NCBI GenBank assembly: GCA_021413965.1
Contig: JAIOPI010000022.1
Coordinates: 124,001-188,000, forward strand
Source of the DNA: Lentisphaerota bacterium
GTDB lineage: Bacteria > Verrucomicrobiota > Kiritimatiellia > UBA8416 > JAIOPI01
Direction: 5' to 3'
Length of the DNA stretch: 64,000 bases
The notes below the pieces were generated by a model. It was given only the letters and a program-made list of their open reading frames with translations, ran no database searches and was not told the origin of the DNA. The translations under genes and the position numbers were made by a program. This document shows positions 1 through 64,000 of the stretch, piece after piece (position 1 is the first letter of the stretch; the number at the start of each line of letters is the position of its first letter).

Positions 1-1
1 C

Positions 2-2989
2 GGCTCGCCCTACAGTGTCTCCGAAAGCGGCACCAGCATCACGGTGCGAGTCAATCTCAGCCCGGTCTCGGGGCGGTTCGTGGACGTCAATTACGCCACC
101 GTGGATGCCTCCGCCATCGCGGGCGATGACTATCTCAAGGCCACGGGACGCCTGACGTGGAGCGCGGGGGACTCCAGCACGCGGTCCATCACCATCCCCA
201 TCCTGAACGACAGCGTCAGCCAGGGGGACCGCTACTTCGTCTTTCAACTTTCGAATCCTGGCTTCGCCGCCTTCGCCACGTCTGACCGGGAGTCCATCGT
301 CATCCTCGAAGACGATGCCCTGCCGCCACAAGTGTCCAATGCCAGCGGCGCCACCGATGTTCGGGGCAGTATGGCGCAGTTGAACGGGAAAGTCCTGGCC
401 GGCATCCCCTACCCGCAGGTCCGGGTGTATTGGGGCACGAGCAATGGCGGCACCACCCCGGCCGCCTGGGGAAGGACTAATCTCATCGGCCAGCAGGCGG
501 CCGAATTCTCAACGGAAGTGCGCGGCCTGTTGCCCACAACAACGTACTACTACCGCTGCTTCGCCAGCAACGCCGCCGGAAGTGATTGGGCGGACGCCAC
601 CGCGTCGTTCCAAACCACCGCGGGAAAAGACTATTTTGTCAACGATCGCAATGTGACCAATGATGTCTACTGCTCCGCCCTCGGCACCAATGCCAACAGC
701 GGCCTGTCCAGTGCCACGCCCAAGGAAGACATCCAAGCTGTCATCGACGCATACGATCTCAATCCGGGCGACACCGTGTTTATCGACACCGGCCTGTACG
801 TCCTGCCAGACACGCTCATCCTGGATGCCGCTGACACCGGTTCTGCCGGCCTCTCGGCCGACGTCATGTTCCGCGGCTCTCCCCATGCCGACGGCACCAT
901 CCTGGATCGCGCGGACATCTTCTCCGACGTCATCAACGTGGCATGGGCGGGATCCACGGAAGCTTACCTGACCTTCGCCAAGCTCCAGATCACGGGCGGC
1001 CGGCGCGGTATTCGTGTGCTGGGCGACAGTTCGACCCCCACACGCGGCCTGAAGGTCAGTCAATGCGTCGTGCACGACACCTACGCGGGGTCGGACGGCG
1101 CCGTGAGCCTGCAGTTCTGCGATGACGCGCGCATCGAAAACTCCACCATTTACAACAATGACAATGGCATTTACCTGCGCGACTGCAGCGCGCCCTCCAT
1201 CGTCAGCAATCTCGTCTTCAGCCACACGTTCAGCGGCATTCGCGTCCGCAATTCCAGCGCGCCGACGATTGCCTACAACACGGCCTATGGGCAGAATGAC
1301 GGCATCCTCGTGAGCACCGGCATCGGCGGCGAGCAGGTGCTCTTCAACGCCAGCTACAGCAATGCCAATAACGGGATCAGCGTCACGGGCGATGCCGGCC
1401 TGATCCGCGGCAACCGCGTCTTTGCCAACGACAACGACGGCATCAACCTGGACGGCGGCGGGTTCGAAGTCAGCGGCAATACCGTCTACGGCAACGGGGC
1501 GGAAGGCCTCGACACGTCCGGCGACGGCGGGCTCGTCTGCATCAACAACCTCGTGTATCTCAACACGAATGTGAACGTGAACTTCTACGGGGCGAACAGT
1601 GTGATCCGGTTCGAACATAACACGCTGTACGGCGGCAACGGTATCTACTGGGCCGCGCCCTGGGCTGTTACCAATCGGCATAATATCATCTGGACGACGG
1701 ACCCCGGGCACGTGGGAATCGATGTGCCAAACATCCCTGCCGGCGACGGGGTCATGGTTAGCGACCGCAACTGCCTGTACGCGACCACGGCCGCCAGCGC
1801 GGGCCGCTGGGGCTCCACCGCCTGCTCGAGCCTGCAGGACTGGCAGTCCGTCTCCTGGAAGGATCCCAACAGCCTGGGAGTCGACCCCCTGTTCGCCGAC
1901 AGCACCCGCGGAGATTTCCATTTGCAGTCACGCGCGGGCTCCTACCACGGAGGGCTCTGGAATGTCGACGCGGCCAACTCACCCTGCATCGACGCCGGTG
2001 ATCCGACGGCTTCCTTCACAAACGAACCCGCCTACAACGGTTTGATGGCCAACCTCGGCGCCTTCGGCAACACGGCGGAAGCCAGCAAGACGCATTACAC
2101 CGGCGCGTTCTATTCACTTACCCTCGCGCGTTCACCCGTCGAGGCCGGCAGCGTTCACATGGCCCCGGTCAGCGCCCTCTACCCCACCAATCGCCCCATT
2201 ACCATTTGGGCCGTCGTGACCAATGACGTTTACAGCTGGTTCGGCTGGGGCGGCAGCTACGAAAGCGAATTTCTCACCAACACCCTTTACGTGACGACCA
2301 ACATGACGATCACGGCCTATTTCGATGCCGGCACCAATTACACGGGACCGATGTTCACCGTCACCCTTGCCGCCTTGCCCGTGGAGGCCGGCGCCGTCTA
2401 CATCTCGCCCGTCCAGCCGACCTACCCTACGAACCAGCTGGTCACGATCTGGGCCACCGTCACCAACAGCGCCTACACCTGGCAGTCCTGGACGGGCAGT
2501 CTGCAGACGGTGACCGTCACCAACAGCTTCTACGTCCTGACCAACATGAGTATGACGGCCCGCTTCAACGCGCTGACCACGAACACCAACGGCGTGCCTG
2601 GCTGGTGGCTGGCGGGATACGGCCTGCCCAACAACCAGGCCGGCGCCGATGCCGACTCGGATCTCGACGGCCTGGAGAACTGGAAAGAGTACTACGCGGG
2701 GACCGTCCCAACCAATCGGGCCAGCGTCCTGACCCTGTCTGCGGCTGCCCGCACGGTCAGCCTGCGCGACGCGCTGACCTTCCAAGCGGTCACCGGCAAG
2801 CTGTACCGCGTGCAGCTCTCGTCCAATCTCCCCTCGCGACTCTGGACGTACTGGCCGGTCGCGCTCACCACCAACGGGGCCCCCACCGTGTCGCCCATCG
2901 CCGGAACGGGCACGGTCATGACGCTGTACGCCACGCCGCCCGCCGGGGTGCGTCCCTTCTATCGCGTCGATCTGAACTACACCCCGTAG
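2..2989 (+). CDS. Large secreted beta-helix protein, 5' end outside the window
   Basis: The reading frame is open from base 2, so the start codon and any signal peptide lie upstream; the GTG at 44 is internal. The visible part begins inside a Calx-beta domain, followed by a fibronectin-III-like segment (about residues 98-192 counted from base 44). A long right-handed parallel beta-helix of Asn/Gly-rich coils follows (about 193-690). Next come two tandem copies of a 75-residue module resembling divergent InlB B-repeats (about 688-762 and 769-843). The C-terminus carries a DADSDLDGLENWKEYY calcium-loop motif and a small beta domain. Beta-helix families include surface-exposed polysaccharide-active or adhesive proteins, but I see no catalytic signature that fixes a role. 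It shares Calx-beta, beta-helix and DxDxDG tail architecture with the giant protein at 11525-17962. The secreted or surface location is inferred. Confidence 0.85.
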   Translation, partial: GSPYSVSESGTSITVRVNLSPVSGRFVDVNYATVDASAIAGDDYLKATGRLTWSAGDSSTRSITIPILNDSVSQGDRYFVFQLSNPGFAAFATSDRESIVILEDDALPPQVSNASGATDVRGSMAQLNGKVLAGIPYPQVRVYWGTSNGGTTPAAWGRTNLIGQQAAEFSTEVRGLLPTTTYYYRCFASNAAGSDWADATASFQTTAGKDYFVNDRNVTNDVYCSALGTNANSGLSSATPKEDIQAVIDAYDLNPGDTVFIDTGLYVLPDTLILDAADTGSAGLSADVMFRGSPHADGTILDRADIFSDVINVAWAGSTEAYLTFAKLQITGGRRGIRVLGDSSTPTRGLKVSQCVVHDTYAGSDGAVSLQFCDDARIENSTIYNNDNGIYLRDCSAPSIVSNLVFSHTFSGIRVRNSSAPTIAYNTAYGQNDGILVSTGIGGEQVLFNASYSNANNGISVTGDAGLIRGNRVFANDNDGINLDGGGFEVSGNTVYGNGAEGLDTSGDGGLVCINNLVYLNTNVNVNFYGANSVIRFEHNTLYGGNGIYWAAPWAVTNRHNIIWTTDPGHVGIDVPNIPAGDGVMVSDRNCLYATTAASAGRWGSTACSSLQDWQSVSWKDPNSLGVDPLFADSTRGDFHLQSRAGSYHGGLWNVDAANSPCIDAGDPTASFTNEPAYNGLMANLGAFGNTAEASKTHYTGAFYSLTLARSPVEAGSVHMAPVSALYPTNRPITIWAVVTNDVYSWFGWGGSYESEFLTNTLYVTTNMTITAYFDAGTNYTGPMFTVTLAALPVEAGAVYISPVQPTYPTNQLVTIWATVTNSAYTWQSWTGSLQTVTVTNSFYVLTNMSMTARFNALTTNTNGVPGWWLAGYGLPNNQAGADADSDLDGLENWKEYYAGTVPTNRASVLTLSAAARTVSLRDALTFQAVTGKLYRVQLSSNLPSRLWTYWPVALTTNGAPTVSPIAGTGTVMTLYATPPAGVRPFYRVDLNYTP

Positions 2990-3050
2990 GGGCATCGCAT
3001 CACGATTTTCCCTGTTCGCCCGCGCCCCGGTTGGTGCATACTCTCGCCCC

Positions 3051-4118
3051 ATGTCAGCGAAACTAGACAAGCGCATCCGCGCCCCGTTGCAGCGCGGCAT
3101 GGCCATCCCGGCGCATCCACTGGCCCTGACCGCTCGCCGGCGCCTCGACGAAAACCGCCAGCGCGCCCTGACGCGCTACTACGTTGCCGCCGGAGCGGGC
3201 GGTGTCGCCGTCGGGGTCCACACCACTCAGTTTGAAATCCGGGATCCTGCCATCGGCCTGCTGGAGCCCGTGCTCGCGCTGGCCGCGGAAGAACTGGACC
3301 GCGCCGATCTCTCGCGCCCCACCCCCCTCGTCCGCATCGGCGGAATTTGCGGCCCCACGCCGCAGGCCGTGCGCGAGGCGGAACTGCTGCGCAAACACGG
3401 ATACCACGCCGGACTGCTCAGCCTCGCCGCGCTGGCGAAAGCGTCCGATCGCGAACGCCTGGCCCATGCGCGCGCCGTGGCACGCGTCATTCCGATCATC
3501 GGATTCTACCTTCAGCCCGCCGTCGGCGGCGCCGTTCTCCCGTACGCCTTCTGGCGCCGCTTCGCTGAGATCGAGAACCTCGTGGCCATCAAGATGGCCC
3601 CCTTCAACCGCTACCAGACGTTCGATGTCGTGCGGGCACTGGCCGAAGCCGGGCGCGACGACGTGGCCCTGTACACCGGCAACGACGACAACATCGTCAT
3701 CGATCTGCTGACCCCCTACCGCATCGCCACCAACGGCCGCGCGCGCGAACGGCGCATCGTGGGGGGACTGCTCGGACACTGGGCCGTATGGACGCGCAAC
3801 GCCGTCGAACTGCTGGCGGCCTGCCATGCCTGCATCGCGGACGGGCAAGGCGCGGATCCTGACATGCTGCGCCGTGCCGTGGAAATCACGGACAGCAATG
3901 CCGCCTTCTTCGATGCGGCCAATGCCTTCGCTGGCTGCATCGCGGGATTGCACGAGGTGCTGCGCCGCCAGGGGCTGCTGAAAGGCATCTGGTGCCTGAA
4001 CCCGCGCGAAACCCTCTCACGCGGCCAGTCCCGCGAAATCGACCGCGTCTACGCCGCCTATCCGCACCTCAACGACGATACCTTCGTCCGCGAGCACCTC
4101 GACCAGTGGCTGCGGTAA
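3051..4118 (+). CDS. DapA / N-acetylneuraminate lyase-family class I aldolase
   Basis: The protein has 355 residues and a TIM-barrel aldolase layout. The predicted Schiff-base lysine is K181, in LVAIKMAPFNRYQ. An upstream GFYLQPAVGG segment supplies a Tyr (Y153) where the family has its catalytic Tyr. The N-terminal motif AAGAGGVAVGVHTTQ corresponds to the family's substrate-carboxylate loop, although the usual GTTGE is changed. The family condenses or cleaves pyruvate or related 2-oxo acids; the exact substrate cannot be read from the sequence. It is about 50 residues longer than typical DapA, at both ends. It converges with the epimerase gene at 4136-5038 with a 17-base gap. Together with the epimerase and dehydrogenase it suggests carbohydrate or hydroxy-acid metabolism rather than lysine synthesis; this is inference. 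Confidence 0.75.
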   Translation: MSAKLDKRIRAPLQRGMAIPAHPLALTARRRLDENRQRALTRYYVAAGAGGVAVGVHTTQFEIRDPAIGLLEPVLALAAEELDRADLSRPTPLVRIGGICGPTPQAVREAELLRKHGYHAGLLSLAALAKASDRERLAHARAVARVIPIIGFYLQPAVGGAVLPYAFWRRFAEIENLVAIKMAPFNRYQTFDVVRALAEAGRDDVALYTGNDDNIVIDLLTPYRIATNGRARERRIVGGLLGHWAVWTRNAVELLAACHACIADGQGADPDMLRRAVEITDSNAAFFDAANAFAGCIAGLHEVLRRQGLLKGIWCLNPRETLSRGQSREIDRVYAAYPHLNDDTFVREHLDQWLR

Positions 4119-4135
4119 GAACCGGCCCGCTGCGC

Positions 4136-5038
4136 TCACGCCCCCAGTCGAAATCGTGGTGCGTACCCAAAGGTGCGTTGCGCCTTCGCAATGGACAGCA
4201 GCGGCGCGCGCCCCGGCAGCGGCTCCGTTACCGCCGCCAGGTCAGGCCTGTACCGGCGCAGGATTTCCATCGTGGGCTCGGGACACGTCGTGTCTGCCGC
4301 GCTGAGCGTGTAGGCGCCGTAGCCCGGCAGATCCCGCTGCTCCAGTGCCTGACGAATGCCGCGCACGACATCGGAGCGATGCACCCACTGGTAGAGGTCA
4401 TCCGCCCACTTCGTCGTCGGCTTCAGCCCCGCCTTGCGCGTGGCCTCATAGGCCTCGTCCGACCACACGGCCGCAAATCGGAAGGCCGCCGTGGTGGTGC
4501 CGAATGCGCGATGAAACGTGGCACAGGTCAGCTCATTGACGTACTTGCCAAGGCTGTAGGAATCCTCTGGCACGACCTCGAACGCCTCCGTGAGCGGCAT
4601 CGACGAGTAGGGCGAAGGCTTGCCGCTGAGGCGCCAGTAAAAAGTGCCGAACGCATTGATGCTCGATGCGCACAGGAAGCGCTTCACCCCCGCCAGCCGG
4701 CACGCTTCGAGGGCAATGTACGTGCCGCAGGCGTTGACGTGAAAGGTATCGATGCCGAACTCCGGCAGCCCCGTGACCGCAGCCGCGAGATGGATCATGG
4801 CGTCGCAGCCTTCAACCGCCCTGGTGATGGCAGCGGCATCCATGATCTCGGCCTTCACGAACGGCCATCTCGTCTTGAAGGGGGCCGCGCCACGCGCGCC
4901 CGGGGCCGTCGGCAGGAAGATGGTTGCCTCTTCAGGCGGCGCCTTGTCCACCAGTCGCAATTCGTGCCCGGCCTGCTCAAGTTCTTCAATCAACTTGCGA
5001 CCAATGAATCCGCACGCTCCCGTGATGACCACTTTCAT
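4136..5038 (-). CDS. NAD-dependent epimerase/dehydratase (extended SDR)
   Basis: The 300-residue protein starts MKVVITGACGFIGRKL. This gives the GxxGxxG Rossmann motif of extended short-chain dehydrogenases at residues 7-13. The catalytic pair is visible as YSLGK (YxxxK), and the upstream Ser lies in the CASSIN segment. Such enzymes use NAD(P) to epimerise or dehydrate nucleotide sugars or reduce related compounds. No substrate-specific motif is obvious. The gene reads in the same direction as the MDR dehydrogenase upstream (5085-6071), with a gap of about 46 bases, so the two probably form an operon. It converges on the DapA-like gene. Confidence 0.8.
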   Translation of the reverse strand: MKVVITGACGFIGRKLIEELEQAGHELRLVDKAPPEEATIFLPTAPGARGAAPFKTRWPFVKAEIMDAAAITRAVEGCDAMIHLAAAVTGLPEFGIDTFHVNACGTYIALEACRLAGVKRFLCASSINAFGTFYWRLSGKPSPYSSMPLTEAFEVVPEDSYSLGKYVNELTCATFHRAFGTTTAAFRFAAVWSDEAYEATRKAGLKPTTKWADDLYQWVHRSDVVRGIRQALEQRDLPGYGAYTLSAADTTCPEPTMEILRRYRPDLAAVTEPLPGRAPLLSIAKAQRTFGYAPRFRLGA

Positions 5039-5084
5039 CGACTACGCTCCTCCCGTGCCAACGCGTGCACGTCAATCGCGCCCC

Positions 5085-6071
5085 CTAGCGCATGTTCCAA
5101 TCAAGCACTATCCCGAGATTTGACTCCGACTTGCTTGCCAACATGGCGTACATGTCAGGAGCCAAGCTGAATGGGACACGATGCGTGACCAGCGGCGCAA
5201 GGCTCAGCTTCTGCTGCGCCATCAGCGCCAGCGTGGCGTGCATGCGATGCGGAAACCAACCGGAGATGTAGTGCGTCGTTACCTCGGCCTGGTGCAGCTT
5301 GGCCATATTCGACCAGGTATCGCCCGGGGAGAATCCGGAATACACGATCTGCCCGCGCCCGTGCTCCATCAACGGCAGATACTCGGCCTCGCACGACACC
5401 GACTGCACGGTGTCGATGACAACGGCGACATAGGGGCTCCCGGTGAGCTTGCGAATCTGCGCCACTGCGTCTGGCCCGCTCTGGACGGCATGATGCGCGC
5501 TGTGCCGGGCGGCCAGTGCCAGACGCCCTTCCCGTCGGCCAACCAGGATCACGTTTGCACCGCGTGACTTTGCCGCCTGCGCGCCGAACTGACCGATGAG
5601 CCCGTCCCCGTAGACCACCACCCAATCCCCAGCCTGAAGCGTCGGGCGGTAGGCCGCGTTGTAACCGACCTGAATGACGACCGTGGCGGCCGCGTCCAGG
5701 TCATCCACGCCGGGCGGAATGCGAAACAGCTCCTGTTGCGGGGTGTTGGCCACGGCGGCGTGCGAGCCCCAGAACGACGTCACGCCGTCTTTCCAGACGC
5801 CGATCGTGGCGACGACACGGTCCCCTGCCTTCCACTGGCGAACCGCCGATCCCACTGCCGTGATGGTCCCGGCACGCTGGTAGCCCGGCACGCAGGGATA
5901 CGGGGTCGGCATCCAAGTGAACCGATTGTGAAGGCACCACCCTTCGGTTCCGGAGCTGATCGAGGAGACATGCGTGCGAACCTGAACCTCTTCCGGGCCG
6001 GGGGGCGGGACGTCAAGCTCGCGCACCTCGACCCGATCAACACCCGCGAAGACAACGGCGCTTGTTTTCAT
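5085..6071 (-). CDS. MDR-superfamily dehydrogenase, probably zinc-independent
   Basis: The start is set at the ATG at 6069-6071 (MKTSAVVFAGVDRVEV) because the upstream extension is low-complexity and AAAGGGTGG lies just upstream. This gives 328 residues. The N-terminal GroES-like domain contains SSISSGTEGW and PGYQRAGTITAVG. The nucleotide-binding Rossmann fold has VVVYGDGLIGQFGAQAA (GxGxxG). The catalytic-zinc ligands of alcohol dehydrogenases are not in place (GHE is replaced by GYQ), so a BchC-like or sugar-related non-zinc MDR is more likely than a classical alcohol dehydrogenase. It lies upstream of, and codirectional with, the SDR gene. A LacI-type palindrome at 6177-6192 lies about 105 bases upstream. 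The substrate is unknown. Confidence 0.78.
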   Translation of the reverse strand: MKTSAVVFAGVDRVEVRELDVPPPGPEEVQVRTHVSSISSGTEGWCLHNRFTWMPTPYPCVPGYQRAGTITAVGSAVRQWKAGDRVVATIGVWKDGVTSFWGSHAAVANTPQQELFRIPPGVDDLDAAATVVIQVGYNAAYRPTLQAGDWVVVYGDGLIGQFGAQAAKSRGANVILVGRREGRLALAARHSAHHAVQSGPDAVAQIRKLTGSPYVAVVIDTVQSVSCEAEYLPLMEHGRGQIVYSGFSPGDTWSNMAKLHQAEVTTHYISGWFPHRMHATLALMAQQKLSLAPLVTHRVPFSLAPDMYAMLASKSESNLGIVLDWNMR

Positions 6072-6176
6072 CCGATTGGTCCACCCTTTGCCGCCTGAGC
6101 CGCCACCGGCGGCCCCACCCATACCGAAGCGAAGCCACACTGCAAAAAATGATACACACTTTTCGCGCCGTGTCTC

Positions 6177-6192
6177 CCGAAAACGTTTCCGG
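6177..6192. promoter_or_regulatory. LacI/GalR-type operator-like palindrome
   Basis: CCGAAAACGTTTCCGG is palindromic at 7 of 8 paired positions around a central CG. That is the hallmark of LacI-family operators (GAAAACGTTTTC type). It lies about 105 bases upstream of the minus-strand dehydrogenase start at 6071. A TATCAT -10-like hexamer is found downstream of it on the minus strand. No LacI-family gene lies in the window, so the link is inference. Confidence 0.35.
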
Positions 6193-6304
6193 CCCTGGAG
6201 CCCGGGCAATGGAAATCACGACCGTTAAGCGACGTCTGCACGCGCGTCACAGGGGCGTGTGGAACGCCGGGGGGGGGGGAGCCAGTCAGGGAGTACTCGC
6301 CGGC

Positions 6305-8185
6305 TCAATGCTCGTCGCGATGCGTGCGGTCAGCTTCGGATTCCTTGCCCGAGAACCACGTCCACTTCATCGGGTATTCGTCCGGGTCGAACATGACGAA
6401 GTAGAAATGCCACAGGACGATGGCGGCGCAGGCCAGGATCGCCTCGTAGTAGTGAATCGCGTTGGCAACATCGTAGAGCCACTTCGGGAAGAGCCGCATC
6501 GCCCATTCTTCCCACGTCATAAACGCGCCGGTGAGCGTCATGACGATACCGCCCCACACGAGCGCCCAGTACTCGGCTTTCTCGATGTAGCAGAACCGCG
6601 CGAACTTGGGCTTGTGATCGCGCCAGCCGAGATAGTAGGCAAACATCTGGAAAGGCTGCACAAAATCGGCGCCCGTAAACCACAGGTCCTTGAGATGCCG
6701 GCGCCCCTTCGCCGTCCCGAACATGTAGATCAGGTGATACAGCGACAGGGCGCAGAAAATGACCGCCGCGCCGCGGTGCGCGATGCCCCGCCAGTCAGAC
6801 TCGCCATGGAATGGTCGCGCCCACCACGCACTCGGGAACCGCAGCGCGAAGCCGGTGTACGCCAGCGCCACGAAAGAGAGGACCAGCACGACATGCTGGA
6901 CCCGCTCCACGCGGTGCATGCGCGGCGCCCCCCCTGACGCCTTGGACCGCAGGTAGTGCTCACGCATCTTCTTGATGAAATCCAGCAGGTTGTGCGCGAA
7001 CATGCCGCCCAGGACCACGATGAACAGCCAGATGTAAATGCGCCGCACCAGCCTCACCACGCGATGCTCGACGCCCGGCTGGGTCCCGGAATGGATCTGC
7101 CCCTTCGCCACCTGTGCCGACACCCCGGGATGGCACCGTCCACACGTTTCGATCAGGCTATCCTTGTAGACCGACGAGCGCGAATCGCTCGACGGCAGAA
7201 TATCATGCGCGCCGTGGCAGGACGCGCAGTTGGCCGCCGTCAGCGACCCGCGCTGCAGGGAGAGCCCATGAAAACTGGAGACATACGTGTCCACCGTATG
7301 CTCGGACATGTTGTACTTGGATACGATCCGCTCGGCGGCGTGGCACTGGCCGCAGGTTTCCGTGATGTGCGAGGGATAGACTTTGGAGGCCTCTGACGCC
7401 ACAGGGTCGACGGTATGCTCCCCGTGGCACGTCGTACACACCGGCGCATCGTGGTTGCCGCTGGCGACAGCCGCACCGTGCACGCTGCGGTCAAATGTCC
7501 GCCTAATGTTTTCATGGCACTTGCCGCAGGTTTCAGGAATGCGCTGCCAGAAGAGCTTGGAGTTGGGATGCGACGCGCGGTGCAGGTCGTGGGACCCGTG
7601 GCAATCCGTGCAGGTTGCCGCCATTTCACCGATCTTCGACATGCCGGCCTGCCCATGAACGCTGGCCTCGTAACTGGCCACGGGCGCCGTTTGGGTCAGT
7701 TTGAACTGGCGCATTTTTTCAACGTCCGCATGGCAAACGGCGCAGGTGGACACAATATTCGTGCGATAGATGGGCGACTCGGGAACGGTGGCGCCCAAAA
7801 TCGAGTGCCCGGCGCCGTGGCAATCGCGGCAGTGCGCGGCCACATCGGCTCCACGGCTCACGGCGCGACCATGGTCGCTCTGCAAGTAAACTTCAGACTC
7901 GATCTTATGGCAGACGCTGCAGTCCACCGGAGCCAGCTTCTCCGCGTGCGGAATCTCCGCGATGTCGCGATGGCACTGGACGCACTGAAGGCCGCCGTGG
8001 GCAGATTGAGCGTAGCGCTCCGGCACCACCAGGGGCGCCGTCTCGGCATCGTTGTGACAGGTGAAGCAGGCGTCGTTGACCAAGTCCTCGTCCACCGTGG
8101 CCGCCGTGCTGCCCGTCGCCGACGTCAGCGCCATCAGCATGCCCGCCACCAGGCCCATCCCCCACCGTGGGTGCCACCTGCTCAT
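6305..8185 (-). CDS. Undecahaem cytochrome c fused to a b-type cytochrome membrane domain
   Basis: The 626-residue protein has an N-terminal signal sequence (about residues 1-29) and then eleven CXXCH haem c motifs between about residues 40 and 350: CFTCH, CVQCH, CSVCH, CRDCH, CAVCH, CTDCH, CGKCH, CTTCH, CGQCH, CASCH, CGRCH. About five membrane helices follow. They carry His residues placed as in FdnI/HydC-type dihaem cytochrome b (VQHVVLV, IAHRGAAV, LYHLIYM, AIHYYEAIL, LWHFYF). The layout resembles Geobacter CbcL, an inner-membrane quinol oxidase feeding periplasmic cytochromes, but with two more c haems. The start codon overlaps the upstream gene's stop as ATGA (8182-8185), indicating translational coupling. 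Likely role: electron exchange between the quinone pool and the periplasm. The direction and partners are unknown. Confidence 0.85.
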   Translation of the reverse strand: MSRWHPRWGMGLVAGMLMALTSATGSTAATVDEDLVNDACFTCHNDAETAPLVVPERYAQSAHGGLQCVQCHRDIAEIPHAEKLAPVDCSVCHKIESEVYLQSDHGRAVSRGADVAAHCRDCHGAGHSILGATVPESPIYRTNIVSTCAVCHADVEKMRQFKLTQTAPVASYEASVHGQAGMSKIGEMAATCTDCHGSHDLHRASHPNSKLFWQRIPETCGKCHENIRRTFDRSVHGAAVASGNHDAPVCTTCHGEHTVDPVASEASKVYPSHITETCGQCHAAERIVSKYNMSEHTVDTYVSSFHGLSLQRGSLTAANCASCHGAHDILPSSDSRSSVYKDSLIETCGRCHPGVSAQVAKGQIHSGTQPGVEHRVVRLVRRIYIWLFIVVLGGMFAHNLLDFIKKMREHYLRSKASGGAPRMHRVERVQHVVLVLSFVALAYTGFALRFPSAWWARPFHGESDWRGIAHRGAAVIFCALSLYHLIYMFGTAKGRRHLKDLWFTGADFVQPFQMFAYYLGWRDHKPKFARFCYIEKAEYWALVWGGIVMTLTGAFMTWEEWAMRLFPKWLYDVANAIHYYEAILACAAIVLWHFYFVMFDPDEYPMKWTWFSGKESEADRTHRDEH

Positions 8186-10371
8186 GGTCCCTCACCTCGT
8201 GGTGCGCTCACGGCGGCCGGCCGCTCGGGCGGCTCCTCCGGTGCGTGCAGGCGCGAGGCCATGGCGTACACGATCAAGGCCAGCAACACGAGTCCGATGC
8301 CGAAGAACGTGTATCCAAACGTCCGGTGGATATTGCGCCACTTCATCCACTCATCACGGACGCGGTGTTCATCCAGCCGCCCCTCGGAGACCAGGCGATC
8401 GTACCAGCGTTCGCGCTCATGCAGCATTTCCGTCTTCGAGATGCGGCCGGAGAAGATCACCGTATCCATGGGGAACTTCTCGAGCCGGAAGTGTGTATTG
8501 AAGAAGTGGAAAGTGAAGATGAAGCCGGCCGCGAGCAGCGCTTCGTCCGAGTGAATGATCAGGGCGATGTTAATGACCCACCCCGGCATGAACCGCGTGA
8601 AAAACTCCGGGAACCACATGATCAGGCCGGAGAGACCGATGGCAAAGACGCCCCAGAACACGGCGAGGTAGTCAAACTTCTCCCAGTAGGTCCAGCGATC
8701 GAACTGAGGCCTCGGCCCCTTGCCGAAGAACCACTTCTGGTGCGCAATGAAATCGCGCCAGTCCTTCGCGGTCGGGATCATGGAGTCCGGCCCCACCAAC
8801 GCGCCCAAGGCCAACTTCAGCGACCAGCGTCCCGTGTCCGGGCTGCGATACCGGCCGCGATGGAGCCAGGCGCCCTTCAGCAGCTTGGTGACATGCAGCG
8901 CAAAGCACAGGAACAGAATGAAGCCGGCAAAGTGGTGAAGCGACCGCGCCACGGCCGCGCCGCCCAGCAGGTTGAAAATAAACCGCGCCCACTGCGCTTC
9001 ATAGAATTTCAGGGGCATGCCCGTCATCACCAGCAGCAGAAAACTGGTGACGAGCATGAAGTGCAGCATGCGTTCGAACGGCAGGAACCGCGTAAACCAC
9101 TCGTCGCCCGTCTGGGCGCGGACCTTGATCTCGCGAAATGCCTTCGAATCGTGGCGGTAGAGATAGCCCGAGCGGAACACCCAGAAGGCCGTGTGAATCC
9201 CGAACACGCCGAAGGTGCCCACGAGGAGGGCCGTCATGAACACGAACGTCCAGTGAAGCGCCGGATAGTGGATCTTATCCAGGTGGTTGGCGTGCGGGAT
9301 ATACGTCACGAACTTGTCATTGGCCTTCGGATGGCATTGCCGGCAGGTGTTGACGATGTTGTTGGTCGACAGCCGTGAGGCCGGGTCCGAAGGCGGAAGG
9401 ACGTCGTGGTGGCCATGGCAGTCGTAGCAGGCGGCGACATCGGACGCCACGTTGGGCTTGCCCAGCGCCATCGCCTTGCCGTGATAAGTTTCGTGATAGT
9501 ACTTGAGCCGATCCTCATGGCACCGGCCGCAGCGCTGGTCGCTGACCTGCTTGAAGTGAACGTCCGTCGGGGACTCGATCTCGTGCGCCGTGTGGCAATC
9601 GATGCACACGGGGCCCGCCTGCCCGCCCTTGGCCAGCAGCTGGCCATGCACGCTCGCATTGTAGATCTTCTCCACCGTGACATGGCACTTGCCGCAGGTC
9701 TTGGCGACATTGCTGTGGTGAATGGGTGAACTGCGATCCACCGTGCGACGGATATTGTGAACGCCGTGGCAGTCATTGCAGCTGGGGGCGACGATCAATC
9801 CCAGCTTAAGCAGGGCGCGCCCGTGAATGCTCTCGCCGTATTGAGCCGCCGCCTCCGGATATTTCATCCGGTACTCCTGCGTCAGCGCCTTGCTGCTGTG
9901 GCACTTCGCGCAGGTCTGGGGCAGGTTGAGCTTGAAGACCGGGGACGCCGGATCCTTGGCGGCCAAGATCCCATGGGTGCCGTGGCAGTCCGTGCAGCCG
10001 GCTGCCCCCGAACTGCCCATCGCATTGCTCATGCCATGGATGCTGGAGGCGTATTCCGCGCCCTCGTCAGCGTGACACGTTGCGCAGGCCACGGCGGCCA
10101 TTTTCTCCGGGTGGGGCAGTTCCGTAATCGCCGCGTGGCAATCCACGCACGCCAGTTCGGCATGCACGGAGCCCGCCAGGACCGCCGCGTCCACCCGCGG
10201 CGCATCCTCCGCATCCGCGTGGCAGGCGAAGCACGTGTCGTTCGCCACGTCATCGCCGGCAGCATATAAATTGAGCGTCCCGGCGTTCACGGCCACGCTG
10301 GCGCACACGCCCAGCCAAGCCGCCCGCCCGAACCGACTCCCGACATCCCGCACACCCGGAACTGTGAACAT
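8182..10371 (-). CDS. Second undecahaem cytochrome c-cytochrome b fusion
   Basis: The 729-residue protein is a paralogue of its downstream neighbour and first in the operon. After a signal peptide (cleavage probably near LYAA) it has eleven CXXCH motifs: CFACH, CVDCH, CATCH, CTDCH, CAKCH, CNDCH, CGKCH, CIDCH, CGRCH, CYDCH, CRQCH. The C-terminal half holds a formate-dehydrogenase-gamma / b561-like membrane domain with helices containing FERMLHFML, RSLHHFAGFILFL, LHVTKLL, IIHSDEALLAAG and FIFTFHFFNTHF. A further helix lies near the C-terminus (FFGIGLVLLALIVYAMA). With the next gene it makes a 22-haem-c pair. An 18-bp perfect palindrome lies 18 bases upstream of its ATG. The family is CbcL-like by architecture; the physiological electron donor or acceptor is not shown. 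Confidence 0.85.
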   Translation of the reverse strand: MFTVPGVRDVGSRFGRAAWLGVCASVAVNAGTLNLYAAGDDVANDTCFACHADAEDAPRVDAAVLAGSVHAELACVDCHAAITELPHPEKMAAVACATCHADEGAEYASSIHGMSNAMGSSGAAGCTDCHGTHGILAAKDPASPVFKLNLPQTCAKCHSSKALTQEYRMKYPEAAAQYGESIHGRALLKLGLIVAPSCNDCHGVHNIRRTVDRSSPIHHSNVAKTCGKCHVTVEKIYNASVHGQLLAKGGQAGPVCIDCHTAHEIESPTDVHFKQVSDQRCGRCHEDRLKYYHETYHGKAMALGKPNVASDVAACYDCHGHHDVLPPSDPASRLSTNNIVNTCRQCHPKANDKFVTYIPHANHLDKIHYPALHWTFVFMTALLVGTFGVFGIHTAFWVFRSGYLYRHDSKAFREIKVRAQTGDEWFTRFLPFERMLHFMLVTSFLLLVMTGMPLKFYEAQWARFIFNLLGGAAVARSLHHFAGFILFLCFALHVTKLLKGAWLHRGRYRSPDTGRWSLKLALGALVGPDSMIPTAKDWRDFIAHQKWFFGKGPRPQFDRWTYWEKFDYLAVFWGVFAIGLSGLIMWFPEFFTRFMPGWVINIALIIHSDEALLAAGFIFTFHFFNTHFRLEKFPMDTVIFSGRISKTEMLHERERWYDRLVSEGRLDEHRVRDEWMKWRNIHRTFGYTFFGIGLVLLALIVYAMASRLHAPEEPPERPAAVSAPRGEGP

Positions 10372-10388
10372 ACAGGCGTGACCCTACC

Positions 10389-10406
10389 CAGCAACCGCGG
10401 TTGCTG
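10389..10406. promoter_or_regulatory. Perfect 18-bp palindrome upstream of the cytochrome operon
   Basis: CAGCAACCGCGGTTGCTG is a perfect 18-bp palindrome ending 18 bases from the start of the 729-residue cytochrome gene. It could be an operator for a dimeric regulator or a 5'-UTR hairpin. No T-tract follows on either strand, so it is not a canonical terminator. Confidence 0.4.
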
Positions 10407-10590
10407 CACGTTAATTTTCGGTAAATTTTTGACGATTACCCCGACGCGCAACGGTTCAGAAGCGGTGCGGCCTTCGCGGTGTTCGGGTGCCCTGCCCCGG
10501 CCGACTGCAGCGCGGCCGGCGATAAAGAAACTCGACGGGCGGGAGCCGCTGGCGTATACGCGCCTGTCAACCAAACGCACCAGGAGCACC

Positions 10591-11466
10591 ATGCGCATCG
10601 AGCACCCGTACAAGAACCTGACCGGCGGCAAGTGGATGAAGGGAAACCTCCATACTCACAGCACCCGCAGTGACGGCATTCACCCCTTGCAGGACGTCCT
10701 CCGTATGTATGCCAAGGGCGGATACGGCTTCCTGATGATGTCCGACCACGACGTCTTCACGAGCGAGGCGGACTACAAGGGCCTGAACGCACATGGCCTG
10801 GTCCTTCTGCCCGGCAACGAAATCTCCGCCCACGGCGTCCACATGCTGCACGTCTATGCCGACCGGCTCGTGCAACCGAACGAAGATCGCCAGTGGGTCA
10901 TTGACCAGGTCGCCCGCGGGCGCGGCTTCACAATCGTGAACCACCCCAACTGGTTTCGCGAGTTTGACCACTGTCCCTTTGAAAAGCTGGAACGCTGGCA
11001 GGGCTATGCCGGGCTCGAAATCTACAACGGCGTCATCGGCCGCCTGCACGGCAGTTCCTATGCGCTGGATTACTGGGATCGCCTCCTGTGGCGCGATCGC
11101 CGGGTCTGGGGCTATGCCAATGACGATTTCCACGCCGCCCCCCGCGGGGATTTCGCCCTGGGGTGGAACGTGGTCTACGCCAAACCGACCGCCCGCAGCG
11201 TCGCCGAGGCGTTGCGCAACGGCCGCTTCTACGCGTCGACAGGCGTCGACATCACCGGCATCGCCGTCAAGGGGCGGCGCATTTCCATCAAGACGCGAAA
11301 TGCCGACCGCATCGTCGCCCTGCGTGATGTGGCCCAGCGCGTGGCGGTCGTCGACAAGAAGGAACTCGTCCTCGACGTTCCGGAAGACGCCAAGTACGTG
11401 CGCTTTGAGTGCTGGGGACGCGGCGAACAGTTCGCGTGGACCCAACCCTTCTGGCTGGCGAAGTGA
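10591..11466 (+). CDS. PHP-domain metallo-hydrolase-like protein
   Basis: The start is at ATG 10591, preceded by CAGGAG; upstream in-frame sequence is not protein-like. The 291-residue product shows the PHP (polymerase and histidinol phosphatase) metal-binding motifs in order: H21-T-H23 with D28, the MMSDHDVF segment (D52, H53, D54), E77 in LPGNEIS, H118 in IVNHPNW, and a late ANDDFHA Asp/His pair. PHP proteins hydrolyse phosphoesters with a trinuclear metal centre; free-standing members include YciV-like phosphoesterases. No signal peptide is visible. It is divergent from the cytochrome operon and followed after 58 bases by the giant secreted protein gene. The substrate is unknown. Confidence 0.8.
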   Translation: MRIEHPYKNLTGGKWMKGNLHTHSTRSDGIHPLQDVLRMYAKGGYGFLMMSDHDVFTSEADYKGLNAHGLVLLPGNEISAHGVHMLHVYADRLVQPNEDRQWVIDQVARGRGFTIVNHPNWFREFDHCPFEKLERWQGYAGLEIYNGVIGRLHGSSYALDYWDRLLWRDRRVWGYANDDFHAAPRGDFALGWNVVYAKPTARSVAEALRNGRFYASTGVDITGIAVKGRRISIKTRNADRIVALRDVAQRVAVVDKKELVLDVPEDAKYVRFECWGRGEQFAWTQPFWLAK

Positions 11467-11524
11467 CCCCTGTTCCCAACTGTTGTTGTAGCTACTAGCC
11501 GTCGGGTGGTATGATACTCGGGTT

Positions 11525-14500
11525 GTGTTCTCGATGGACCGCTGCCCGGGGGGAATGCTCGTGCGTCGCACGTGGGCCGTTACACTTTTCGTGTGGTGCG
11601 CGGTCGTCATGGCCATCCAGGCGCGTGCCACCGTTGACGCGTACGGCAATTTTCACACCCTCGGCCTGGTCCTGCGCCCCCCCGGCCCGCTGACGGCAGA
11701 CGCCGTCAGCGGCATCCGCCTGTACGAAGTGACGCCTGGAGGCAATCGCCGGCTGCTCGACCCGGTCCGCGTCTCCACATTCGACTACTTCGCCGTCTCC
11801 GTCTTCGATCTGCAACCGGCCACGACGTACAACTTCCGCGCCGAGTACTACAACCTTGCGCGCCAGCTTGCCGCGACGGAAACGTTTACCGGCACCACGC
11901 GGCCCGAGCCCGGTGGCACGCCCAACCCCGTCGCACAAATCCACGTGGCAGTCACGGGCAACGATGCCTACCCGGGCACCGTGCTGCAGCCCAAGCGCAC
12001 CATCGGCGCCGCCTTCGCGGCGGTCACGGTGCCCGGGACGCACGTGGTCATCCACACCGGAACTTACTACGAGGGAGATCTGACGCCGCCCAACGCGGGT
12101 ACGGCCTCGGCCCCCATCGTCGTCAGGGCCGCCACCAACGAGGTGGTGATCCTCGACGGCTCCGCGCAAAACATGCTCCAGACCGGCTGGACCGACCGGA
12201 GCGGAGGTTACTATTCGCGCAGTTTCTCAGGCGATACCTGGCTGGTCGCGTTTCGCAACCGCGTCACCGGCCAGACCTTTCGCTGCTACCCCGTCAGCAG
12301 CCTGTCTCAGGTGCTGAACAAGTACGTCGGCAGCACCGCCAACACCTTCGCAAAGTACAACATCACCGGCGCCTACTACTGTTCCGGCTCCGCGATGCGG
12401 CTCTACGCTCCAGCCTTCGTTCCCGGCGGCAATGTGGATATGTGCGTCAGCATCCGCGACAAGGCCATCGAGCACGGCCAGGACGACTACATCATCTATG
12501 ACGGGCTGACGTTCCGCTTCTTCCAGGGCATGGGCATTTACGTCAATGATTCAAACGACATCATCATCCGCAACTGCCGCTTCGAATACGTCAACGTCCC
12601 CATCGGCGTGAAGCGCAACAGCAACCGGCTCCTGGTCGAAGGCTGCACGTTCATCGATGACTGCACGCGCTGGGGCTTCCTACCCAAGGGCGGCGATGGC
12701 TACGGGTACTCGGGCTACATTGAAACCGGCGCCGTCAACGTCTACGGCCCCTACGACGGACGCGGCCTTGTTTTCCGCCGCAATACGATTGACGGCTTGT
12801 TCGACGGCTTGCACCTGTGCCCCTCTCCGATCGCGCCGGCCGTGGACACCAGCGAAACGGACTGCTACGAAAACACCATCGTCAAAGCGCTGGACGACTT
12901 GATGGAACTGGACGGCTTCTCGCTCAACGTCCGCGTGTTCCGCAACTACATGTCGAATTACCTGTCGGGCATCTCCATCGCCCAGGCCGTGTACGGGCCG
13001 ACCTACGTGCTGTACAACGATCTGCGCCGGCACGGCCAATCCACGGCCGTCTCAATCGATGGCTTTCAGGGCTTTCCCATCAAGAGCAATGGCGGCACGG
13101 ACTATGGGGACACGGGCCACGTGTTCTTCTTCCACAACTCGATCTGGACGGACGTCGCCGCAACCCCGGCGTTCCGCGTGCAGTATGCGAACTGGCAGAA
13201 ACTCACCATGGCCAACAACATCTGGTTGGGAACCGTGGACGGCTGGTTCAACTGGCAGACGACCTGTTCGCCAGTCACCATGGCCAAGGACATCATCTAC
13301 GCCCCGAGCGGGCATTTTTTGACGGTCAGTTATCACACCTATTACGACACGCCGGCCGACTGCATCGAAGCCGATCCCAGCTTTTACTTCCTGACCAATG
13401 CCATTGCCGCCAACCCCCGGTTCTCCGATCCCGCTAATGGCATCATGACCATCGCCAGCAACAGTCCCGCCGTCAACGCGGGCGTCATCATTCCGGGTGT
13501 CAACGATCTGAGCTTCACGGGCTCCGCGCCGGATATCGGGGCGCATGAACTTGGGGGCGGCGTGGCCGTGGCCTTCTCGGTCAGCAGCGCCACGGTTGCG
13601 GAGTCCGCCACGGGCACCGTGGTGCAGGTCAAGTTGAGCCAGGCCGTGGCGCAGACGGTGACGGTGAATTACCGCGTCACCGGCGGAAGCGCCGGGGACG
13701 GCGACGACTTCATCCTGAACCCCGGGCTGGTGAGCTTCCCGCCCGGGCAGACCTTGCGTACCTTCCCCATCCGCTTGCTGCCCGACGAGGAGCCGGAAGG
13801 CAGCGAAACCGCAGTCATCCAGCTTGCCACGCCTACCAATGCCGTCCTGGGCGCGCAGTCCCTGTTCACGCTTCAAATTGTCGATGACGATGTGCCGCCG
13901 CCGGTGGTCGCCTTCAGCCAGGCCGCGTCCAGTGCACAGGAGTCGCCCGGCACGCTCAGCATCCCCGTCACGCTCAGCCAGGCCTACGGACTGGCCGTGA
14001 CCGTGCATGTCGAGGCGGTCAGCGGCACGGCGTCCAATGGTGTGGACTATGACCTGCCCCCCGGCGACCTGACGTTCGCCCCCGGCCAGACCGAGCTGCT
14101 GGTGGTGATCAGCCTGATCGACGACAGCGAAACGGAACTGGATGAGACGATCGGGCTGCAGCTGAGCCTTCCGCTGAATGCCACGCTTGGCACCAACAGC
14201 GCGCATACCGTCACCCTGGTCGACAACGACCAGGTTCGCGTGACCTTCGATCAAGCCTCGGCCTCGATCGCCGAGAGCGGGGGGTCGCTGCCAGTCGGCA
14301 TCTCTCTGTCGGCGGCGGCCCCCTTCCCTGTTGCCGTCGATGTCGGAGTCGATGGCGGCAATGCCGTCAATGACACCGACTATGTATTCCAAGCGGGTGC
14401 CTGCCTGTTCCCTCCCGGCCAGACACATACCAATCTGTCGATCCTCATCACCGACGACGCGCAGACCGAGGGAAACGAGACCTTTCAGCTGCGCCTGTCC

Positions 14501-17500
14501 AATGCCGTGCATGCCGTGATCAGCCCGCTTGCCGTCTTCGCCGGCACCATCCGCGACGATGACGCCGCCGTGGCTTATGTCGACCACGATGCCGTGGGCG
14601 CGAACACCGGCACGTCCTGGGCCAATGCCTTCACGGATCTGGCCGATGCCATGGACACCGTCCTGCCCCTGACCCAGCTCTGGGTGGCGGAAGGCACATA
14701 CACGCCGGGCAACACGCCAGATGCGGCCTTTGTCCTGCGCGAAAACATCGCCCTGCACGGAGGGTTCTCCGGAATCGAATCCCAGCTTGTCCAGCGGGCC
14801 ATCGGCGCCCATCCGACGATTTTGAGCGGCGATCTGGCGCAGAACGACACCGCCAACTGGGGCAGTCGAGCGGACAATGCACGGCATGTTCTGATTGGAG
14901 AAACCAACAATTTGACGCTCAGCGGGCTGATCATCCGCGGCGGCAACGCGTCCACGGGGTCGGTTTTCCTTGCTGAGAACCAGGGCGGCGGCCTGTGGGC
15001 CAACCTGGTGACCGGCTTAACCATGTCTCACTGCGTCTTCACCGACAACGCCGCGGCGGCCGGGGGCGGGATGTACCTGAGACGTTGCGCGGGTGTCGTG
15101 ATTGAGGATTGCGATTTCAGCGGCAACATGGCCACGGAGGTCGGCGCCGATCGTGGTTCAGGCGCCATCGGCGGTGAGGCTTTTGTCGTCGGCCAAGATG
15201 CGCGCATCAGCCGCTGCCGGTTTACGGGCAATACCGCCCCGGGCGGCCGCGGTGGCGCCTTCTATGCCACGACCACCGGCTGGGAAGTCAATTTCATCAA
15301 CTGCCTCTTCGCCGGCAATACGGCTGGGGATGTCGGCGGCGGCGTCTTCCTGCGCGTCTACGATTCGCAACTCATAAACTGCACGTTCAGCGGCAACACG
15401 CCGTCCGCCGTCTATGTGCGCGATGCCTCACCGGTCGCCGTCAACAGCATCCTGTGGGGCGATGCGGACGAAGTGGCCATCTACAGCGGCAACTTTTCCG
15501 CCACGTACACGGACATCGACGACGCGGCGCTGGCCAGCAGCAGCCAGAACCTGCGCGCCGACCCGCTATGGCGCGGCGCGCCAAGCGGCACACTGGCGGC
15601 ACCGGCCACCTATAATCCTCGCACCGGGCTTACCACCCTGACCATCGCGGGCGGGGGCTGGCTGCCGAACGAGCACGCCGGACGCACGGTGAATCCCAGC
15701 ACGCTGCAGCAGCGCCAGTTCCTCGTGCACGCCAACACCACCAACGCCCTGACGGTCTGGGGCGATGCGTCAGCCCTCGGGACCAACGGCGCGCATTTCA
15801 GCCTGCACGACTATCGCCTCTCGGATGCCAGCCCCTGCCTGGACGCGGCCAACGCCGCCAGCGCCCCCCCCGGCGACATCGAAGGCAGCGCGCGTCCGCA
15901 AGGCCTGGGTGTGGACATGGGCGCCTACGAACTGGGTTCCTTCCGGTCTGATTTCTCCGCCAGCCCACGATCAGGCTTCGGGCCGCTCGCCACCACCTTC
16001 ACGGCTGTCACCTATGGCGGGAGCAGCACCGGGCTGCACTACTGGTGGGACTTCGATAGCGACGGATCGACCGACCTCGCCGGGACCAACCTGAACGTCG
16101 TGACCAACACGTACCTGCTGCCCGGTTCGTATGCCGTGACGCTCGCCGTCAGCAATGCGCTGGGCGAGGTGTCGACCATCACGCGTGACGCTTACGTCCA
16201 ACTCAGTCCCCCGGTCATCTACGTCTCGCTGCAGGGCGCGCACCAGTGGCCTTATGCGTCGTGGTCCACGGCGGCCACGAACATTGCAGACGCGCTTTCC
16301 GTGGCCGTCGATGGCGCCCTGGTCCTCGTCTCCAACGGCGTTTATGCGCTCGAGAACCAGCTGATTTTGAACCGCGCCATCACCCTGAAGGGAGCCTTCG
16401 GTCCGAACGAAACCGTGCTGTCAGGACGGCACGCCGTGCGATGCCTGTACCTTGCCAACGCCGGCGCCGTGGTGGACGGGCTCACCCTCAGTGAAGGCTG
16501 GGGCGACCGTGGGGGCGGCGCCTACCTGGACGGCGGCGGCCTGCTGACCAACTGCGTCGTGCGGCATAACGAAGTCTCCAACGAGGGCGGCGGCGTCTAT
16601 GTCTTCCAGGCCGGTACGGTGCGCGACTCCACGGTGGCGTCGAACAACTGCGTCTTCACGGGCGGGGGACTTTACCTGTACCAGGGAGGGCTGGCTGAGC
16701 ACGTCAGCATCGAGGGGAACACGGCCAACTTCGGCGGAGGCATCTCCATTTACCTCGACGGCGAGGTCACGTCCTGCACCATCGCCGGCAACGTCAGCGT
16801 CAGTCCCGATGCAAACAGGGAATCCGCCGATGGCGGCGGAATCTACGCCATCGGCGGCGGGCGCGTCCGCGACAGCCTGATCCTCGGCAATCGATCCGGC
16901 GATGATGGCGGCGGCGCCTACGCCACGGCCACGAGCCGCTTCGAGCGCTGCGTCTTCGCCTTCAACATCGCCGGAGACGATGCGGGCGGATTCCAGGGCG
17001 GCGAAACCGGCGGCACGCCGGGCGGCACGCTGCACGAATGCCTGCTCACGTCCAACCAGGCGAGCGACAAGGGCGGTGGCATGTACCTGTGGAGCGCCGC
17101 CCTCGCCGTCAACTGCGTGGTGATCTCGAACACGGCCAACCTGGGTGCCGGCGTGTACTCACGCGACGGCGGCTCGCTCCAGAATTGCACCGTCAGCCTG
17201 AATAGCGCCGGCAACAACGGCGGGGGCCTGATGTCGAACAATGGCGGGCTCACGCGCAACACGATCGTGAATCTGAACTACTCGCCCTTGGAACTCGACG
17301 TGGCCGCCATTGGAAGCCCTCACCTGTATGACTATGTCTGTTCCAGTGGCCCATTGCCCGGCAACGGCAACACCACCAACGATCCCGCTTTCGCAGACGT
17401 CACATCCGGCAATCTCCGCCTGACCGCCGGCTCCTCCTGCATCGATACGGGGAGCGACGAACATGCACCGGCCATCGACTTCGACGGCACGCCACGCCCA

Positions 17501-17962
17501 AAAAACGGCGACCTGAACGGGTCCGCCCAGTTCGATATCGGTGCGTTTGAGTTCATCCAGCCCGAGACCGACCAGGATGGCGACGGACTTCCCGATGTCT
17601 GGGAAATCGCCCACGGCCTCGACCCGTCGCGTTCAACCAGCAGTGACGGGGCCGACGGCGATCCTGACGGCGATGGGGCCAGCAACCTGGCGGAGTATAC
17701 GGCAGATACCGATCCCACGAACGTGCTGTCGGTGCTGGAACTCACGGGGATCACGCCAGCGACCAACAACGTCCAGATCTGGTGGAAAGGCGGCACGGGC
17801 TCCGTTCAGTCTGTGGAATGGGCCACGTCGCTGTCGGCCGATACCGGCAGTTGGCAGGTCCTGTATACGCACGCGCCACCCACGCCAGCCTCCAACTCGC
17901 TGGTGCACCCCGGGGGAACAAACCGCGCGGCGTTCTACCGGATCAAGGCCGTTCGTCCATAA
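11525..17962 (+). CDS. Giant secreted multidomain beta-helix / Calx-beta / PKD protein
   Basis: The 2145-residue protein begins at GTG 11525; in-frame ATGs at 11534 and 11555 are alternatives, and all retain the signal peptide (RRTWAVTLFVWCAVVMAIQARA). Order of domains: a parallel beta-helix (about 140-675); three tandem Calx-beta domains (about 680-789, 795-903 and 904-1014); a second beta-helix with GGG-rich polymorphic-membrane-protein-like coils (1015-1470); a PKD domain (about 1473-1560, WDFDSDG); a third GGG-rich helix (1565-1990); and a C-terminal thrombospondin-3-like calcium region (DQDGDGLPDVWE, DPDGDGASNLAEY) with a small beta domain. Calx-beta and DxDxDG loops bind Ca2+, so extracellular or surface placement is likely. 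No enzymatic motif was recognised. Its 3' end overlaps the convergent kinase gene by 20 bases. Confidence 0.88.
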   Translation: MFSMDRCPGGMLVRRTWAVTLFVWCAVVMAIQARATVDAYGNFHTLGLVLRPPGPLTADAVSGIRLYEVTPGGNRRLLDPVRVSTFDYFAVSVFDLQPATTYNFRAEYYNLARQLAATETFTGTTRPEPGGTPNPVAQIHVAVTGNDAYPGTVLQPKRTIGAAFAAVTVPGTHVVIHTGTYYEGDLTPPNAGTASAPIVVRAATNEVVILDGSAQNMLQTGWTDRSGGYYSRSFSGDTWLVAFRNRVTGQTFRCYPVSSLSQVLNKYVGSTANTFAKYNITGAYYCSGSAMRLYAPAFVPGGNVDMCVSIRDKAIEHGQDDYIIYDGLTFRFFQGMGIYVNDSNDIIIRNCRFEYVNVPIGVKRNSNRLLVEGCTFIDDCTRWGFLPKGGDGYGYSGYIETGAVNVYGPYDGRGLVFRRNTIDGLFDGLHLCPSPIAPAVDTSETDCYENTIVKALDDLMELDGFSLNVRVFRNYMSNYLSGISIAQAVYGPTYVLYNDLRRHGQSTAVSIDGFQGFPIKSNGGTDYGDTGHVFFFHNSIWTDVAATPAFRVQYANWQKLTMANNIWLGTVDGWFNWQTTCSPVTMAKDIIYAPSGHFLTVSYHTYYDTPADCIEADPSFYFLTNAIAANPRFSDPANGIMTIASNSPAVNAGVIIPGVNDLSFTGSAPDIGAHELGGGVAVAFSVSSATVAESATGTVVQVKLSQAVAQTVTVNYRVTGGSAGDGDDFILNPGLVSFPPGQTLRTFPIRLLPDEEPEGSETAVIQLATPTNAVLGAQSLFTLQIVDDDVPPPVVAFSQAASSAQESPGTLSIPVTLSQAYGLAVTVHVEAVSGTASNGVDYDLPPGDLTFAPGQTELLVVISLIDDSETELDETIGLQLSLPLNATLGTNSAHTVTLVDNDQVRVTFDQASASIAESGGSLPVGISLSAAAPFPVAVDVGVDGGNAVNDTDYVFQAGACLFPPGQTHTNLSILITDDAQTEGNETFQLRLSNAVHAVISPLAVFAGTIRDDDAAVAYVDHDAVGANTGTSWANAFTDLADAMDTVLPLTQLWVAEGTYTPGNTPDAAFVLRENIALHGGFSGIESQLVQRAIGAHPTILSGDLAQNDTANWGSRADNARHVLIGETNNLTLSGLIIRGGNASTGSVFLAENQGGGLWANLVTGLTMSHCVFTDNAAAAGGGMYLRRCAGVVIEDCDFSGNMATEVGADRGSGAIGGEAFVVGQDARISRCRFTGNTAPGGRGGAFYATTTGWEVNFINCLFAGNTAGDVGGGVFLRVYDSQLINCTFSGNTPSAVYVRDASPVAVNSILWGDADEVAIYSGNFSATYTDIDDAALASSSQNLRADPLWRGAPSGTLAAPATYNPRTGLTTLTIAGGGWLPNEHAGRTVNPSTLQQRQFLVHANTTNALTVWGDASALGTNGAHFSLHDYRLSDASPCLDAANAASAPPGDIEGSARPQGLGVDMGAYELGSFRSDFSASPRSGFGPLATTFTAVTYGGSSTGLHYWWDFDSDGSTDLAGTNLNVVTNTYLLPGSYAVTLAVSNALGEVSTITRDAYVQLSPPVIYVSLQGAHQWPYASWSTAATNIADALSVAVDGALVLVSNGVYALENQLILNRAITLKGAFGPNETVLSGRHAVRCLYLANAGAVVDGLTLSEGWGDRGGGAYLDGGGLLTNCVVRHNEVSNEGGGVYVFQAGTVRDSTVASNNCVFTGGGLYLYQGGLAEHVSIEGNTANFGGGISIYLDGEVTSCTIAGNVSVSPDANRESADGGGIYAIGGGRVRDSLILGNRSGDDGGGAYATATSRFERCVFAFNIAGDDAGGFQGGETGGTPGGTLHECLLTSNQASDKGGGMYLWSAALAVNCVVISNTANLGAGVYSRDGGSLQNCTVSLNSAGNNGGGLMSNNGGLTRNTIVNLNYSPLELDVAAIGSPHLYDYVCSSGPLPGNGNTTNDPAFADVTSGNLRLTAGSSCIDTGSDEHAPAIDFDGTPRPKNGDLNGSAQFDIGAFEFIQPETDQDGDGLPDVWEIAHGLDPSRSTSSDGADGDPDGDGASNLAEYTADTDPTNVLSVLELTGITPATNNVQIWWKGGTGSVQSVEWATSLSADTGSWQVLYTHAPPTPASNSLVHPGGTNRAAFYRIKAVRP

Positions 17963-19346
17963 GCACGCCAGGGACCGCCACCTCGGAGGCCGGCTGAACC
18001 GCCGGGACGGCCTGGACGGGGAACAGTGCCGTGAAGGTACTGCCCTTCCCCATGACCGATTCCACTTTGATGACGCCGTGGTGGCTGCGAACAATCCCGA
18101 GTACGGCTGCCATGCCCATTCCGTTGCCGTCTTTCTTGGTCGTGAAGAAAGGTTCGCAAATGCGCCGCCGAGTGGCTTCATCCATGCCGCAGCCCGTATC
18201 AGTCACGCGCAAAAATCCGTAACGCCCCGGCACCGGGCCGCTAATGCCAACGGTGTCCGTGAGGTAGTCTGCGCCGCAGTCCATCTCACCGGTGGAAACC
18301 ACGATCCGCCCCGTTAACTCGCCAATGGCGTCACAGGCATTCGTGATCAGGTTCAAGGCCACCTGGTGAAGCTGGGACTCGTCGGCCTCGATCGGTGCGA
18401 GCGTGGCCGCCAGATTCAGTTCCACGCTCACCTTGGCCGGGATTCGCAGCGCGAGCAGGTTGGACGCATCCTCCGCCACCTTGGACAGATTGACCGAGCG
18501 CACATCGCGCGGTGCCCGTCCGGCAAAGGATAGCAGGTGACGGCAGATATCCCGCGCCCGGTTGGCCCCCTTCTGAATCTCGCGGATGCTGTCCCGAAAT
18601 TGGGGATCCACGGGTTCCCTGAGCATCATGAGATCGGCATGCCCCTGGATGATCATCAGCAGGTTGTTGAAATCATGCGCCACACCGCCGGCCAGCACGC
18701 CCAGGCTCTCCAGCTTCTGGGTCTGCAGGGCGCGCGCCTCCATCCGCCGTCGCTGCTCCTCGAAGGCCTGCCGCTCCGTGATGTCGCGGACCAGCAGCAC
18801 GGCGCCATTCTGCCCCACCAATTCGCCGGAAATGATTTCCAGCGGCACCGTGCCCCCATTCTTGTGCTTGCCCGTGGCCACGCCATAGTGAAAACCGTTG
18901 CGCGCCAGGACATCGTAAATCTCCCGCGGGCGCGTCTGGTTCGTGCGCCGGTCGAAATACAAGATATCCGTCTTCTGGTTCAGCACCTCGCCCGGCTTGC
19001 GCCCGAAGATGCGCTCCACCGAGTCGTTGCACATGCGGATGGTCCGGTCCGGATTCACGATCAGTAGCGTGTCCGGGCTGATGCTGGACACGATCGCTTC
19101 CAGATCACTCTTGACGCCCGCCACTTCGCGCCACCGGCGCAACGCGAGCCAGAGCAGAAAAGCCAACCAGATGAACAGGAAGTTGATCAGCCCGGTCGCC
19201 GGTGGAAAGCGGGACATCGACGCCAGGAAATCAAACAGCCGGTCACTGAACTGAACCGACAGGTTCAGCACAATCAACAGAAACGCAATCACGATCGCCA
19301 CGGTGACGACCACGAGGTTGCGGCGGTCAGACTGAGCGGTATGCAT
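17943..19346 (-). CDS. Membrane-bound PAS sensor histidine kinase
   Basis: The 467-residue protein has two N-terminal membrane helices (about residues 10-30 and 50-70) with a short periplasmic loop, then a PAS domain (about 78-195). The dimerisation domain has the phospho-acceptor H224 in GGVAHDFNNLL. The catalytic domain shows the N-box (HQVALNLITNACDAI), the G1 box (DTGCGMDE) and FTTKKDGNGMGMA. All parts needed for autophosphorylation are present, in contrast to two degenerate kinases elsewhere in the window. It follows the leucine-rich-repeat lipoprotein gene by 19 bases on the same strand. No adjacent response regulator identifies its output. Confidence 0.88.
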   Translation of the reverse strand: MHTAQSDRRNLVVVTVAIVIAFLLIVLNLSVQFSDRLFDFLASMSRFPPATGLINFLFIWLAFLLWLALRRWREVAGVKSDLEAIVSSISPDTLLIVNPDRTIRMCNDSVERIFGRKPGEVLNQKTDILYFDRRTNQTRPREIYDVLARNGFHYGVATGKHKNGGTVPLEIISGELVGQNGAVLLVRDITERQAFEEQRRRMEARALQTQKLESLGVLAGGVAHDFNNLLMIIQGHADLMMLREPVDPQFRDSIREIQKGANRARDICRHLLSFAGRAPRDVRSVNLSKVAEDASNLLALRIPAKVSVELNLAATLAPIEADESQLHQVALNLITNACDAIGELTGRIVVSTGEMDCGADYLTDTVGISGPVPGRYGFLRVTDTGCGMDEATRRRICEPFFTTKKDGNGMGMAAVLGIVRSHHGVIKVESVMGKGSTFTALFPVQAVPAVQPASEVAVPGVLMDERP

Positions 19347-19365
19347 GCGCGATCCCGCAATTCTG

Positions 19366-20241
19366 TCAGAACACGATGTAGCATCCCGGCAAGGCGTCGC
19401 GAATGCGCCGCTGCTCGTCGGGGGAAATGTGGTTTCGCTGCAGGAGCAGCCACTTGAGGCCCGTCATGCGGCGCAGGTCGCTATCGCCCGGCAGGCTGGA
19501 CAGTCCGGTATCGACCAAATCCAGGCGCTGCAAGTTGGGAAGTTCCGTGAGCACGGCTGGAAACACGGCGAGGGGATTGTGGCTCACGTTCACGTCGGTC
19601 AGCCCGGCAAGAGACTTGAATTCAGCCGGCAGCTCATGCAGCTGATTACCTTGCAGATACAAACGTTGCAGGGCCTGCAGGTGGCCAATTTCCGCCGGGA
19701 GCGCTGCCAGTGCGTTGCTATTGAGCCGCAACCACCGCAAGCCGATTAGCCGCCCCACGCCCGCGGGCAGCGCCGTGAGGGCGTTGCGATCCAGGTTCAG
19801 GTAGCGCAGGCTGGCCAAGTCCCCGATCTGTTCCGGCAGGGCACTCAGCGTGTTGTCATTGAGGTACAGCAATTCCAGTTTCGCCAGCCCACCGATTTCG
19901 GCTGGCAGGGCGCTCAGTTGGGCCTCGCCCAAGTCCAGCCATTGCAGATCCGACAGGCGGCCAATCGCCGGCGGCAGGCTCCCGATGGCATTGTGCCGCA
20001 GACTCAGCTTGGCCACGGAGGGAAGGGTTGCGATCTCGGCCGGAAATGCCGTCAGCCCGCGATCATACAGATTGAGAAAAAGGGGTTCGTTGGCAACGGC
20101 CGCGGCACGGGCATCCTCGATGCGCGTGTATTCGGGCATCCGCACAGGGGCGCTCCACGGCAGGCAGCCCGCCAGGCTGATCACCAGAAGCAGGCCCACG
20201 GCTGCGGGCGCCTTCACAAGTCGGGTCTCCAACAAACGCAT
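19366..20241 (-). CDS. Leucine-rich-repeat lipoprotein
   Basis: The 291-residue protein starts with a lipoprotein signal (hydrophobic AAVGLLLVISLAGC; lipobox LAGC). About ten 23-residue leucine-rich repeats of the LxxLxLxxNxLxxLPxxIxxL type fill the rest. Such domains bind proteins; here it would be tethered to a membrane on the periplasmic or outer face. It precedes the histidine kinase on the same strand, so it could be a ligand-binding or scaffolding partner, but only proximity supports this. Confidence 0.8.
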   Translation of the reverse strand: MRLLETRLVKAPAAVGLLLVISLAGCLPWSAPVRMPEYTRIEDARAAAVANEPLFLNLYDRGLTAFPAEIATLPSVAKLSLRHNAIGSLPPAIGRLSDLQWLDLGEAQLSALPAEIGGLAKLELLYLNDNTLSALPEQIGDLASLRYLNLDRNALTALPAGVGRLIGLRWLRLNSNALAALPAEIGHLQALQRLYLQGNQLHELPAEFKSLAGLTDVNVSHNPLAVFPAVLTELPNLQRLDLVDTGLSSLPGDSDLRRMTGLKWLLLQRNHISPDEQRRIRDALPGCYIVF

Positions 20242-20409
20242 GAAATTCAGATTAACACGCGCGCCAAGGGAGTTCCATCACGATTTCCATTCGCGCGCTC
20301 ATGTGACGGCCGTCCGGACCGGGGCGCGGCTTCGGCCGCGGCACGCCCCCGCCCGGGCAGGGCTCGCCTGACAAATATCTCCTTGCCATACCGGACCCCC
20401 ATTTCTAGT

Positions 20410-21150
20410 ATGCCCCGCATGAAAATCAATGCTTCTTTTGTCGTAGCCCTGTTCGGTCTGTGCCTCATCACCGCCTCGACCGCGCAGGCAGAGCCGCGTG
20501 GTAGCAGCAATCTCGGCCGCGAGTATCTCGTGGGTTCCAGCGACAATAGCGGCTGGGTCTGCGGTATGTTCTACCACGCGCGCGAACGCCGGGTCGAAGT
20601 CAGTGACGTCCCGGGTACGCTGGACGACAAAAAGACCGCCGTCTACGTCGGCCACACGCTGCTGCCCTGGATGTCCCTCTATGGCATCGCCGGCATCACC
20701 GATTCCTCGTTCACCACGGTGTTGCCGTCCAAGAGCGATGAAGCATTCCTGTATGGCGCCTCGATGAATCTCGACCTGTTCACTCACGAGATTCAGGACC
20801 CCGTCCTGATGGAGAACCAGATCCGCGTCAATGGGAACCTGACCTACTACGGCAGCCAGACCGAGGTCTTCGGCGAGCAGCAGGCGTTGCAGGACGTGCT
20901 GGCCTCGCTGACCGCCAGCGTCGTCAACGACTTGAACGGCGTCTCGTTGTACATGCCGGAAAGCATCGCCCTGTTCGGCGGCCCCATCTACTCGGCCAGC
21001 CTGAGCAATGACGTGGACGACGGACGTGACGACCAGTTTGGCCTGACCGGCGGTATCGAGGTGTATCAGACCAAGCGCGTCTCCTATTACTTCCGGATTG
21101 AGGAGTTTGCCAAGGTCGGTTACGCGGGCGGCCTGAACGTACGCTTCTAA
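20410..21150 (+). CDS. Small outer-membrane-type beta protein
   Basis: ATG 20410 or 20419 gives a clean signal peptide (MKINASFVVALFGLCLITASTAQA). The mature part of about 220 residues has alternating amphipathic strands and ends in NVRF with a terminal Phe, as outer-membrane beta-barrels usually do. Segments such as VYVGHTLLPWMSLYGIAGI and VSYYFRIEEFAKVGYAGGLNVRF look like barrel strands. I do not recognise a family. It is divergent from the leucine-rich-repeat lipoprotein gene. Confidence 0.6.
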   Translation: MPRMKINASFVVALFGLCLITASTAQAEPRGSSNLGREYLVGSSDNSGWVCGMFYHARERRVEVSDVPGTLDDKKTAVYVGHTLLPWMSLYGIAGITDSSFTTVLPSKSDEAFLYGASMNLDLFTHEIQDPVLMENQIRVNGNLTYYGSQTEVFGEQQALQDVLASLTASVVNDLNGVSLYMPESIALFGGPIYSASLSNDVDDGRDDQFGLTGGIEVYQTKRVSYYFRIEEFAKVGYAGGLNVRF

Positions 21151-21233
21151 AGGCGGACGACTTGCGCGTCGGAGTGGGTGGCGGACAGGACGGTGCAAGC
21201 CACAACGCCCGGGAGCAGGTGCCGCGTGCGGTC

Positions 21234-21923
21234 ATGGGACTGGCGACACCTGACTTTCGCTCGCGTGGAAGCACAATCCCCCTTTCCTTCTATCGGCGAC
21301 ACGATGTGGTCGCCATAGCCCGCGAACTGCTGGGCAAGCGCCTGTGCACCTGCCTCCCGTCCACGAACGCCGGCGGACATGGCCGCCCCCGGGCCGTCTT
21401 CACAGCCGGGATCATTGCGGAGACTGAGGCCTATGCCGGGCCGGAAGATCGGGCCTCTCACGCCTATGGGAATCGCCGCACGGCGCGCACATCCATCATG
21501 TTTCGCGCCGGCGGCGCGGCTTATGTCTACCTGTGCTACGGCATGCATGCCTTGTTCAATGTGGTCACGCATGAGCCAGGTGTTCCCCATGCCGTACTCA
21601 TCCGGGCGATCGTCCCCACCCACGACATCGCCACCATGCTTCGCCGCCGTGGACGCAAGCAACTGACTCGAACCCTCACGACCGGACCAGGAACCGTGGC
21701 TCAGGCGCTGGGGATCACGACCGACCACACCGGCATCAGCCTCGGCGGTCGACAGATCTGGATTGAGGATGCCGGGATCACCGTCGGGGCTGCCGACGTC
21801 GTCGCCAGTCCGCGCGTCGGCGTAGCCTACGCCGGCGCCCATGCCCGCCGTCCCTGGCGGTTCCAGTGCCCAAAACTCTGGCAGGCCGGGATTGCCGCCC
21901 CTCCTCCCCCTCCTGTAAAGTAG
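21234..21923 (+). CDS. mpg: DNA-3-methyladenine glycosylase (AAG/MPG family)
   Basis: The 229-residue product from ATG 21234 matches the AAG fold. It has the ETEAY segment with the catalytic Glu, DRASHAYGNRRTARTSIMF, AAYVYLCYGMHALFNVVT and TTGPGTVAQALGIT. The enzyme flips out and excises alkylated purines such as 3-methyladenine, starting base excision repair in the cytoplasm. An earlier in-frame start at 21162 would add a non-conserved 24-residue leader. It sits between the outer-membrane-type gene and the thioredoxin-fold gene with short gaps. Confidence 0.88.
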   Translation: MGLATPDFRSRGSTIPLSFYRRHDVVAIARELLGKRLCTCLPSTNAGGHGRPRAVFTAGIIAETEAYAGPEDRASHAYGNRRTARTSIMFRAGGAAYVYLCYGMHALFNVVTHEPGVPHAVLIRAIVPTHDIATMLRRRGRKQLTRTLTTGPGTVAQALGITTDHTGISLGGRQIWIEDAGITVGAADVVASPRVGVAYAGAHARRPWRFQCPKLWQAGIAAPPPPPVK

Positions 21924-21929
21924 CCCCTC

Positions 21930-22670
21930 ATGTTCATGACGATTCAACATGTTCTGCGCATGGCGACGCTGGCCGCCGCGTTGGGCGCCCTGTCCGCGCC
22001 GGCCGCCGATATGCTGACGCTGGCCGACGGGCAGACCGTGACCGGCACCTTTCAAGGATATCGCAGCGGCCAGTTTGAAATGCAGTCCGACACTGCCAAA
22101 CCCGTCAAATACCCCCAGCTACGCGTCACGGCCCTCACGCTATCTCCTCCCGTCGCCGTGCAAGTGCACCGCCGGGGCGGCAAGAATCTGAACGGCGTTC
22201 AACTCACCGGCTACCAGAAGCCGACCTTTGCTTTCGCCACCGACACGGGCGATCTGCAGATTCCCGGCGTGCAGGTGGCGTCTATTGAGGCCATGCCGGA
22301 TATGCAGCGGGACATGCAACACGTCGCCGAGTCCGCCCGCACCGCACAAGCCGCCGTGCCGCACGACGAAACCTTTCGCCTGGCCATCCACACCGGTACC
22401 GTCACCGTGATTCAGTTTCACATGGATACCGTGATGTCGAGCGTACGACAGGGCGGCTACGTCCAATCCCGCTGCGACGACAGCCGCGGGAAACTGAGGT
22501 TCGAGCGGGTCGACCTCACCGGCTGGGACGATCCCGTCGCACAGCGCTACCACATTGCCTCGGTGCCGCAGTTCTGGTTCTTCGACCGCGAGGGCAACCT
22601 CCGCACCAAGCTGACTGACCGCTTCACGACGGACGACATCGATGCCGCCTTCGCCGCCATGCGGCCCTAG
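21930..22670 (+). CDS. Exported protein with a C-terminal thioredoxin-like fold lacking CXXC
   Basis: The 246-residue protein (start ATG 21930 or 21936) has a signal peptide ending near SAPAAD. An N-terminal small-barrel-like stretch follows (LADGQTVTGTFQGY). The C-terminal half looks thioredoxin-like: a strand TVTVIQFHMD, then VAQRYHIASVPQFWFFDREGN with the family cis-proline context VP. The redox-active CXXC is absent, so it is unlikely to be an oxidoreductase. It starts 6 bases after the glycosylase stop. Function unknown. Confidence 0.6.
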   Translation: MFMTIQHVLRMATLAAALGALSAPAADMLTLADGQTVTGTFQGYRSGQFEMQSDTAKPVKYPQLRVTALTLSPPVAVQVHRRGGKNLNGVQLTGYQKPTFAFATDTGDLQIPGVQVASIEAMPDMQRDMQHVAESARTAQAAVPHDETFRLAIHTGTVTVIQFHMDTVMSSVRQGGYVQSRCDDSRGKLRFERVDLTGWDDPVAQRYHIASVPQFWFFDREGNLRTKLTDRFTTDDIDAAFAAMRP

Positions 22671-22832
22671 CGCGAGCCCCCCTCGCCCGTCCCGGCCAGG
22701 ACTCGCGAGCCGTACCGGCAGCGGGCGCGATCGACAAGTGGCGGGACGCCCCCGCCAGCGGGCGCCATTCACAATCGACAGCGCGCACTCGCCTATGCTA
22801 CGTTTTCCCACCTATAAGCGTTTGAGGGCCTC

Positions 22833-23711
22833 ATGAAGCGCGCCGCTGAAATCATCGAGTATCTGTCCCGCCCCGATGCGTCACATGCGGTGCTTCTCGC
22901 CCCGAACGCCCCTCCCGTCACGCGCACGTTCCGGGGCGTCGAAGTGGCCCTGAACGTGGTCATGGATGCCGGGGACATTTACGATACGTTGAAGGCCTTG
23001 CTCAGCATGGCGGGCCACCACGATGAGGAACCGGTGCGGGAGAGCGGCACCTTTTCCTTTTCGATGCCTTCCGTCGGCCGGTTCCGGGTACACTATGCCA
23101 CCCAGCGCGGCAGCAAGGTGGCCCGCGTCGCGGTCATCCCCTACACGATTCCGGACCTCGCCCACGTGTGCGCCGATCCTGAGGCGGCCAGACAGGCCAG
23201 TGCCGTGGTGGGCTCCGCCAAGTCCGGCATCATCGCCGTCACCGGCCCCGACGGGACCTGCAACAATGCGCTGGTCTACGCCCTGCTGCGGGAACTGAAC
23301 CAGTCGCAGCGGTTCGTCATCTACATCATCGAGCGCGCCCTCACCTTCCTGGTGGCGCACGGCGAATCGATCATCATCCAGACGGAACTGGGCTCCGATA
23401 TCGACACGCTGGAGAAGGGGCTCGCGAACGCGTTCATGTTTGAGCCCAATGTGGTCTTTGTCGGCGATGTGCGCGCGACGGACAGCATTCCCAGCCTGAT
23501 GCATGCGGTGGGGGCCGGCATGCTCACCATCGTCAGCAGCGTCGCCATCACGGGAGAGCACATGATTAACCAGTATGCGCCCCAGTCTTTGGCCGGTGGA
23601 ACCGTCAGTGACGCCTTTGTCCGCTGCGCCATCCGCGTGACGCCGTTGGCAGACGGGCGGCTTGCCGTCCATGTGCGCGACTTGTCCGGCGAAGGCGGGC
23701 GTCCCTCATGA
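22833..23711 (+). CDS. PilT-like secretion ATPase homologue with degenerate nucleotide site
   Basis: The 292 residues follow the layout of PilT/PilU retraction ATPases: an N-terminal PAS-like domain, then a RecA-like domain with a P-loop position (138-146), an Asp-box position (IYIIERALTFLVAHG), a Walker B position (VVFVGDVRATDS, 207-218) and a His-box position (IVSSVAITG). The key residues are lost. The P-loop reads GPDGTCNNA where PilT has GPTGSGKST, so the catalytic Lys is N144. The Walker B Glu is D212, and the His-box histidine is missing. It is therefore probably not an ATPase. It ends in an ATGA overlap with the REC/GGDEF gene, so the pair is translationally coupled. A role as a regulatory or scaffolding pseudo-enzyme for pili is inferred. 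Confidence 0.75.
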   Translation: MKRAAEIIEYLSRPDASHAVLLAPNAPPVTRTFRGVEVALNVVMDAGDIYDTLKALLSMAGHHDEEPVRESGTFSFSMPSVGRFRVHYATQRGSKVARVAVIPYTIPDLAHVCADPEAARQASAVVGSAKSGIIAVTGPDGTCNNALVYALLRELNQSQRFVIYIIERALTFLVAHGESIIIQTELGSDIDTLEKGLANAFMFEPNVVFVGDVRATDSIPSLMHAVGAGMLTIVSSVAITGEHMINQYAPQSLAGGTVSDAFVRCAIRVTPLADGRLAVHVRDLSGEGGRPS

Positions 23712-25711
23712 CAGACAGCGAACCAAACAAGGCGGCGCGCCTGAACCTTGGCGCCCGCATCGATGCGCTGGATGCGGCCATCCAGGGGCTCAGCTCACAT
23801 GACTCCGACGCCGAGAGCACCCTGCGGGCCTTGGCGGCGTCCACCGTGGAGCAGGCGGCCAACCATCCTGCGTGGTCTGCGGTGCGCGAGTCCGCCGATC
23901 GACTGGCGAAGGCCGAGCCCCCGCAACTGGCGGCCTCAGCCCAGAACTTGATTGGGCGCCTGCGCGAAGCCGCATCGTCTCAGCGCCTGGAGCCCGCCAT
24001 TGTGCTCGTCGGCGGCGAACCGGATTTCTTCGCCCAGTTAGGCGACGCGCTGTCCCATGTCGGGCGTCCCCTCCTGCATGCCCCGACCGGCGCCGAGGCC
24101 CGGCACCTGCTGAAGGAGCGCTCGGCAATCTGCATTGTGTTGCACGTCGTGCTGCCTGATCTTGATGGCCGCATCCTGCTGTCGCGCTTGCGCGAACTTC
24201 CCATCACCGCCTCGATCCCTGTTCTCCTGCTAGCCGAGCGCATTGACGAGTCCCTCAAGGAGGAGAGCCTGCTGCACGCCGCGGACGGCTACCTGGAACA
24301 CACCCGCGACTGCGCCGCCATTGTCCAGTGGGTCAGCGGCCGGCTGCGCCGGGCGCCCGAAGCCGCCCGCGCCGCCCGGCGTGATGCGCTGACCGGCCTG
24401 CTGAACCGGGCCGCCCTGCGCGAGGCCTTTGAGCGCGTCCAGAAGGAATGCGCAGATCGCAACGACCCGCTTTCGCTGGCCACCATCTCGGTCGACAATT
24501 CCCGCGCCCTGCTACATCGCTTCGATACCGATACACGCGAGGATCTCCTGCAGACCTTCGGCGTGCTGCTGTCCAGTTCGCTGCGCTCGACGGACATCGT
24601 CGCGCGATGGGGACTGTATGAGTTCACGGCGCTGTTTCCGGGCGAGGACCACACCGGCGGGACGCGCGCCGTCGAGAAGGTCATCGAGAAACTGCGCGAC
24701 CAGACTTTTGAAACGGCCGGCGGTGAAACCGTCCGACTGTCGATCGCCGCCGGCGTCGTCGCCGTCCAGCCGACCGATGCGCTGGACGACGTCATCGCGC
24801 AGGCCGATCACTTCGTCTATCAAGCCACGGCCAAGGGCGGCAACGTGGTCGTGTCCGAACAGGCTCCCGCCCCCGCGCGCCGGCAGCCCCGCGTGTCCCT
24901 GCTCGTGCGTGACAGCGTCACCACGCAGGTCCTGCGGCAACTGCTGGAGAAAGACAGCTTCGACGTCACGTGCCTGGAACAGTGGGACGACAACGTCGCG
25001 GCCGAGTTTGCACGCCATCGCCCCCACCTGGTCATCATCGACGAGCGGTTCCCGCCTGCAGGCGGAATCGAGATCTTGAAGACCCTGCGCCAGGACCCCC
25101 AGAACAGCCGTCTGCCCATCATCATGCTGGTGGCGGGAAATTCGGAGAACGCCGTCTCGCAGGCGCTGGCCCACGGTGCCAACGACTACATTGTGCGGCC
25201 CTTCTCTCCCTTCTCCTTCGTCAGCCGCACGCACCGCCTGCTCTCGCGCGGCGCGGTCCCGGGCGGGGACCTCTGCCGCATCTTGATCGTGTCGGATGAG
25301 GCCCCGCCCCTGGTCCTGCTCGGGTCTGGGCTCCATCAGCGCGGCGAGTTTGAGGTGCTGCTGGCGCGTGGCGGCAAGCAGGGCCTGGCGCGCCTGCAAG
25401 CCGAGGCGCCCGACGTGTTGCTGGTGGACACCCCCATCGGCCCCGTCGACGGCAAGCCTTTCTGGGAGGCCTTGACCGAGCAGGTCGCAGGCACACCGCT
25501 GACCGTCGTCGTGGCCGAGGCGTCGAGCCACGCGAAGCCCCCGACGTACCCCATCCCCGTCCGCGGTCACATCAAGAAGCCGTTTTCGCCACTCAAGGTC
25601 GGCAGCGAACTCGAGAATCTGCTCGGGCTGACCCCATCGCCGCGACGAAGCGAGGAAGCGAACCAACATCTCAACGCCGAGATCCGCCAGGTGATGAAGA
25701 AGGACCGGTAG
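23708..25711 (+). CDS. REC-GGDEF-REC-REC protein with degenerate cyclase site and intact I-site
   Basis: The 667-residue protein has, after an alpha-helical start (1-92), a first receiver domain (about 95-210). Its phospho-acceptor position is H146 in VLHVVLPDLDG, so it should not be phosphorylated. A GGDEF domain follows (about 225-385). The signature is GLYEF at 302-306 instead of GG[DE]EF, but the RxxD inhibitory-site motif (RSTD, 293-296) is kept at the right distance. Receiver 2 (about 394-510) has D445 but R497 in place of the conserved Lys. Receiver 3 (about 523-640) has D574 and K624. Such a set fits a c-di-GMP receptor rather than a cyclase. It is coupled to the pseudo-PilT gene by an ATGA overlap. 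Confidence 0.8.
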   Translation: MTDSEPNKAARLNLGARIDALDAAIQGLSSHDSDAESTLRALAASTVEQAANHPAWSAVRESADRLAKAEPPQLAASAQNLIGRLREAASSQRLEPAIVLVGGEPDFFAQLGDALSHVGRPLLHAPTGAEARHLLKERSAICIVLHVVLPDLDGRILLSRLRELPITASIPVLLLAERIDESLKEESLLHAADGYLEHTRDCAAIVQWVSGRLRRAPEAARAARRDALTGLLNRAALREAFERVQKECADRNDPLSLATISVDNSRALLHRFDTDTREDLLQTFGVLLSSSLRSTDIVARWGLYEFTALFPGEDHTGGTRAVEKVIEKLRDQTFETAGGETVRLSIAAGVVAVQPTDALDDVIAQADHFVYQATAKGGNVVVSEQAPAPARRQPRVSLLVRDSVTTQVLRQLLEKDSFDVTCLEQWDDNVAAEFARHRPHLVIIDERFPPAGGIEILKTLRQDPQNSRLPIIMLVAGNSENAVSQALAHGANDYIVRPFSPFSFVSRTHRLLSRGAVPGGDLCRILIVSDEAPPLVLLGSGLHQRGEFEVLLARGGKQGLARLQAEAPDVLLVDTPIGPVDGKPFWEALTEQVAGTPLTVVVAEASSHAKPPTYPIPVRGHIKKPFSPLKVGSELENLLGLTPSPRRSEEANQHLNAEIRQVMKKDR

Positions 25712-25820
25712 GACCTCTCTCGCCGCATCGCGACGTCCACAAGTCCGCCACCATCATGATTCCCGATGCCGGACATGGCGTGTGGCCTCTGCGATCTGGT
25801 GATCGCCCCATCGAGCCGTC

Positions 25821-26621
25821 ATGAAGAACGAGCCACACACCGTCGCCGCGCCGGGACAGGGCCTTTGGGGCGGGCGGCTGCTGACTTTTGAATCCCTCCC
25901 CTCCACCAACCAATGGGCACTGGACCATGCCGCGGATGCCCGGCATGGTGACATCATCCGCGCCGTGCAGCAGACCGCCGGACGCGGGCGGTTCAATCGC
26001 CAGTGGCTGTCGCCGGGAGGGCGCGAACTCACGCTGTCCGTTTGCCTCCACCTGCCGGGGGCCACCGGACAGACAATGGGCTGGCTCGGCCCGGCGGTCG
26101 CGCTCGCCATTCACACCGCGGTGGCCACGCACGGCATTACGGCCAAGGTGAAGTGGCCCAATGACGTGCTCGTCGGGCGCCGGAAATTGGCGGGCATTCT
26201 CTGTGAGCGTGACTTGCGAACGAGCATGGTCGTGGTGGGCATGGGGCTCAATGTGAACCTTAAGCCGGACGCGATGAACCACCTCGCCGCGCCGCAGCCG
26301 GTAACGTCCATGCACATGGAAACCGGGCGGGAACTGGAACCCGAACTCGTCCTTCAAGCCCTGCGGGCGGCCCTGGAACGGTTCCTGCCCCTTGCCATGG
26401 GCGGGGCATGCGCAGGACTCCAGCAGGCTTGGGCCGAACACGATGGACTCTCCGGGCAGCGCGTGCGGTTGACGACGACCAGTGGCGAAGTCGAAGGCGA
26501 CTATGCAGGCCTGACGCCAGAAGGCTACCTCCGGCTGCGTGTAGCCGCCGGTACAGAGCGCGTATTCCTGAGTGGAGACGTGACGCTGGCTGCCCCGCGC
26601 GACGTTCCTACTCCAGAATGA
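25821..26621 (+). CDS. birA: Biotin-[acetyl-CoA-carboxylase] ligase
   Basis: The 266-residue protein has the biotin protein ligase core: STNQWALD, QQTAGRGRFNRQWLSP (residues 51-65, the biotinyl-AMP loop), KWPNDVLV (111-118) and the RKLAGIL segment with K122. A C-terminal SH3-like domain follows (SGQRVRLTTTSGEVEGDYAGL). It joins biotin to carrier-protein lysines in the cytoplasm. The N-terminal DNA-binding domain of E. coli BirA is absent, so it is not a bio-operon repressor. The 3' end overlaps the convergent pseudopilin gene by 14 bases. Confidence 0.88.
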   Translation: MKNEPHTVAAPGQGLWGGRLLTFESLPSTNQWALDHAADARHGDIIRAVQQTAGRGRFNRQWLSPGGRELTLSVCLHLPGATGQTMGWLGPAVALAIHTAVATHGITAKVKWPNDVLVGRRKLAGILCERDLRTSMVVVGMGLNVNLKPDAMNHLAAPQPVTSMHMETGRELEPELVLQALRAALERFLPLAMGGACAGLQQAWAEHDGLSGQRVRLTTTSGEVEGDYAGLTPEGYLRLRVAAGTERVFLSGDVTLAAPRDVPTPE

Positions 26622-27120
26622 TGCAGATGTTGTCGCTGTCGTACACGTTCAACCCCGTTCGGTTGGGGCCAAACGAACCCACCACACGGTGCGTGCCGCC
26701 ATTGATTTCGTAGTCAGGATCGAAGAAGTAGTTACTCCCCCAAGGATCCTTCTCCAATTTGCGCAGATAGGGCCCCTTCCAATTCACATAAGCGCTCGAA
26801 GCCGAGAGAATACCGGCGCCCGCTGTGCCCAGATTCGACACCTCGTCGTTGGAGGCATGGCTCCCGGGTACATTGTCTATTTCGTAACCATTGGGCACAA
26901 AATGCGTATCCCACATCAACTGGCGAATCGCCGTCGCCAGCATCTGAAGCTCCGCCTGGGCTTCTTTGCGCTTCGCATCCGTACGCGCTTTCTTGTAGCT
27001 GGGGACGGCCACCGCCAGCAGAATGCCGACAATGCCCAGTACAATCATGATTTCGACCATGCTGAAACCCTGCCGGCACCCGCGCCCCTTGGCGAACGTC
27101 TTCGCCGAATCTGTATGCAT
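26608..27120 (-). CDS. GspG-like major pseudopilin
   Basis: The start is at ATG 27120 with AGGGGG upstream; the longer frame is not protein-like. The 170-residue product has a prepilin leader cleaved after RQG, giving FSMVEIMIVLGIVG with E5 and a hydrophobic helix. The C-terminal region contains GPYLRKLEKDPWGSNYFF. This is close to the GPYLKKLPKDPWG block typical of type II secretion GspG pseudopilins. It would assemble as the periplasmic pseudopilus. A sigma-54-type promoter on the minus strand lies at 27196-27211. It diverges from the three-gene prepilin operon starting at 27505. Confidence 0.82.
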   Translation of the reverse strand: MHTDSAKTFAKGRGCRQGFSMVEIMIVLGIVGILLAVAVPSYKKARTDAKRKEAQAELQMLATAIRQLMWDTHFVPNGYEIDNVPGSHASNDEVSNLGTAGAGILSASSAYVNWKGPYLRKLEKDPWGSNYFFDPDYEINGGTHRVVGSFGPNRTGLNVYDSDNICIILE

Positions 27121-27195
27121 GCCTTGCCCCCTCTTGTGGCGAGAGCCACCAACACATTCACGCTTTCGAAGCCCAACGAGAACCAACGGCACTCT

Positions 27196-27211
27196 AGCAC
27201 GATATGTGCCA
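27196..27211 (-). promoter_or_regulatory. Sigma-54 promoter for the GspG-like gene
   Basis: Read on the minus strand the site is TGGCACATATCGTGCT. GG and GC are separated by exactly 10 bases, and the -24 block is TGGCAC. The -12 block is GTGC instead of TTGC. It lies about 76 bases upstream of the ATG at 27120. Confidence 0.62.
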
Positions 27212-27366
27212 GAGATTGAACGCATTAGCGCAGGCGAAGGGGTCCCAATCGCGGCCATTTCTGCACGATGAACCGCTCCCCTTTTGCTAATTCAAGTACG
27301 TTTTAGCGTCAATTAATCTCGACTCCGAGCACAAACCACCGGATCATACCGGAAGCAAGAATTTAG

Positions 27367-27408
27367 ATTGTCGCAAATTATCACTCATTGTGCGAAATAT
27401 TCTCACAA
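27367..27408. promoter_or_regulatory. Candidate enhancer-binding-protein sites
   Basis: Two adjacent related 21-base stretches begin with ATTGT at 27367 and 27387. The second (27388-27408) is a dyad, TTGTGnGAA-N3-TTCnCACAA. They lie 50-90 bases upstream of the plus-strand sigma-54 promoter and about 160-200 bases from the minus-strand one. This is the usual place for NtrC-type activator sites. Which protein binds is unknown; the activator at 47444 is a candidate. Confidence 0.45.
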
Positions 27409-27456
27409 TCAAGAAGTTTACGCCGCATACAGAGCCTCAGAGGCGATAATCCGGCT

Positions 27457-27472
27457 TGGCATAGGGGTTGCT
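27457..27472 (+). promoter_or_regulatory. Sigma-54 promoter of the prepilin operon
   Basis: TGGCATAGGGGTTGCT matches the sigma-54 consensus TGGCACG-N4-TTGCT with only two changes in the -24 block. GG and GC are exactly 10 bases apart. It lies 33 bases upstream of the ATG at 27505. Confidence 0.7.
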
Positions 27473-27504
27473 TGAATTCGGGTGGTCCGCGGGAGAGGAC
27501 TGGC

Positions 27505-27972
27505 ATGGCCATGTTTCACAAAACTGATGACGTCACGATAGACGAGGCACCGGCGCACCCGCCTGCCAAGTCACGCGCCGGTGTCGGCCTGATCGAAGTG
27601 GTCATTGCGCTATTCATCTTCGCCGGCAGTGTGGCCGGCATGTGCGCGCTGGTGCTGATGGTTCGCGAAGCGAGCGACCGTGCACGCGATCACTACGTAG
27701 CCGTTAACCTGGCCAAGAACCGGTTGGAGCGCGCCAAGAGTTTCGGGTTCAGCCAACTCAGCCTATTTGCGGAGAACCAGGTGCCGATGAACAGTCAGGG
27801 GGCGCCAAACGCGAAAGGCGATTTTCGCCGGACCACGGTGGTCTCGAACATTGCCGCCAACCTGACCGAAGTGCGGGTCACGGTGGAAATCCGCAATCGT
27901 GACACGTGGGAGTTTGTGCCTGGCGAAGAAGATATCCGGTCCTATGTGGCCGACATCACGGAGCACCCATGA
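27505..27972 (+). CDS. Minor pseudopilin, PilV/GspI-like
   Basis: ATG 27505 is preceded by GGGAGAGG. The 155-residue product has a 25-residue-class leader ending SRAG, then VGLIEVVIALFIFAGSVAG. This gives Glu at +5 and a hydrophobic helix as in class III signal prepilins. The rest is a short globular domain with GxxRRTTVV and VEIRNRDTWEF strands. Minor pilins of this type prime pilus or pseudopilus assembly. It is first in an operon: its stop overlaps the next start as ATGA (27969-27972). Confidence 0.75.
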   Translation: MAMFHKTDDVTIDEAPAHPPAKSRAGVGLIEVVIALFIFAGSVAGMCALVLMVREASDRARDHYVAVNLAKNRLERAKSFGFSQLSLFAENQVPMNSQGAPNAKGDFRRTTVVSNIAANLTEVRVTVEIRNRDTWEFVPGEEDIRSYVADITEHP

Positions 27973-30050
27973 TCACGGCTCCCCCCCGCACCGCCTCCGG
28001 CTTCACCCTGGTCGAAATGGTTATCGCCACGTCGATCCTCGTGGTCGCCATGGCGCTCGCCATGACCGGCTATGTGTACATCTGGGCCGAAACCAACAAG
28101 AGCATCACGCAGGACGAACTCGATATCCAGGTCCAGCAATCCATCGAGGAAATCAAGAAGGACCTCCGCCTGACGGCACTCGAGAAAATCTATTACTTTC
28201 CCGAGGGCGCGGTCACCAACACGGCCATCAGCATGCCCCTGGCACGCGACACCGACGGCGATGGCGCTGTGGACGTGGGGGCCGACGGCAAGATCGTGTG
28301 GGATCGGACGGTGATCTATCACGTTTGGGCCGGGAATCCGACCCAGTTGCGCAAGACCACCTTCTCGCCGCGCGACAATTCGCTGACGGTCACGCAGCTG
28401 CAGGAGCAGCTGAACAGCGTGGCAACGGTCGGCAATGGCACCGCCACGTATAACTCCTCGAATGCCACCACCAAGGTCATCTTCCAGAATCTGTTCACCT
28501 GGAGCGTGCAGCCCCAGAGTTCGAGCTTTGACGGCTACTCCGCCACGAACATGCGCAGCCTGGATGCAGTTCTCGGCTCGACGGTGCTGAGCAATGGCAA
28601 CCAGACCCTGCGGTTCCGCGTGACCGGCAAGAACCCCAGTTCGTCCGGCTACCGCGTCGGCCTGGATACGCTCTTCATGTCCCCGTCCTACGGCGTCCGC
28701 GAGGCGGAGGCACAGTTGCCGGCCACGGCGGTCGTGGGCACGACCATTCCGACCAATGTGTACATGAATGCCGGTTCGTGGAGCGGGAATTATCACTTGT
28801 CCTTCCCCGCGACGGCCACGAATCAATCCTTCACACTCACACTGCCGAACGACCGGTGGGAGGAAACCAACTTCCGCAGCACCGGCGAATTGCACGACGA
28901 CACATCCGTCTTCTTCGATACGAGCCTGGCGCCCACCGACTTCGTCGTCGCCCTGGAAGGCAACTACAGCTACAACTGGTGGGCCACCAACCAAACCGGC
29001 GACGCCTACGGTGGGCAGACCGTGGCCGACAATGTCAAGGGCGCCGCCGTGCGCGTGCTGATCCGCGGCCGGAACATGGAGCCCGGCAAGGCCATCGATT
29101 TCAGCGGCGGCAAGACCTGGGTGCTCTTCCGGTCAGGCACCGGCCCGCTCACCATCACGGACGCATTCATCGCCGAAGCCAATGCCACGGATGGAATCGC
29201 CACGATGGACGCGGTGCCCGGCACCACCACGCGCCTGAGATTCGGCGGCGCAAACAGTCTCTCCTTAAGCAGCAGCGGCAGCGCGTCGTGGTGCGACCAG
29301 GCGTCCACCTTCCCCATCGACAAGCGCAAGAGCTACCTGGTGACCTATCTGGTCAGCCCCACGGCGGGCTATGGCAACGCCTGGCGCTGGCTTGAGACCA
29401 ACACGATGGATTACGTGGGAGCCTACATGATTGCCGCCTCCAACAGCCCCACGGCAGGCACGGCCGCCGCCGAGAATTGGAGTACACGTTCGGACGTCTA
29501 CACCACCAATTCCATTCCGGCCGTCTGGGCCACGTGGGTGACCTATCCCACCAACGGAACCTACACGTCGGCCATCTTCGATACGCAACACAACGCGGCT
29601 CCGTTCACCGGCATCGCGTGGAACTCCGTCATTCCGTCGGGTGGTTACCTCGGCATGCGGGTCCGCTCGGGCAATAGCAACGACCTCTCGGACGCCGCCA
29701 GCTGGACCAACCTCGCCGCCATGACCTCACCCGGGGCGATCAATCCCGGCAACAAGCGCTACGTTCAGTTCCAGGCCACCCTCCGACCCTCGTCCGGGGG
29801 GAACCTGACGCCCAAGCTGCGCGATGTGGCCATCAGTTGGCCGGCGGAGACCAGGATCGTGGACATTGGCGGGACGTTCACCAAAGGCCCGGATTACGGC
29901 ATTTTCGAAATGCTGGTGAACGGACAGGCGATCAAGAAGGGCGTGGTTGTGAATCTGGAGATCTTCGATTACACGCGCGCCCACGGGACCAGCAACCGCA
30001 TCACCTCGGCCGCCACCACTGAAGTGACGCCGCGCAACAGTGGCCGCTGA
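27969..30050 (+). CDS. Very large PilW/GspJ-like prepilin
   Basis: The start at ATG 27969 overlaps the previous stop. The 693-residue product begins with a prepilin signal ASG^FTLVEMVIATSILVVAMA and Glu at +5. Ordinary PilW/GspJ proteins have about 200-350 residues. The extra 400 or so residues form Thr/Asn/Ser-rich beta-sandwich-like sequence, which may be a tip-displayed ligand-binding domain. A DTDGDGAVDVGADG calcium-loop-like stretch lies near residue 95. It is second in the prepilin operon, which suggests a minor pilin carrying an adhesive head; this is inferred. Confidence 0.75.
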   Translation: MITAPPRTASGFTLVEMVIATSILVVAMALAMTGYVYIWAETNKSITQDELDIQVQQSIEEIKKDLRLTALEKIYYFPEGAVTNTAISMPLARDTDGDGAVDVGADGKIVWDRTVIYHVWAGNPTQLRKTTFSPRDNSLTVTQLQEQLNSVATVGNGTATYNSSNATTKVIFQNLFTWSVQPQSSSFDGYSATNMRSLDAVLGSTVLSNGNQTLRFRVTGKNPSSSGYRVGLDTLFMSPSYGVREAEAQLPATAVVGTTIPTNVYMNAGSWSGNYHLSFPATATNQSFTLTLPNDRWEETNFRSTGELHDDTSVFFDTSLAPTDFVVALEGNYSYNWWATNQTGDAYGGQTVADNVKGAAVRVLIRGRNMEPGKAIDFSGGKTWVLFRSGTGPLTITDAFIAEANATDGIATMDAVPGTTTRLRFGGANSLSLSSSGSASWCDQASTFPIDKRKSYLVTYLVSPTAGYGNAWRWLETNTMDYVGAYMIAASNSPTAGTAAAENWSTRSDVYTTNSIPAVWATWVTYPTNGTYTSAIFDTQHNAAPFTGIAWNSVIPSGGYLGMRVRSGNSNDLSDAASWTNLAAMTSPGAINPGNKRYVQFQATLRPSSGGNLTPKLRDVAISWPAETRIVDIGGTFTKGPDYGIFEMLVNGQAIKKGVVVNLEIFDYTRAHGTSNRITSAATTEVTPRNSGR

Positions 30051-30183
30051 TGGTGGGCCGGATTCGAGAATGGACGAGATGGTGCAATCGTCGGCGGGAC
30101 GTCACGTGCGGCGCCCCGTGAAGGGGCGCGCGGGGATTGCCAACGTTGGGTCGGACGTGTTCGGAGTAAAGGAGGAAGTGGTC

Positions 30184-31347
30184 ATGCAAACGTCGCACCG
30201 CAGTTCAAACAGGCGTGAGGGGTCCGCCCTGTTCACGGTCATGCTGATCGTCCTGGTGATTGCCGCCCTGTTGGGCATCACCTGCAAAGCCAGCGTTCAA
30301 CGCGTCTTCACCGCCCGCAAACTGGCGGACCGCGTACGCGCGCTGTCCATTGCCGAAGCCGGCGCCAACAAGGCCTACGCCATTCTGCAGAATGACTTCA
30401 ATGCGCGGCTCGATGACACGCCATTCCCACTCACGTCCTATGCGGGCGGCACTTATGATGTCAGCGTGGCGACCGTGGGCGTGTTTGTGGCCGTGGTCTC
30501 CAGCGAGGGGCACTATGGTACGGCCGACGCGCAGGTTGTTGTCGACGTGAAGAACTACGGCGCGAGCTCGAATGCCGTACAAAACTCGTCCGCGCTGAAC
30601 TACTCGATCTTGTGTGGCGGCACCTTCGATTTTGGCGGCTGCGGCACGATCAGCAGTTCCAACGGCGCGGCCCTGCTGCACTCCAATGGAGGCCTGACCA
30701 TACGCGGTGACGCCCAGGTGGGACTGGACATCCGCTCCTCAACCAAGATCACCCTGTCCAACGGCGTGGATATCAACGGTCGCGTGACGTCGCCCACGCT
30801 GTCGTACAACGCGTCCAAAGTCACGTCCACGGGCGGCTTCTTCCAGCAGGCCGTGCCGCTGGTGCCGATCCCCGATCTCGACTTCACGCCGTTCAATGCC
30901 TGGGCCGCTAGTCACGGAGAGGTCAAGAATGGCGGCTGGTCGCTGAGCGGCGGCACCTACAACGCCAACGGCGGCGTGATCTGGGTCAACGGTGATGTCC
31001 AGATTTCCAGTTCAACCATTGTCAACGGGTCGATCTTTGCCACCGGGAGCATCAAACTCGCCGGCTCGGCGGTCATCAACCACGGCGATTCCGGCATCGC
31101 CATCGCCGCGCGCGATGGCAACATCGACTACCAGACCAGCGGCGCCACCTACGGGATGATCTATGCCAAGACCGGCAGTTTCACGCAGACATCAAACGGT
31201 CGCATGGAAGGGCAGATGATCATCAAGGGCAACATCAACAAGGGCGGCGCTTCCGACGAAATGTTGTATGTCAAAACGATCCTGACCACGCCCGGTGTGA
31301 CGTCGAGCGCCTCCGATCTGATAGGCGTTTCGGCCTGGCAGAAGTAG
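30184..31347 (+). CDS. PilX-like pilus assembly protein
   Basis: The start at ATG 30184 is fixed by a strong AAAGGAGG ribosome-binding site 8 bases upstream. The 387-residue product begins with NRREGSALFTVMLIVLVIAALLGI, the SALxxVLxxLxxxxxL hydrophobic start typical of PilX N-terminal domains, followed by IAEAGANKAY. The C-terminal 230 residues are Ser/Gly/Asn-rich repeated beta strands like a polymer-forming bactofilin-type or beta-helix fold. It is third in the prepilin operon and is followed 23 bases later by a terminator. Confidence 0.75.
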   Translation: MQTSHRSSNRREGSALFTVMLIVLVIAALLGITCKASVQRVFTARKLADRVRALSIAEAGANKAYAILQNDFNARLDDTPFPLTSYAGGTYDVSVATVGVFVAVVSSEGHYGTADAQVVVDVKNYGASSNAVQNSSALNYSILCGGTFDFGGCGTISSSNGAALLHSNGGLTIRGDAQVGLDIRSSTKITLSNGVDINGRVTSPTLSYNASKVTSTGGFFQQAVPLVPIPDLDFTPFNAWAASHGEVKNGGWSLSGGTYNANGGVIWVNGDVQISSSTIVNGSIFATGSIKLAGSAVINHGDSGIAIAARDGNIDYQTSGATYGMIYAKTGSFTQTSNGRMEGQMIIKGNINKGGASDEMLYVKTILTTPGVTSSASDLIGVSAWQK

Positions 31348-31370
31348 ATCGCCTTCTTCACGCCTTTCAG

Positions 31371-31409
31371 GAGCCCGGCAGTCGCGCGCTGTCGGGCTCG
31401 CTTTTTTTA
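31371..31409 (+). terminator. Rho-independent terminator of the prepilin operon
   Basis: An 11-bp stem (GAGCCCGGCAG with CTGTCGGGCTC, one G-T wobble) and a 7-base loop are followed by C and seven T residues. It ends the 27505-31347 operon. Confidence 0.9.
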
Positions 31410-31639
31410 TGACCGGTCTTCCGGACTCCGGGCCGGCCAGCCGTCGCGTCCCCCGCCCCTGCCCTACGGACGCGTGGCCCCTCCTGTCACATCCCCCCAT
31501 GATGGTCGGAACCAGGTGCTTCGCGCTTGCGCGCACCGCCCATTCCCACTATCGTCTCCCCCCACTCGACGACACGCATAGTCTGCAGTCGCCCGAGACT
31601 GGTCCCAGGGTTTTCTTTCGCAGTACAAGGAGACGCAGG

Positions 31640-33427
31640 ATGACGGCACCGACGCAAAACAGGAAACTTCTGGCTTGGGTGGACGATGTCACCCGGCTTT
31701 GCACGCCCGATCACGTCTATTGGTGCGACGGATCCACCGCCGAATACGCGCGCTTCATGGATCAGATGGTCGCCTCGGGCATGGCCACCAAGCTGTCAAA
31801 GCGCCCCAACAGCTACCATTTTCGCTCGCACGCCTCCGACGTGGCGCGCGTCGAGGACCGGACCTACATCGCCAGCCGCACCAAGGACGAAGCGGGCCCC
31901 ACGAACAATTGGGTTGCCCCGGAAGACCTGAAGCAGACGATGCGCGGGCTGTATGCGGGCTGCATGCAGGGCCGCACCCTGTACGTCATTCCGTTCAGCA
32001 TGGGCGTCATCGGCAGCCCGATTGCCAAGATTGGCGTGCAAATCACCGACTCTCCGTACGTGGTGGTCAACCAGCACATCATGACCCGCGTCGGCACGCG
32101 CGTGCTGCAGGCGCTGGGGCAGGACGGCGCTTTCATTCCCTGTCTGCATTCGGTGGGCGCCCCGCTCAAGCCCGGCGAGCAGGATGTGGCCTGGCCTTGC
32201 GCCCCGATCGAGAAGAAGTATATTGCGCACTTCCCCGACGAAAGCCTGATCTGGAGCTACGGGTCTGGCTACGGCGGCAACGCGCTGCTGGGCAAGAAGT
32301 GCCTGGCCCTGCGCATCGCCTCCGTGATCGCCCGGCGCGAGGGGTGGATGGCTGAGCACATGCTGATCCTGCGCCTGACCTCTCCCGCAGGCAAACGCTA
32401 CCACATCGCGGCCGCGTTCCCCTCGGCCTGCGGCAAGACCAACCTCGCCATGCTGCGTCCCACCATCCCCGGCTGGACATGTGAGTGCGTCGGCGACGAC
32501 ATCGCCTGGATGAAGATCGGTCCGGATGGACGGCTGCGCGCCATCAACCCGGAAGCGGGCTTCTTCGGCGTGGCCCCCGGCACGAGTTACAAATCCAACC
32601 CCATGGCCATGGACACCATCCGCGAAAACTCGATCTTCACCAACTGTGTCGTCACCGGCCAGGGCGACATCTGGTGGGAAGACATGGGCGTGCCCTGCGA
32701 GGGGGGGACGGACTGGAAGGGGAATCCCTGGACGCCGGGCAAGGGCGAAAAAGGCGCCCACCCGAACGCGCGTTTCACGGCGCCCGCCCGGCAGTGCCCT
32801 GTCATCTGCCCGGATTGGGAAGACCCGGCGGGCGTGCCCATCGATATCTTCATTTTCGGCGGGCGACGCACGCAGGTCATGCCGTTGGTGCACGAAGCCC
32901 TGGATTGGGATCACGGGGTCTTCATGGGCGCCACGGCCGCCAGCGAACCGACGGCGGCCGCGCTAGACGTGAAGGCCAAGCTGCGGCGGGATCCGATGGC
33001 GATGCTGCCCTTCTGCGGGTACAACGTGGCGGACTACTGGCAGCACTGGTTCGACATGGGCGACAAGCTCGGCGCCAAGGCTCCTAAAATTTTCTACGTC
33101 AATTGGTTCCGCAAGAGCCCGGACGGCAAGTGGCTCTGGCCCGGGTTTGGTGAAAACGGCCGCGTCCTCAAGTGGATGTGCGAACGTACCGATGGCAAGG
33201 TTCAAGGCCAGACGACACCCATCGGGCGGATGCCTGCGGATGGCGAATTTGACCTGACGGGGCTGCCCATGAGCAAGGCCGAGTGGGATGAGCTGATGCG
33301 CGTGGATCTGGGCGCATTCAAAGCCGAACTGACGGATCTGGACGATTACATGGCGCAATTTGGCAGCCGGTTGCCGGCCCGCATGCGCGCGCAGGTGGCA
33401 AGCTACAAGCAGCGCTTGGGCGATTGA
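31640..33427 (+). CDS. pckG: Phosphoenolpyruvate carboxykinase (GTP)
   Basis: The start at ATG 31640 has AAGGAG upstream. The 595 residues are the normal length of GTP-type PEPCK. Motifs: SYGSGYGGNALLGKKC, the P-loop FPSACGKTNLAM, the metal/nucleotide segment GDDIAW and IFGGRRT. It converts oxaloacetate and GTP to phosphoenolpyruvate, CO2 and GDP in the cytoplasm, linking the TCA cycle and gluconeogenesis. The cysteine in the P-loop (ACGKTN) is characteristic of the GTP class. It follows the prepilin operon terminator and precedes tRNA-Glu, with no sign of an operon. Confidence 0.95.
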   Translation: MTAPTQNRKLLAWVDDVTRLCTPDHVYWCDGSTAEYARFMDQMVASGMATKLSKRPNSYHFRSHASDVARVEDRTYIASRTKDEAGPTNNWVAPEDLKQTMRGLYAGCMQGRTLYVIPFSMGVIGSPIAKIGVQITDSPYVVVNQHIMTRVGTRVLQALGQDGAFIPCLHSVGAPLKPGEQDVAWPCAPIEKKYIAHFPDESLIWSYGSGYGGNALLGKKCLALRIASVIARREGWMAEHMLILRLTSPAGKRYHIAAAFPSACGKTNLAMLRPTIPGWTCECVGDDIAWMKIGPDGRLRAINPEAGFFGVAPGTSYKSNPMAMDTIRENSIFTNCVVTGQGDIWWEDMGVPCEGGTDWKGNPWTPGKGEKGAHPNARFTAPARQCPVICPDWEDPAGVPIDIFIFGGRRTQVMPLVHEALDWDHGVFMGATAASEPTAAALDVKAKLRRDPMAMLPFCGYNVADYWQHWFDMGDKLGAKAPKIFYVNWFRKSPDGKWLWPGFGENGRVLKWMCERTDGKVQGQTTPIGRMPADGEFDLTGLPMSKAEWDELMRVDLGAFKAELTDLDDYMAQFGSRLPARMRAQVASYKQRLGD

Positions 33428-33521
33428 CGCCCACCACCCGACCCGCTATAGTTTCGGTTCGTTTGCCGGGGAAAACGCAAGCGGTTGGTGGATGCCCGCA
33501 GCCCAAATCCACATTAGGCAC

Positions 33522-33596
33522 GCCCCCTTCGTCTATCGGCTAGGACACCAGGTTCTCATCCTGGTAAGAGGGGTTCGACTCCCCTAGGGGGTGCCA
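33522..33596 (+). tRNA. tRNA-Glu (anticodon CTC)
   Basis: A full cloverleaf can be drawn over 75 bases including encoded CCA. The acceptor is GCCCCCT/AGGGGGT (first pair G-U), the anticodon stem CCAGG/CCTGG has loop TTCTCAT, and the T loop is TTCGACT. The anticodon CTC is at 33555-33557. Confidence 0.95.
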
Positions 33597-33638
33597 GTCA
33601 CCAGAGCGGCTTCCTACGTGCGCCGCACGGTGACTGGC
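33593..33638 (+). repeat. Long hairpin joined to the tRNA-Glu 3' end
   Basis: A perfect 10-bp inverted repeat (GCCAGTCACC at 33593-33602, GGTGACTGGC at 33629-33638) encloses a second 5-bp stem (GCGGC/GCCGC). The left arm begins with the discriminator base and CCA of the tRNA. No T-tract follows. It may act in processing or termination of the tRNA transcript. Confidence 0.55.
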
Positions 33639-33750
33639 GCGGCCAGCCAAACCAAACCGCGTCGCGCGATCAACGCCCCCATCCGCTCTGGTGCCCGGTG
33701 CCCTTCAGGTGAACATATCTGCGGATTTCTCCGGAATCCGAACACGCACG

Positions 33751-33772
33751 CTCCTTTATCTCTGTAAAGGAG
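33751..33772 (+). promoter_or_regulatory. Hairpin covering the ribosome-binding site of the GIY-YIG gene
   Basis: CTCCTTTA (33751-33758) is the exact complement of TAAAGGAG (33765-33772), with a 6-base loop. The right arm is the Shine-Dalgarno sequence for the ATG at 33779. Folding would hide it from ribosomes. Confidence 0.6.
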
Positions 33773-33778
33773 ACCACC

Positions 33779-34030
33779 ATGCCGCTCCCCTACTGCGTCT
33801 ACGTCCTGCTCTCCCTAAGCGACCACAATATCTACGTCGGCTACACCACCGACCTCCCTCGCCGACTCGACGCGCGCGGACCGACCCGGAAACCGCGTCT
33901 CCTCGAAATCGATCGGCCACACATTCAACGAGACGGCGAACGGCTCGTCGTCCAACTGGGGGGATGCGGGCAACCGCGTGGGACCCCGTTGGTCAGAGCC
34001 TTGACGTATTCATATCGCCCGTTCAAGTAA
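33779..34030 (+). pseudogene. Degenerate GIY-YIG endonuclease-domain gene
   Basis: The first 30 residues, YCVYVLLSLSDHNIYVGYTTDLPRRL, are a clear GIY-YIG beginning (VYVLL...YVGYT..LPRRL). The remaining 53 residues of the frame do not resemble the family, which normally continues with HNxG, a TxxRxPxxLxY strand and a catalytic Glu. Another frame downstream reads THSTRRRTARRP, reminiscent of that lost region, so a frameshift plus decay is likely. The ribosome-binding site AAAGGAG is intact but lies in a hairpin. If translated, the 83-residue product would lack a complete nuclease site. Confidence 0.6.
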
Positions 34031-34106
34031 AGCAGTCCATCTGTGAAGGCGATAAAGCGCCCTGCATCTTACGGATCATGCCACCCGCCACACATCGGGA
34101 ATGCGC

Positions 34107-34997
34107 TCAGTGGCCCGCCGGCCAGGCCAGACACTCCCTGCGGAAAATCGCGACGCTCTGGGAAAGGCTGCGGCGCTTCGGATAGATGAGGGCGATCTGA
34201 CGCGTGGCCGGCTGCGGCGAGAGGGTGCGAAAGGCGACGCGACGATGCTTGAATGAAGCAACGGCGAGACGCGGCGTAAAGGTGATGCCGAGCCCCGTTT
34301 CCACCATGGCCAGTACGGTGTCGAGCTGCGAGCTGTCCACGGACACAAACGGGTCGCTCAGCGTCCGGCTGCAGACTTCCAGCGTCTGGCGGCTCAGGCA
34401 GTGCACCTCCTTCATCAGGACCAGTGGATGGTGCATCACGTCTTCGACGGTGACGACCGTACGCCGACACAGGGGATGACGCCGCGGCAACGTGACGAGC
34501 AACTCATCCTCCATGAGAATGTCAACCGTCATGTCGCGCCCACCCGGGAACGGCGGACTGGCTAGGCCTGCGTCCAGACGTCCCTCGCGCATGGCTTGCA
34601 ACAGCGTGTCGGTCGTTTCCTCCGCGACGCGAAATTGAAGCCCGGGACTCGACCGCAGACACCGGTCGATCAGGGATGGCAGGAGATACGGGGCAATGGT
34701 CGGGATGGCTCCCACGGCCAGTTCTCTGCCGGGCGCACCGGCAGCATCGCACACCTCCACCTGGATCGCCCCCAATTCGTTGAGGAGCGACTGCGCCCGC
34801 GGAAGCAGCCGTTCGCCGCGCGCCGTCAGCAACGCACCGCGCCGTGTGCGTCGGAACAGAGCGTGTCCGATTTCCGCTTCCAGCTTGAGGATCTGCTGGC
34901 TGAGGCTCGGCTGCGAAACGTTACACGCCTTTGCCGCGCGGGAGAAGGTTCCGTGGCGCGCCACGGCCTGAAAATAGCGGAGCTGATGAATTTCCAT
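34107..34997 (-). CDS. oxyR: OxyR-type LysR-family peroxide sensor
   Basis: The start is at ATG 34997 (MEIHQLRYFQAVARHGTFSRAA), giving 296 residues, the normal LysR length. It has an N-terminal winged helix-turn-helix (about 1-60) and a periplasmic-binding-protein-like sensor domain. HCLSRQTLEVC places C200 and C209 with the spacing and flanking His-Cys-Leu of E. coli OxyR C199/C208, the H2O2-sensing disulfide pair. It is divergent from katG, and a four-part ATAG/CTAT-type OxyR site lies between the two genes. It is expected to activate katG under peroxide stress and to repress itself. Confidence 0.92.
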   Translation of the reverse strand: MEIHQLRYFQAVARHGTFSRAAKACNVSQPSLSQQILKLEAEIGHALFRRTRRGALLTARGERLLPRAQSLLNELGAIQVEVCDAAGAPGRELAVGAIPTIAPYLLPSLIDRCLRSSPGLQFRVAEETTDTLLQAMREGRLDAGLASPPFPGGRDMTVDILMEDELLVTLPRRHPLCRRTVVTVEDVMHHPLVLMKEVHCLSRQTLEVCSRTLSDPFVSVDSSQLDTVLAMVETGLGITFTPRLAVASFKHRRVAFRTLSPQPATRQIALIYPKRRSLSQSVAIFRRECLAWPAGH

Positions 34998-34999
34998 GT

Positions 35000-35036
35000 A
35001 TAGGCCGCGCCTATGTTGTCTATTCGTAATAAGTAT
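35000..35036. promoter_or_regulatory. OxyR binding site between oxyR and katG
   Basis: ATAG-N7-CTAT-N7-ATTC-N7-GTAT at 35000, 35011, 35022 and 35033 has exactly the spacing of the OxyR tetramer motif ATAG-N7-CTAT-N7-ATAG-N7-CTAT. The first half is perfect; the second matches 5 of 8. It starts 2 bases upstream of the oxyR ATG, which suits autorepression. Confidence 0.75.
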
Positions 35037-35050
35037 TTCAACAATATTAT
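35022..35050 (+). promoter_or_regulatory. Putative katG promoter overlapping the OxyR site
   Basis: A -10 TATTAT (35045-35050) is 17 bases from a poor -35, ATTCGT (35022-35027). The -35 lies within the distal OxyR half-site. A weak -35 overlapped by OxyR is usual for OxyR-activated promoters. Confidence 0.5.
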
Positions 35051-35076
35051 AAAGTCTGTCACCTTGTGCGTGCTGA

Positions 35077-37329
<2,253 letters not shown>

Positions 37330-37440
37330 TGACCGAGTCGCACTCGACAACACCGGTTGCGCACGTCTCACCAGTTGACGTGCCCATTCAAGTTTGCGCC
37401 GGTTGATAGCGGCTGCGGCGTGAGAAGCCGCTTTACATAC

Positions 37441-40400
37441 TCAACGGCCGTCTCCTGCTCGGTAACGCTGGCGGGCGTCATCGTTGCCGTTGCTTTCGGG
37501 CTCGACACCCTGCCCAGGCATCAATCGAGCGCTGCCATGACGGACATCCGTCGGCACCCGAATGCGGAACGTATGGCCGATTATCCCGGACTCCGGGACG
37601 GCGCGCAACGCCTTGAAATCGGCTCCGTAGGGTTCCACCAGCAGTGCAGAGATGCTGGCCACGGTGACTCCAGATATCTGTGACAGGGCCGCCACCCAGG
37701 CCGCATGGTCGGCCGCTCCCGCCTGCCAGTGACGCGTGCGCCCCATGAATCCACGTAAAGAAGGTTCCGCCACGGGCATGCCGTAGATGGTGACCGGATC
37801 CACGAAGCCGAAGTATAGCAGGTGCGGTGAGTGCCCTCGATTGGCCGCCGTCACGGCGGCCCAATGTGCCTCCAACTCCTCAATATCCTGTCCCCAGTCG
37901 TAGTTGCTGTCCACCATCCAGCGCGAACCGCCCGACACGCCGCCCGCCCATGCGGGGTAGTAGCTGATGAAATGCGGATAGCAGGCCGTCGCCGCGATCG
38001 ACGCCAACACCAGCCCGGCGGCCACACCATGGCGCCATCTCCTTGCGGGCAGGCTGGCCACCCAGAGCGCTGCCGCCAGGATGCCCACGGTCACCACCGG
38101 CAGCGCGTGGCGCACGCCGATGGCGAGCCGGTTGGCAAAGACCAGCAGGAGCAGCAAGACCCCGAACGGAATCCAGGGAATGGCACGTTGTAACCGGACA
38201 TGTCGCCAAGACGCGACGCATGCCAGGAGCGCGGCCAACACCCATACCGGCGGCGATTTCAGAACGAGCGCCACCGGCATGTACCACCACGGGGCGCGCA
38301 GCAGTTGCATCCCGTGGAAGTAGGCCCGATGGCCGGCGAGGCTGTGCTGCTCCTGCGCGATCAGTCCTTCCACAAAACGGCCAGCTGGCATGGCCACCCC
38401 GGTGAGCCAACCGTCCACCGGCCCTCGAATGACTTGCGGCTCGAAGCCGTAGAGTCCAAGCAGGAGCGCGGCCAGCGAGGCTATGCCAAGCGGAAGTTGA
38501 GCGAGCGGGCGCCAGGACCGCCTCGTCCATGCCACCATCGGGATCACGATGACGAGGTAACTCAGCCACCATATCAACCCGCTGTGTTTCGTGGCCGCCG
38601 CCGCGGCAAACGAGAGGGTCGCCCATCCCAAGGAGCGCGCATCGGGTGCCTGCATCGCCCGCCACAGCAGGGCGGTTCCCAGCATGGCAAATGCCGTCAC
38701 CCCCATATCCGTCGTGGCGAGATTGCCATGCGCGAGCAAAGCTGGATTGAGCGCGAGCCCGAGGCCGGCTATCCAGGCCGCCGTCGGCCCGCGCCAACGA
38801 TGTGCCCACCACACGCAGGTCCCGATCAGCAAGGCCAGAAAGGCCGCCGAACCGCTGCGCGCCGAGCGGATCAGGTCCGGGTAGAACGTGCGGTTGGCGT
38901 CAGCAAAGGCGCAGGAGAAGGACCAGATGTCGGCCTGTTTCCACCCGGGATCACGCGTCGGGATGGTCAAGCGCTCGCCGAAGGCGAGGTTCGCGAAATA
39001 GGCGCTCGCGAGGTTCTGGAGGGGAGGATGAAAGTAGCTCAGGCGCGTATCGCCGGTGCGGAGCGCGGCCACGCCGCGCGCCACGTGGAAGCCTTCGTCG
39101 AATGTGCAGGCCCAGTGCGCCCGCGCCCCCAGCCCCAGCGACAAGGCCACCAGGATACATGCCGATGCTGAAACGAGCGGGCTACGCCAGGTGGCGCTGG
39201 CGCGAACGGCGGTCGACCCGCATACCAGCCCCGCGAGCAGGACGCCCGCCAGCGCGAGCCACAGACCGGCCCGCCAGCCCGCCGGGGTATACTGGAATCG
39301 CACCTGGGTGGTGTCCGCCGGAAGCGCGACGCACATGAGTCCCACGCGTGTCGGGGAGATCGCGAGCCGGCCACCGCCCTGGTCGCAGGCCGACCAACCG
39401 GGGGCCCACGTCTCGCGCACCAGCAACTCGCAGGGATCACCGGCGGTCACATCCACACGAAAATATCCGGGGCGGAAGCGGTGTACGCGAGCCGTGCGCG
39501 GGGATGTTTCGGCATCCTCATGGTGACGCTCGTGGAGACTCACGCAAACAGCCTCCTGAACGTGGCGCAAGTGCAACAGCGTAAGCGCACCGCTCGGGCC
39601 CCACGTGGAGGCGGGCTCGGCATCCAAACCCAGCGCCAGGAATTCCGTACTGCGAGTGCCGGTGGTCAGCAGCCACTCGACGGCGGTGTCCCGGCAGAAG
39701 GCGATGAGCGGCTTGGCGTCAGGGCTGGCGCCGCCGGGGGGCGTCACGGCGCGATCCCGATAGGCACGCATGGTCGCGGATTCCAGCGGCGAGAAACCGC
39801 CTGCCGTGCGCAGGCCCCAGAGCACCGGGCTGTTGAAATCGAGCAGCGATCGACTCAGCAGCACCCGCCGTTCGTCAACGGAGAGCGCGGACAAGTCGAC
39901 TTCGGACGGGGCGGCGACACTGGCGGGATCATGCAGGACACGCCCCTCGCGAGCGCCGGATTGCCGGATGGTTTGCGCCACCAGGGGCGTGGTCAGCGGA
40001 TCGAAATGCGAGGTGGTCGGAATCTCAATGAACCATGCCATCCCGGCATCGATGACAACCAGCGCCACCACGATGCCTGCGGCCACCCTGGGTGAGGCGC
40101 CGCGCAGGTTCCGCAAGCCAGCCAACGTCAATACCACAAGCAGCAGCAGTTCCGCCCAGAAAACACGGGACCATGACCAGCCCTCGCTCGCGGGCATGGC
40201 CAGTCCGCAGAGGACCGCCGTTGACAATGCCGTACCGCCGGCCAAGACCGTCAGCCAGCCGCGTGTCAGTCGCCCCAGGTCCCGCCACCGTCCGGCACGT
40301 GCGCAAGCCAGCAGCATGCTGGTGCCGTAGGCGGCCAGGACAGCCAAGCCCAGACTCAGCCAGAGAATGTATTTCTCAGGATAGCGGAAGCCACCAAGGA

Positions 40401-41463
40401 TGGGGAGTTGCAGCCAGCAGCGGAATCCAGGCAGGAACCCACCCATGCTCAGTAGCGCGGCGCCCAGAGACAGCAGCAGGGACCAACGCAACACTGGCCG
40501 GGCACGGCGGACCAGCGACAGCCACACCAGTCCAAAGGCGAGGCGCCCAATGTGAATCGATGCCGTCCATGGCAACGCGTGGTCGGCCTGCGGCGCCGCG
40601 AGTGCATCACCGAGCCAGGCCCCGCGCGGCCCAAAGAGATACGGGACCAGCAGTTCAAGGAATCTTGCCGGATGCAAAGACCGTTCGATGGCTTCCGTCC
40701 ACGGCATTCCGCCCGCACGATAGGAATCGGCTTCGGCATACGCCGTGGGGACCCACTGGGGAGCCGCAAGCAGTCCACCCATCACCAGCGCCACGGCCAA
40801 TGCGGGCAGCATCCGTCGCCGGCGCGGATGCAGGATGGCCAGCAGGAACGCGACGGGAACCCAAAGCACGGCCGCCTGGAAATCGCCTCCCACCAGCATC
40901 ATCCACCAGCAAGCGGCGGCACCGAGAATGGCCATCCTCGACCGGGGTGACGCGTCGCGCCCGGCGAATAACAGGGCCGCCAGACCCAACGGAATCCAGG
41001 GCATTGCCACGATGTTGTACGTGTCCCACATGCCCCGCGCATAGCCGCAGGCCGCATATGATAGCGCGCCGACGGCAGCGGCCGCTGTCGACCGCCGCAG
41101 TCCGCGTCGCACCAGCAGGTACATCCCGGCGAGGCTCAGGACGACATGCGCAAAGACAAAGAGGTGCAGGCCCGGCCGCAACGGCAGAAACCAGCACATC
41201 ACTCGCAGCGGATAGAGGACCCCGGCATTGATGTTGGCCAACAGGGGCGTGCCGGAGCATACCGATGACGACCAGAACGGCCAGTGACCGGACAGTATCT
41301 GCGCGCGCGCGTCCTGGATCACCGGCAACGTGTACAGGAGGGTGTCCCAGCGAAAGAGGCTGCGCCCGGGGATCAGAAGTTCCACGCCGAACAGCACGGC
41401 CAGCGCTGCGCCGAGCACGAGCCAGGTAAACCGTCGACAGGTTGGTATCTGACTGGATTTCAT
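37441..41463 (-). CDS. Giant polytopic membrane protein: YfhO-like half fused to a GT39/PMT-like half
   Basis: The start is placed at ATG 41463, just before the first hydrophobic helix (1340 residues); a GTG at 41532 would add 23. The N-terminal half is YfhO-like, with many membrane helices and the early loop GHWPFWSSSVCSGTPLLANINAG. It includes a long soluble segment (about 500-720). The C-terminal half restarts with a new set of helices after TFDEGFHVARGVAAL (near residue 788). The Asp-Glu there matches the catalytic acidic pair at the first loop of ArnT/PMT-type GT-C glycosyltransferases that use polyprenyl-linked sugars. A later DSNYDWGQDIEEL motif is seen in related proteins. A role in glycosylating an envelope polymer or protein, possibly pilins, is inferred. 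Confidence 0.78.
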   Translation of the reverse strand: MKSSQIPTCRRFTWLVLGAALAVLFGVELLIPGRSLFRWDTLLYTLPVIQDARAQILSGHWPFWSSSVCSGTPLLANINAGVLYPLRVMCWFLPLRPGLHLFVFAHVVLSLAGMYLLVRRGLRRSTAAAAVGALSYAACGYARGMWDTYNIVAMPWIPLGLAALLFAGRDASPRSRMAILGAAACWWMMLVGGDFQAAVLWVPVAFLLAILHPRRRRMLPALAVALVMGGLLAAPQWVPTAYAEADSYRAGGMPWTEAIERSLHPARFLELLVPYLFGPRGAWLGDALAAPQADHALPWTASIHIGRLAFGLVWLSLVRRARPVLRWSLLLSLGAALLSMGGFLPGFRCWLQLPILGGFRYPEKYILWLSLGLAVLAAYGTSMLLACARAGRWRDLGRLTRGWLTVLAGGTALSTAVLCGLAMPASEGWSWSRVFWAELLLLVVLTLAGLRNLRGASPRVAAGIVVALVVIDAGMAWFIEIPTTSHFDPLTTPLVAQTIRQSGAREGRVLHDPASVAAPSEVDLSALSVDERRVLLSRSLLDFNSPVLWGLRTAGGFSPLESATMRAYRDRAVTPPGGASPDAKPLIAFCRDTAVEWLLTTGTRSTEFLALGLDAEPASTWGPSGALTLLHLRHVQEAVCVSLHERHHEDAETSPRTARVHRFRPGYFRVDVTAGDPCELLVRETWAPGWSACDQGGGRLAISPTRVGLMCVALPADTTQVRFQYTPAGWRAGLWLALAGVLLAGLVCGSTAVRASATWRSPLVSASACILVALSLGLGARAHWACTFDEGFHVARGVAALRTGDTRLSYFHPPLQNLASAYFANLAFGERLTIPTRDPGWKQADIWSFSCAFADANRTFYPDLIRSARSGSAAFLALLIGTCVWWAHRWRGPTAAWIAGLGLALNPALLAHGNLATTDMGVTAFAMLGTALLWRAMQAPDARSLGWATLSFAAAAATKHSGLIWWLSYLVIVIPMVAWTRRSWRPLAQLPLGIASLAALLLGLYGFEPQVIRGPVDGWLTGVAMPAGRFVEGLIAQEQHSLAGHRAYFHGMQLLRAPWWYMPVALVLKSPPVWVLAALLACVASWRHVRLQRAIPWIPFGVLLLLLVFANRLAIGVRHALPVVTVGILAAALWVASLPARRWRHGVAAGLVLASIAATACYPHFISYYPAWAGGVSGGSRWMVDSNYDWGQDIEELEAHWAAVTAANRGHSPHLLYFGFVDPVTIYGMPVAEPSLRGFMGRTRHWQAGAADHAAWVAALSQISGVTVASISALLVEPYGADFKALRAVPESGIIGHTFRIRVPTDVRHGSARLMPGQGVEPESNGNDDARQRYRAGDGR

Positions 41464-41568
41464 CGCTTGCCAGTGGGCCGCTACAGGCACTATCCTGCCA
41501 GCTGCGCAGGTGTGCGACATCTGGATGGTCACCTGCCAGGCGCTCCGTGATCAGCCCATTGCCGACGC

Positions 41569-42378
41569 ATGTACCTTGAATACTACAATTTGAAGGAATT
41601 CCCCTTCAACATCACCCCGGACCCTCGCTTCCTGTACTTTTCCCAGCACCATCAGGAAGCCTACGATCATCTCATGTACGGCATTCAAGGCCGGCGAGGC
41701 TTCATCGAGCTGACCGGAGAGGTGGGGTCAGGGAAAACAACGCTATGCCGTGCGGTGCTGGCCAACCTGGGCGAAGGCGTCGAGACCGCACTCATTCTCA
41801 ATCCCTCACTGACAGAAACGCAGTTGATGCGGGCCATCCTCAATGATTTCGGGCTGCCGGTCAAGGGGCGCGACCGACTGGCCTACATCGAGACCCTGAA
41901 TGAGTTTTTGCTTCAAAAAACCTCAGAAGGCACGAATGTTGCTCTGCTGATTGACGAAGCACAGGACCTGACGCCCGAGGTCATGGAGCAGGTTCGACTG
42001 CTGTCCAACTTGGAGACCGATCAACATAAATTGATTCAAATTGTGCTATGCGGTCAGCCGGAGTTGAAGGAGCGCCTCGCGCGTCCGGATCTGCGCCAAT
42101 TGCGGCAGCGCATCACGGTTCGCTACCACATCCCTCCTTTGACACTCGAAGAAACCATGCTGTATATACGGCATCGGCTATGGGTGGCCGGCGCCAATGG
42201 AGAGCTGGTCTTCGATGAGGGTGCCGCCCGTGAAGTCTACCGCTATGCCAAGGGCGGTCCGCGGCTGATTAATGCCGTGTGCGATCACGCACTGCTTGCA
42301 GGTTACGTCACCGGCACCAAGGCTATTGATGCGCGGTGCGTCAAGCGCGCAATCCGACAATTGGAGGGGCAGACATGA
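41569..42378 (+). CDS. ExeA/GspA-like AAA+ ATPase
   Basis: The 269-residue protein begins YLEYYNLKEFPFNITPDPRFLYFS, the ExeA-family signature. Walker A is GEVGSGKTT and Walker B is ALLIDEAQDL, followed by a sensor region and QLRQRITVRYHIPPL. ExeA-type ATPases work with ExeB-type proteins to place or assemble secretins in the cell envelope. No peptidoglycan-binding domain is attached. The stop overlaps the next start as ATGA, coupling it to the GspB/PilP-like protein. It opens the pilus/secretion block. Confidence 0.85.
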   Translation: MYLEYYNLKEFPFNITPDPRFLYFSQHHQEAYDHLMYGIQGRRGFIELTGEVGSGKTTLCRAVLANLGEGVETALILNPSLTETQLMRAILNDFGLPVKGRDRLAYIETLNEFLLQKTSEGTNVALLIDEAQDLTPEVMEQVRLLSNLETDQHKLIQIVLCGQPELKERLARPDLRQLRQRITVRYHIPPLTLEETMLYIRHRLWVAGANGELVFDEGAAREVYRYAKGGPRLINAVCDHALLAGYVTGTKAIDARCVKRAIRQLEGQT

Positions 42379-43187
42379 GCCTGATTCAGGAAGCATTGCG
42401 TCGCCAGCGGGAAGAAGGCGGAAGCACGCCAGGCGTTCCGCCGCCGACGAAGGCCGCGCCAGCACCAGTCGGGGCGCCTCCCGCTCCGCCTCCTGTCGCA
42501 TCCGCCTCGGCCGCACCAAAAGCTGTCCGACCGCCACCGCTCCCCTCAGCCCCCCCATCTCCTCCACCCGACGGCGAGGGAGAGTCGGCGCCGGCGACCG
42601 ATGAAGCCGCAGCGGCCATAGCCGCGGTGGAAGAACCCAAAGCGCGCCGACGTACGATTATGTCCATCGTCAGGATTGTCCTGGCCATCTGGATCCTCGG
42701 CGCCTTGGGAATCTGGATGGTGTTTTTTGCCTATCAACAGTGGCGCAAGGCCAAGGAGGCCCAGCAGCTGGTGCTGCACGAGCAAACGGCAGGCGCTGCC
42801 TCGACAGCAACCGGCACCGCACCAGTGCCCGACGTGGCATCGACGACCGCATCCACGACACCTGCTGCAGCAGACACGAACGCCGTCGCCCCCATGGCTT
42901 CCAGCGCTGCTGCCGGAAGTGACGTGTCCTCGGGCCACGCGGTCGATGCAGGCACCGCGCCAGCCGCTCCAGAAGTCACATCGACCGCGCCGCAATCGTG
43001 GCCGTTGCTGAAGATATCAGGAGTCGTGGGCAAGGGATTGCGGGGTGCCGCCACCATCAATGGACATATCGTCACCGTGGGCGAGAAGATCGATGACGTT
43101 GAAGTCGTTTCGATCGGCGAATATGGGGCCAAACTTGAATTTGGCGGAGAAACCCGATTCGCGAAGGTCGGTTCTACCGTGGAGTAG
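42375..43187 (+). CDS. GspB/ExeB-like inner-membrane protein
   Basis: The 270-residue protein starts MSLIQEALRRQREEG, a conserved opening of GspB-like partners of ExeA. Then come a Pro/Ala-rich cytoplasmic linker, one membrane helix (about residues 103-123, IVLAIWILGALGIWMVFFAYQQ), a low-complexity Ala/Thr periplasmic linker and a small C-terminal beta domain (LLKISGVVGKGLRGAATINGHIVTVGEKIDDVEVVSI). The last resembles the homology region of GspC/PilP that touches the secretin. It is translationally coupled to the ATPase. It probably links ATPase, peptidoglycan and secretin. Confidence 0.7.
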   Translation: MSLIQEALRRQREEGGSTPGVPPPTKAAPAPVGAPPAPPPVASASAAPKAVRPPPLPSAPPSPPPDGEGESAPATDEAAAAIAAVEEPKARRRTIMSIVRIVLAIWILGALGIWMVFFAYQQWRKAKEAQQLVLHEQTAGAASTATGTAPVPDVASTTASTTPAAADTNAVAPMASSAAAGSDVSSGHAVDAGTAPAAPEVTSTAPQSWPLLKISGVVGKGLRGAATINGHIVTVGEKIDDVEVVSIGEYGAKLEFGGETRFAKVGSTVE

Positions 43188-43208
43188 GAGCCCCGCCCAC
43201 GGTTTGGA

Positions 43209-44093
43209 TCAGACCGCCGGGCTGCCAGCCGACTTGGCCTGTGCCTCGCGTGCCCGGTTCATCACGCGGTCGAATTCGGATGGCAGGCACATGAAGAAGT
43301 GGCAGGGGCGCCCCACAATACTGGCCACGCTTTTGCGCAACTTCTGATCGCCCGGGTTCATCACCACCACCAGCGCCTCGTTTCCAATGGAGTCAAAAAC
43401 GACGGCCCCGCGCCGCAACATGAAGTCAAAAGGCAGGGCCGTCAGCGCCGATGGCTGAATGTCAAACATGCCCAGCGAAACAATGGGCGCGCCATTTTCC
43501 TTGGATACCGCCAGCATCAGTCGCTCTAGATTCTTGAATGCCCGGAATTCCAGCGCGTGCAGGACGGAAACCGTCGCGCTGCCATCCCCCGACGACATGT
43601 CGGTCAGGTCCTGGACCAGATTGGCGTATTCTTCCTGGCTGACATGGTTGCCTTCGAGCAGCGCCCATGCAAATGACAGTTCGTCCGCAAGATTGAAGGC
43701 TTCGAAGCGCGGTTCCGCGCTCTGCTCGTCGATGCCGAGATCGAGCAGTTCATCGGAAGCGTCCGTCATGTCACCGCGCGTGGCGGCGAATCGCGCCGTC
43801 AGGTTCTCACGCACTTTGGCGACGGCGGGGTCCTGCTCCGCATGTGGCGCCAGCTGGCGCACCAAGAGTGCCGCGGCATCCGCATCCCCTTCGTCCAGCA
43901 CGACCTTGGCCAGACGAAGCAGGTATTCCTTGGCCCGCGTCAAGTCACCGATCTGGCCGTAGGCATGCGACAGCGCTTCCAGCGAGGCGCGGTCATTGGG
44001 CATCGCCTCGAGGATCTGCTCGAATGCCGAAATGGCAATCCATACTTCCTCTTCAGCCGCCGTCTGCTGACGCTTCTCTGAATTGTCGCTCAT
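43209..44093 (-). CDS. TPR protein with a free-standing MshEN/GspE-N-like domain
   Basis: ATG 44093 (MSDNSEKRQQTAAEEEVW) gives 294 residues. The N-terminal 120 residues look like tetratricopeptide repeats (IAISAFEQILEAMPNDRASLEALSHAYGQIGD). The C-terminal 130 residues resemble the N-terminal domain of GspE/PilB: a helical piece (VSQEEYANLVQDLT) and then LGMFDIQPSALTALPFDFMLRRGAVVFDSIGNEALVVVMNPGD in two short lines of homology. There is no ATPase domain. MshEN domains of PilB-like ATPases can bind c-di-GMP or contact the platform complex. The gene is divergent from pilB, with 239 bases between starts. Function unknown; a pilus regulator is plausible. Confidence 0.65.
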   Translation of the reverse strand: MSDNSEKRQQTAAEEEVWIAISAFEQILEAMPNDRASLEALSHAYGQIGDLTRAKEYLLRLAKVVLDEGDADAAALLVRQLAPHAEQDPAVAKVRENLTARFAATRGDMTDASDELLDLGIDEQSAEPRFEAFNLADELSFAWALLEGNHVSQEEYANLVQDLTDMSSGDGSATVSVLHALEFRAFKNLERLMLAVSKENGAPIVSLGMFDIQPSALTALPFDFMLRRGAVVFDSIGNEALVVVMNPGDQKLRKSVASIVGRPCHFFMCLPSEFDRVMNRAREAQAKSAGSPAV

Positions 44094-44332
44094 GCCGCCA
44101 TTCCGTCGTGATACATGGAGTGCCCCGGTCACCGCCGGCGGCGCCGCGCGCCACGGCACGACGTCAACTCCACACGCGGAGCTTAGGCTGGTGTTGCGCC
44201 GGAAGTCAAATGCGAAGCCTGCCGGCGAGCCCGCCTCGCCGGCTGATGATTGCACCAGAAAAGGGATTGGCACCATGCGGTTGCTGTGACAGAATACCGA
44301 CCTCAAGCGGATCAAGGGTGCCGCGAATTCCT

Positions 44333-46045
44333 ATGGCGAAAAAGAAATACAGCGGCAGAATTTCGGATATTCTGCTTCAGCGCAAAATCCTCGAATTGGA
44401 GACCCTGCAGGATGCCGAGGAAGAAGCGCGCGTTCAAGGAATTCGGCTCGAGAAGTACCTGACCGAGAAGAAACTCGTCAAGAGCGTCGACATGACGCTC
44501 GCGTTGGCCGAGTACCTCAAGATGGCGCCCATCACGCTGGCGCACTTCACGCCGGACCCGCAGTTGCTCGAGCTGATTCCCCGGGAGACCATGGCCAAGC
44601 GCCTGGTCGTGCCCATGGCGCGCCTCGGACGCAATCTGACCATTGCCATGGGCGACCCCTTCGACCTCATGGCCATCGATGAAATTGCCACCTTGACTGG
44701 GCTCACCATCACGCCGCTGGCCGCCCCGGATCATGAAATCACGCTGGCTTTGTCCAAGCTGTTCCAGGAAACGTCCCAGGGTTTCGACATGGAAGAGATG
44801 ATGCGGGAAAGCGAGAGCGACGTCGAAGTTGTCGAGGAGCAGCAGGAAGAGCTCAGCCTGGAAGAGATGCTGGAGAGCGCCGAAGGTGCCCCCGTCATCC
44901 GCATGGTCAACATGATGCTGGTCGAGGCCCTGCGCACGGGAGCCAGCGATATTCACCTGGAGCCCATGGAGAAGAAACTCCGGCTGCGCTACCGCATCGA
45001 CGGCGTGTTGGTCGAGCGCCCCAGCCCTCCTAAGAATTTACAGGCGGCCGTCATTTCGCGCGTCAAGATCATGTCCGATTTGAATATCGCCGAGCGGCGT
45101 GTGCCGCAGGACGGTCGATTCAACATCAAGGCACTGGGCAAAGAAGTGGATCTGCGAGTGAGCATCCTGCCCGCCGTGCATGGCGAGAAGGTCGTCATGC
45201 GTATCCTGGACAAATCCGCCTTGTCCCCCAGCCTATCGGCCTTGGGCCTCGACCCGCAATCGCAGGAAGGCTTGGTATACGCCATCAACCAGCCCCACGG
45301 CATTATCCTGGTCACCGGACCGACCGGCAGTGGCAAGACCACGACGCTCTACTCGTGCCTCCAGGACCTAAACAAGCCGGACGTCAATATCATCACCTGC
45401 GAAGATCCGGTCGAGTATCAGTTGGAAGGTATCAACCAGGTTCAGATCAACGCCGACGTTGGGCTGACCTTTGCCGCCGCACTCCGTTCCATTCTGCGGC
45501 AGGATCCCGATATCGTGCTCGTCGGCGAAGTCCGCGACGGCGAGACGGCTGAAATTGCGATCAAGGCGGCGCTTACGGGACACTTGGTCTTGAGCACGCT
45601 GCACACAAATGATGCTCCCGGCGCCGTGACGCGTCTGATCGACATGGGAATCGAGCCCTTCATGCTGGGATCCTGCCTTATCCTGGCCCAGGCGCAACGC
45701 CTGTACCGCAAACTCTGCTCAGCCTGCAAGGCTCCGACGGATATCCCCCCTGATATTCTCCGCATCAACAGCATCGACCCTGCCTTTTTCGCCGGCGCCA
45801 CACTGTTCAAACCTGTCGGTTGTCCGCGCTGCTCCAGTGGCTACAAAGGGCGGGGCGCCATCATGGAAGTCTTGTTGGTCAACGATGCCTTGAGAAATGG
45901 CATCCTGATGGGGGCCAACACGTCGGAAATCCGTGAACTGGCGCGTAAAGGCGGCATGATTACGCTGAAAGAGGCTGGTTTGTCCCGTGCCCGGGACGGA
46001 TTCACCAGCCTGGAGGCCGCGCTCGAGGTCACCGGCGGCGAGTAA
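44333..46045 (+). CDS. pilB: Type IV pilus / type II secretion assembly ATPase (PilB/GspE)
   Basis: The 570-residue product from ATG 44333 has an MshEN-type N-terminal domain (about 1-145), an acidic linker, and the ATPase core. Walker A is GPTGSGKTTT (329-338), the Asp box is ITCEDPVEYQ, Walker B is DIVLVGEVRD (393-402) and the His box is STLHTNDAPG. A zinc-binding tetracysteine is at C462, C465, C497 and C500. All catalytic elements are intact, unlike the PilT-like protein at 22833. It powers pilin polymerisation from the cytoplasmic face, with PilC encoded next. The GspE versus PilB assignment rests on the neighbouring pilMNOPQ set. Confidence 0.9.
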   Translation: MAKKKYSGRISDILLQRKILELETLQDAEEEARVQGIRLEKYLTEKKLVKSVDMTLALAEYLKMAPITLAHFTPDPQLLELIPRETMAKRLVVPMARLGRNLTIAMGDPFDLMAIDEIATLTGLTITPLAAPDHEITLALSKLFQETSQGFDMEEMMRESESDVEVVEEQQEELSLEEMLESAEGAPVIRMVNMMLVEALRTGASDIHLEPMEKKLRLRYRIDGVLVERPSPPKNLQAAVISRVKIMSDLNIAERRVPQDGRFNIKALGKEVDLRVSILPAVHGEKVVMRILDKSALSPSLSALGLDPQSQEGLVYAINQPHGIILVTGPTGSGKTTTLYSCLQDLNKPDVNIITCEDPVEYQLEGINQVQINADVGLTFAAALRSILRQDPDIVLVGEVRDGETAEIAIKAALTGHLVLSTLHTNDAPGAVTRLIDMGIEPFMLGSCLILAQAQRLYRKLCSACKAPTDIPPDILRINSIDPAFFAGATLFKPVGCPRCSSGYKGRGAIMEVLLVNDALRNGILMGANTSEIRELARKGGMITLKEAGLSRARDGFTSLEAALEVTGGE

Positions 46046-46053
46046 GCGCAGTC

Positions 46054-46069
46054 TGGCATGCTTACTGCT
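46054..46069 (+). promoter_or_regulatory. Sigma-54 promoter between pilB and pilC
   Basis: TGGCATGCTTACTGCT has the GG-N10-GC geometry and matches the consensus except T in -24 and C in -12. It starts 9 bases after the pilB stop and 109 bases before the pilC ATG. Confidence 0.55.
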
Positions 46070-46162
46070 AGGTGGCTGGCGTACCTGCGTACGGCTGACC
46101 TAAGTTGGTTTCGCAATTTGTTGGCTCGCCAGGGACAGCCCCAGCGAAAGGAACGCTTCAGC

Positions 46163-47350
46163 ATGAGTCCTGTAGTTCGCAGCGCCGCCCGCTCGGCAGC
46201 CCCCGCCGCAAAGGGCTCTTCCGCATCGACATCCACGAAATCCCCCATGGCCAAGGGAAAGATGGCTCCAGCCAAGTGGCTGAAGAATCGCACCCGCGTG
46301 CCGGGCTCGAAGAAGATCGTCAATGAGCTGCTGCCCGGGTTCTCCCGCCAGTTCGGCGCCATGATGTCAGCCGGCATGCCCATCGTCAGTGCGCTTGAAG
46401 CACAGGAGGAGCAAGCCGATCACCCTAATTTCAAAATCGTCATCCGACAGGTCCGGTTGGCAATCGAGAACGGCGCCTCCCTGTCTGAGGCCATGCGCCA
46501 ATTCCCGTCCATTTTCGACGATCTGTTCTGCAATATGATCAAGGGAGGCGAAAGCGGTGGCCAGATCGCCGAGACCATTCAGCGCCTCGCCGGCTTCCTC
46601 GAGTCAAGCAGCCGACTCCGCCGCAAGGTCAAATCCGCCATGATGTACCCGACCATCGTGCTGTGTATTGCGCTCGCGCTTGCCGTTGCCATGATTGTGT
46701 TCATCGTACCCGTATTCGGCAGCATGTTCTCCGACTTTGGCGCGGAACTGCCGGGCCCCACGCGCGTGCTCATGAACGTCAGCAATAAGGTGCGCGACTA
46801 CGGCCTCTACTTGCTGGTGATCGTCGTGGGCGCCGTCATTGGCTTCAAAAAGTGGAAGGCGACGCCGCACGGGGCCTATTCGTTCGATTCGTTTGTCCTG
46901 AAGACCCCTGTCTTTGGCGAGTTGACGCGCAAGGTGGCCTCCGCTCGTTTTGCGCGCTCCCTGGGGGAGATGATCCGTAGCGGCGTCCCTATTCTCAGCG
47001 CCCTGGATATCGTGGCAGGCGCCACAGGAAACCTGGTGACGGGACGCATCGTAAAGCAACTTCGCAAGTCCGTGGAAGTGGGCGAACCCCTTTCATCCGC
47101 CATGGCCAACCAGACCGTCTTCCCCCTCATGCTCTATCGCATGTTGCAGGCCGGCGAGAAAACCGGTCGCATTGACGAAATGATGGACAGCATCGCGGAC
47201 TTCTACGACGACGAAGTCGAGACCATGCTATCCGGCCTGACTTCGCTACTGGAACCCCTGCTCATGGTGTTCCTCGGCGTTGTGATTGGCGGCATTGTGC
47301 TTTGCATGTTCCTCCCGATCTTCAAAATGGGGGAAATCGTGTCCCGCTAA
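46163..47350 (+). CDS. pilC: Pilus/secretion inner-membrane platform protein (PilC/GspF)
   Basis: The ATG at 46163 has AAAGGA upstream and gives 395 residues. It shows the duplicated GspF domain: FSRQFGAMMSAGMPIVSALE and later FARSLGEMIRSGVPILSALD, each followed by GESGGQI or GEKTGRI. Three membrane helices are visible (about 162-185, 215-232 and 360-385). An unusual Ser/Ala/Lys-rich 45-residue leader precedes the first domain. It is the membrane platform on which the PilB ATPase acts. It lies in the same direction as pilB and has its own sigma-54-like promoter. Confidence 0.9.
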   Translation: MSPVVRSAARSAAPAAKGSSASTSTKSPMAKGKMAPAKWLKNRTRVPGSKKIVNELLPGFSRQFGAMMSAGMPIVSALEAQEEQADHPNFKIVIRQVRLAIENGASLSEAMRQFPSIFDDLFCNMIKGGESGGQIAETIQRLAGFLESSSRLRRKVKSAMMYPTIVLCIALALAVAMIVFIVPVFGSMFSDFGAELPGPTRVLMNVSNKVRDYGLYLLVIVVGAVIGFKKWKATPHGAYSFDSFVLKTPVFGELTRKVASARFARSLGEMIRSGVPILSALDIVAGATGNLVTGRIVKQLRKSVEVGEPLSSAMANQTVFPLMLYRMLQAGEKTGRIDEMMDSIADFYDDEVETMLSGLTSLLEPLLMVFLGVVIGGIVLCMFLPIFKMGEIVSR

Positions 47351-47443
47351 GCCGCCGCAAGGGAGTGCTCGCTTTCGGCTCTTTACAGAGCGTGCGCGCC
47401 CCGATAGATTAAAGCCGCAGAATCGTATAAGTGAGAAACAACC

Positions 47444-48859
47444 ATGGCCCGTATACTTCTTGTCGATGACGAACCCAGCATTCTCAGCGTCTTGAGCACC
47501 TTGCTCAAGGCGGAGGGATATGACGTCGTGGCCGCCTTGGGCGGGGAAAAGGCACGCGATTGCCTGCGAGGTGAACGCTTTGACCTGATGGTGTCGGATA
47601 TTCGCATGAGCCCGATCAACGGGATGGACCTTCTCCGCCTGTCCCATGATGAGCATCCCGCCATGCCCGTCATCATGCTGACGGCCTATGGCTCGGTTGA
47701 GACGGCCATCGAAGCGCTGAAACTTGGTGCATTCGACTATGTCACCAAGCCTTTCAAGGTGGATGAATTGCTCATTACCGTTCAGCGGGCCCTCGACTAC
47801 AGCACGGCGCTCTCTGAAAATGCGAATTTGAAGGCGCAACTCGGTACGCGGTACCGACTTGAGAATATTGTTGCCGAAAGCCCCGCCATGCAGAATGTCT
47901 GCGACATGATCAAGCGGGTGGCCCCAACGGATGCCACAGTTCTCATTTACGGCGAGAGCGGCACCGGCAAGGAATTAGTGGCCAAGGCCATACATGCGTC
48001 CAGCAGCCGCAAGGACAAGAAATTTCTGGCCGTGAACTGCGCAGCTTTGCCTGAGCCCCTGCTGGAGTCCGAGATGTTCGGACACGTTAAAGGGGCTTTC
48101 ACGGGCGCTTCTGTTAATAAGGAAGGCCTCTTTGAGGCCGCCTGTGGCGGAACCATCTTCCTGGATGAAATCGGATCAATGCCATTGAGCATCCAAGGCA
48201 AGCTCCTGCGTGTTCTGCAGGAGAAAGAGGTCCGGCGGGTTGGAAGCAACGAGAACGTATCGATTGATGCCAGGGTAATCGCCGCCACCAATACCCGACT
48301 GGAGACACTTCTCAAGGAAGGCCAATTCCGCGAGGACCTCTACTACCGCCTCAGCGTCATTCCCATTGAAATCAGGCCCTTGCGAGACCGGCCCGAGGAT
48401 GTCCTCCCCCTCGTCTACCATGTACTCAAGCAGGAAGCACCCACAGGAACCCAACCCCCAACCATTTCCCCCGAAGTGGCCGCCATTCTTGAGTCCTACC
48501 CGTGGCCGGGAAATGTGCGCGAACTGGAAAATGCGATTCGTCATGCCATGACGTTTGCCTTGGACTCCGTTATTACCCCGGAAGTCCTGCCGCCGAAGAT
48601 TCGCCAAGCCGCCCAGAAGGCCACTCAGACAGCGGGAACAACGGGATTTTCTCAGGATGTCATCGATCCGCAGCGCTGCAAGTCACTGAAGGCGTTCTTA
48701 CGATCTAAAGAGAAAGAGTACCTTCAACAAATCCTCGCCTACACCGGCGGTGACAAGGAGAAGGCAGCCAAGGCGCTGGACATCAGTCTTGCGACGCTGT
48801 ATCGGAAACTACCAGACGAAGACGAATCGCCCACCGGCGAATCGTCACCGGGCAACTGA
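47444..48859 (+). CDS. NtrC-family sigma-54 response regulator
   Basis: The 471-residue protein has a receiver domain (1-120; D52 phospho-acceptor, VTKPF Lys) and an AAA+ domain (about 138-375) with Walker A GESGTGKE, the sigma-54-contacting loop GAFTGA and Walker B GGTIFLDEIG. The C-terminal Fis-type helix-turn-helix reads KEKAAKALDISLATLYRKL. All functional motifs are intact. It follows pilC and precedes the sigma-54-driven pilin gene, an arrangement like PilR upstream of pilA. No partner kinase is adjacent; the complete kinase at 17943-19346 is a candidate. It is the likely activator of the five sigma-54 promoters listed here. Confidence 0.92.
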   Translation: MARILLVDDEPSILSVLSTLLKAEGYDVVAALGGEKARDCLRGERFDLMVSDIRMSPINGMDLLRLSHDEHPAMPVIMLTAYGSVETAIEALKLGAFDYVTKPFKVDELLITVQRALDYSTALSENANLKAQLGTRYRLENIVAESPAMQNVCDMIKRVAPTDATVLIYGESGTGKELVAKAIHASSSRKDKKFLAVNCAALPEPLLESEMFGHVKGAFTGASVNKEGLFEAACGGTIFLDEIGSMPLSIQGKLLRVLQEKEVRRVGSNENVSIDARVIAATNTRLETLLKEGQFREDLYYRLSVIPIEIRPLRDRPEDVLPLVYHVLKQEAPTGTQPPTISPEVAAILESYPWPGNVRELENAIRHAMTFALDSVITPEVLPPKIRQAAQKATQTAGTTGFSQDVIDPQRCKSLKAFLRSKEKEYLQQILAYTGGDKEKAAKALDISLATLYRKLPDEDESPTGESSPGN

Positions 48860-49273
48860 CCCGCGGAGTTCGTCTGTCATCCAGCCCTTCAAGAACTAGC
48901 GGTCCCGGGGACCATCCGGCCTGGCGCTGTCTTGCACGCCGATCCCACCTGACCAAGTTCGGACAGAAATCGAATATTTTGTCCAATATTGCACGCCCAT
49001 CCGGGGGTGCATTTTGTTCTCATCCTTGAATTCGATATTGTCAATTTTGCATTTGTGGCAATCCGTCCCCATCCTGCGAGGATCATGATTGATAAACGCT
49101 AGATAATAGCGCGACAATTCAAAACAATGACCCGCAATGTCGTATCATTTCTGATAATATACGCTTTTCAACTCTGTGGATAACGTTGGCACGCGCGCTG
49201 CTATATACGCCACCGTTGACAGTCACGGTAAACGGGCAACGGTCGCAGCCCAAAACAAACAAGGAGTAATGCG
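48860..49273. promoter_or_regulatory. AT-rich control region upstream of the major pilin
   Basis: No gene is seen in this 414-base stretch, which is clearly more AT-rich than its surroundings. It holds a dyad GGACAnAA-N8-TTnTGTCC (48961-48984) and the word TTGTGGCAA (49053-49061), which is similar to TTGTCGCAA in the 27.4 kb enhancer region. The sigma-54 promoter is at its end. It is the likely enhancer region for pilin transcription. Confidence 0.5.
49187..49202 (+). promoter_or_regulatory. Sigma-54 promoter of the major pilin gene
   Basis: TGGCACGCGCGCTGCT matches TGGCACG-N4-TTGCT at all positions but one (C for T in -12), with GG-N10-GC spacing. The predicted start near 49213 leaves a leader of about 60 bases. 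Confidence 0.8.
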
Positions 49274-49627
49274 ATGAACAGCAAGAAGTCCGGTTTCACG
49301 CTCGTCGAGATCATGATCGTTGTGGCCATCATCGGCCTGTTGGCCGCCATTGCCATCCCGTCCTTCATCAAGGCGCGCGCTGAGTCACAGGCGAAGGGTT
49401 GCATCAACAACTTGCGCATCATGGATGCCGCCAAGGAGCAGGCCGCCATGGAGAACGGCTGGTCGACGATCGCGGTCGCGAACAACAGCCCGGAAGAGAC
49501 GAACGTTCTGCAGTACGTGAAGGGCAATCGCAAGCCGGAATGCCCCGCGAACGGCACGTATGCTTGGAACAACATCGGCACGGACCCGACCTGCACGATT
49601 ACGGCAGCGCCGGCCCACACGCTGTAA
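49274..49627 (+). CDS. Type IV major pilin / pseudopilin
   Basis: The 117-residue protein has AAGGAG 8 bases upstream of ATG 49274. A short leader MNSKKSG is cut before FTLVEIMIVVAIIGLLAAIAIPSF, with Glu at +5 and the classic N-terminal helix. Two Cys residues (near 43 and 88) could form the C-terminal disulfide loop. The small size is like Geobacter-type short pilins. A dedicated sigma-54 promoter and a strong terminator make it a monocistronic, highly expressed gene, as expected of the main pilus subunit. Confidence 0.88.
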   Translation: MNSKKSGFTLVEIMIVVAIIGLLAAIAIPSFIKARAESQAKGCINNLRIMDAAKEQAAMENGWSTIAVANNSPEETNVLQYVKGNRKPECPANGTYAWNNIGTDPTCTITAAPAHTL

Positions 49628-49648
49628 GTTCTTCAGCTACAGTTCGTA

Positions 49649-49686
49649 ACAAAGAAAGCAACCCCCGCGGGTTGCTTTCTTTGTTT
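49649..49686. terminator. Strong terminator after the pilin gene, usable on both strands
   Basis: A 16-bp perfect stem (ACAAAGAAAGCAACCC with GGGTTGCTTTCTTTGT) and a CCGC loop are flanked by A-rich and T-rich tracts. It ends pilin transcription on the plus strand. The minus-strand PAS gene ends 200 bases further on at 49892. Confidence 0.9.
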
Positions 49687-49891
49687 ATAGAAGGCACCGC
49701 TTCTCCACCGGTTGGAAATGCGAAATCTGGCGGAGTGGTGCGAACCGTCGCCGTGAGGGCGAACGTAGAACCGATATATCGTCCGGCCGCTCCGACCGCG
49801 AATACGTTCGGCCGAACTATCCAGGGATGAGGTCGCCAAATGGCGGGTGGGCAGAAAGCGTCTTTCTACAAGGGCGCGCAACAGATCGCAC

Positions 49892-51055
49892 TCAGATCTC
49901 CAGGATCCGACTCCCGCCCAGCCCATCATCGCTCGGCTCCAGATACTGAGTCGTACGGTACTCATTAACCGTATTCAGCCTGCGCAGAACCGCACTTAGC
50001 TTCTCCATCGCATCCAAGCTGCCCTGCACAAGTTTGCGCGAATCCGGATCGGATTTGGCCAATCGATCTTCCAGCAGTTCAAGATTTCCCAGCAGCATGG
50101 TCGCGGGCTGGCCTAGGTGATGGCACGCCGCGCCCAGACTTTCCAGCATGACCCGCCGGCGCTCCAACTCCCGCTCCGCATCCTCAGCACGTTTACGATC
50201 ACTGATGTCCATCAGCGAGAACACGCACCCAACGACTTCCCCTTCCGCATTCCGGTTGCGTGCGCCCGAGATCTGAACGTCGAACTCTGAGCCGTCAAGC
50301 CGGCGAGCCCGCATTTCAATGGCCTTTGTATCCGCATCCCCCTGATGGAGCTCTTGAATCAGCGCATCCATGCCCTCACGATCCAAGACCAACTCGCTTA
50401 TGCGAACGCCCAGCAGACCATCGCGCTCGTGGCTCCCCCACATGCGCTCCATGGTAGGATTGGCGTATTCCAACCGCCCATTCAAGTCCACCACGGCAAT
50501 GCCATTACCGCTGTTCTGAAGTGCGTTGTGCTCTGTAATCAACATCTCTTCTGCCTGCCGCCGCACGGTGATATCACGGATGAAGAAGCACAAGCAGAGG
50601 GTACCCAGGTCCAGTTTGCTGACGGCAATCTCCGCCGGAAAATAGGTGCTATCCTTGCGAATGCAGTATGCTTGAATCAGCGTGTGCCGCTCATTTTCCA
50701 AGTTCTCGCTGACGGTGCGAATGACGCTGGAATCGGTCCCCGAGATGACGTCAAACACCGTCATCTCGAGCAATTCCTGACGACTGAAGCGCAGGAATTC
50801 CTCGGACCTCACATTGACGTCAAGGATGCGTCCCTGGAGGTCCACAATCAACGCCGCATCGTAGAGTCGCTGGAGCAGCTTCTGAAAGTGGGACTGATCG
50901 CGGTCGGCTTCCTCGCGCGGGCGCCCCGCCGCGGCGCGTGCCCGGCGCGGTTCTATGACGACACGCTGCCGCTCATTTCCCGACGGCCGACTGGGCACAT
51001 CCGGAATCAGATCGATTCGCATTGTTCGCGATGAGTTATTCGTCGTATCCGTCAC
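49892..51055 (-). CDS. PAS-PAS protein ending in a kinase-type dimerisation domain, no ATPase domain
   Basis: The GTG at 51055 gives 387 residues; ATG 51022 is an alternative. Two PAS domains (about 58-165 and 175-290) are followed by a coiled coil and a DHp-like helical hairpin with SLGAACHHLGQPATMLLGNLELLED (H312/H313). The protein stops about 60 residues later, and no N, G1 or G2 boxes follow. It therefore cannot phosphorylate itself. It may be a phosphotransfer or dimer-partner protein. It lies between the pilin gene and the pilM operon, on the other strand. Confidence 0.75.
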   Translation of the reverse strand: MTDTTNNSSRTMRIDLIPDVPSRPSGNERQRVVIEPRRARAAAGRPREEADRDQSHFQKLLQRLYDAALIVDLQGRILDVNVRSEEFLRFSRQELLEMTVFDVISGTDSSVIRTVSENLENERHTLIQAYCIRKDSTYFPAEIAVSKLDLGTLCLCFFIRDITVRRQAEEMLITEHNALQNSGNGIAVVDLNGRLEYANPTMERMWGSHERDGLLGVRISELVLDREGMDALIQELHQGDADTKAIEMRARRLDGSEFDVQISGARNRNAEGEVVGCVFSLMDISDRKRAEDAERELERRRVMLESLGAACHHLGQPATMLLGNLELLEDRLAKSDPDSRKLVQGSLDAMEKLSAVLRRLNTVNEYRTTQYLEPSDDGLGGSRILEI

Positions 51056-51472
51056 GCTCGCCCCAAAGCTTCACTGGCTGCGAAGTTGCGCGCGCTATTA
51101 TAGGGACGTCGCCCGCCGTTTGCCCACATCAAAAACGGAGGAGCGTCGGCTTGCCATGCGTCCGCCCGCCCCTTCGTCGGGCATGCATCTCCTCGCCGGG
51201 GCACGTTTCTGCTGGCCGGTCGTGCCACGTTGTGGACCTCGTCGCAATCCTGCATGATGTCAAAACCCCGGGAACAGAATGGTCTGAAACGTCCGCACGG
51301 TTACTCTCCAATTTTCTCAAGCGTGCAAGGCCCTGTGCAACTTATGAGAAGGACGACGGCGCATTTGCACTTTTTAATTGCCAATGGCCTCAATGAGGAC
51401 CGCATTTTCTCACTTTCTTGTTGTCTTGCACGGAACTTGCTCGTAGTCTGACCACAATCGGTCAACGGAAGC
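51056..51472. promoter_or_regulatory. Divergent control region between the PAS gene and pilM
   Basis: No gene is seen in this 417-base stretch. On the minus strand a perfect TATAAT (51097-51102) lies 41 bases before the PAS gene start, without a clear -35. The plus-strand end holds the sigma-54 site of pilM. CGTCGCAAT at 51240-51248 recalls the TTGTCGCAA word of the 27.4 kb region. Confidence 0.4.
51426..51441 (+). promoter_or_regulatory. Sigma-54 promoter of the pilMNOPQ operon
   Basis: TTGCACGGAACTTGCT matches TGGCACG-N4-TTGCT at every position except the first G of the -24 pair. The spacing to GC is correct. The ATG of pilM follows 31 bases later. Confidence 0.65.
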
Positions 51473-52498
51473 ATGAAATCGATAAAAGATGCCTTTGCGC
51501 AATTGAAGCACGGTCCCACTGATGTGGTGGGACTAGACGTCGCCAGCAGCGGCGTGAAGGCCGTTCGGATGCGCAGTCATGGGACATCGGTGACGGTGGT
51601 CGCGGCCGGAGTGCTTCCGCCCGTCGCCGTCCCCGAAAAAGCCGACAGCCCCGTTAGCAGTCTCGACATTCCGGGCAAGCTGAAGGCGCGGTATGCTGCA
51701 CTCTCGTTCACCGCGCCAGGCGCCATTATCAAACTGCTCAGCTTCCCTGGCGCATTTGACGAACGCGCGGAAGCCAAAGTGACCGACAGCATGGGCCTCG
51801 ACGAGCCTGAGCGTTACCGCGTCGGATACAAGGTGATCAGCGAGGGACATGGCCGTGCCGAGTCCAGAATTCTAGCAGTAGCCCACGCCGAAGAGGAGGC
51901 TTGCCGCATTCCTCAATTGCTGCCTGTGGGCATTCCGGCGCCCTGCTCACTGGAAGTTTCCGGCCTCGCAACCATGGCGGCCTTCCTTCACTTCCTCCCG
52001 GAAAAAGATCGACACACGGCCGTGGGTGTCATCGACTTTGGCGACACCACGACAACCTATGCCCTCTTCAATCGCGGTATGCTGGCCTTGGTGCGTCGCT
52101 TCAGTTTCGGGACCAACGCCCTGCTGGAGAAGGTGCAGAGTTCCCTCGGAGTTGATCGCGAGACCGCCCAGGGGATCATCACGGACGGCTCGTTCGACAT
52201 TTCCCAATCGCTCAATGACATACTCGACCCCCTGATTAAACAGTTCATGGTGTCACGCGATTTCGTTGAACGACGGGAGAACTGCCGCATTGCACGGCTG
52301 TTCACGTCCGGCGGGCTATCGCGCTCCCACGACGCGGTCGAAGAAATTCGTTCGTCGATGGATGTGGAACTGGAAACCTGGAATCCGTTCGAAGGACTCA
52401 CATTGGCCAAGGATGCGATTCCCCCAGAACTGGTCGGGCAAGAGTGGCGCCTGGCGGCTGCTGTTGGCGCCTGTCTGGCCACATTCGAGGAAGCATGA
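51473..52498 (+). CDS. pilM: Pilus assembly protein PilM
   Basis: The 341-residue protein has an actin-like (FtsA/PilM) fold: VVGLDVASSGVKAVRM at the N-terminus (phosphate 1 loop), IDFGDTTTTYALFN (phosphate 2) and LFTSGGLSRS (adenosine motif). PilM is a cytoplasmic ATP-binding protein that binds the PilN tail and forms the inner-membrane alignment complex. It is first in the operon pilM-pilN-pilO-pilP-pilQ-pseudokinase. Its stop overlaps the pilN start as ATGA. Confidence 0.88.
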   Translation: MKSIKDAFAQLKHGPTDVVGLDVASSGVKAVRMRSHGTSVTVVAAGVLPPVAVPEKADSPVSSLDIPGKLKARYAALSFTAPGAIIKLLSFPGAFDERAEAKVTDSMGLDEPERYRVGYKVISEGHGRAESRILAVAHAEEEACRIPQLLPVGIPAPCSLEVSGLATMAAFLHFLPEKDRHTAVGVIDFGDTTTTYALFNRGMLALVRRFSFGTNALLEKVQSSLGVDRETAQGIITDGSFDISQSLNDILDPLIKQFMVSRDFVERRENCRIARLFTSGGLSRSHDAVEEIRSSMDVELETWNPFEGLTLAKDAIPPELVGQEWRLAAAVGACLATFEEA

Positions 52499-53109
52499 AT
52501 CTGCGCGTAGATTTGATTCTCGACACGGAAAAGCGCAGCGGCAGTCTGGTTACGTCCAAGGGGGCCTTGCGCATCCTTTCGGTTGTCGTGCCCGTTATTC
52601 TCCTCGGGATTCTTGCCGGCCAGTTCCTTATTGTCAGTCAGCTCAACCAGGAACTGACCGGCATCAAGCTGACCTACGACAGTGCACTCCCGCAGCAGGA
52701 GAAAGCCAAAGCCTTGATCGCTGAGTTTCAGACCCACCGCGATCTGCAGGCTGAATTTACGGGCTGGAGCCACTCCCGCATGGCGTGGAGTGAGCAACTT
52801 CAGGGCGTTATGACCGTCGTCCCCACCAACATCCACCTGCAGGAATTGACCAGTGCGCAGACCCTGCAACTGACGAACGACAAGCCGGCGCGCCTCTTCA
52901 CCTTGACCATGCGCGGAACGGCCGTCAGCTCAGAAGCAGAGCAGAGCGTCAAGTCGCTTGAATCGAGACTGATCACCGCGCCGGCCTTTACGTCCCTCAC
53001 CGCCAGCGTCACCGTCCCGGTCTACGGCGCTAATACCGAGCCCGGGGCAAATCGCGACGAGCGCGTATTTCAGATTGTTTGCCAGTACGCCCAGCGGGTT
53101 TTTCAATGA
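52495..53109 (+). CDS. pilN: Pilus assembly protein PilN-like
   Basis: The 204-residue protein opens with MNLRVDLILDTEKRSG, comparable to the NLLP-type tail that docks into PilM, though diverged. One membrane helix (about 28-50) and a coiled coil precede a ferredoxin-like periplasmic domain with VVPTNIHLQELTSAQ, the usual PilN core. Its start overlaps the pilM stop and its stop overlaps the next start, both as ATGA, so the three proteins are made in step. Confidence 0.82.
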   Translation: MNLRVDLILDTEKRSGSLVTSKGALRILSVVVPVILLGILAGQFLIVSQLNQELTGIKLTYDSALPQQEKAKALIAEFQTHRDLQAEFTGWSHSRMAWSEQLQGVMTVVPTNIHLQELTSAQTLQLTNDKPARLFTLTMRGTAVSSEAEQSVKSLESRLITAPAFTSLTASVTVPVYGANTEPGANRDERVFQIVCQYAQRVFQ

Positions 53110-53768
53110 AACTACCATCCGACCCAAAGGAAAAGATCAAGATCCTGATCCTGATCGGGATTGGCGCGGTCGCCGTGATCTTCATGCTCGTTTCTTTGGT
53201 CGTCAAACCGCTGCGCGCGCGCCGGCAGGCAAATACCGAGGAAATCGCCAAGGTCAAGGAACTTGTCGATGCCGCCCAGCGAGACGTGAGCCGCATGATG
53301 CAGGACCGGGACAAGAATACCCACGTGCTTGAAGATATTGTCGAAAAGATCTACCAACAGGGGTACATCCTCCAGCCGCGACTTGGCAACTACGAGTTGG
53401 GTGCGCGGGAATATGTGGAGAGCATAGCCGCGTCCCAAGGCATTCCCATTGAGTCGGCCCGCGAAGTGGGCTTGACGCAGATACCAGTGGCCACCGGACA
53501 GAAAGACGAACGCGCCCTGAAGTGCTATACCCTGCGTGTGACCCTGCGCGCGGGAATGCCCCAGTTGGTGCGGTTCCTCAAGGCCATCGAAGCCGGAAAC
53601 CCCTATCTCTGCGTCTCCAGCATCGGAATTACCCCCCGCACAGAGGACCCAGCCCAGCACCAGGTGAGCCTGGATGTGCAGTGGCCTGTCTGGGCCGACC
53701 CCGCGACCGGACGCAATCTTGAACAGCGCCTGGACGAAGCGCGCAGTTTTGTGCCCGCGTCGTCGTAA
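53106..53768 (+). CDS. pilO: Pilus assembly protein PilO-like
   Basis: The 220-residue protein has a short cytoplasmic start, one membrane helix (about 12-36, ILILIGIGAVAVIFMLVSLVV), a coiled coil and a periplasmic ferredoxin-like domain (LRVTLRAGMPQLVRFLKAIEAGNPYLCVSSIGI). This last stretch matches PilO/GspM folds. It should pair with PilN in the inner-membrane alignment complex. Coupled to pilN by ATGA. Confidence 0.8.
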   Translation: MKLPSDPKEKIKILILIGIGAVAVIFMLVSLVVKPLRARRQANTEEIAKVKELVDAAQRDVSRMMQDRDKNTHVLEDIVEKIYQQGYILQPRLGNYELGAREYVESIAASQGIPIESAREVGLTQIPVATGQKDERALKCYTLRVTLRAGMPQLVRFLKAIEAGNPYLCVSSIGITPRTEDPAQHQVSLDVQWPVWADPATGRNLEQRLDEARSFVPASS

Positions 53769-53776
53769 GGAGTGAC

Positions 53777-54235
53777 GTGATCGCGAACCTCAAGACGAGC
53801 ATGACCGTGGCTGTGGCACTAGGGATCTTCTCGCTTGGCGCCCACAGCGCAGAAAGCCAGAGTGACATTGTGCAGGCCGTCTCTGCGGATCCTGCCGCGC
53901 TGGATCTTGCGGCCTTGTCCCGCCTCCGCGACCCCTTCTGGCCCATCGGATGGACGCCGCCTCCCGTCGAGGATACCAGGAATAGCCAGCCGACCACTCA
54001 ACTCAAAGGCCCCGTGCGCTGGGAAGAAGCCACCAGAATGCTCGAACCCACCGCCCTCACCCAACTGCCCAGCGGACAGTATCTGGCGGTGCTCAAAGGA
54101 ATTGGCGTCGTTGAAGTAGGCGATAACGTGGCGGTGAAGTACGGTGGACTGGTCTACCGATGGGAGATCAAGTCTATCACGAGCGAAGGAATCGTTCCCC
54201 AGCGGTTGGGTGTGTCTGCGCCGAGGGGAAATTGA
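53777..54235 (+). CDS. pilP: PilP-like periplasmic protein
   Basis: The 152-residue protein uses GTG 53777 after AAGGAG. It has a signal sequence ending near AHSAES, a DPFWPIGW motif that recalls the RDPF box of PilP, and a small C-terminal beta domain (GQYLAVLKGIGVVEVGDNVAVKYGGLVYRWEIKSITSEGI). PilP connects the PilN/PilO complex to the secretin. No lipobox cysteine is seen, unlike many PilP lipoproteins. It lies between pilO and the secretin. Confidence 0.7.
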   Translation: MIANLKTSMTVAVALGIFSLGAHSAESQSDIVQAVSADPAALDLAALSRLRDPFWPIGWTPPPVEDTRNSQPTTQLKGPVRWEEATRMLEPTALTQLPSGQYLAVLKGIGVVEVGDNVAVKYGGLVYRWEIKSITSEGIVPQRLGVSAPRGN

Positions 54236-54251
54236 CGACAAGGAGTGAGTC

Positions 54252-56177
54252 ATGCGCAGGATGAATGGAGCCAAGCAATTTAAGCCAGCCACCGTGCTGT
54301 TGGCCTGCATCGTGATGGCTGCACTGGCAGCCCCGTTGTTCTCCGCCGACGAACCGGTGGTTGGGATTCCGTCCCCCACCATGACCGCCCCCGACTCGCC
54401 CCAAGTGCCGCCCGCGCCGTCGCCCGCGCCCCAGACGACAGAGTCCGACGCCACGCCCCCGGTCGAAACCGCCGCCCAGATTGCACAGGAGGCAGGCGGG
54501 GATCACGTTATTCCCCTCAAGGCAGATGAGAAGACTGGCATTGAAAATCTCGAGGGGCAGAACCTGATCAACGTCACCGTGGAAAACGAGACGCTTGAAA
54601 ACGTTGTGAATATGTTCGCCCGCATCTCGGGAGCCAACATCGTCACCACATCGGCCGATCTCGGCGGGACCGTCACGGTCAATCTGCGCGGCGTGGAATG
54701 GAAGCCGGCCCTCTCCTCGATTCTGGATGTCCACGACCTCGCGCTGATCGAGAAACTCCCAGGATCCGGTGTTTATACCATCGTTCCCAAACCCTCCGGA
54801 TCGACCGAACCGCTGATTGTTGAAACCCTGTTCCTCAATTTCACGACCGTACCGGAAATGGGCCCCCTCGTGCGCTCGATGCTTGGCGCCGTCTCGAATG
54901 CCGCCGTGTCCGAGTTTCCATCGCGCAATGCCATGGTCATCAAGACCACGGAACCCAACATGCGGGAGATTCGTACGCTCGTGCAGCAGATGGACGTGCC
55001 CGGGCGCCAGGTCGTCGTCGAAACCAAGTTCATGGAACTCACCGACAGCGCCTCCAAGAAGCTGGGAATCCGCTGGGACTCCCTCGACGAGTGGAGCACC
55101 TCGCTATCCTTGCAGCCGCTCAACTATTCGCGTGAAATTGCCCGCAATAGCTCACGGAACAGCGAAAACAATTACGCCGACACCAAGCGGGCAGCCTTTG
55201 ACCAGGACGGCAAGCGCTACTCTGATCCCACCGACTGGGAATGGGTCGATGGCAACCCCGACAATCCCGACGATGGCTTCTTGAATGGCACCGTTCCTCC
55301 TGGCAGCGCCTCGCATGAAACCCTGGAGGAGCATACGTCGACGGACAGTTCGACCTACTCCAAGGATACCGCCGAAGCCCAGTCCGCCGTGCTCGATGTG
55401 GCGGAGTTCAAGACCGTGATCAGCGCCCTGGAAAAGACTGCAGGCGTCAGCGTCATTTCAAATCCAAAACTCATCGTGGCAAGCGGATCAAGGGACGCGT
55501 ACTTCACCGTTGGCGAACGAGAGCCTATCATCCGCACGGAAGTGCAGCGCGGTACGCAGGATAGCCCCGGTGACCAGATCACGGCCGAACTCGATTCCGC
55601 CTTGAACACGGAGTACATCAAGCAGGGCTATCTCCAGACCGGGATTCATCTGCAAGTCATTCCCGTGGTCAAGACCGAGGACTTGATCGAGGCCAGCATC
55701 GAACCCAAGCTGGTTCGCCGGCTTCTCCCGGACAAGGTTGTCGGCGAGAATTCCTGGCCGCGCATTGCCGTTAAGGAGATCAAGACCACCTTCACCCTGC
55801 GCAGCGGGCAGACCGTGGCCATTGGCGGCCTGACGGATACCAGCGATGACAAGCAGGTTACGAAAATCCCCCTCCTGGGCGACATTCCGCTCCTCGGCAA
55901 GTATCTCTTCTCTCACACCGCCGACATCAAGAAGCAGATTGAAACCATCATCTTCGTCACGCTGTCACTGGCCGAGGCGAATACGCTGTACCGGGAAGCC
56001 GGCATTCCCGAGGACGCGGAACTCGTACACAAGAAACTGATCCAGAGCGAACACCGCCGCAGGAATTTCGAAAGCGAGCTGGACGGAATTCGTAAAGCGA
56101 CTCAGGAAGAGGAACGCCAGGCCAAGGAAGATGAGGCCGCCAAGCGCTCGCGCACCAACCTCAAACGGCACAAGTAG
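54252..56177 (+). CDS. pilQ: Type IV pilus / type II secretion secretin
   Basis: The 641-residue protein has AAGGAG upstream, a signal peptide (ending near LFSA), a Pro-rich linker, an STN-like N0 domain (about 95-180), an N1 domain (LNFTTVPEMGPLVRSMLGAVSNAA) and the secretin core. The core begins VVVETKFMELTDSASKKLGI and ends at TKIPLLGDIPLLGKYLF, the hallmark of secretins. A low-complexity insertion (about 300-375) carries Asn/Asp/Ser repeats. The C-terminal 50 residues are a charged helix. No AMIN domain is present. It forms the outer-membrane channel. Confidence 0.92.
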   Translation: MRRMNGAKQFKPATVLLACIVMAALAAPLFSADEPVVGIPSPTMTAPDSPQVPPAPSPAPQTTESDATPPVETAAQIAQEAGGDHVIPLKADEKTGIENLEGQNLINVTVENETLENVVNMFARISGANIVTTSADLGGTVTVNLRGVEWKPALSSILDVHDLALIEKLPGSGVYTIVPKPSGSTEPLIVETLFLNFTTVPEMGPLVRSMLGAVSNAAVSEFPSRNAMVIKTTEPNMREIRTLVQQMDVPGRQVVVETKFMELTDSASKKLGIRWDSLDEWSTSLSLQPLNYSREIARNSSRNSENNYADTKRAAFDQDGKRYSDPTDWEWVDGNPDNPDDGFLNGTVPPGSASHETLEEHTSTDSSTYSKDTAEAQSAVLDVAEFKTVISALEKTAGVSVISNPKLIVASGSRDAYFTVGEREPIIRTEVQRGTQDSPGDQITAELDSALNTEYIKQGYLQTGIHLQVIPVVKTEDLIEASIEPKLVRRLLPDKVVGENSWPRIAVKEIKTTFTLRSGQTVAIGGLTDTSDDKQVTKIPLLGDIPLLGKYLFSHTADIKKQIETIIFVTLSLAEANTLYREAGIPEDAELVHKKLIQSEHRRRNFESELDGIRKATQEEERQAKEDEAAKRSRTNLKRHK

Positions 56178-56189
56178 CAGGCGGATGGG

Positions 56190-57866
56190 ATGAGGTTGTT
56201 CTCGAAAGAGGCGACTCGCTATGCGGTCCTGCTGATCTGCATGTTCGGGATTGCGGCCATTGCCGTCTGGCATGTGCTCGGCTACTTGGGAGACCGTCTT
56301 GAGACGCATGATTACGCCGTCGCCTCGATCCTGATCTGCGTTATCACGTTCGGGTTCATGCTCATCGCCGGCGCCTTCGGGTTGTGGGGCATACAGCTGG
56401 CCGCCGCCGCCGAGGGCCGCCGCCGGGTGGCGCGACTGATCGAAGCCATGGATTACATCCAGGATGGGCTCATTGCGATCGACCGCAGGGGGCGCGTCAC
56501 CGGATCGAACCCCGCCATCAAGCGTATCACGGGTTCCGAGGTCGAGCCCAACCAACCCTTGCAGGCTGCATTCGCCTGCCTGAACGAGCACGATGTCGCC
56601 GCGTTCCTGGCCGCGGCGGACCCCGATGAAATCGAGCGGAAGCTGTTCCTCCCGACAGGGGTGCGGACACTTCGATTCCGCAGCCAGCCCATCGAGGGCA
56701 TGATTCTTCTGCTCGTCAGCGATGTCACGCGCATGGAAGTCCTGCGACTTCACAATCGCTTCGTGGCGCGCCTGCAACTCATCGGCCAGATCGCACGAGG
56801 CGTGGCCTTTGATTTCAACAACCTCCTGTGCGCCATTGCCGGGCATGCCGCGTTGCTTACCCGCTTACCTGCCGACTCCCCGGAGGTCCCCCGCTCGATA
56901 CGCGCCATTTCCAAAGGTGCCGAGCGCGGAACCACCCTGGCAGCGCACCTGCTGGAATTGTCCATGCCGGTGCCGTCCACCGCCTTCCCGCGCATGAGCG
57001 TGGAGTATCTGCAGGTCGCCATCAGCAGCTTGCGTGACAGCCTCTCGGAGGCCTGGCAGATCGACGCCAAAGTCACGGCGGTCCCCCCCATGTCGCTGAC
57101 CGGCATTAAGATTGAACAAGTCATCCTCAACCTCGGACTTCTCGTGGCCGACCGTGCCGCCACGCCAGGAACCCTCCGCGTCGTCGTATCGTCCCCCCGC
57201 GATGATGATCCACTTCTCAACGTCGGCCCGCAGTTCGCCGGCATCCTGCTCGTCGCCGCGACCCCGCTGGATGTCGTCGCCCAGCCTGACGTGATTCGCG
57301 ATGATGCGGGCTCGTCCGGCGTCATCGTCTCCGTCATTCGAACCATGATCGAGCAGGCCAGCGGCACGCTGGAGTGCTTCCGCGGCAGTGACGGGTCGCC
57401 CATCTATCGGGTCGCCCTGCCCCATGAAACGACATTGGTGGCCGACTCGTCCCATCCGGGGTACGCCGCCGAGCTCGCGCCCTACATCGCCAACTGGCGC
57501 GTCTTGGTACTGACCCCACAGGGCGAGCGCCATCACCGGATCCAGGAGTACTTGCGCAATTACTCGGTGAACGTGGAGGTCATGGACAACATTGTGTCCG
57601 CGCTGGCTCGAATGGAAAACAAGAGACAGCTCGATGCCTTGATCATCGACCAGCGGGTCATCCCCATGGAGGCAAAAGGACTCTTGCGGGCCGTCATGAA
57701 GCTGTGTCCCGCCGCCGCCCTCGTTGTGCTCAACGCGGAACCCGGGACGGAGGAAGCCGCACTGGCGGCGGAAGTCGTCTTTGTCCGCTACACGGACCCG
57801 GAAGACCAGCTGCTGCGGGCACTGGTTGAAGCGCGCAGCCTCGCCATGAAGCGCCGCGTCGCGTGA
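56190..57866 (+). CDS. Pseudo-histidine kinase with C-terminal receiver-like domain
   Basis: The 558-residue protein starts 12 bases after the secretin gene and has two membrane helices (about 12-32 and 43-70), then a PAS domain (80-180). The DHp motif reads GQIARGVAFDFNNLLCAIAGHA, so the phospho-histidine position is F207. The ATPase-like domain lacks a recognisable N-box and G boxes (IEQVILNLGLLVADRA). The C-terminal 110 residues resemble a receiver with IIDQRV (Asp kept). It cannot act as a normal kinase. As the last gene of the pil operon it is probably a pilus-linked sensor or scaffold. Confidence 0.8.
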   Translation: MRLFSKEATRYAVLLICMFGIAAIAVWHVLGYLGDRLETHDYAVASILICVITFGFMLIAGAFGLWGIQLAAAAEGRRRVARLIEAMDYIQDGLIAIDRRGRVTGSNPAIKRITGSEVEPNQPLQAAFACLNEHDVAAFLAAADPDEIERKLFLPTGVRTLRFRSQPIEGMILLLVSDVTRMEVLRLHNRFVARLQLIGQIARGVAFDFNNLLCAIAGHAALLTRLPADSPEVPRSIRAISKGAERGTTLAAHLLELSMPVPSTAFPRMSVEYLQVAISSLRDSLSEAWQIDAKVTAVPPMSLTGIKIEQVILNLGLLVADRAATPGTLRVVVSSPRDDDPLLNVGPQFAGILLVAATPLDVVAQPDVIRDDAGSSGVIVSVIRTMIEQASGTLECFRGSDGSPIYRVALPHETTLVADSSHPGYAAELAPYIANWRVLVLTPQGERHHRIQEYLRNYSVNVEVMDNIVSALARMENKRQLDALIIDQRVIPMEAKGLLRAVMKLCPAAALVVLNAEPGTEEAALAAEVVFVRYTDPEDQLLRALVEARSLAMKRRVA

Positions 57867-57885
57867 CGTCCAGAGCGCCAGCTCC

Positions 57886-58764
57886 TCACACCAAGTCAAA
57901 GGCGCCGAGAATCCGCTCACGGCCAAGGAGGATGTTGTCGATCAGGCGCGTCCCCCCGATGCGCGCCGCCATGGCCAGCAGCACGCCATCCGCCAACGTG
58001 CGAACCGGCTCAAGCCGCTCAAAATCGACAGCTTCCACGTAATCGATGGCGACGGGCGCGGCAACCGTTTCGCAATGCTTGCGCATCTGGCGGCACACCT
58101 CATCGGCATCCCGCACCCCGCGCTGGTAAGCGCCCTCGCCCAGGCGCAGAGCCTGCGACAAGGCACAGGCACGCCGCCTCTCATCCTCCGTCAAATAGCG
58201 ATTGCGCGAACTCAAGGCGAGCCCATCCGCTTCACGTACGGTCGGGGCAATCAAGACTCGCACCGGCATATGCAGGTCGCGAACCATCCGCTGAATCAAG
58301 CGTGCTTGCTGGGCATCCTTTTGTCCAAACATGGCCACCGCAGGCTGCACCATATTGAAGAGCTGCGCCACGACCGTCAGTACGCCCCGAAAATGCCCCG
58401 GCCGATGGGGCCCGCACAAGCCGCGCGTCAACCGGCCTTCCACAACGTATACGCTGTGATCCCCGGCATACATGTCTTCGCGCGGCGGGCAGAAGAGCAT
58501 ATCGACGCCGGCCTCCCGGCAGACAGCCTGGTCGGCGTCGAGTTGGCGCGGATAGCGGTCAAAGTCCTCCAGCGGGCCAAACTGCGTCGGATTGACAAAG
58601 ATGCTGGCCACGAGTTTGTCGGCTTGTGCGCGTGCCGCACGCAAGAGAGTGGCATGTCCCGCGTGCAAGGCCCCCATGGTCGGGACGAGCGCGATTCGCT
58701 GCCCCATGCCGCGAACACGGTCACGCCATGCCGCCAGCTCACGTGGTGACGAATATACCAGCAT
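57886..58764 (-). CDS. panC: Pantothenate synthetase
   Basis: The 292-residue protein has the family blocks PTMGALHAGH, FVNPTQF, LCGPHRPGHFRGVLTVV, MFGQKDAQQ and LSSRNRYL. It joins pantoate and beta-alanine with ATP in coenzyme A synthesis in the cytoplasm. The length is normal. It converges with the pil operon (19-base gap) and lies downstream of the receiver gene on the same strand with 29 bases between. Confidence 0.95.
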   Translation of the reverse strand: MLVYSSPRELAAWRDRVRGMGQRIALVPTMGALHAGHATLLRAARAQADKLVASIFVNPTQFGPLEDFDRYPRQLDADQAVCREAGVDMLFCPPREDMYAGDHSVYVVEGRLTRGLCGPHRPGHFRGVLTVVAQLFNMVQPAVAMFGQKDAQQARLIQRMVRDLHMPVRVLIAPTVREADGLALSSRNRYLTEDERRRACALSQALRLGEGAYQRGVRDADEVCRQMRKHCETVAAPVAIDYVEAVDFERLEPVRTLADGVLLAMAARIGGTRLIDNILLGRERILGAFDLV

Positions 58765-58793
58765 GTTCGACGATCACTCCTGCGTTGACGAGC

Positions 58794-59240
58794 TCAGTGC
58801 AAGCGCGTGCGGATGGCGCGAACCAAAACCTCACCCTTGACAGGCTTGGACAGGAAATGGTGCAAGGGCGACCCCTTGATGATATCACGCACTGTCGCCG
58901 GCGGTGCAAAACCGGTGCAGAAGATGACGGCGGGCATTTGCACGCGCGCCGCGTCACAGAACTGCTTGATGGCGCCAAAAGCCGTCAGGCCATCCATGAC
59001 CGGCATATGCAAGTCCATGATCAGCACCTGGTGATGGCCACAGCGAAAAAGTTCCAACGCCTCCGCCCCGTTGCTGGCCTGATCGAGTTGGACGTCAGGG
59101 AGATCCTGCGAAATTATGGTGGAGAAAAGCCCCCGGATGCCCTCTTCGTCGTCCACGATCAATACACGCTCTTCGTCCACGGGCACTCCGGTTGATTCAG
59201 CGCCGCACCGTTGCGAATGATTCGACATCTCGACCATCAT
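58794..59240 (-). CDS. Single-domain response regulator
   Basis: The 148-residue protein (start ATG 59240; 59228 possible) consists of one receiver domain: ERVLIVDDEEGI with the acidic pair, D76 in VLIMDLHMPVMDG, IFCTG and HFLSKPVKG with the conserved Lys. There is no output domain, as in CheY or Spo0F-like phosphorelay proteins. A histidine kinase is not adjacent. It might interact with one of the incomplete kinases of the pilus block, but nothing in the sequence proves it. Confidence 0.85.
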   Translation of the reverse strand: MMVEMSNHSQRCGAESTGVPVDEERVLIVDDEEGIRGLFSTIISQDLPDVQLDQASNGAEALELFRCGHHQVLIMDLHMPVMDGLTAFGAIKQFCDAARVQMPAVIFCTGFAPPATVRDIIKGSPLHHFLSKPVKGEVLVRAIRTRLH

Positions 59241-59365
59241 TGCCTACCCCCGAAAACAATGGTGTATCGTTTACTCGATATTGGAGTGTGAAAGCAAGAC
59301 TACGTCGTCCCGATGTGATCGCCCGTTCGCTTGCCGATGACCCGCACACGCGCCCTCGCGCGTCC

Positions 59366-60295
59366 TCAGTTGGAAGGTTCCATGGCCTCCATCTCGACCA
59401 CAGGATAGCGCACACCACGCATCCATGTTTCACACCCCTCGACAGACACCTTTTGCCCTTCGTACGAGGCGATCTGTTTTTCATCGCCCATGACGTAGCA
59501 CTGCGTGATGGCGCTACCCAATGCGGGTTCGTCAACCAGCCGGAATCGGCTCGGCCTCCGCCAGACGGCCATGCCCGCCGGCCTGATGACACCCACATAC
59601 CGCACCCTCCGGACGGCGGCACCGGATGGTTGAATGGCTTCGACTGGGCCCCTGCCTCCTGCAGGACTTGCGCCTGAAGCCTGTATCGAGGCCTGGATGC
59701 CCTCTGTAGCCACCGAACTCCCCGTGGGCGACGTCTGCCCCGAACGCCAGGCAGGCTCCGCAGGTGGCCCGTGGACGGCCTCCATGGCGTCCTCGCCTGG
59801 GACCGCGACGCGCTTCACAAAGTTCGCATTCACCCAGAGGCGAGCATTCGGTGGCGGGGCGATTCGCAGCCAGTCGCCGTCTCGCCCCACGGCCGTAACA
59901 GGGTCACCTTTGGCGAGTTTGGCGACGGCCCGGTAGTTGATCCCCGGGCCGCCGCGGACGCGTAAATTGTCAACGGTCGCATGATCGTCTTGAATAAGCT
60001 CGGCATGTACCCACAAGACGGCTGCCGGTGGTGGCACAATACCCAGCCAGTCTCCGCTGGGTTCACCACGCAACTGAAGCCGATCGCCTGCCGAAACCTG
60101 CGTGACGACTTCGCCGTCGCTGGCAGGACAGGACCGGAGATTTACGTGATCGGCCGTGATTTCAACAAACGTGGACTCGGCAAAAAGTGGACAAGTCGCT
60201 TGTGCCACGAACAGGAAGAGCAGACAGGCAGGCCGACGCCTGAGAAGTCTCGCATGGCAGGCGCGAACGAAAGGCGGCATCTGCGACGAGGTCAT
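59366..60295 (-). CDS. Exported protein with two bacterial SH3 domains
   Basis: The start at ATG 60295 gives a signal peptide (RRRPACLLFLFVAQATCPLFA) and 309 residues. Two bacterial SH3 domains follow (about 42-98, HVNLRSCPASDGEVVTQV and WLGIVPP; and 104-165, NLRVRGGPGINYRAVAKL and WLRIAPP). A low-complexity Ser/Gly/Pro linker separates them from a C-terminal beta domain of about 90 residues (VRYVGVIRPAGMAVWRRPS). Bacterial SH3 domains often bind peptidoglycan or proteins. The neighbouring genes do not reveal the function. Confidence 0.75.
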   Translation of the reverse strand: MTSSQMPPFVRACHARLLRRRPACLLFLFVAQATCPLFAESTFVEITADHVNLRSCPASDGEVVTQVSAGDRLQLRGEPSGDWLGIVPPPAAVLWVHAELIQDDHATVDNLRVRGGPGINYRAVAKLAKGDPVTAVGRDGDWLRIAPPPNARLWVNANFVKRVAVPGEDAMEAVHGPPAEPAWRSGQTSPTGSSVATEGIQASIQASGASPAGGRGPVEAIQPSGAAVRRVRYVGVIRPAGMAVWRRPSRFRLVDEPALGSAITQCYVMGDEKQIASYEGQKVSVEGCETWMRGVRYPVVEMEAMEPSN

Positions 60296-60354
60296 GACGG
60301 AACCTGCGCGCGTGCACCATCTGGGTGGCCGAGCACGAACCAACCGGGCTAGGC

Positions 60355-60507
60355 TCAGGCGCCCTTGGTCTTGGGCAATCCGTAACCACGGTCGCCGCTC
60401 TTCCACTTGCCGCGTGACCGAAGCAGATCGACACGCTCGAAACGCTTGAGCACATTTCGCTTGGCGGCAATCTTGCTGGCAGACTTGAGGCTCGTATGTT
60501 GGCTCAT
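60355..60507 (-). CDS. Small basic protein, Chlamydia-Verrucomicrobia type
   Basis: The 50-residue protein starts MSQHTSLKSASKIAAKRNVL and continues to GYGLPKTKGA, with many Lys/Arg. It matches the small basic protein family confined, as far as I know, to Verrucomicrobiota, Chlamydiota and relatives (TIGR04137-like; recalled, not searched). GGAG lies about 10 bases upstream of the start at 60507. A nucleic-acid or ribosome role has been suggested for the family. It is a good lineage marker for the window. Confidence 0.85.
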   Translation of the reverse strand: MSQHTSLKSASKIAAKRNVLKRFERVDLLRSRGKWKSGDRGYGLPKTKGA

Positions 60508-60625
60508 TCGCGCTAAACTCCATGTCCTGCGTTGGGGCGTAGAAGTCGGGCCCGGCAGGCAGGCACCCTTCATTTCCCATTAGATTGAAGTGTTTAGTGT
60601 CTCAGATTGGTCGCGTAAGTCAAAC

Positions 60626-61360
60626 TCAAACTGGCCCACTTCCCGGCGCGCGATCAGCCGGCGAAGCGTTCTGCAACTCGCGCATCAGCGATTCAGCCGC
60701 GGCGCTTTCGGCCGCCTGCTTGCTGCGTCCCTTGGCCGTGGCCTGCAACCCATTTGGCAGGGCGACGGATACGGTGAACTCCGTGGCGTGGGCCGGCCCC
60801 GCCAGCGCGACGACCTTGTACACAGGGCTCTCTTTCCACTGCGCCTGCGCGTACTCTTGCAGCGCACCCTTCGGATTGTCATCGGCCAGATCACCGCCGG
60901 CGGTCACGAGACGCGGTCGGATCACCCGGTCGAAGATCTTCCCCGCCGCCTTGAGCCCACCGTCGAGATAGGCCGCCCCAATCACGGCTTCCAGAGCATT
61001 GGCCAGGTTGGACGGCCGCACCCGACCGCCCGAACGTTCCTCCCCCTGTCCCATGCGCAAAAACGCCCCCAGGTTCACATCCTGCGCGCACAGGGCCAGC
61101 GCCTTCCCGCTAATGACCCGGGTGCGCATCGCCGTCATGGCCCCTTCGGTCAGTTCGGCGTTGCCCTCGAAGATGCATGCGGCGGCCAGCAGACTCAGCA
61201 CGGCGTCCCCGAGGAACTCAAGACGTTCGTTGTCGACCTTCACACCGCTGCATTCATAACGATATGAGCGATGGATTAAAGCCTCTGTCAGGCGTGCCGA
61301 TTTCTTGAATCGATATCCCAGGTGCTGCTCCAACTCTCCAAATTCCCGTTTCGCCATCAT
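60626..61360 (-). CDS. rnc: Ribonuclease III
   Basis: The 244-residue protein has the RNase III signature NERLEFLGDAVL (44-55, with E48 and D52) and the second acidic site LANALEAVIGAAYLDGG. There Glu is kept but an Asn stands where E. coli has D114. A double-stranded-RNA-binding domain follows (NPKGALQEYAQAQWKESPVYKVV ... KQAAESAAAESLM, in two parts). It cleaves double-stranded RNA in rRNA processing and decay. It is followed downstream by the small basic protein gene on the same strand. Confidence 0.94.
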   Translation of the reverse strand: MMAKREFGELEQHLGYRFKKSARLTEALIHRSYRYECSGVKVDNERLEFLGDAVLSLLAAACIFEGNAELTEGAMTAMRTRVISGKALALCAQDVNLGAFLRMGQGEERSGGRVRPSNLANALEAVIGAAYLDGGLKAAGKIFDRVIRPRLVTAGGDLADDNPKGALQEYAQAQWKESPVYKVVALAGPAHATEFTVSVALPNGLQATAKGRSKQAAESAAAESLMRELQNASPADRAPGSGPV

Positions 61361-61405
61361 GACTCCTCCGCGCCCGCGCTTGCTGCGCGATCACCGTCCG
61401 CGCCA

Positions 61406-62293
61406 CTAGGCCCGCGGATGGAACCGGCTGTGGACCTGTCGCAGCCGCCCTTCGTCCACATGCGTGTAGATCTGCGTGGTTGCAATGTCCGCGTGCCCCA
61501 GCATCTCCTGAATGACGCGCAGCGGGGCACCGTTTGCCAGCAGATGGCTCGCAAAGGAGTGCCGCAACGTGTGGGGATGCACGGGCTTCTCAATGCCCAC
61601 GCGCCGCGCGTGGTTGCGAATGAGCAGCCACAGCCCCTGGCGCGAGAAGGCACGTCCGCGATAGGTCAGGAAGAGATGGTCGCCGGTGACCGGCTTGACG
61701 AAGTGCGGACGACCGTCGCACAGATACCGTTCCATGCAACGGCGCGCCTGGTCCCCAAACGGTACGATGCGCACCTTGTGTCCTTTCCCGAGGCACCGCA
61801 CATACCCCTCATCGAAATGCACATCCGCCAGTGCTAAGCCAGCCAGTTCACTCACGCGCATGCCCGTCGCGTACAGCAGTTCCAGAATGGCTTTGTCGCG
61901 CAGCGCCAACCGCTCTTCTCCCGGTGGCATCTGGAGCAGGCGGTCCACCTCCCTCAACGACAAGACTCCCGGCAGGAGGCGCCAAAGGCGCGGCGAATCC
62001 ATGGCTTCAGTAACATTGCGGCCAAGCAGCCCCTCCTGCATCATGAAACTGAAGAACACCTTGATCGCCACGAGGCGGCGAGAAATGGAACTGACGGCCA
62101 AGCCGCGCTCACGTTCGGCCATCAGGAAGTCGACAATGTGCTGGCGCGTCGCATCGTTAAAGGAGTCCACCCCTGCCTTGACAAGAAAGGTCGAGAAGGC
62201 CGTCAAATCCGATGCGTAGGCCTGGCGGGTATGATCGCTGAGCCCGCGCTCCAGCACCGTGTGATCGAGGAATTGGCTGATCAGCACATTCAT
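61406..62293 (-). CDS. xerD: Tyrosine recombinase XerD
   Basis: The start at ATG 62293 gives 295 residues, the standard Xer size; a longer frame would run into the upstream gene. The N-terminal SAM-like domain has LSDHTRQAYASDL. Catalytic residues: R146 (GMRVSEL), a Lys in GKGHKVRIVP, H241 and R244 (HTLRHSFASHLL), H267 (LGHADIATTQIYTHV) and Y276. It resolves chromosome dimers at dif with a XerC partner not seen here. It could equally be the XerC paralogue or a single Xer. No mobile element surrounds it, so a housekeeping role is likely. Confidence 0.88.
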   Translation of the reverse strand: MNVLISQFLDHTVLERGLSDHTRQAYASDLTAFSTFLVKAGVDSFNDATRQHIVDFLMAERERGLAVSSISRRLVAIKVFFSFMMQEGLLGRNVTEAMDSPRLWRLLPGVLSLREVDRLLQMPPGEERLALRDKAILELLYATGMRVSELAGLALADVHFDEGYVRCLGKGHKVRIVPFGDQARRCMERYLCDGRPHFVKPVTGDHLFLTYRGRAFSRQGLWLLIRNHARRVGIEKPVHPHTLRHSFASHLLANGAPLRVIQEMLGHADIATTQIYTHVDEGRLRQVHSRFHPRA

Positions 62294-62336
62294 GCTGTCG
62301 GAAGCCGCGGGCTGTTTCCGCACATGGAAACGGCGT

Positions 62337-62669
62337 TCACCGGCACTCAGGAGGCAAAGCCTGCTGGGCGGCCACGTTGGCCGGGATATCGTTTGCCGCA
62401 AACCCCGCGTCGGCTACGGTGAATTCGAGGTTCTTCAGCGAGTGGCGAAGACTGTCGTATCGCACTTCCAGCGTGCAGCTATCCTGACGCACCGTAACCT
62501 GCGGCGAGGAAATGCCCTGTTCCGTGTTCAAGGCCTTCAGCACCACGTTGACACAGGCCTGGTTCGTCATGGCCGGCACATAGAGCACGGCCGTGCGGAT
62601 GTCCACCTGCCGACACCCCGCAACAACGGCCGCCAGACTCAAAGCCAGTCCCATCATGCGAGCATTCAT
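62337..62669 (-). CDS. Small lipoprotein with a heavy-metal-associated-like fold
   Basis: The start at ATG 62669 gives 110 residues with a lipoprotein signal (MGLALSLAAVVAGC). The mature part looks like an HMA (ferredoxin-like) domain: strand TAVLYVPAMTNQACVNVVLKAL, then LEVRYDS and a closing FTVADAGFAANDIPA. The metal-binding CxxC is replaced by NQAC, so only one Cys remains. It may still bind metal weakly or serve another role. It is upstream of xerD on the same strand, with 43 bases between. Confidence 0.7.
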   Translation of the reverse strand: MNARMMGLALSLAAVVAGCRQVDIRTAVLYVPAMTNQACVNVVLKALNTEQGISSPQVTVRQDSCTLEVRYDSLRHSLKNLEFTVADAGFAANDIPANVAAQQALPPECR

Positions 62670-62973
62670 GGGGGCGAAGTCTAGCAGACCGGAATCCCAA
62701 GCGCCTAGTACGGAATTCCCAGGGTACGCCCGATCGACGCCACGGATGTCCGCAACCACGCGGACACCACCGCCTGGGTGCTTAAGGCCGGGCGGTCCCC
62801 CTCAGAGCGCCATTCCTCCCGCTCCCCCTGCCCCGATTATGCATCGGCCGTACAGCCCTTGACCACGCAATGGGGAGCGCTTTCTTTTTTGCCCTTGCAT
62901 AAACAGTTGCGATGGTATGAAATACGACGACTTAAAGGTCGCCTGCCCGTTGAGGGACGAAGGAGGCTGGGCC
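62670..62973. other. Intergenic region between the lipoprotein and HU genes
   Basis: This 304-base region separates two divergent genes. I see no gene in it. A T-rich stretch (62881-62897) lies about 80 bases before the HU start. TTGCAT and TATGAA hexamers follow with a 15-base spacing, too short for a firm promoter call. Confidence 0.4.
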
Positions 62974-63255
62974 ATGACGAAGCGTGAACTGGTCGTACGA
63001 ATCTCTAAAGAAACGGGCATCATTCAGGAAGACGTTTACACGGTAATCCAGAAAACGCTGGACTACATTACCGAGTCGTTGGTGAAGGGCGAACACATCG
63101 AGTTTCGCGACTTTGGCGTGTTCGAGATTACGCGGCGCAAGGCTCGTATTGGCCGCAATCCCAACCGCCCCCTGGACGTCGTGGAAATTCCCGAACGCAA
63201 GGTCGTGAAGTTCAAGCCGGGCAAGATGATGAAGGCCCAGGTCTTGAAAAGCTAA
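62974..63255 (+). CDS. HU/IHF-family DNA-binding protein
   Basis: AGGAGG 8 bases upstream fixes ATG 62974. The 93-residue protein has the HU fold: two N-terminal helices (TKRELVVRISKETGI), IEFRDFGVFEITRRKARIGRNPN with the DNA-inserting arm (RNPNRP), and VVKFKPGKMMKAQV. It bends DNA; IHF-like proteins often help loop DNA at sigma-54 promoters, which abound in this window. Subtype HU or IHF is not decided. hisS starts 3 bases after its stop, so both may be cotranscribed. Confidence 0.92.
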   Translation: MTKRELVVRISKETGIIQEDVYTVIQKTLDYITESLVKGEHIEFRDFGVFEITRRKARIGRNPNRPLDVVEIPERKVVKFKPGKMMKAQVLKS

Positions 63256-63258
63256 CGT

Positions 63259-64000
63259 ATGAGTTCGGAAGCCCCGACCTTCGCCGCCCCCCGTGGCATG
63301 CGCGATTTCTATCCGGAAGACATGGCTTTCCGGAACCTCCTCTTCGACACGTGGCGCAGGGCTGCAGACATGCACGCCTTCGAACCGTACGACGCACCCG
63401 TCGTCGAATCCCTTGAACTGCTTCAGCGCAAGGCTGGAGAAGAAATCGTCCACCAAATCTACGCGTTCCAGGACAAGAGCGGGCGCGACCTTGCCCTGCG
63501 ACCGGAAATGACGCCGACGCTGGCACGCATGATTGCTGCCCGCCAGGGCTCCTTGGCATTTCCGCTCAAGTGGTATGCCATCGCGCAGTGCTTTCGCTAT
63601 GAGCGCATGACGCGCGGACGCAAGCGGGAGCACTTCCAGTGGAACCTGGATATCATCGGGGAACCCAGCTTGTCGGCAGAAGTGGAGGTTCTTGCGACCG
63701 CCGTGGATGCCCTCACGCGACTCGGGCTTGGCCGCGCAGACGTCCGGATACACTACAGCAGCCGTGCCCTGTTGGCGGCTCTGCTGACCGCCTTCGGCAT
63801 CGCGACCGACCATCATCCCGCCACATTTCTGGCCTTGGACAAACGCGGCAAGATCAGCGACGAAGACATCGGCGCGCTGCTCCACGCGTCCGGCTTGAAC
63901 GACTCCCAGTGTGAAGCCGTATGGCGACTGCTCCGGCTGGAAACGCTTGAAGCTGCCCTGGCGATCCTGCCGCCAGATTCGCCCGTCGTGGCGGATTTGT
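63259..64000 (+). CDS. hisS: Histidyl-tRNA synthetase, 3' end outside the window
   Basis: The reading frame is open from ATG 63259 to the window end (247 codons). It begins with a class II motif 1 region (APRGMRDFYPEDMAFRN). Motif 2 is ALRPEMTPTLARMI and then CFRYERMTRGRKREHFQWN, with the usual HisRS Arg and Glu, followed by LDIIGEPSLSAEVEV. The enzyme charges tRNA-His. Motif 3 and the anticodon-binding domain must lie beyond base 64000. It follows the HU gene by 3 bases. Confidence 0.93.
   Translation, partial: MSSEAPTFAAPRGMRDFYPEDMAFRNLLFDTWRRAADMHAFEPYDAPVVESLELLQRKAGEEIVHQIYAFQDKSGRDLALRPEMTPTLARMIAARQGSLAFPLKWYAIAQCFRYERMTRGRKREHFQWNLDIIGEPSLSAEVEVLATAVDALTRLGLGRADVRIHYSSRALLAALLTAFGIATDHHPATFLALDKRGKISDEDIGALLHASGLNDSQCEAVWRLLRLETLEAALAILPPDSPVVADL

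Follow-up and report, generated by a model that had tools for sequence, protein, structure and literature searches.

The locus examined here raises the question of why a PilT-like protein that lacks its ATP site should be encoded directly before a GGDEF protein that lacks its cyclase motif, and whether the two could form a module that works by binding instead of catalysis. The window, i.e., the whole stretch of 64,000 nucleotides that was analysed, was originally predicted to hold such a coupled pair, in which c-di-GMP sensing is passed to a pilus motor-like protein. Two coupled open reading frames are indeed present on the forward strand, the first encoding 292 residues (pseudo-PilT) and the second 667 residues in the order four-helix region, REC, GGDEF, REC, REC (the degenerate GGDEF protein). 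They are laid out as follows.

22833..23711, + strand: pseudo-PilT gene, a PilT fold without the C-terminal subdomain (open reading frame, Pfam, NCBIfam, AlphaFold and Foldseek)
22833..23153, + strand: N2D (PAS-like) domain with a family-conserved GRFR...QRG motif common to PilT (alignment)
23244..23270, + strand: degenerate P-loop GPDGTCNNA, residues 138-146, Lys replaced by N144 (Lys absent from the column in 19 sequences)
23448..23474, + strand: degenerate Walker B region NVVFVGDVR, residues 206-214 (alignment)
23523..23546, + strand: degenerate His box LTIVSSVA, residues 231-238 (alignment)
23708..23711, + strand: ATGA overlap of the pseudo-PilT stop with the GGDEF-protein start
23708..25711, + strand: degenerate-GGDEF multi-receiver protein, 667 residues
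23744..23980, + strand: N-terminal four-helix region, residues 13-91, possibly a degenerate HPt, with no Pfam support
23996..24349, + strand: REC1, residues 97-214, phospho-Asp replaced by H146
24377..24853, + strand: degenerate GGDEF domain, residues 224-382
24584..24595, + strand: RSTD I-site motif, residues 293-296, Arg and Asp invariant in 19 of 19 sequences
24611..24625, + strand: GLYEF at the GGDEF position, residues 302-306
24890..25249, + strand: REC2, residues 395-514, phospho-Asp D445 retained
25274..25627, + strand: REC3, residues 523-640, phospho-Asp D574 and Lys retained

The first protein has the fold of PilT but not its catalytic residues. Pfam places a T2SSE match at residues 108-234 (5.4e-7), and the PilT/PilU family TIGR01420 matches at 5e-24 with 85 bits, below its curated cut-off of 319. 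The AlphaFold model, built on an alignment of nine sequences, has a mean pLDDT of 89, and its top Foldseek matches are PilT/PilU structures (2ewv, E 3e-18; 5fl3, TM 0.78); both the N2D domain and the RecA core are present, while the chain stops short of the C-terminal subdomain of PilT. Alignment bears out the predicted loss of three catalytic elements. The P-loop reads G138-PDGTCN144-NA, with N144 where Lys is expected, the Walker-B-like strand VFVGDVR carries Asp at the position of PilT's Glu, and TIVS stands in place of the TLHT His box. The canonical GspE/PilB sequences L019 and L004, which the first alignment had read on the wrong strand, were left out of account. The original prediction had overlooked both the missing C-terminal subdomain and the retention of the Asp-box Glu (E167), which is found in 18 of the 19 family sequences.

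In the degenerate GGDEF protein, GLYEF, H146 and RSTD lie exactly where they had been reported. PleD is the nearest solved structure for the GGDEF domain, and counting residue by residue along the PleD alignment puts S261, L269 and Y304 at the positions of D327, N335 and E370, R293xxD296 at that of the R359xxD362 I-site and K324 at that of R390. The PleD family is also the best NCBIfam match (147 bits against a cut-off of 474), with CbrR among the other matches, but the REC-REC-GGDEF order of PleD is not found, since the GGDEF domain lies here between REC1 and REC2. The Pfam scan revealed no EAL domain in this protein, and neither protein matched BcsE in Pfam or among the NCBIfam results listed. 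Two features had gone unremarked, namely the phospho-Asp retained in REC2 (D445) and in REC3 (D574), and the N-terminal 95 or so residues, predicted as four helices. An HPt identity for these helices was considered on their count and was set aside, Pfam giving no support. The full-length AlphaFold model has a low pTM of 0.33, and its inter-domain arrangement was not used.

Conservation across the window's class distinguishes maintained pseudoenzymes from failing genes. A single-protein contig search gave no relatives, and the alignment was too divergent for a pattern search. Pseudo-PilT occurs in 19 of 346 genomes (19 sequences); the P-loop Lys is absent from all 19, its column varying freely between N, L, A and T, while 12-13 non-catalytic columns are invariant (G82, R83, Q91, R92, G93, Q183, E185 and others). 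A maximum-likelihood tree that also includes ten intact PilT sequences of the same class places pseudo-PilT in one clade with support of 100/99, subject to a long-branch warning, so that on this sample the P-loop loss is, by phylogeny, ancient and single. In a phylum-wide sample of 388 genomes, pseudo-PilT turned up in the window's class only, which is probably Kiritimatiellia; as far as sampled, the proposed module is restricted to this class.

Of the same 346 genomes, 18 were found to encode the degenerate GGDEF protein, with 19 copies in all. GG(D/E)EF is found in none of the 19, the nearest approach being GGCEF in genome G101, and the residue at the E370 position is of six other types across homologues and Glu once. 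In contrast, the RxxD residues R293 and D296 are present in 19 of 19, and the secondary I-site position 324 is Lys or Arg in 18 of 18. Only 12 of 159 columns in the GGDEF domain are invariant, R293 and D296 included, at a mean majority fraction of 0.54. Active cyclases often have D296 and R300 as well, which leaves R293 as the informative residue. Among the receivers, REC1 has lost its Asp (to H, N or S) in lineages where the genes are linked and retains it in most homologues of families f22 and f38, where they are not; REC2 has Asp or Glu in every homologue and REC3 is variable. Genome G061 carries a second, more divergent copy (G061:C84:17857-19590; L221 4846-6642) with Ser for the REC1 phospho-Asp and no REC3 Asp. 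The claim that both catalytic sites are lost with the ligand motif retained therefore extends to the families, with RxxD invariant and the catalytic residues variable. A restored P-loop or GGDEF motif, or random decay, which the original prediction named as evidence against itself, was seen in no homologue examined. Open reading frames stay intact across 29-61% identity and, judged by these patterns, both proteins are conserved pseudoenzymes, not decaying genes.

The two families also tend to travel together. Both are present in 12 genomes where about one is expected, with Fisher p-values of 1.6e-13 when genomes are counted, 8e-8 for genera and about 6e-4 for families (some 44 families assumed); since genomes of the same clade are not independent, these values overstate the case and the family figure is the safer. 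The genes are immediate neighbours in five genomes (G000, G002, G003, G006 and G015) from three families, overlapping by 4 bases at one extreme and separated by 22 at the other, and the 4-base overlap recurs in two of the three. They lie apart in f22 and f38, and are unlinked in 7 of the 12 genomes that have both. Seven genomes hold pseudo-PilT alone and six the GGDEF protein alone; deeper profile searches of these genomes, several of them 73-89% complete, did not find the missing partner and gave only weaker matches, as from ordinary PilT/GspE and other GGDEF proteins. Downstream of the G101 GGDEF protein, a 282-residue gene of pseudo-PilT length was considered as a partner and turned out to encode an M48 peptidase. 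In G022, pseudo-PilT is followed directly by the biotin-ligase gene, which in the window comes after the pair. Given the genomes with one protein only, pairing is not obligatory.

The surroundings say little of pili. In the window the pair is flanked by DNA glycosylase and biotin ligase genes, and elsewhere by housekeeping or unrelated genes (tRNA synthetases, DNA polymerase III alpha, phosphofructokinase, glycosyltransferases and others); none of the loci examined had a pilus gene as a conserved neighbour. Pseudopilin-like genes begin about 1 kb downstream, beyond the biotin ligase, and at about 18 kb there is a type IV pilus/T2SS-like set, comprising a 733-residue PilB-like ATPase (43844-46045) that is extended at its N terminus and has an MshEN domain, then genes for T2SSF/PilC and for a sigma-54 response regulator. 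The genome encodes at least 15 other T2SSE-family ATPases, three of them, of PilB/PilT type, seen to have an intact P-loop, and six other GGDEF proteins, with an intact GG(D/E)EF seen in two.

Several further observations concern these loci. The pseudo-PilT loci of several lineages share an upstream gene for a signal-peptide, outer-membrane-barrel-like protein, as well as a divergent gene for a leucine-rich-repeat lipoprotein, the repeats being read from sequence (window 19366-21150; L069 828-1589; L071 275-1938; L074 2577-3335; L073 4840-5697); the barrel-like protein of G002 has no Pfam match. Genomes G062 and G063 have the GGDEF protein but no pseudo-PilT, and there the gene that comes after it encodes a GAF-sigma54 activator (L223 3436-4980; L228 3709-5190). 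The window also contains a 435-residue open reading frame beside the pseudopilin-like genes (30040-31347), matching neither Pfam nor NCBIfam, and one of 1363 residues on the reverse strand (37441-41532) with no Pfam match, an open reading frame not being proof of a gene.

We tentatively propose that the pair is a non-catalytic c-di-GMP effector module acting on a pilus or T2SS motor through binding, a reading that we prefer while holding it, as a whole, to be somewhat doubtful. Its steps differ in strength. The REC-GGDEF-REC-REC protein probably binds c-di-GMP, because its I-site is invariant in a catalytically dead domain; it would act as a receptor through the RxxD I-site and the K324 secondary site, with no synthesis, and REC2 and REC3 may add a phosphorylation input. 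RxxD is common in GGDEF domains, however, and its retention alone is no proof of binding. A direct partnership of the two proteins is suggested by their co-occurrence and adjacency, which tilt the balance slightly in its favour. Pseudo-PilT, which keeps the N2D domain and RecA core of PilT, could then be an ATP-independent adaptor that associates with PilT-family rings or partners, and c-di-GMP binding may alter how the receptor engages it. The weakest step is the output, in which pseudo-PilT would compete with PilT or PilB, or cap them, and in this way tune the motor of a type IV pilus or type II secretion system; since the neighbours are not pilus genes, the homology of the fold is what points to it, and we put this step at a little short of even. 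In its most specific and rather improbable form, the ATP-site-less PilT family might act on pilus motors as a brake or clutch, gated by a c-di-GMP signal that reaches it via the degenerate GGDEF protein.

Other explanations would account for parts of these data. Decay toward loss would fit the multiple missing catalytic motifs, and two GGDEF-protein sequences (G001 and G075) look truncated or frameshifted, where a contig ends, as in G001, or where the assembly is a draft; this is contradicted by the intact reading frames over the full range of identity, the invariant non-catalytic columns of pseudo-PilT, the invariant I-site and the high-confidence fold, and we regard it as negligible. Scarcely more credible is an unconventional catalysis in one or both proteins, which might for example bind nucleotide despite the missing canonical Lys, or act as a cyclase through a degenerate motif. 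An AGDEF protein of Vibrio cholerae is reported to be an active cyclase (PMC3974145), and the near-constant Asp-box Glu and the single GGCEF homologue could be read in the same direction. Against this, the positions of PleD D327, N335 and E370 are lost here and in nearly all homologues, and pseudo-PilT has lost not one but all three of P-loop Lys, Walker B Glu and His box.

Two readings deserve more weight, and both accept functional pseudoenzymes. These could be two independent regulators that have become neighbours by chance in some lineages and do no joint work, as the genomes with one protein only and the unlinked majority of genomes with both would suggest; against this, the two occur together far more often than expected even when genera are counted, and three families have them as immediate neighbours, two with the 4-base overlap, so that such independence is unlikely. 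Alternatively, the pair may resemble the BcsE assembly module and have no pilus role, pseudo-PilT being an oligomerising or targeting platform and the degenerate REC-GGDEF protein sensing c-di-GMP on behalf of a different envelope process, for example the export of polysaccharide or a system of outer-membrane proteins. BcsE itself unites a degenerate REC-GGDEF, which binds c-di-GMP through RxxD, with a predicted RecA-like domain that has no working Walker A (PMC7439463). The conserved neighbours in several lineages are moreover the outer-membrane-barrel-like and leucine-rich-repeat lipoprotein genes, not pilus genes, and at some loci the adjoining genes are for sugars or polysaccharides (O-antigen ligase-like, glycosyltransferase and UDP-sugar dehydrogenase). 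Pseudo-PilT is, however, specifically of PilT/PilU type and the polysaccharide neighbours vary by lineage, so this alternative, too, appears rather unlikely.

These losses have consequences beyond this locus. That the whole ATP site is missing throughout a PilT-type clade implies that a PilT fold can persist solely for binding, and a lineage-wide pseudoenzyme pair with an invariant ligand motif offers a way into c-di-GMP control of pilus-like machines outside the Proteobacteria. Were the brake or clutch to prove real, it would be a pilus-motor regulator built from a dead motor.

How new the arrangement is depends on the level of comparison. The original prediction that no described system has this make-up was too strong, with BcsE (PMC7439463) and FimX-PilB (PMC5595344) standing as precedents; our literature search, with many journals outside its coverage, found neither a P-loop-less PilT family nor one coupled to a degenerate GGDEF receptor. 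Pseudo-PilT shares with PilT/PilU (TIGR01420) the fold, the GRFR..QRG motif of N2D and the RecA core, but forms a separate clade without the P-loop Lys, Walker B Glu, His box and C-terminal subdomain. A structural role for a dead PilT is possible, as PilT Walker mutants still support PilU-driven retraction (PMC6821130). BcsE resembles the pair in its predicted RecA-like NTPase domain and degenerate REC-GGDEF, but is one polypeptide with one REC instead of three and serves cellulose export; a relationship to PilT is not reported in the part of that source available (PMC7439463). FimX, which works with PilB and PilZ, likewise has a REC without phospho-Asp and a degenerate GGDEF, and exerts non-catalytic c-di-GMP control over a pilus ATPase (PMC5595344, PMC11656802); unlike the GGDEF protein described here, it binds c-di-GMP by an EAL domain, and its partner PilB is an active ATPase. 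PleD resembles the GGDEF protein in structure and, like CbrR, in family match, and CbrR binds c-di-GMP and loses that binding on mutation of the autoinhibitory site (PMC8779298), whereas here the GGDEF domain stands between receivers and lacks the catalytic residues. PilB/MshE ATPases of the MshEN type share with the proposed module a c-di-GMP input to a pilus ATPase, but there the ATPase binds the ligand itself, with no separate degenerate GGDEF protein. Each ingredient is therefore known, and we regard the pair as a lineage-restricted variant of c-di-GMP effector modules.
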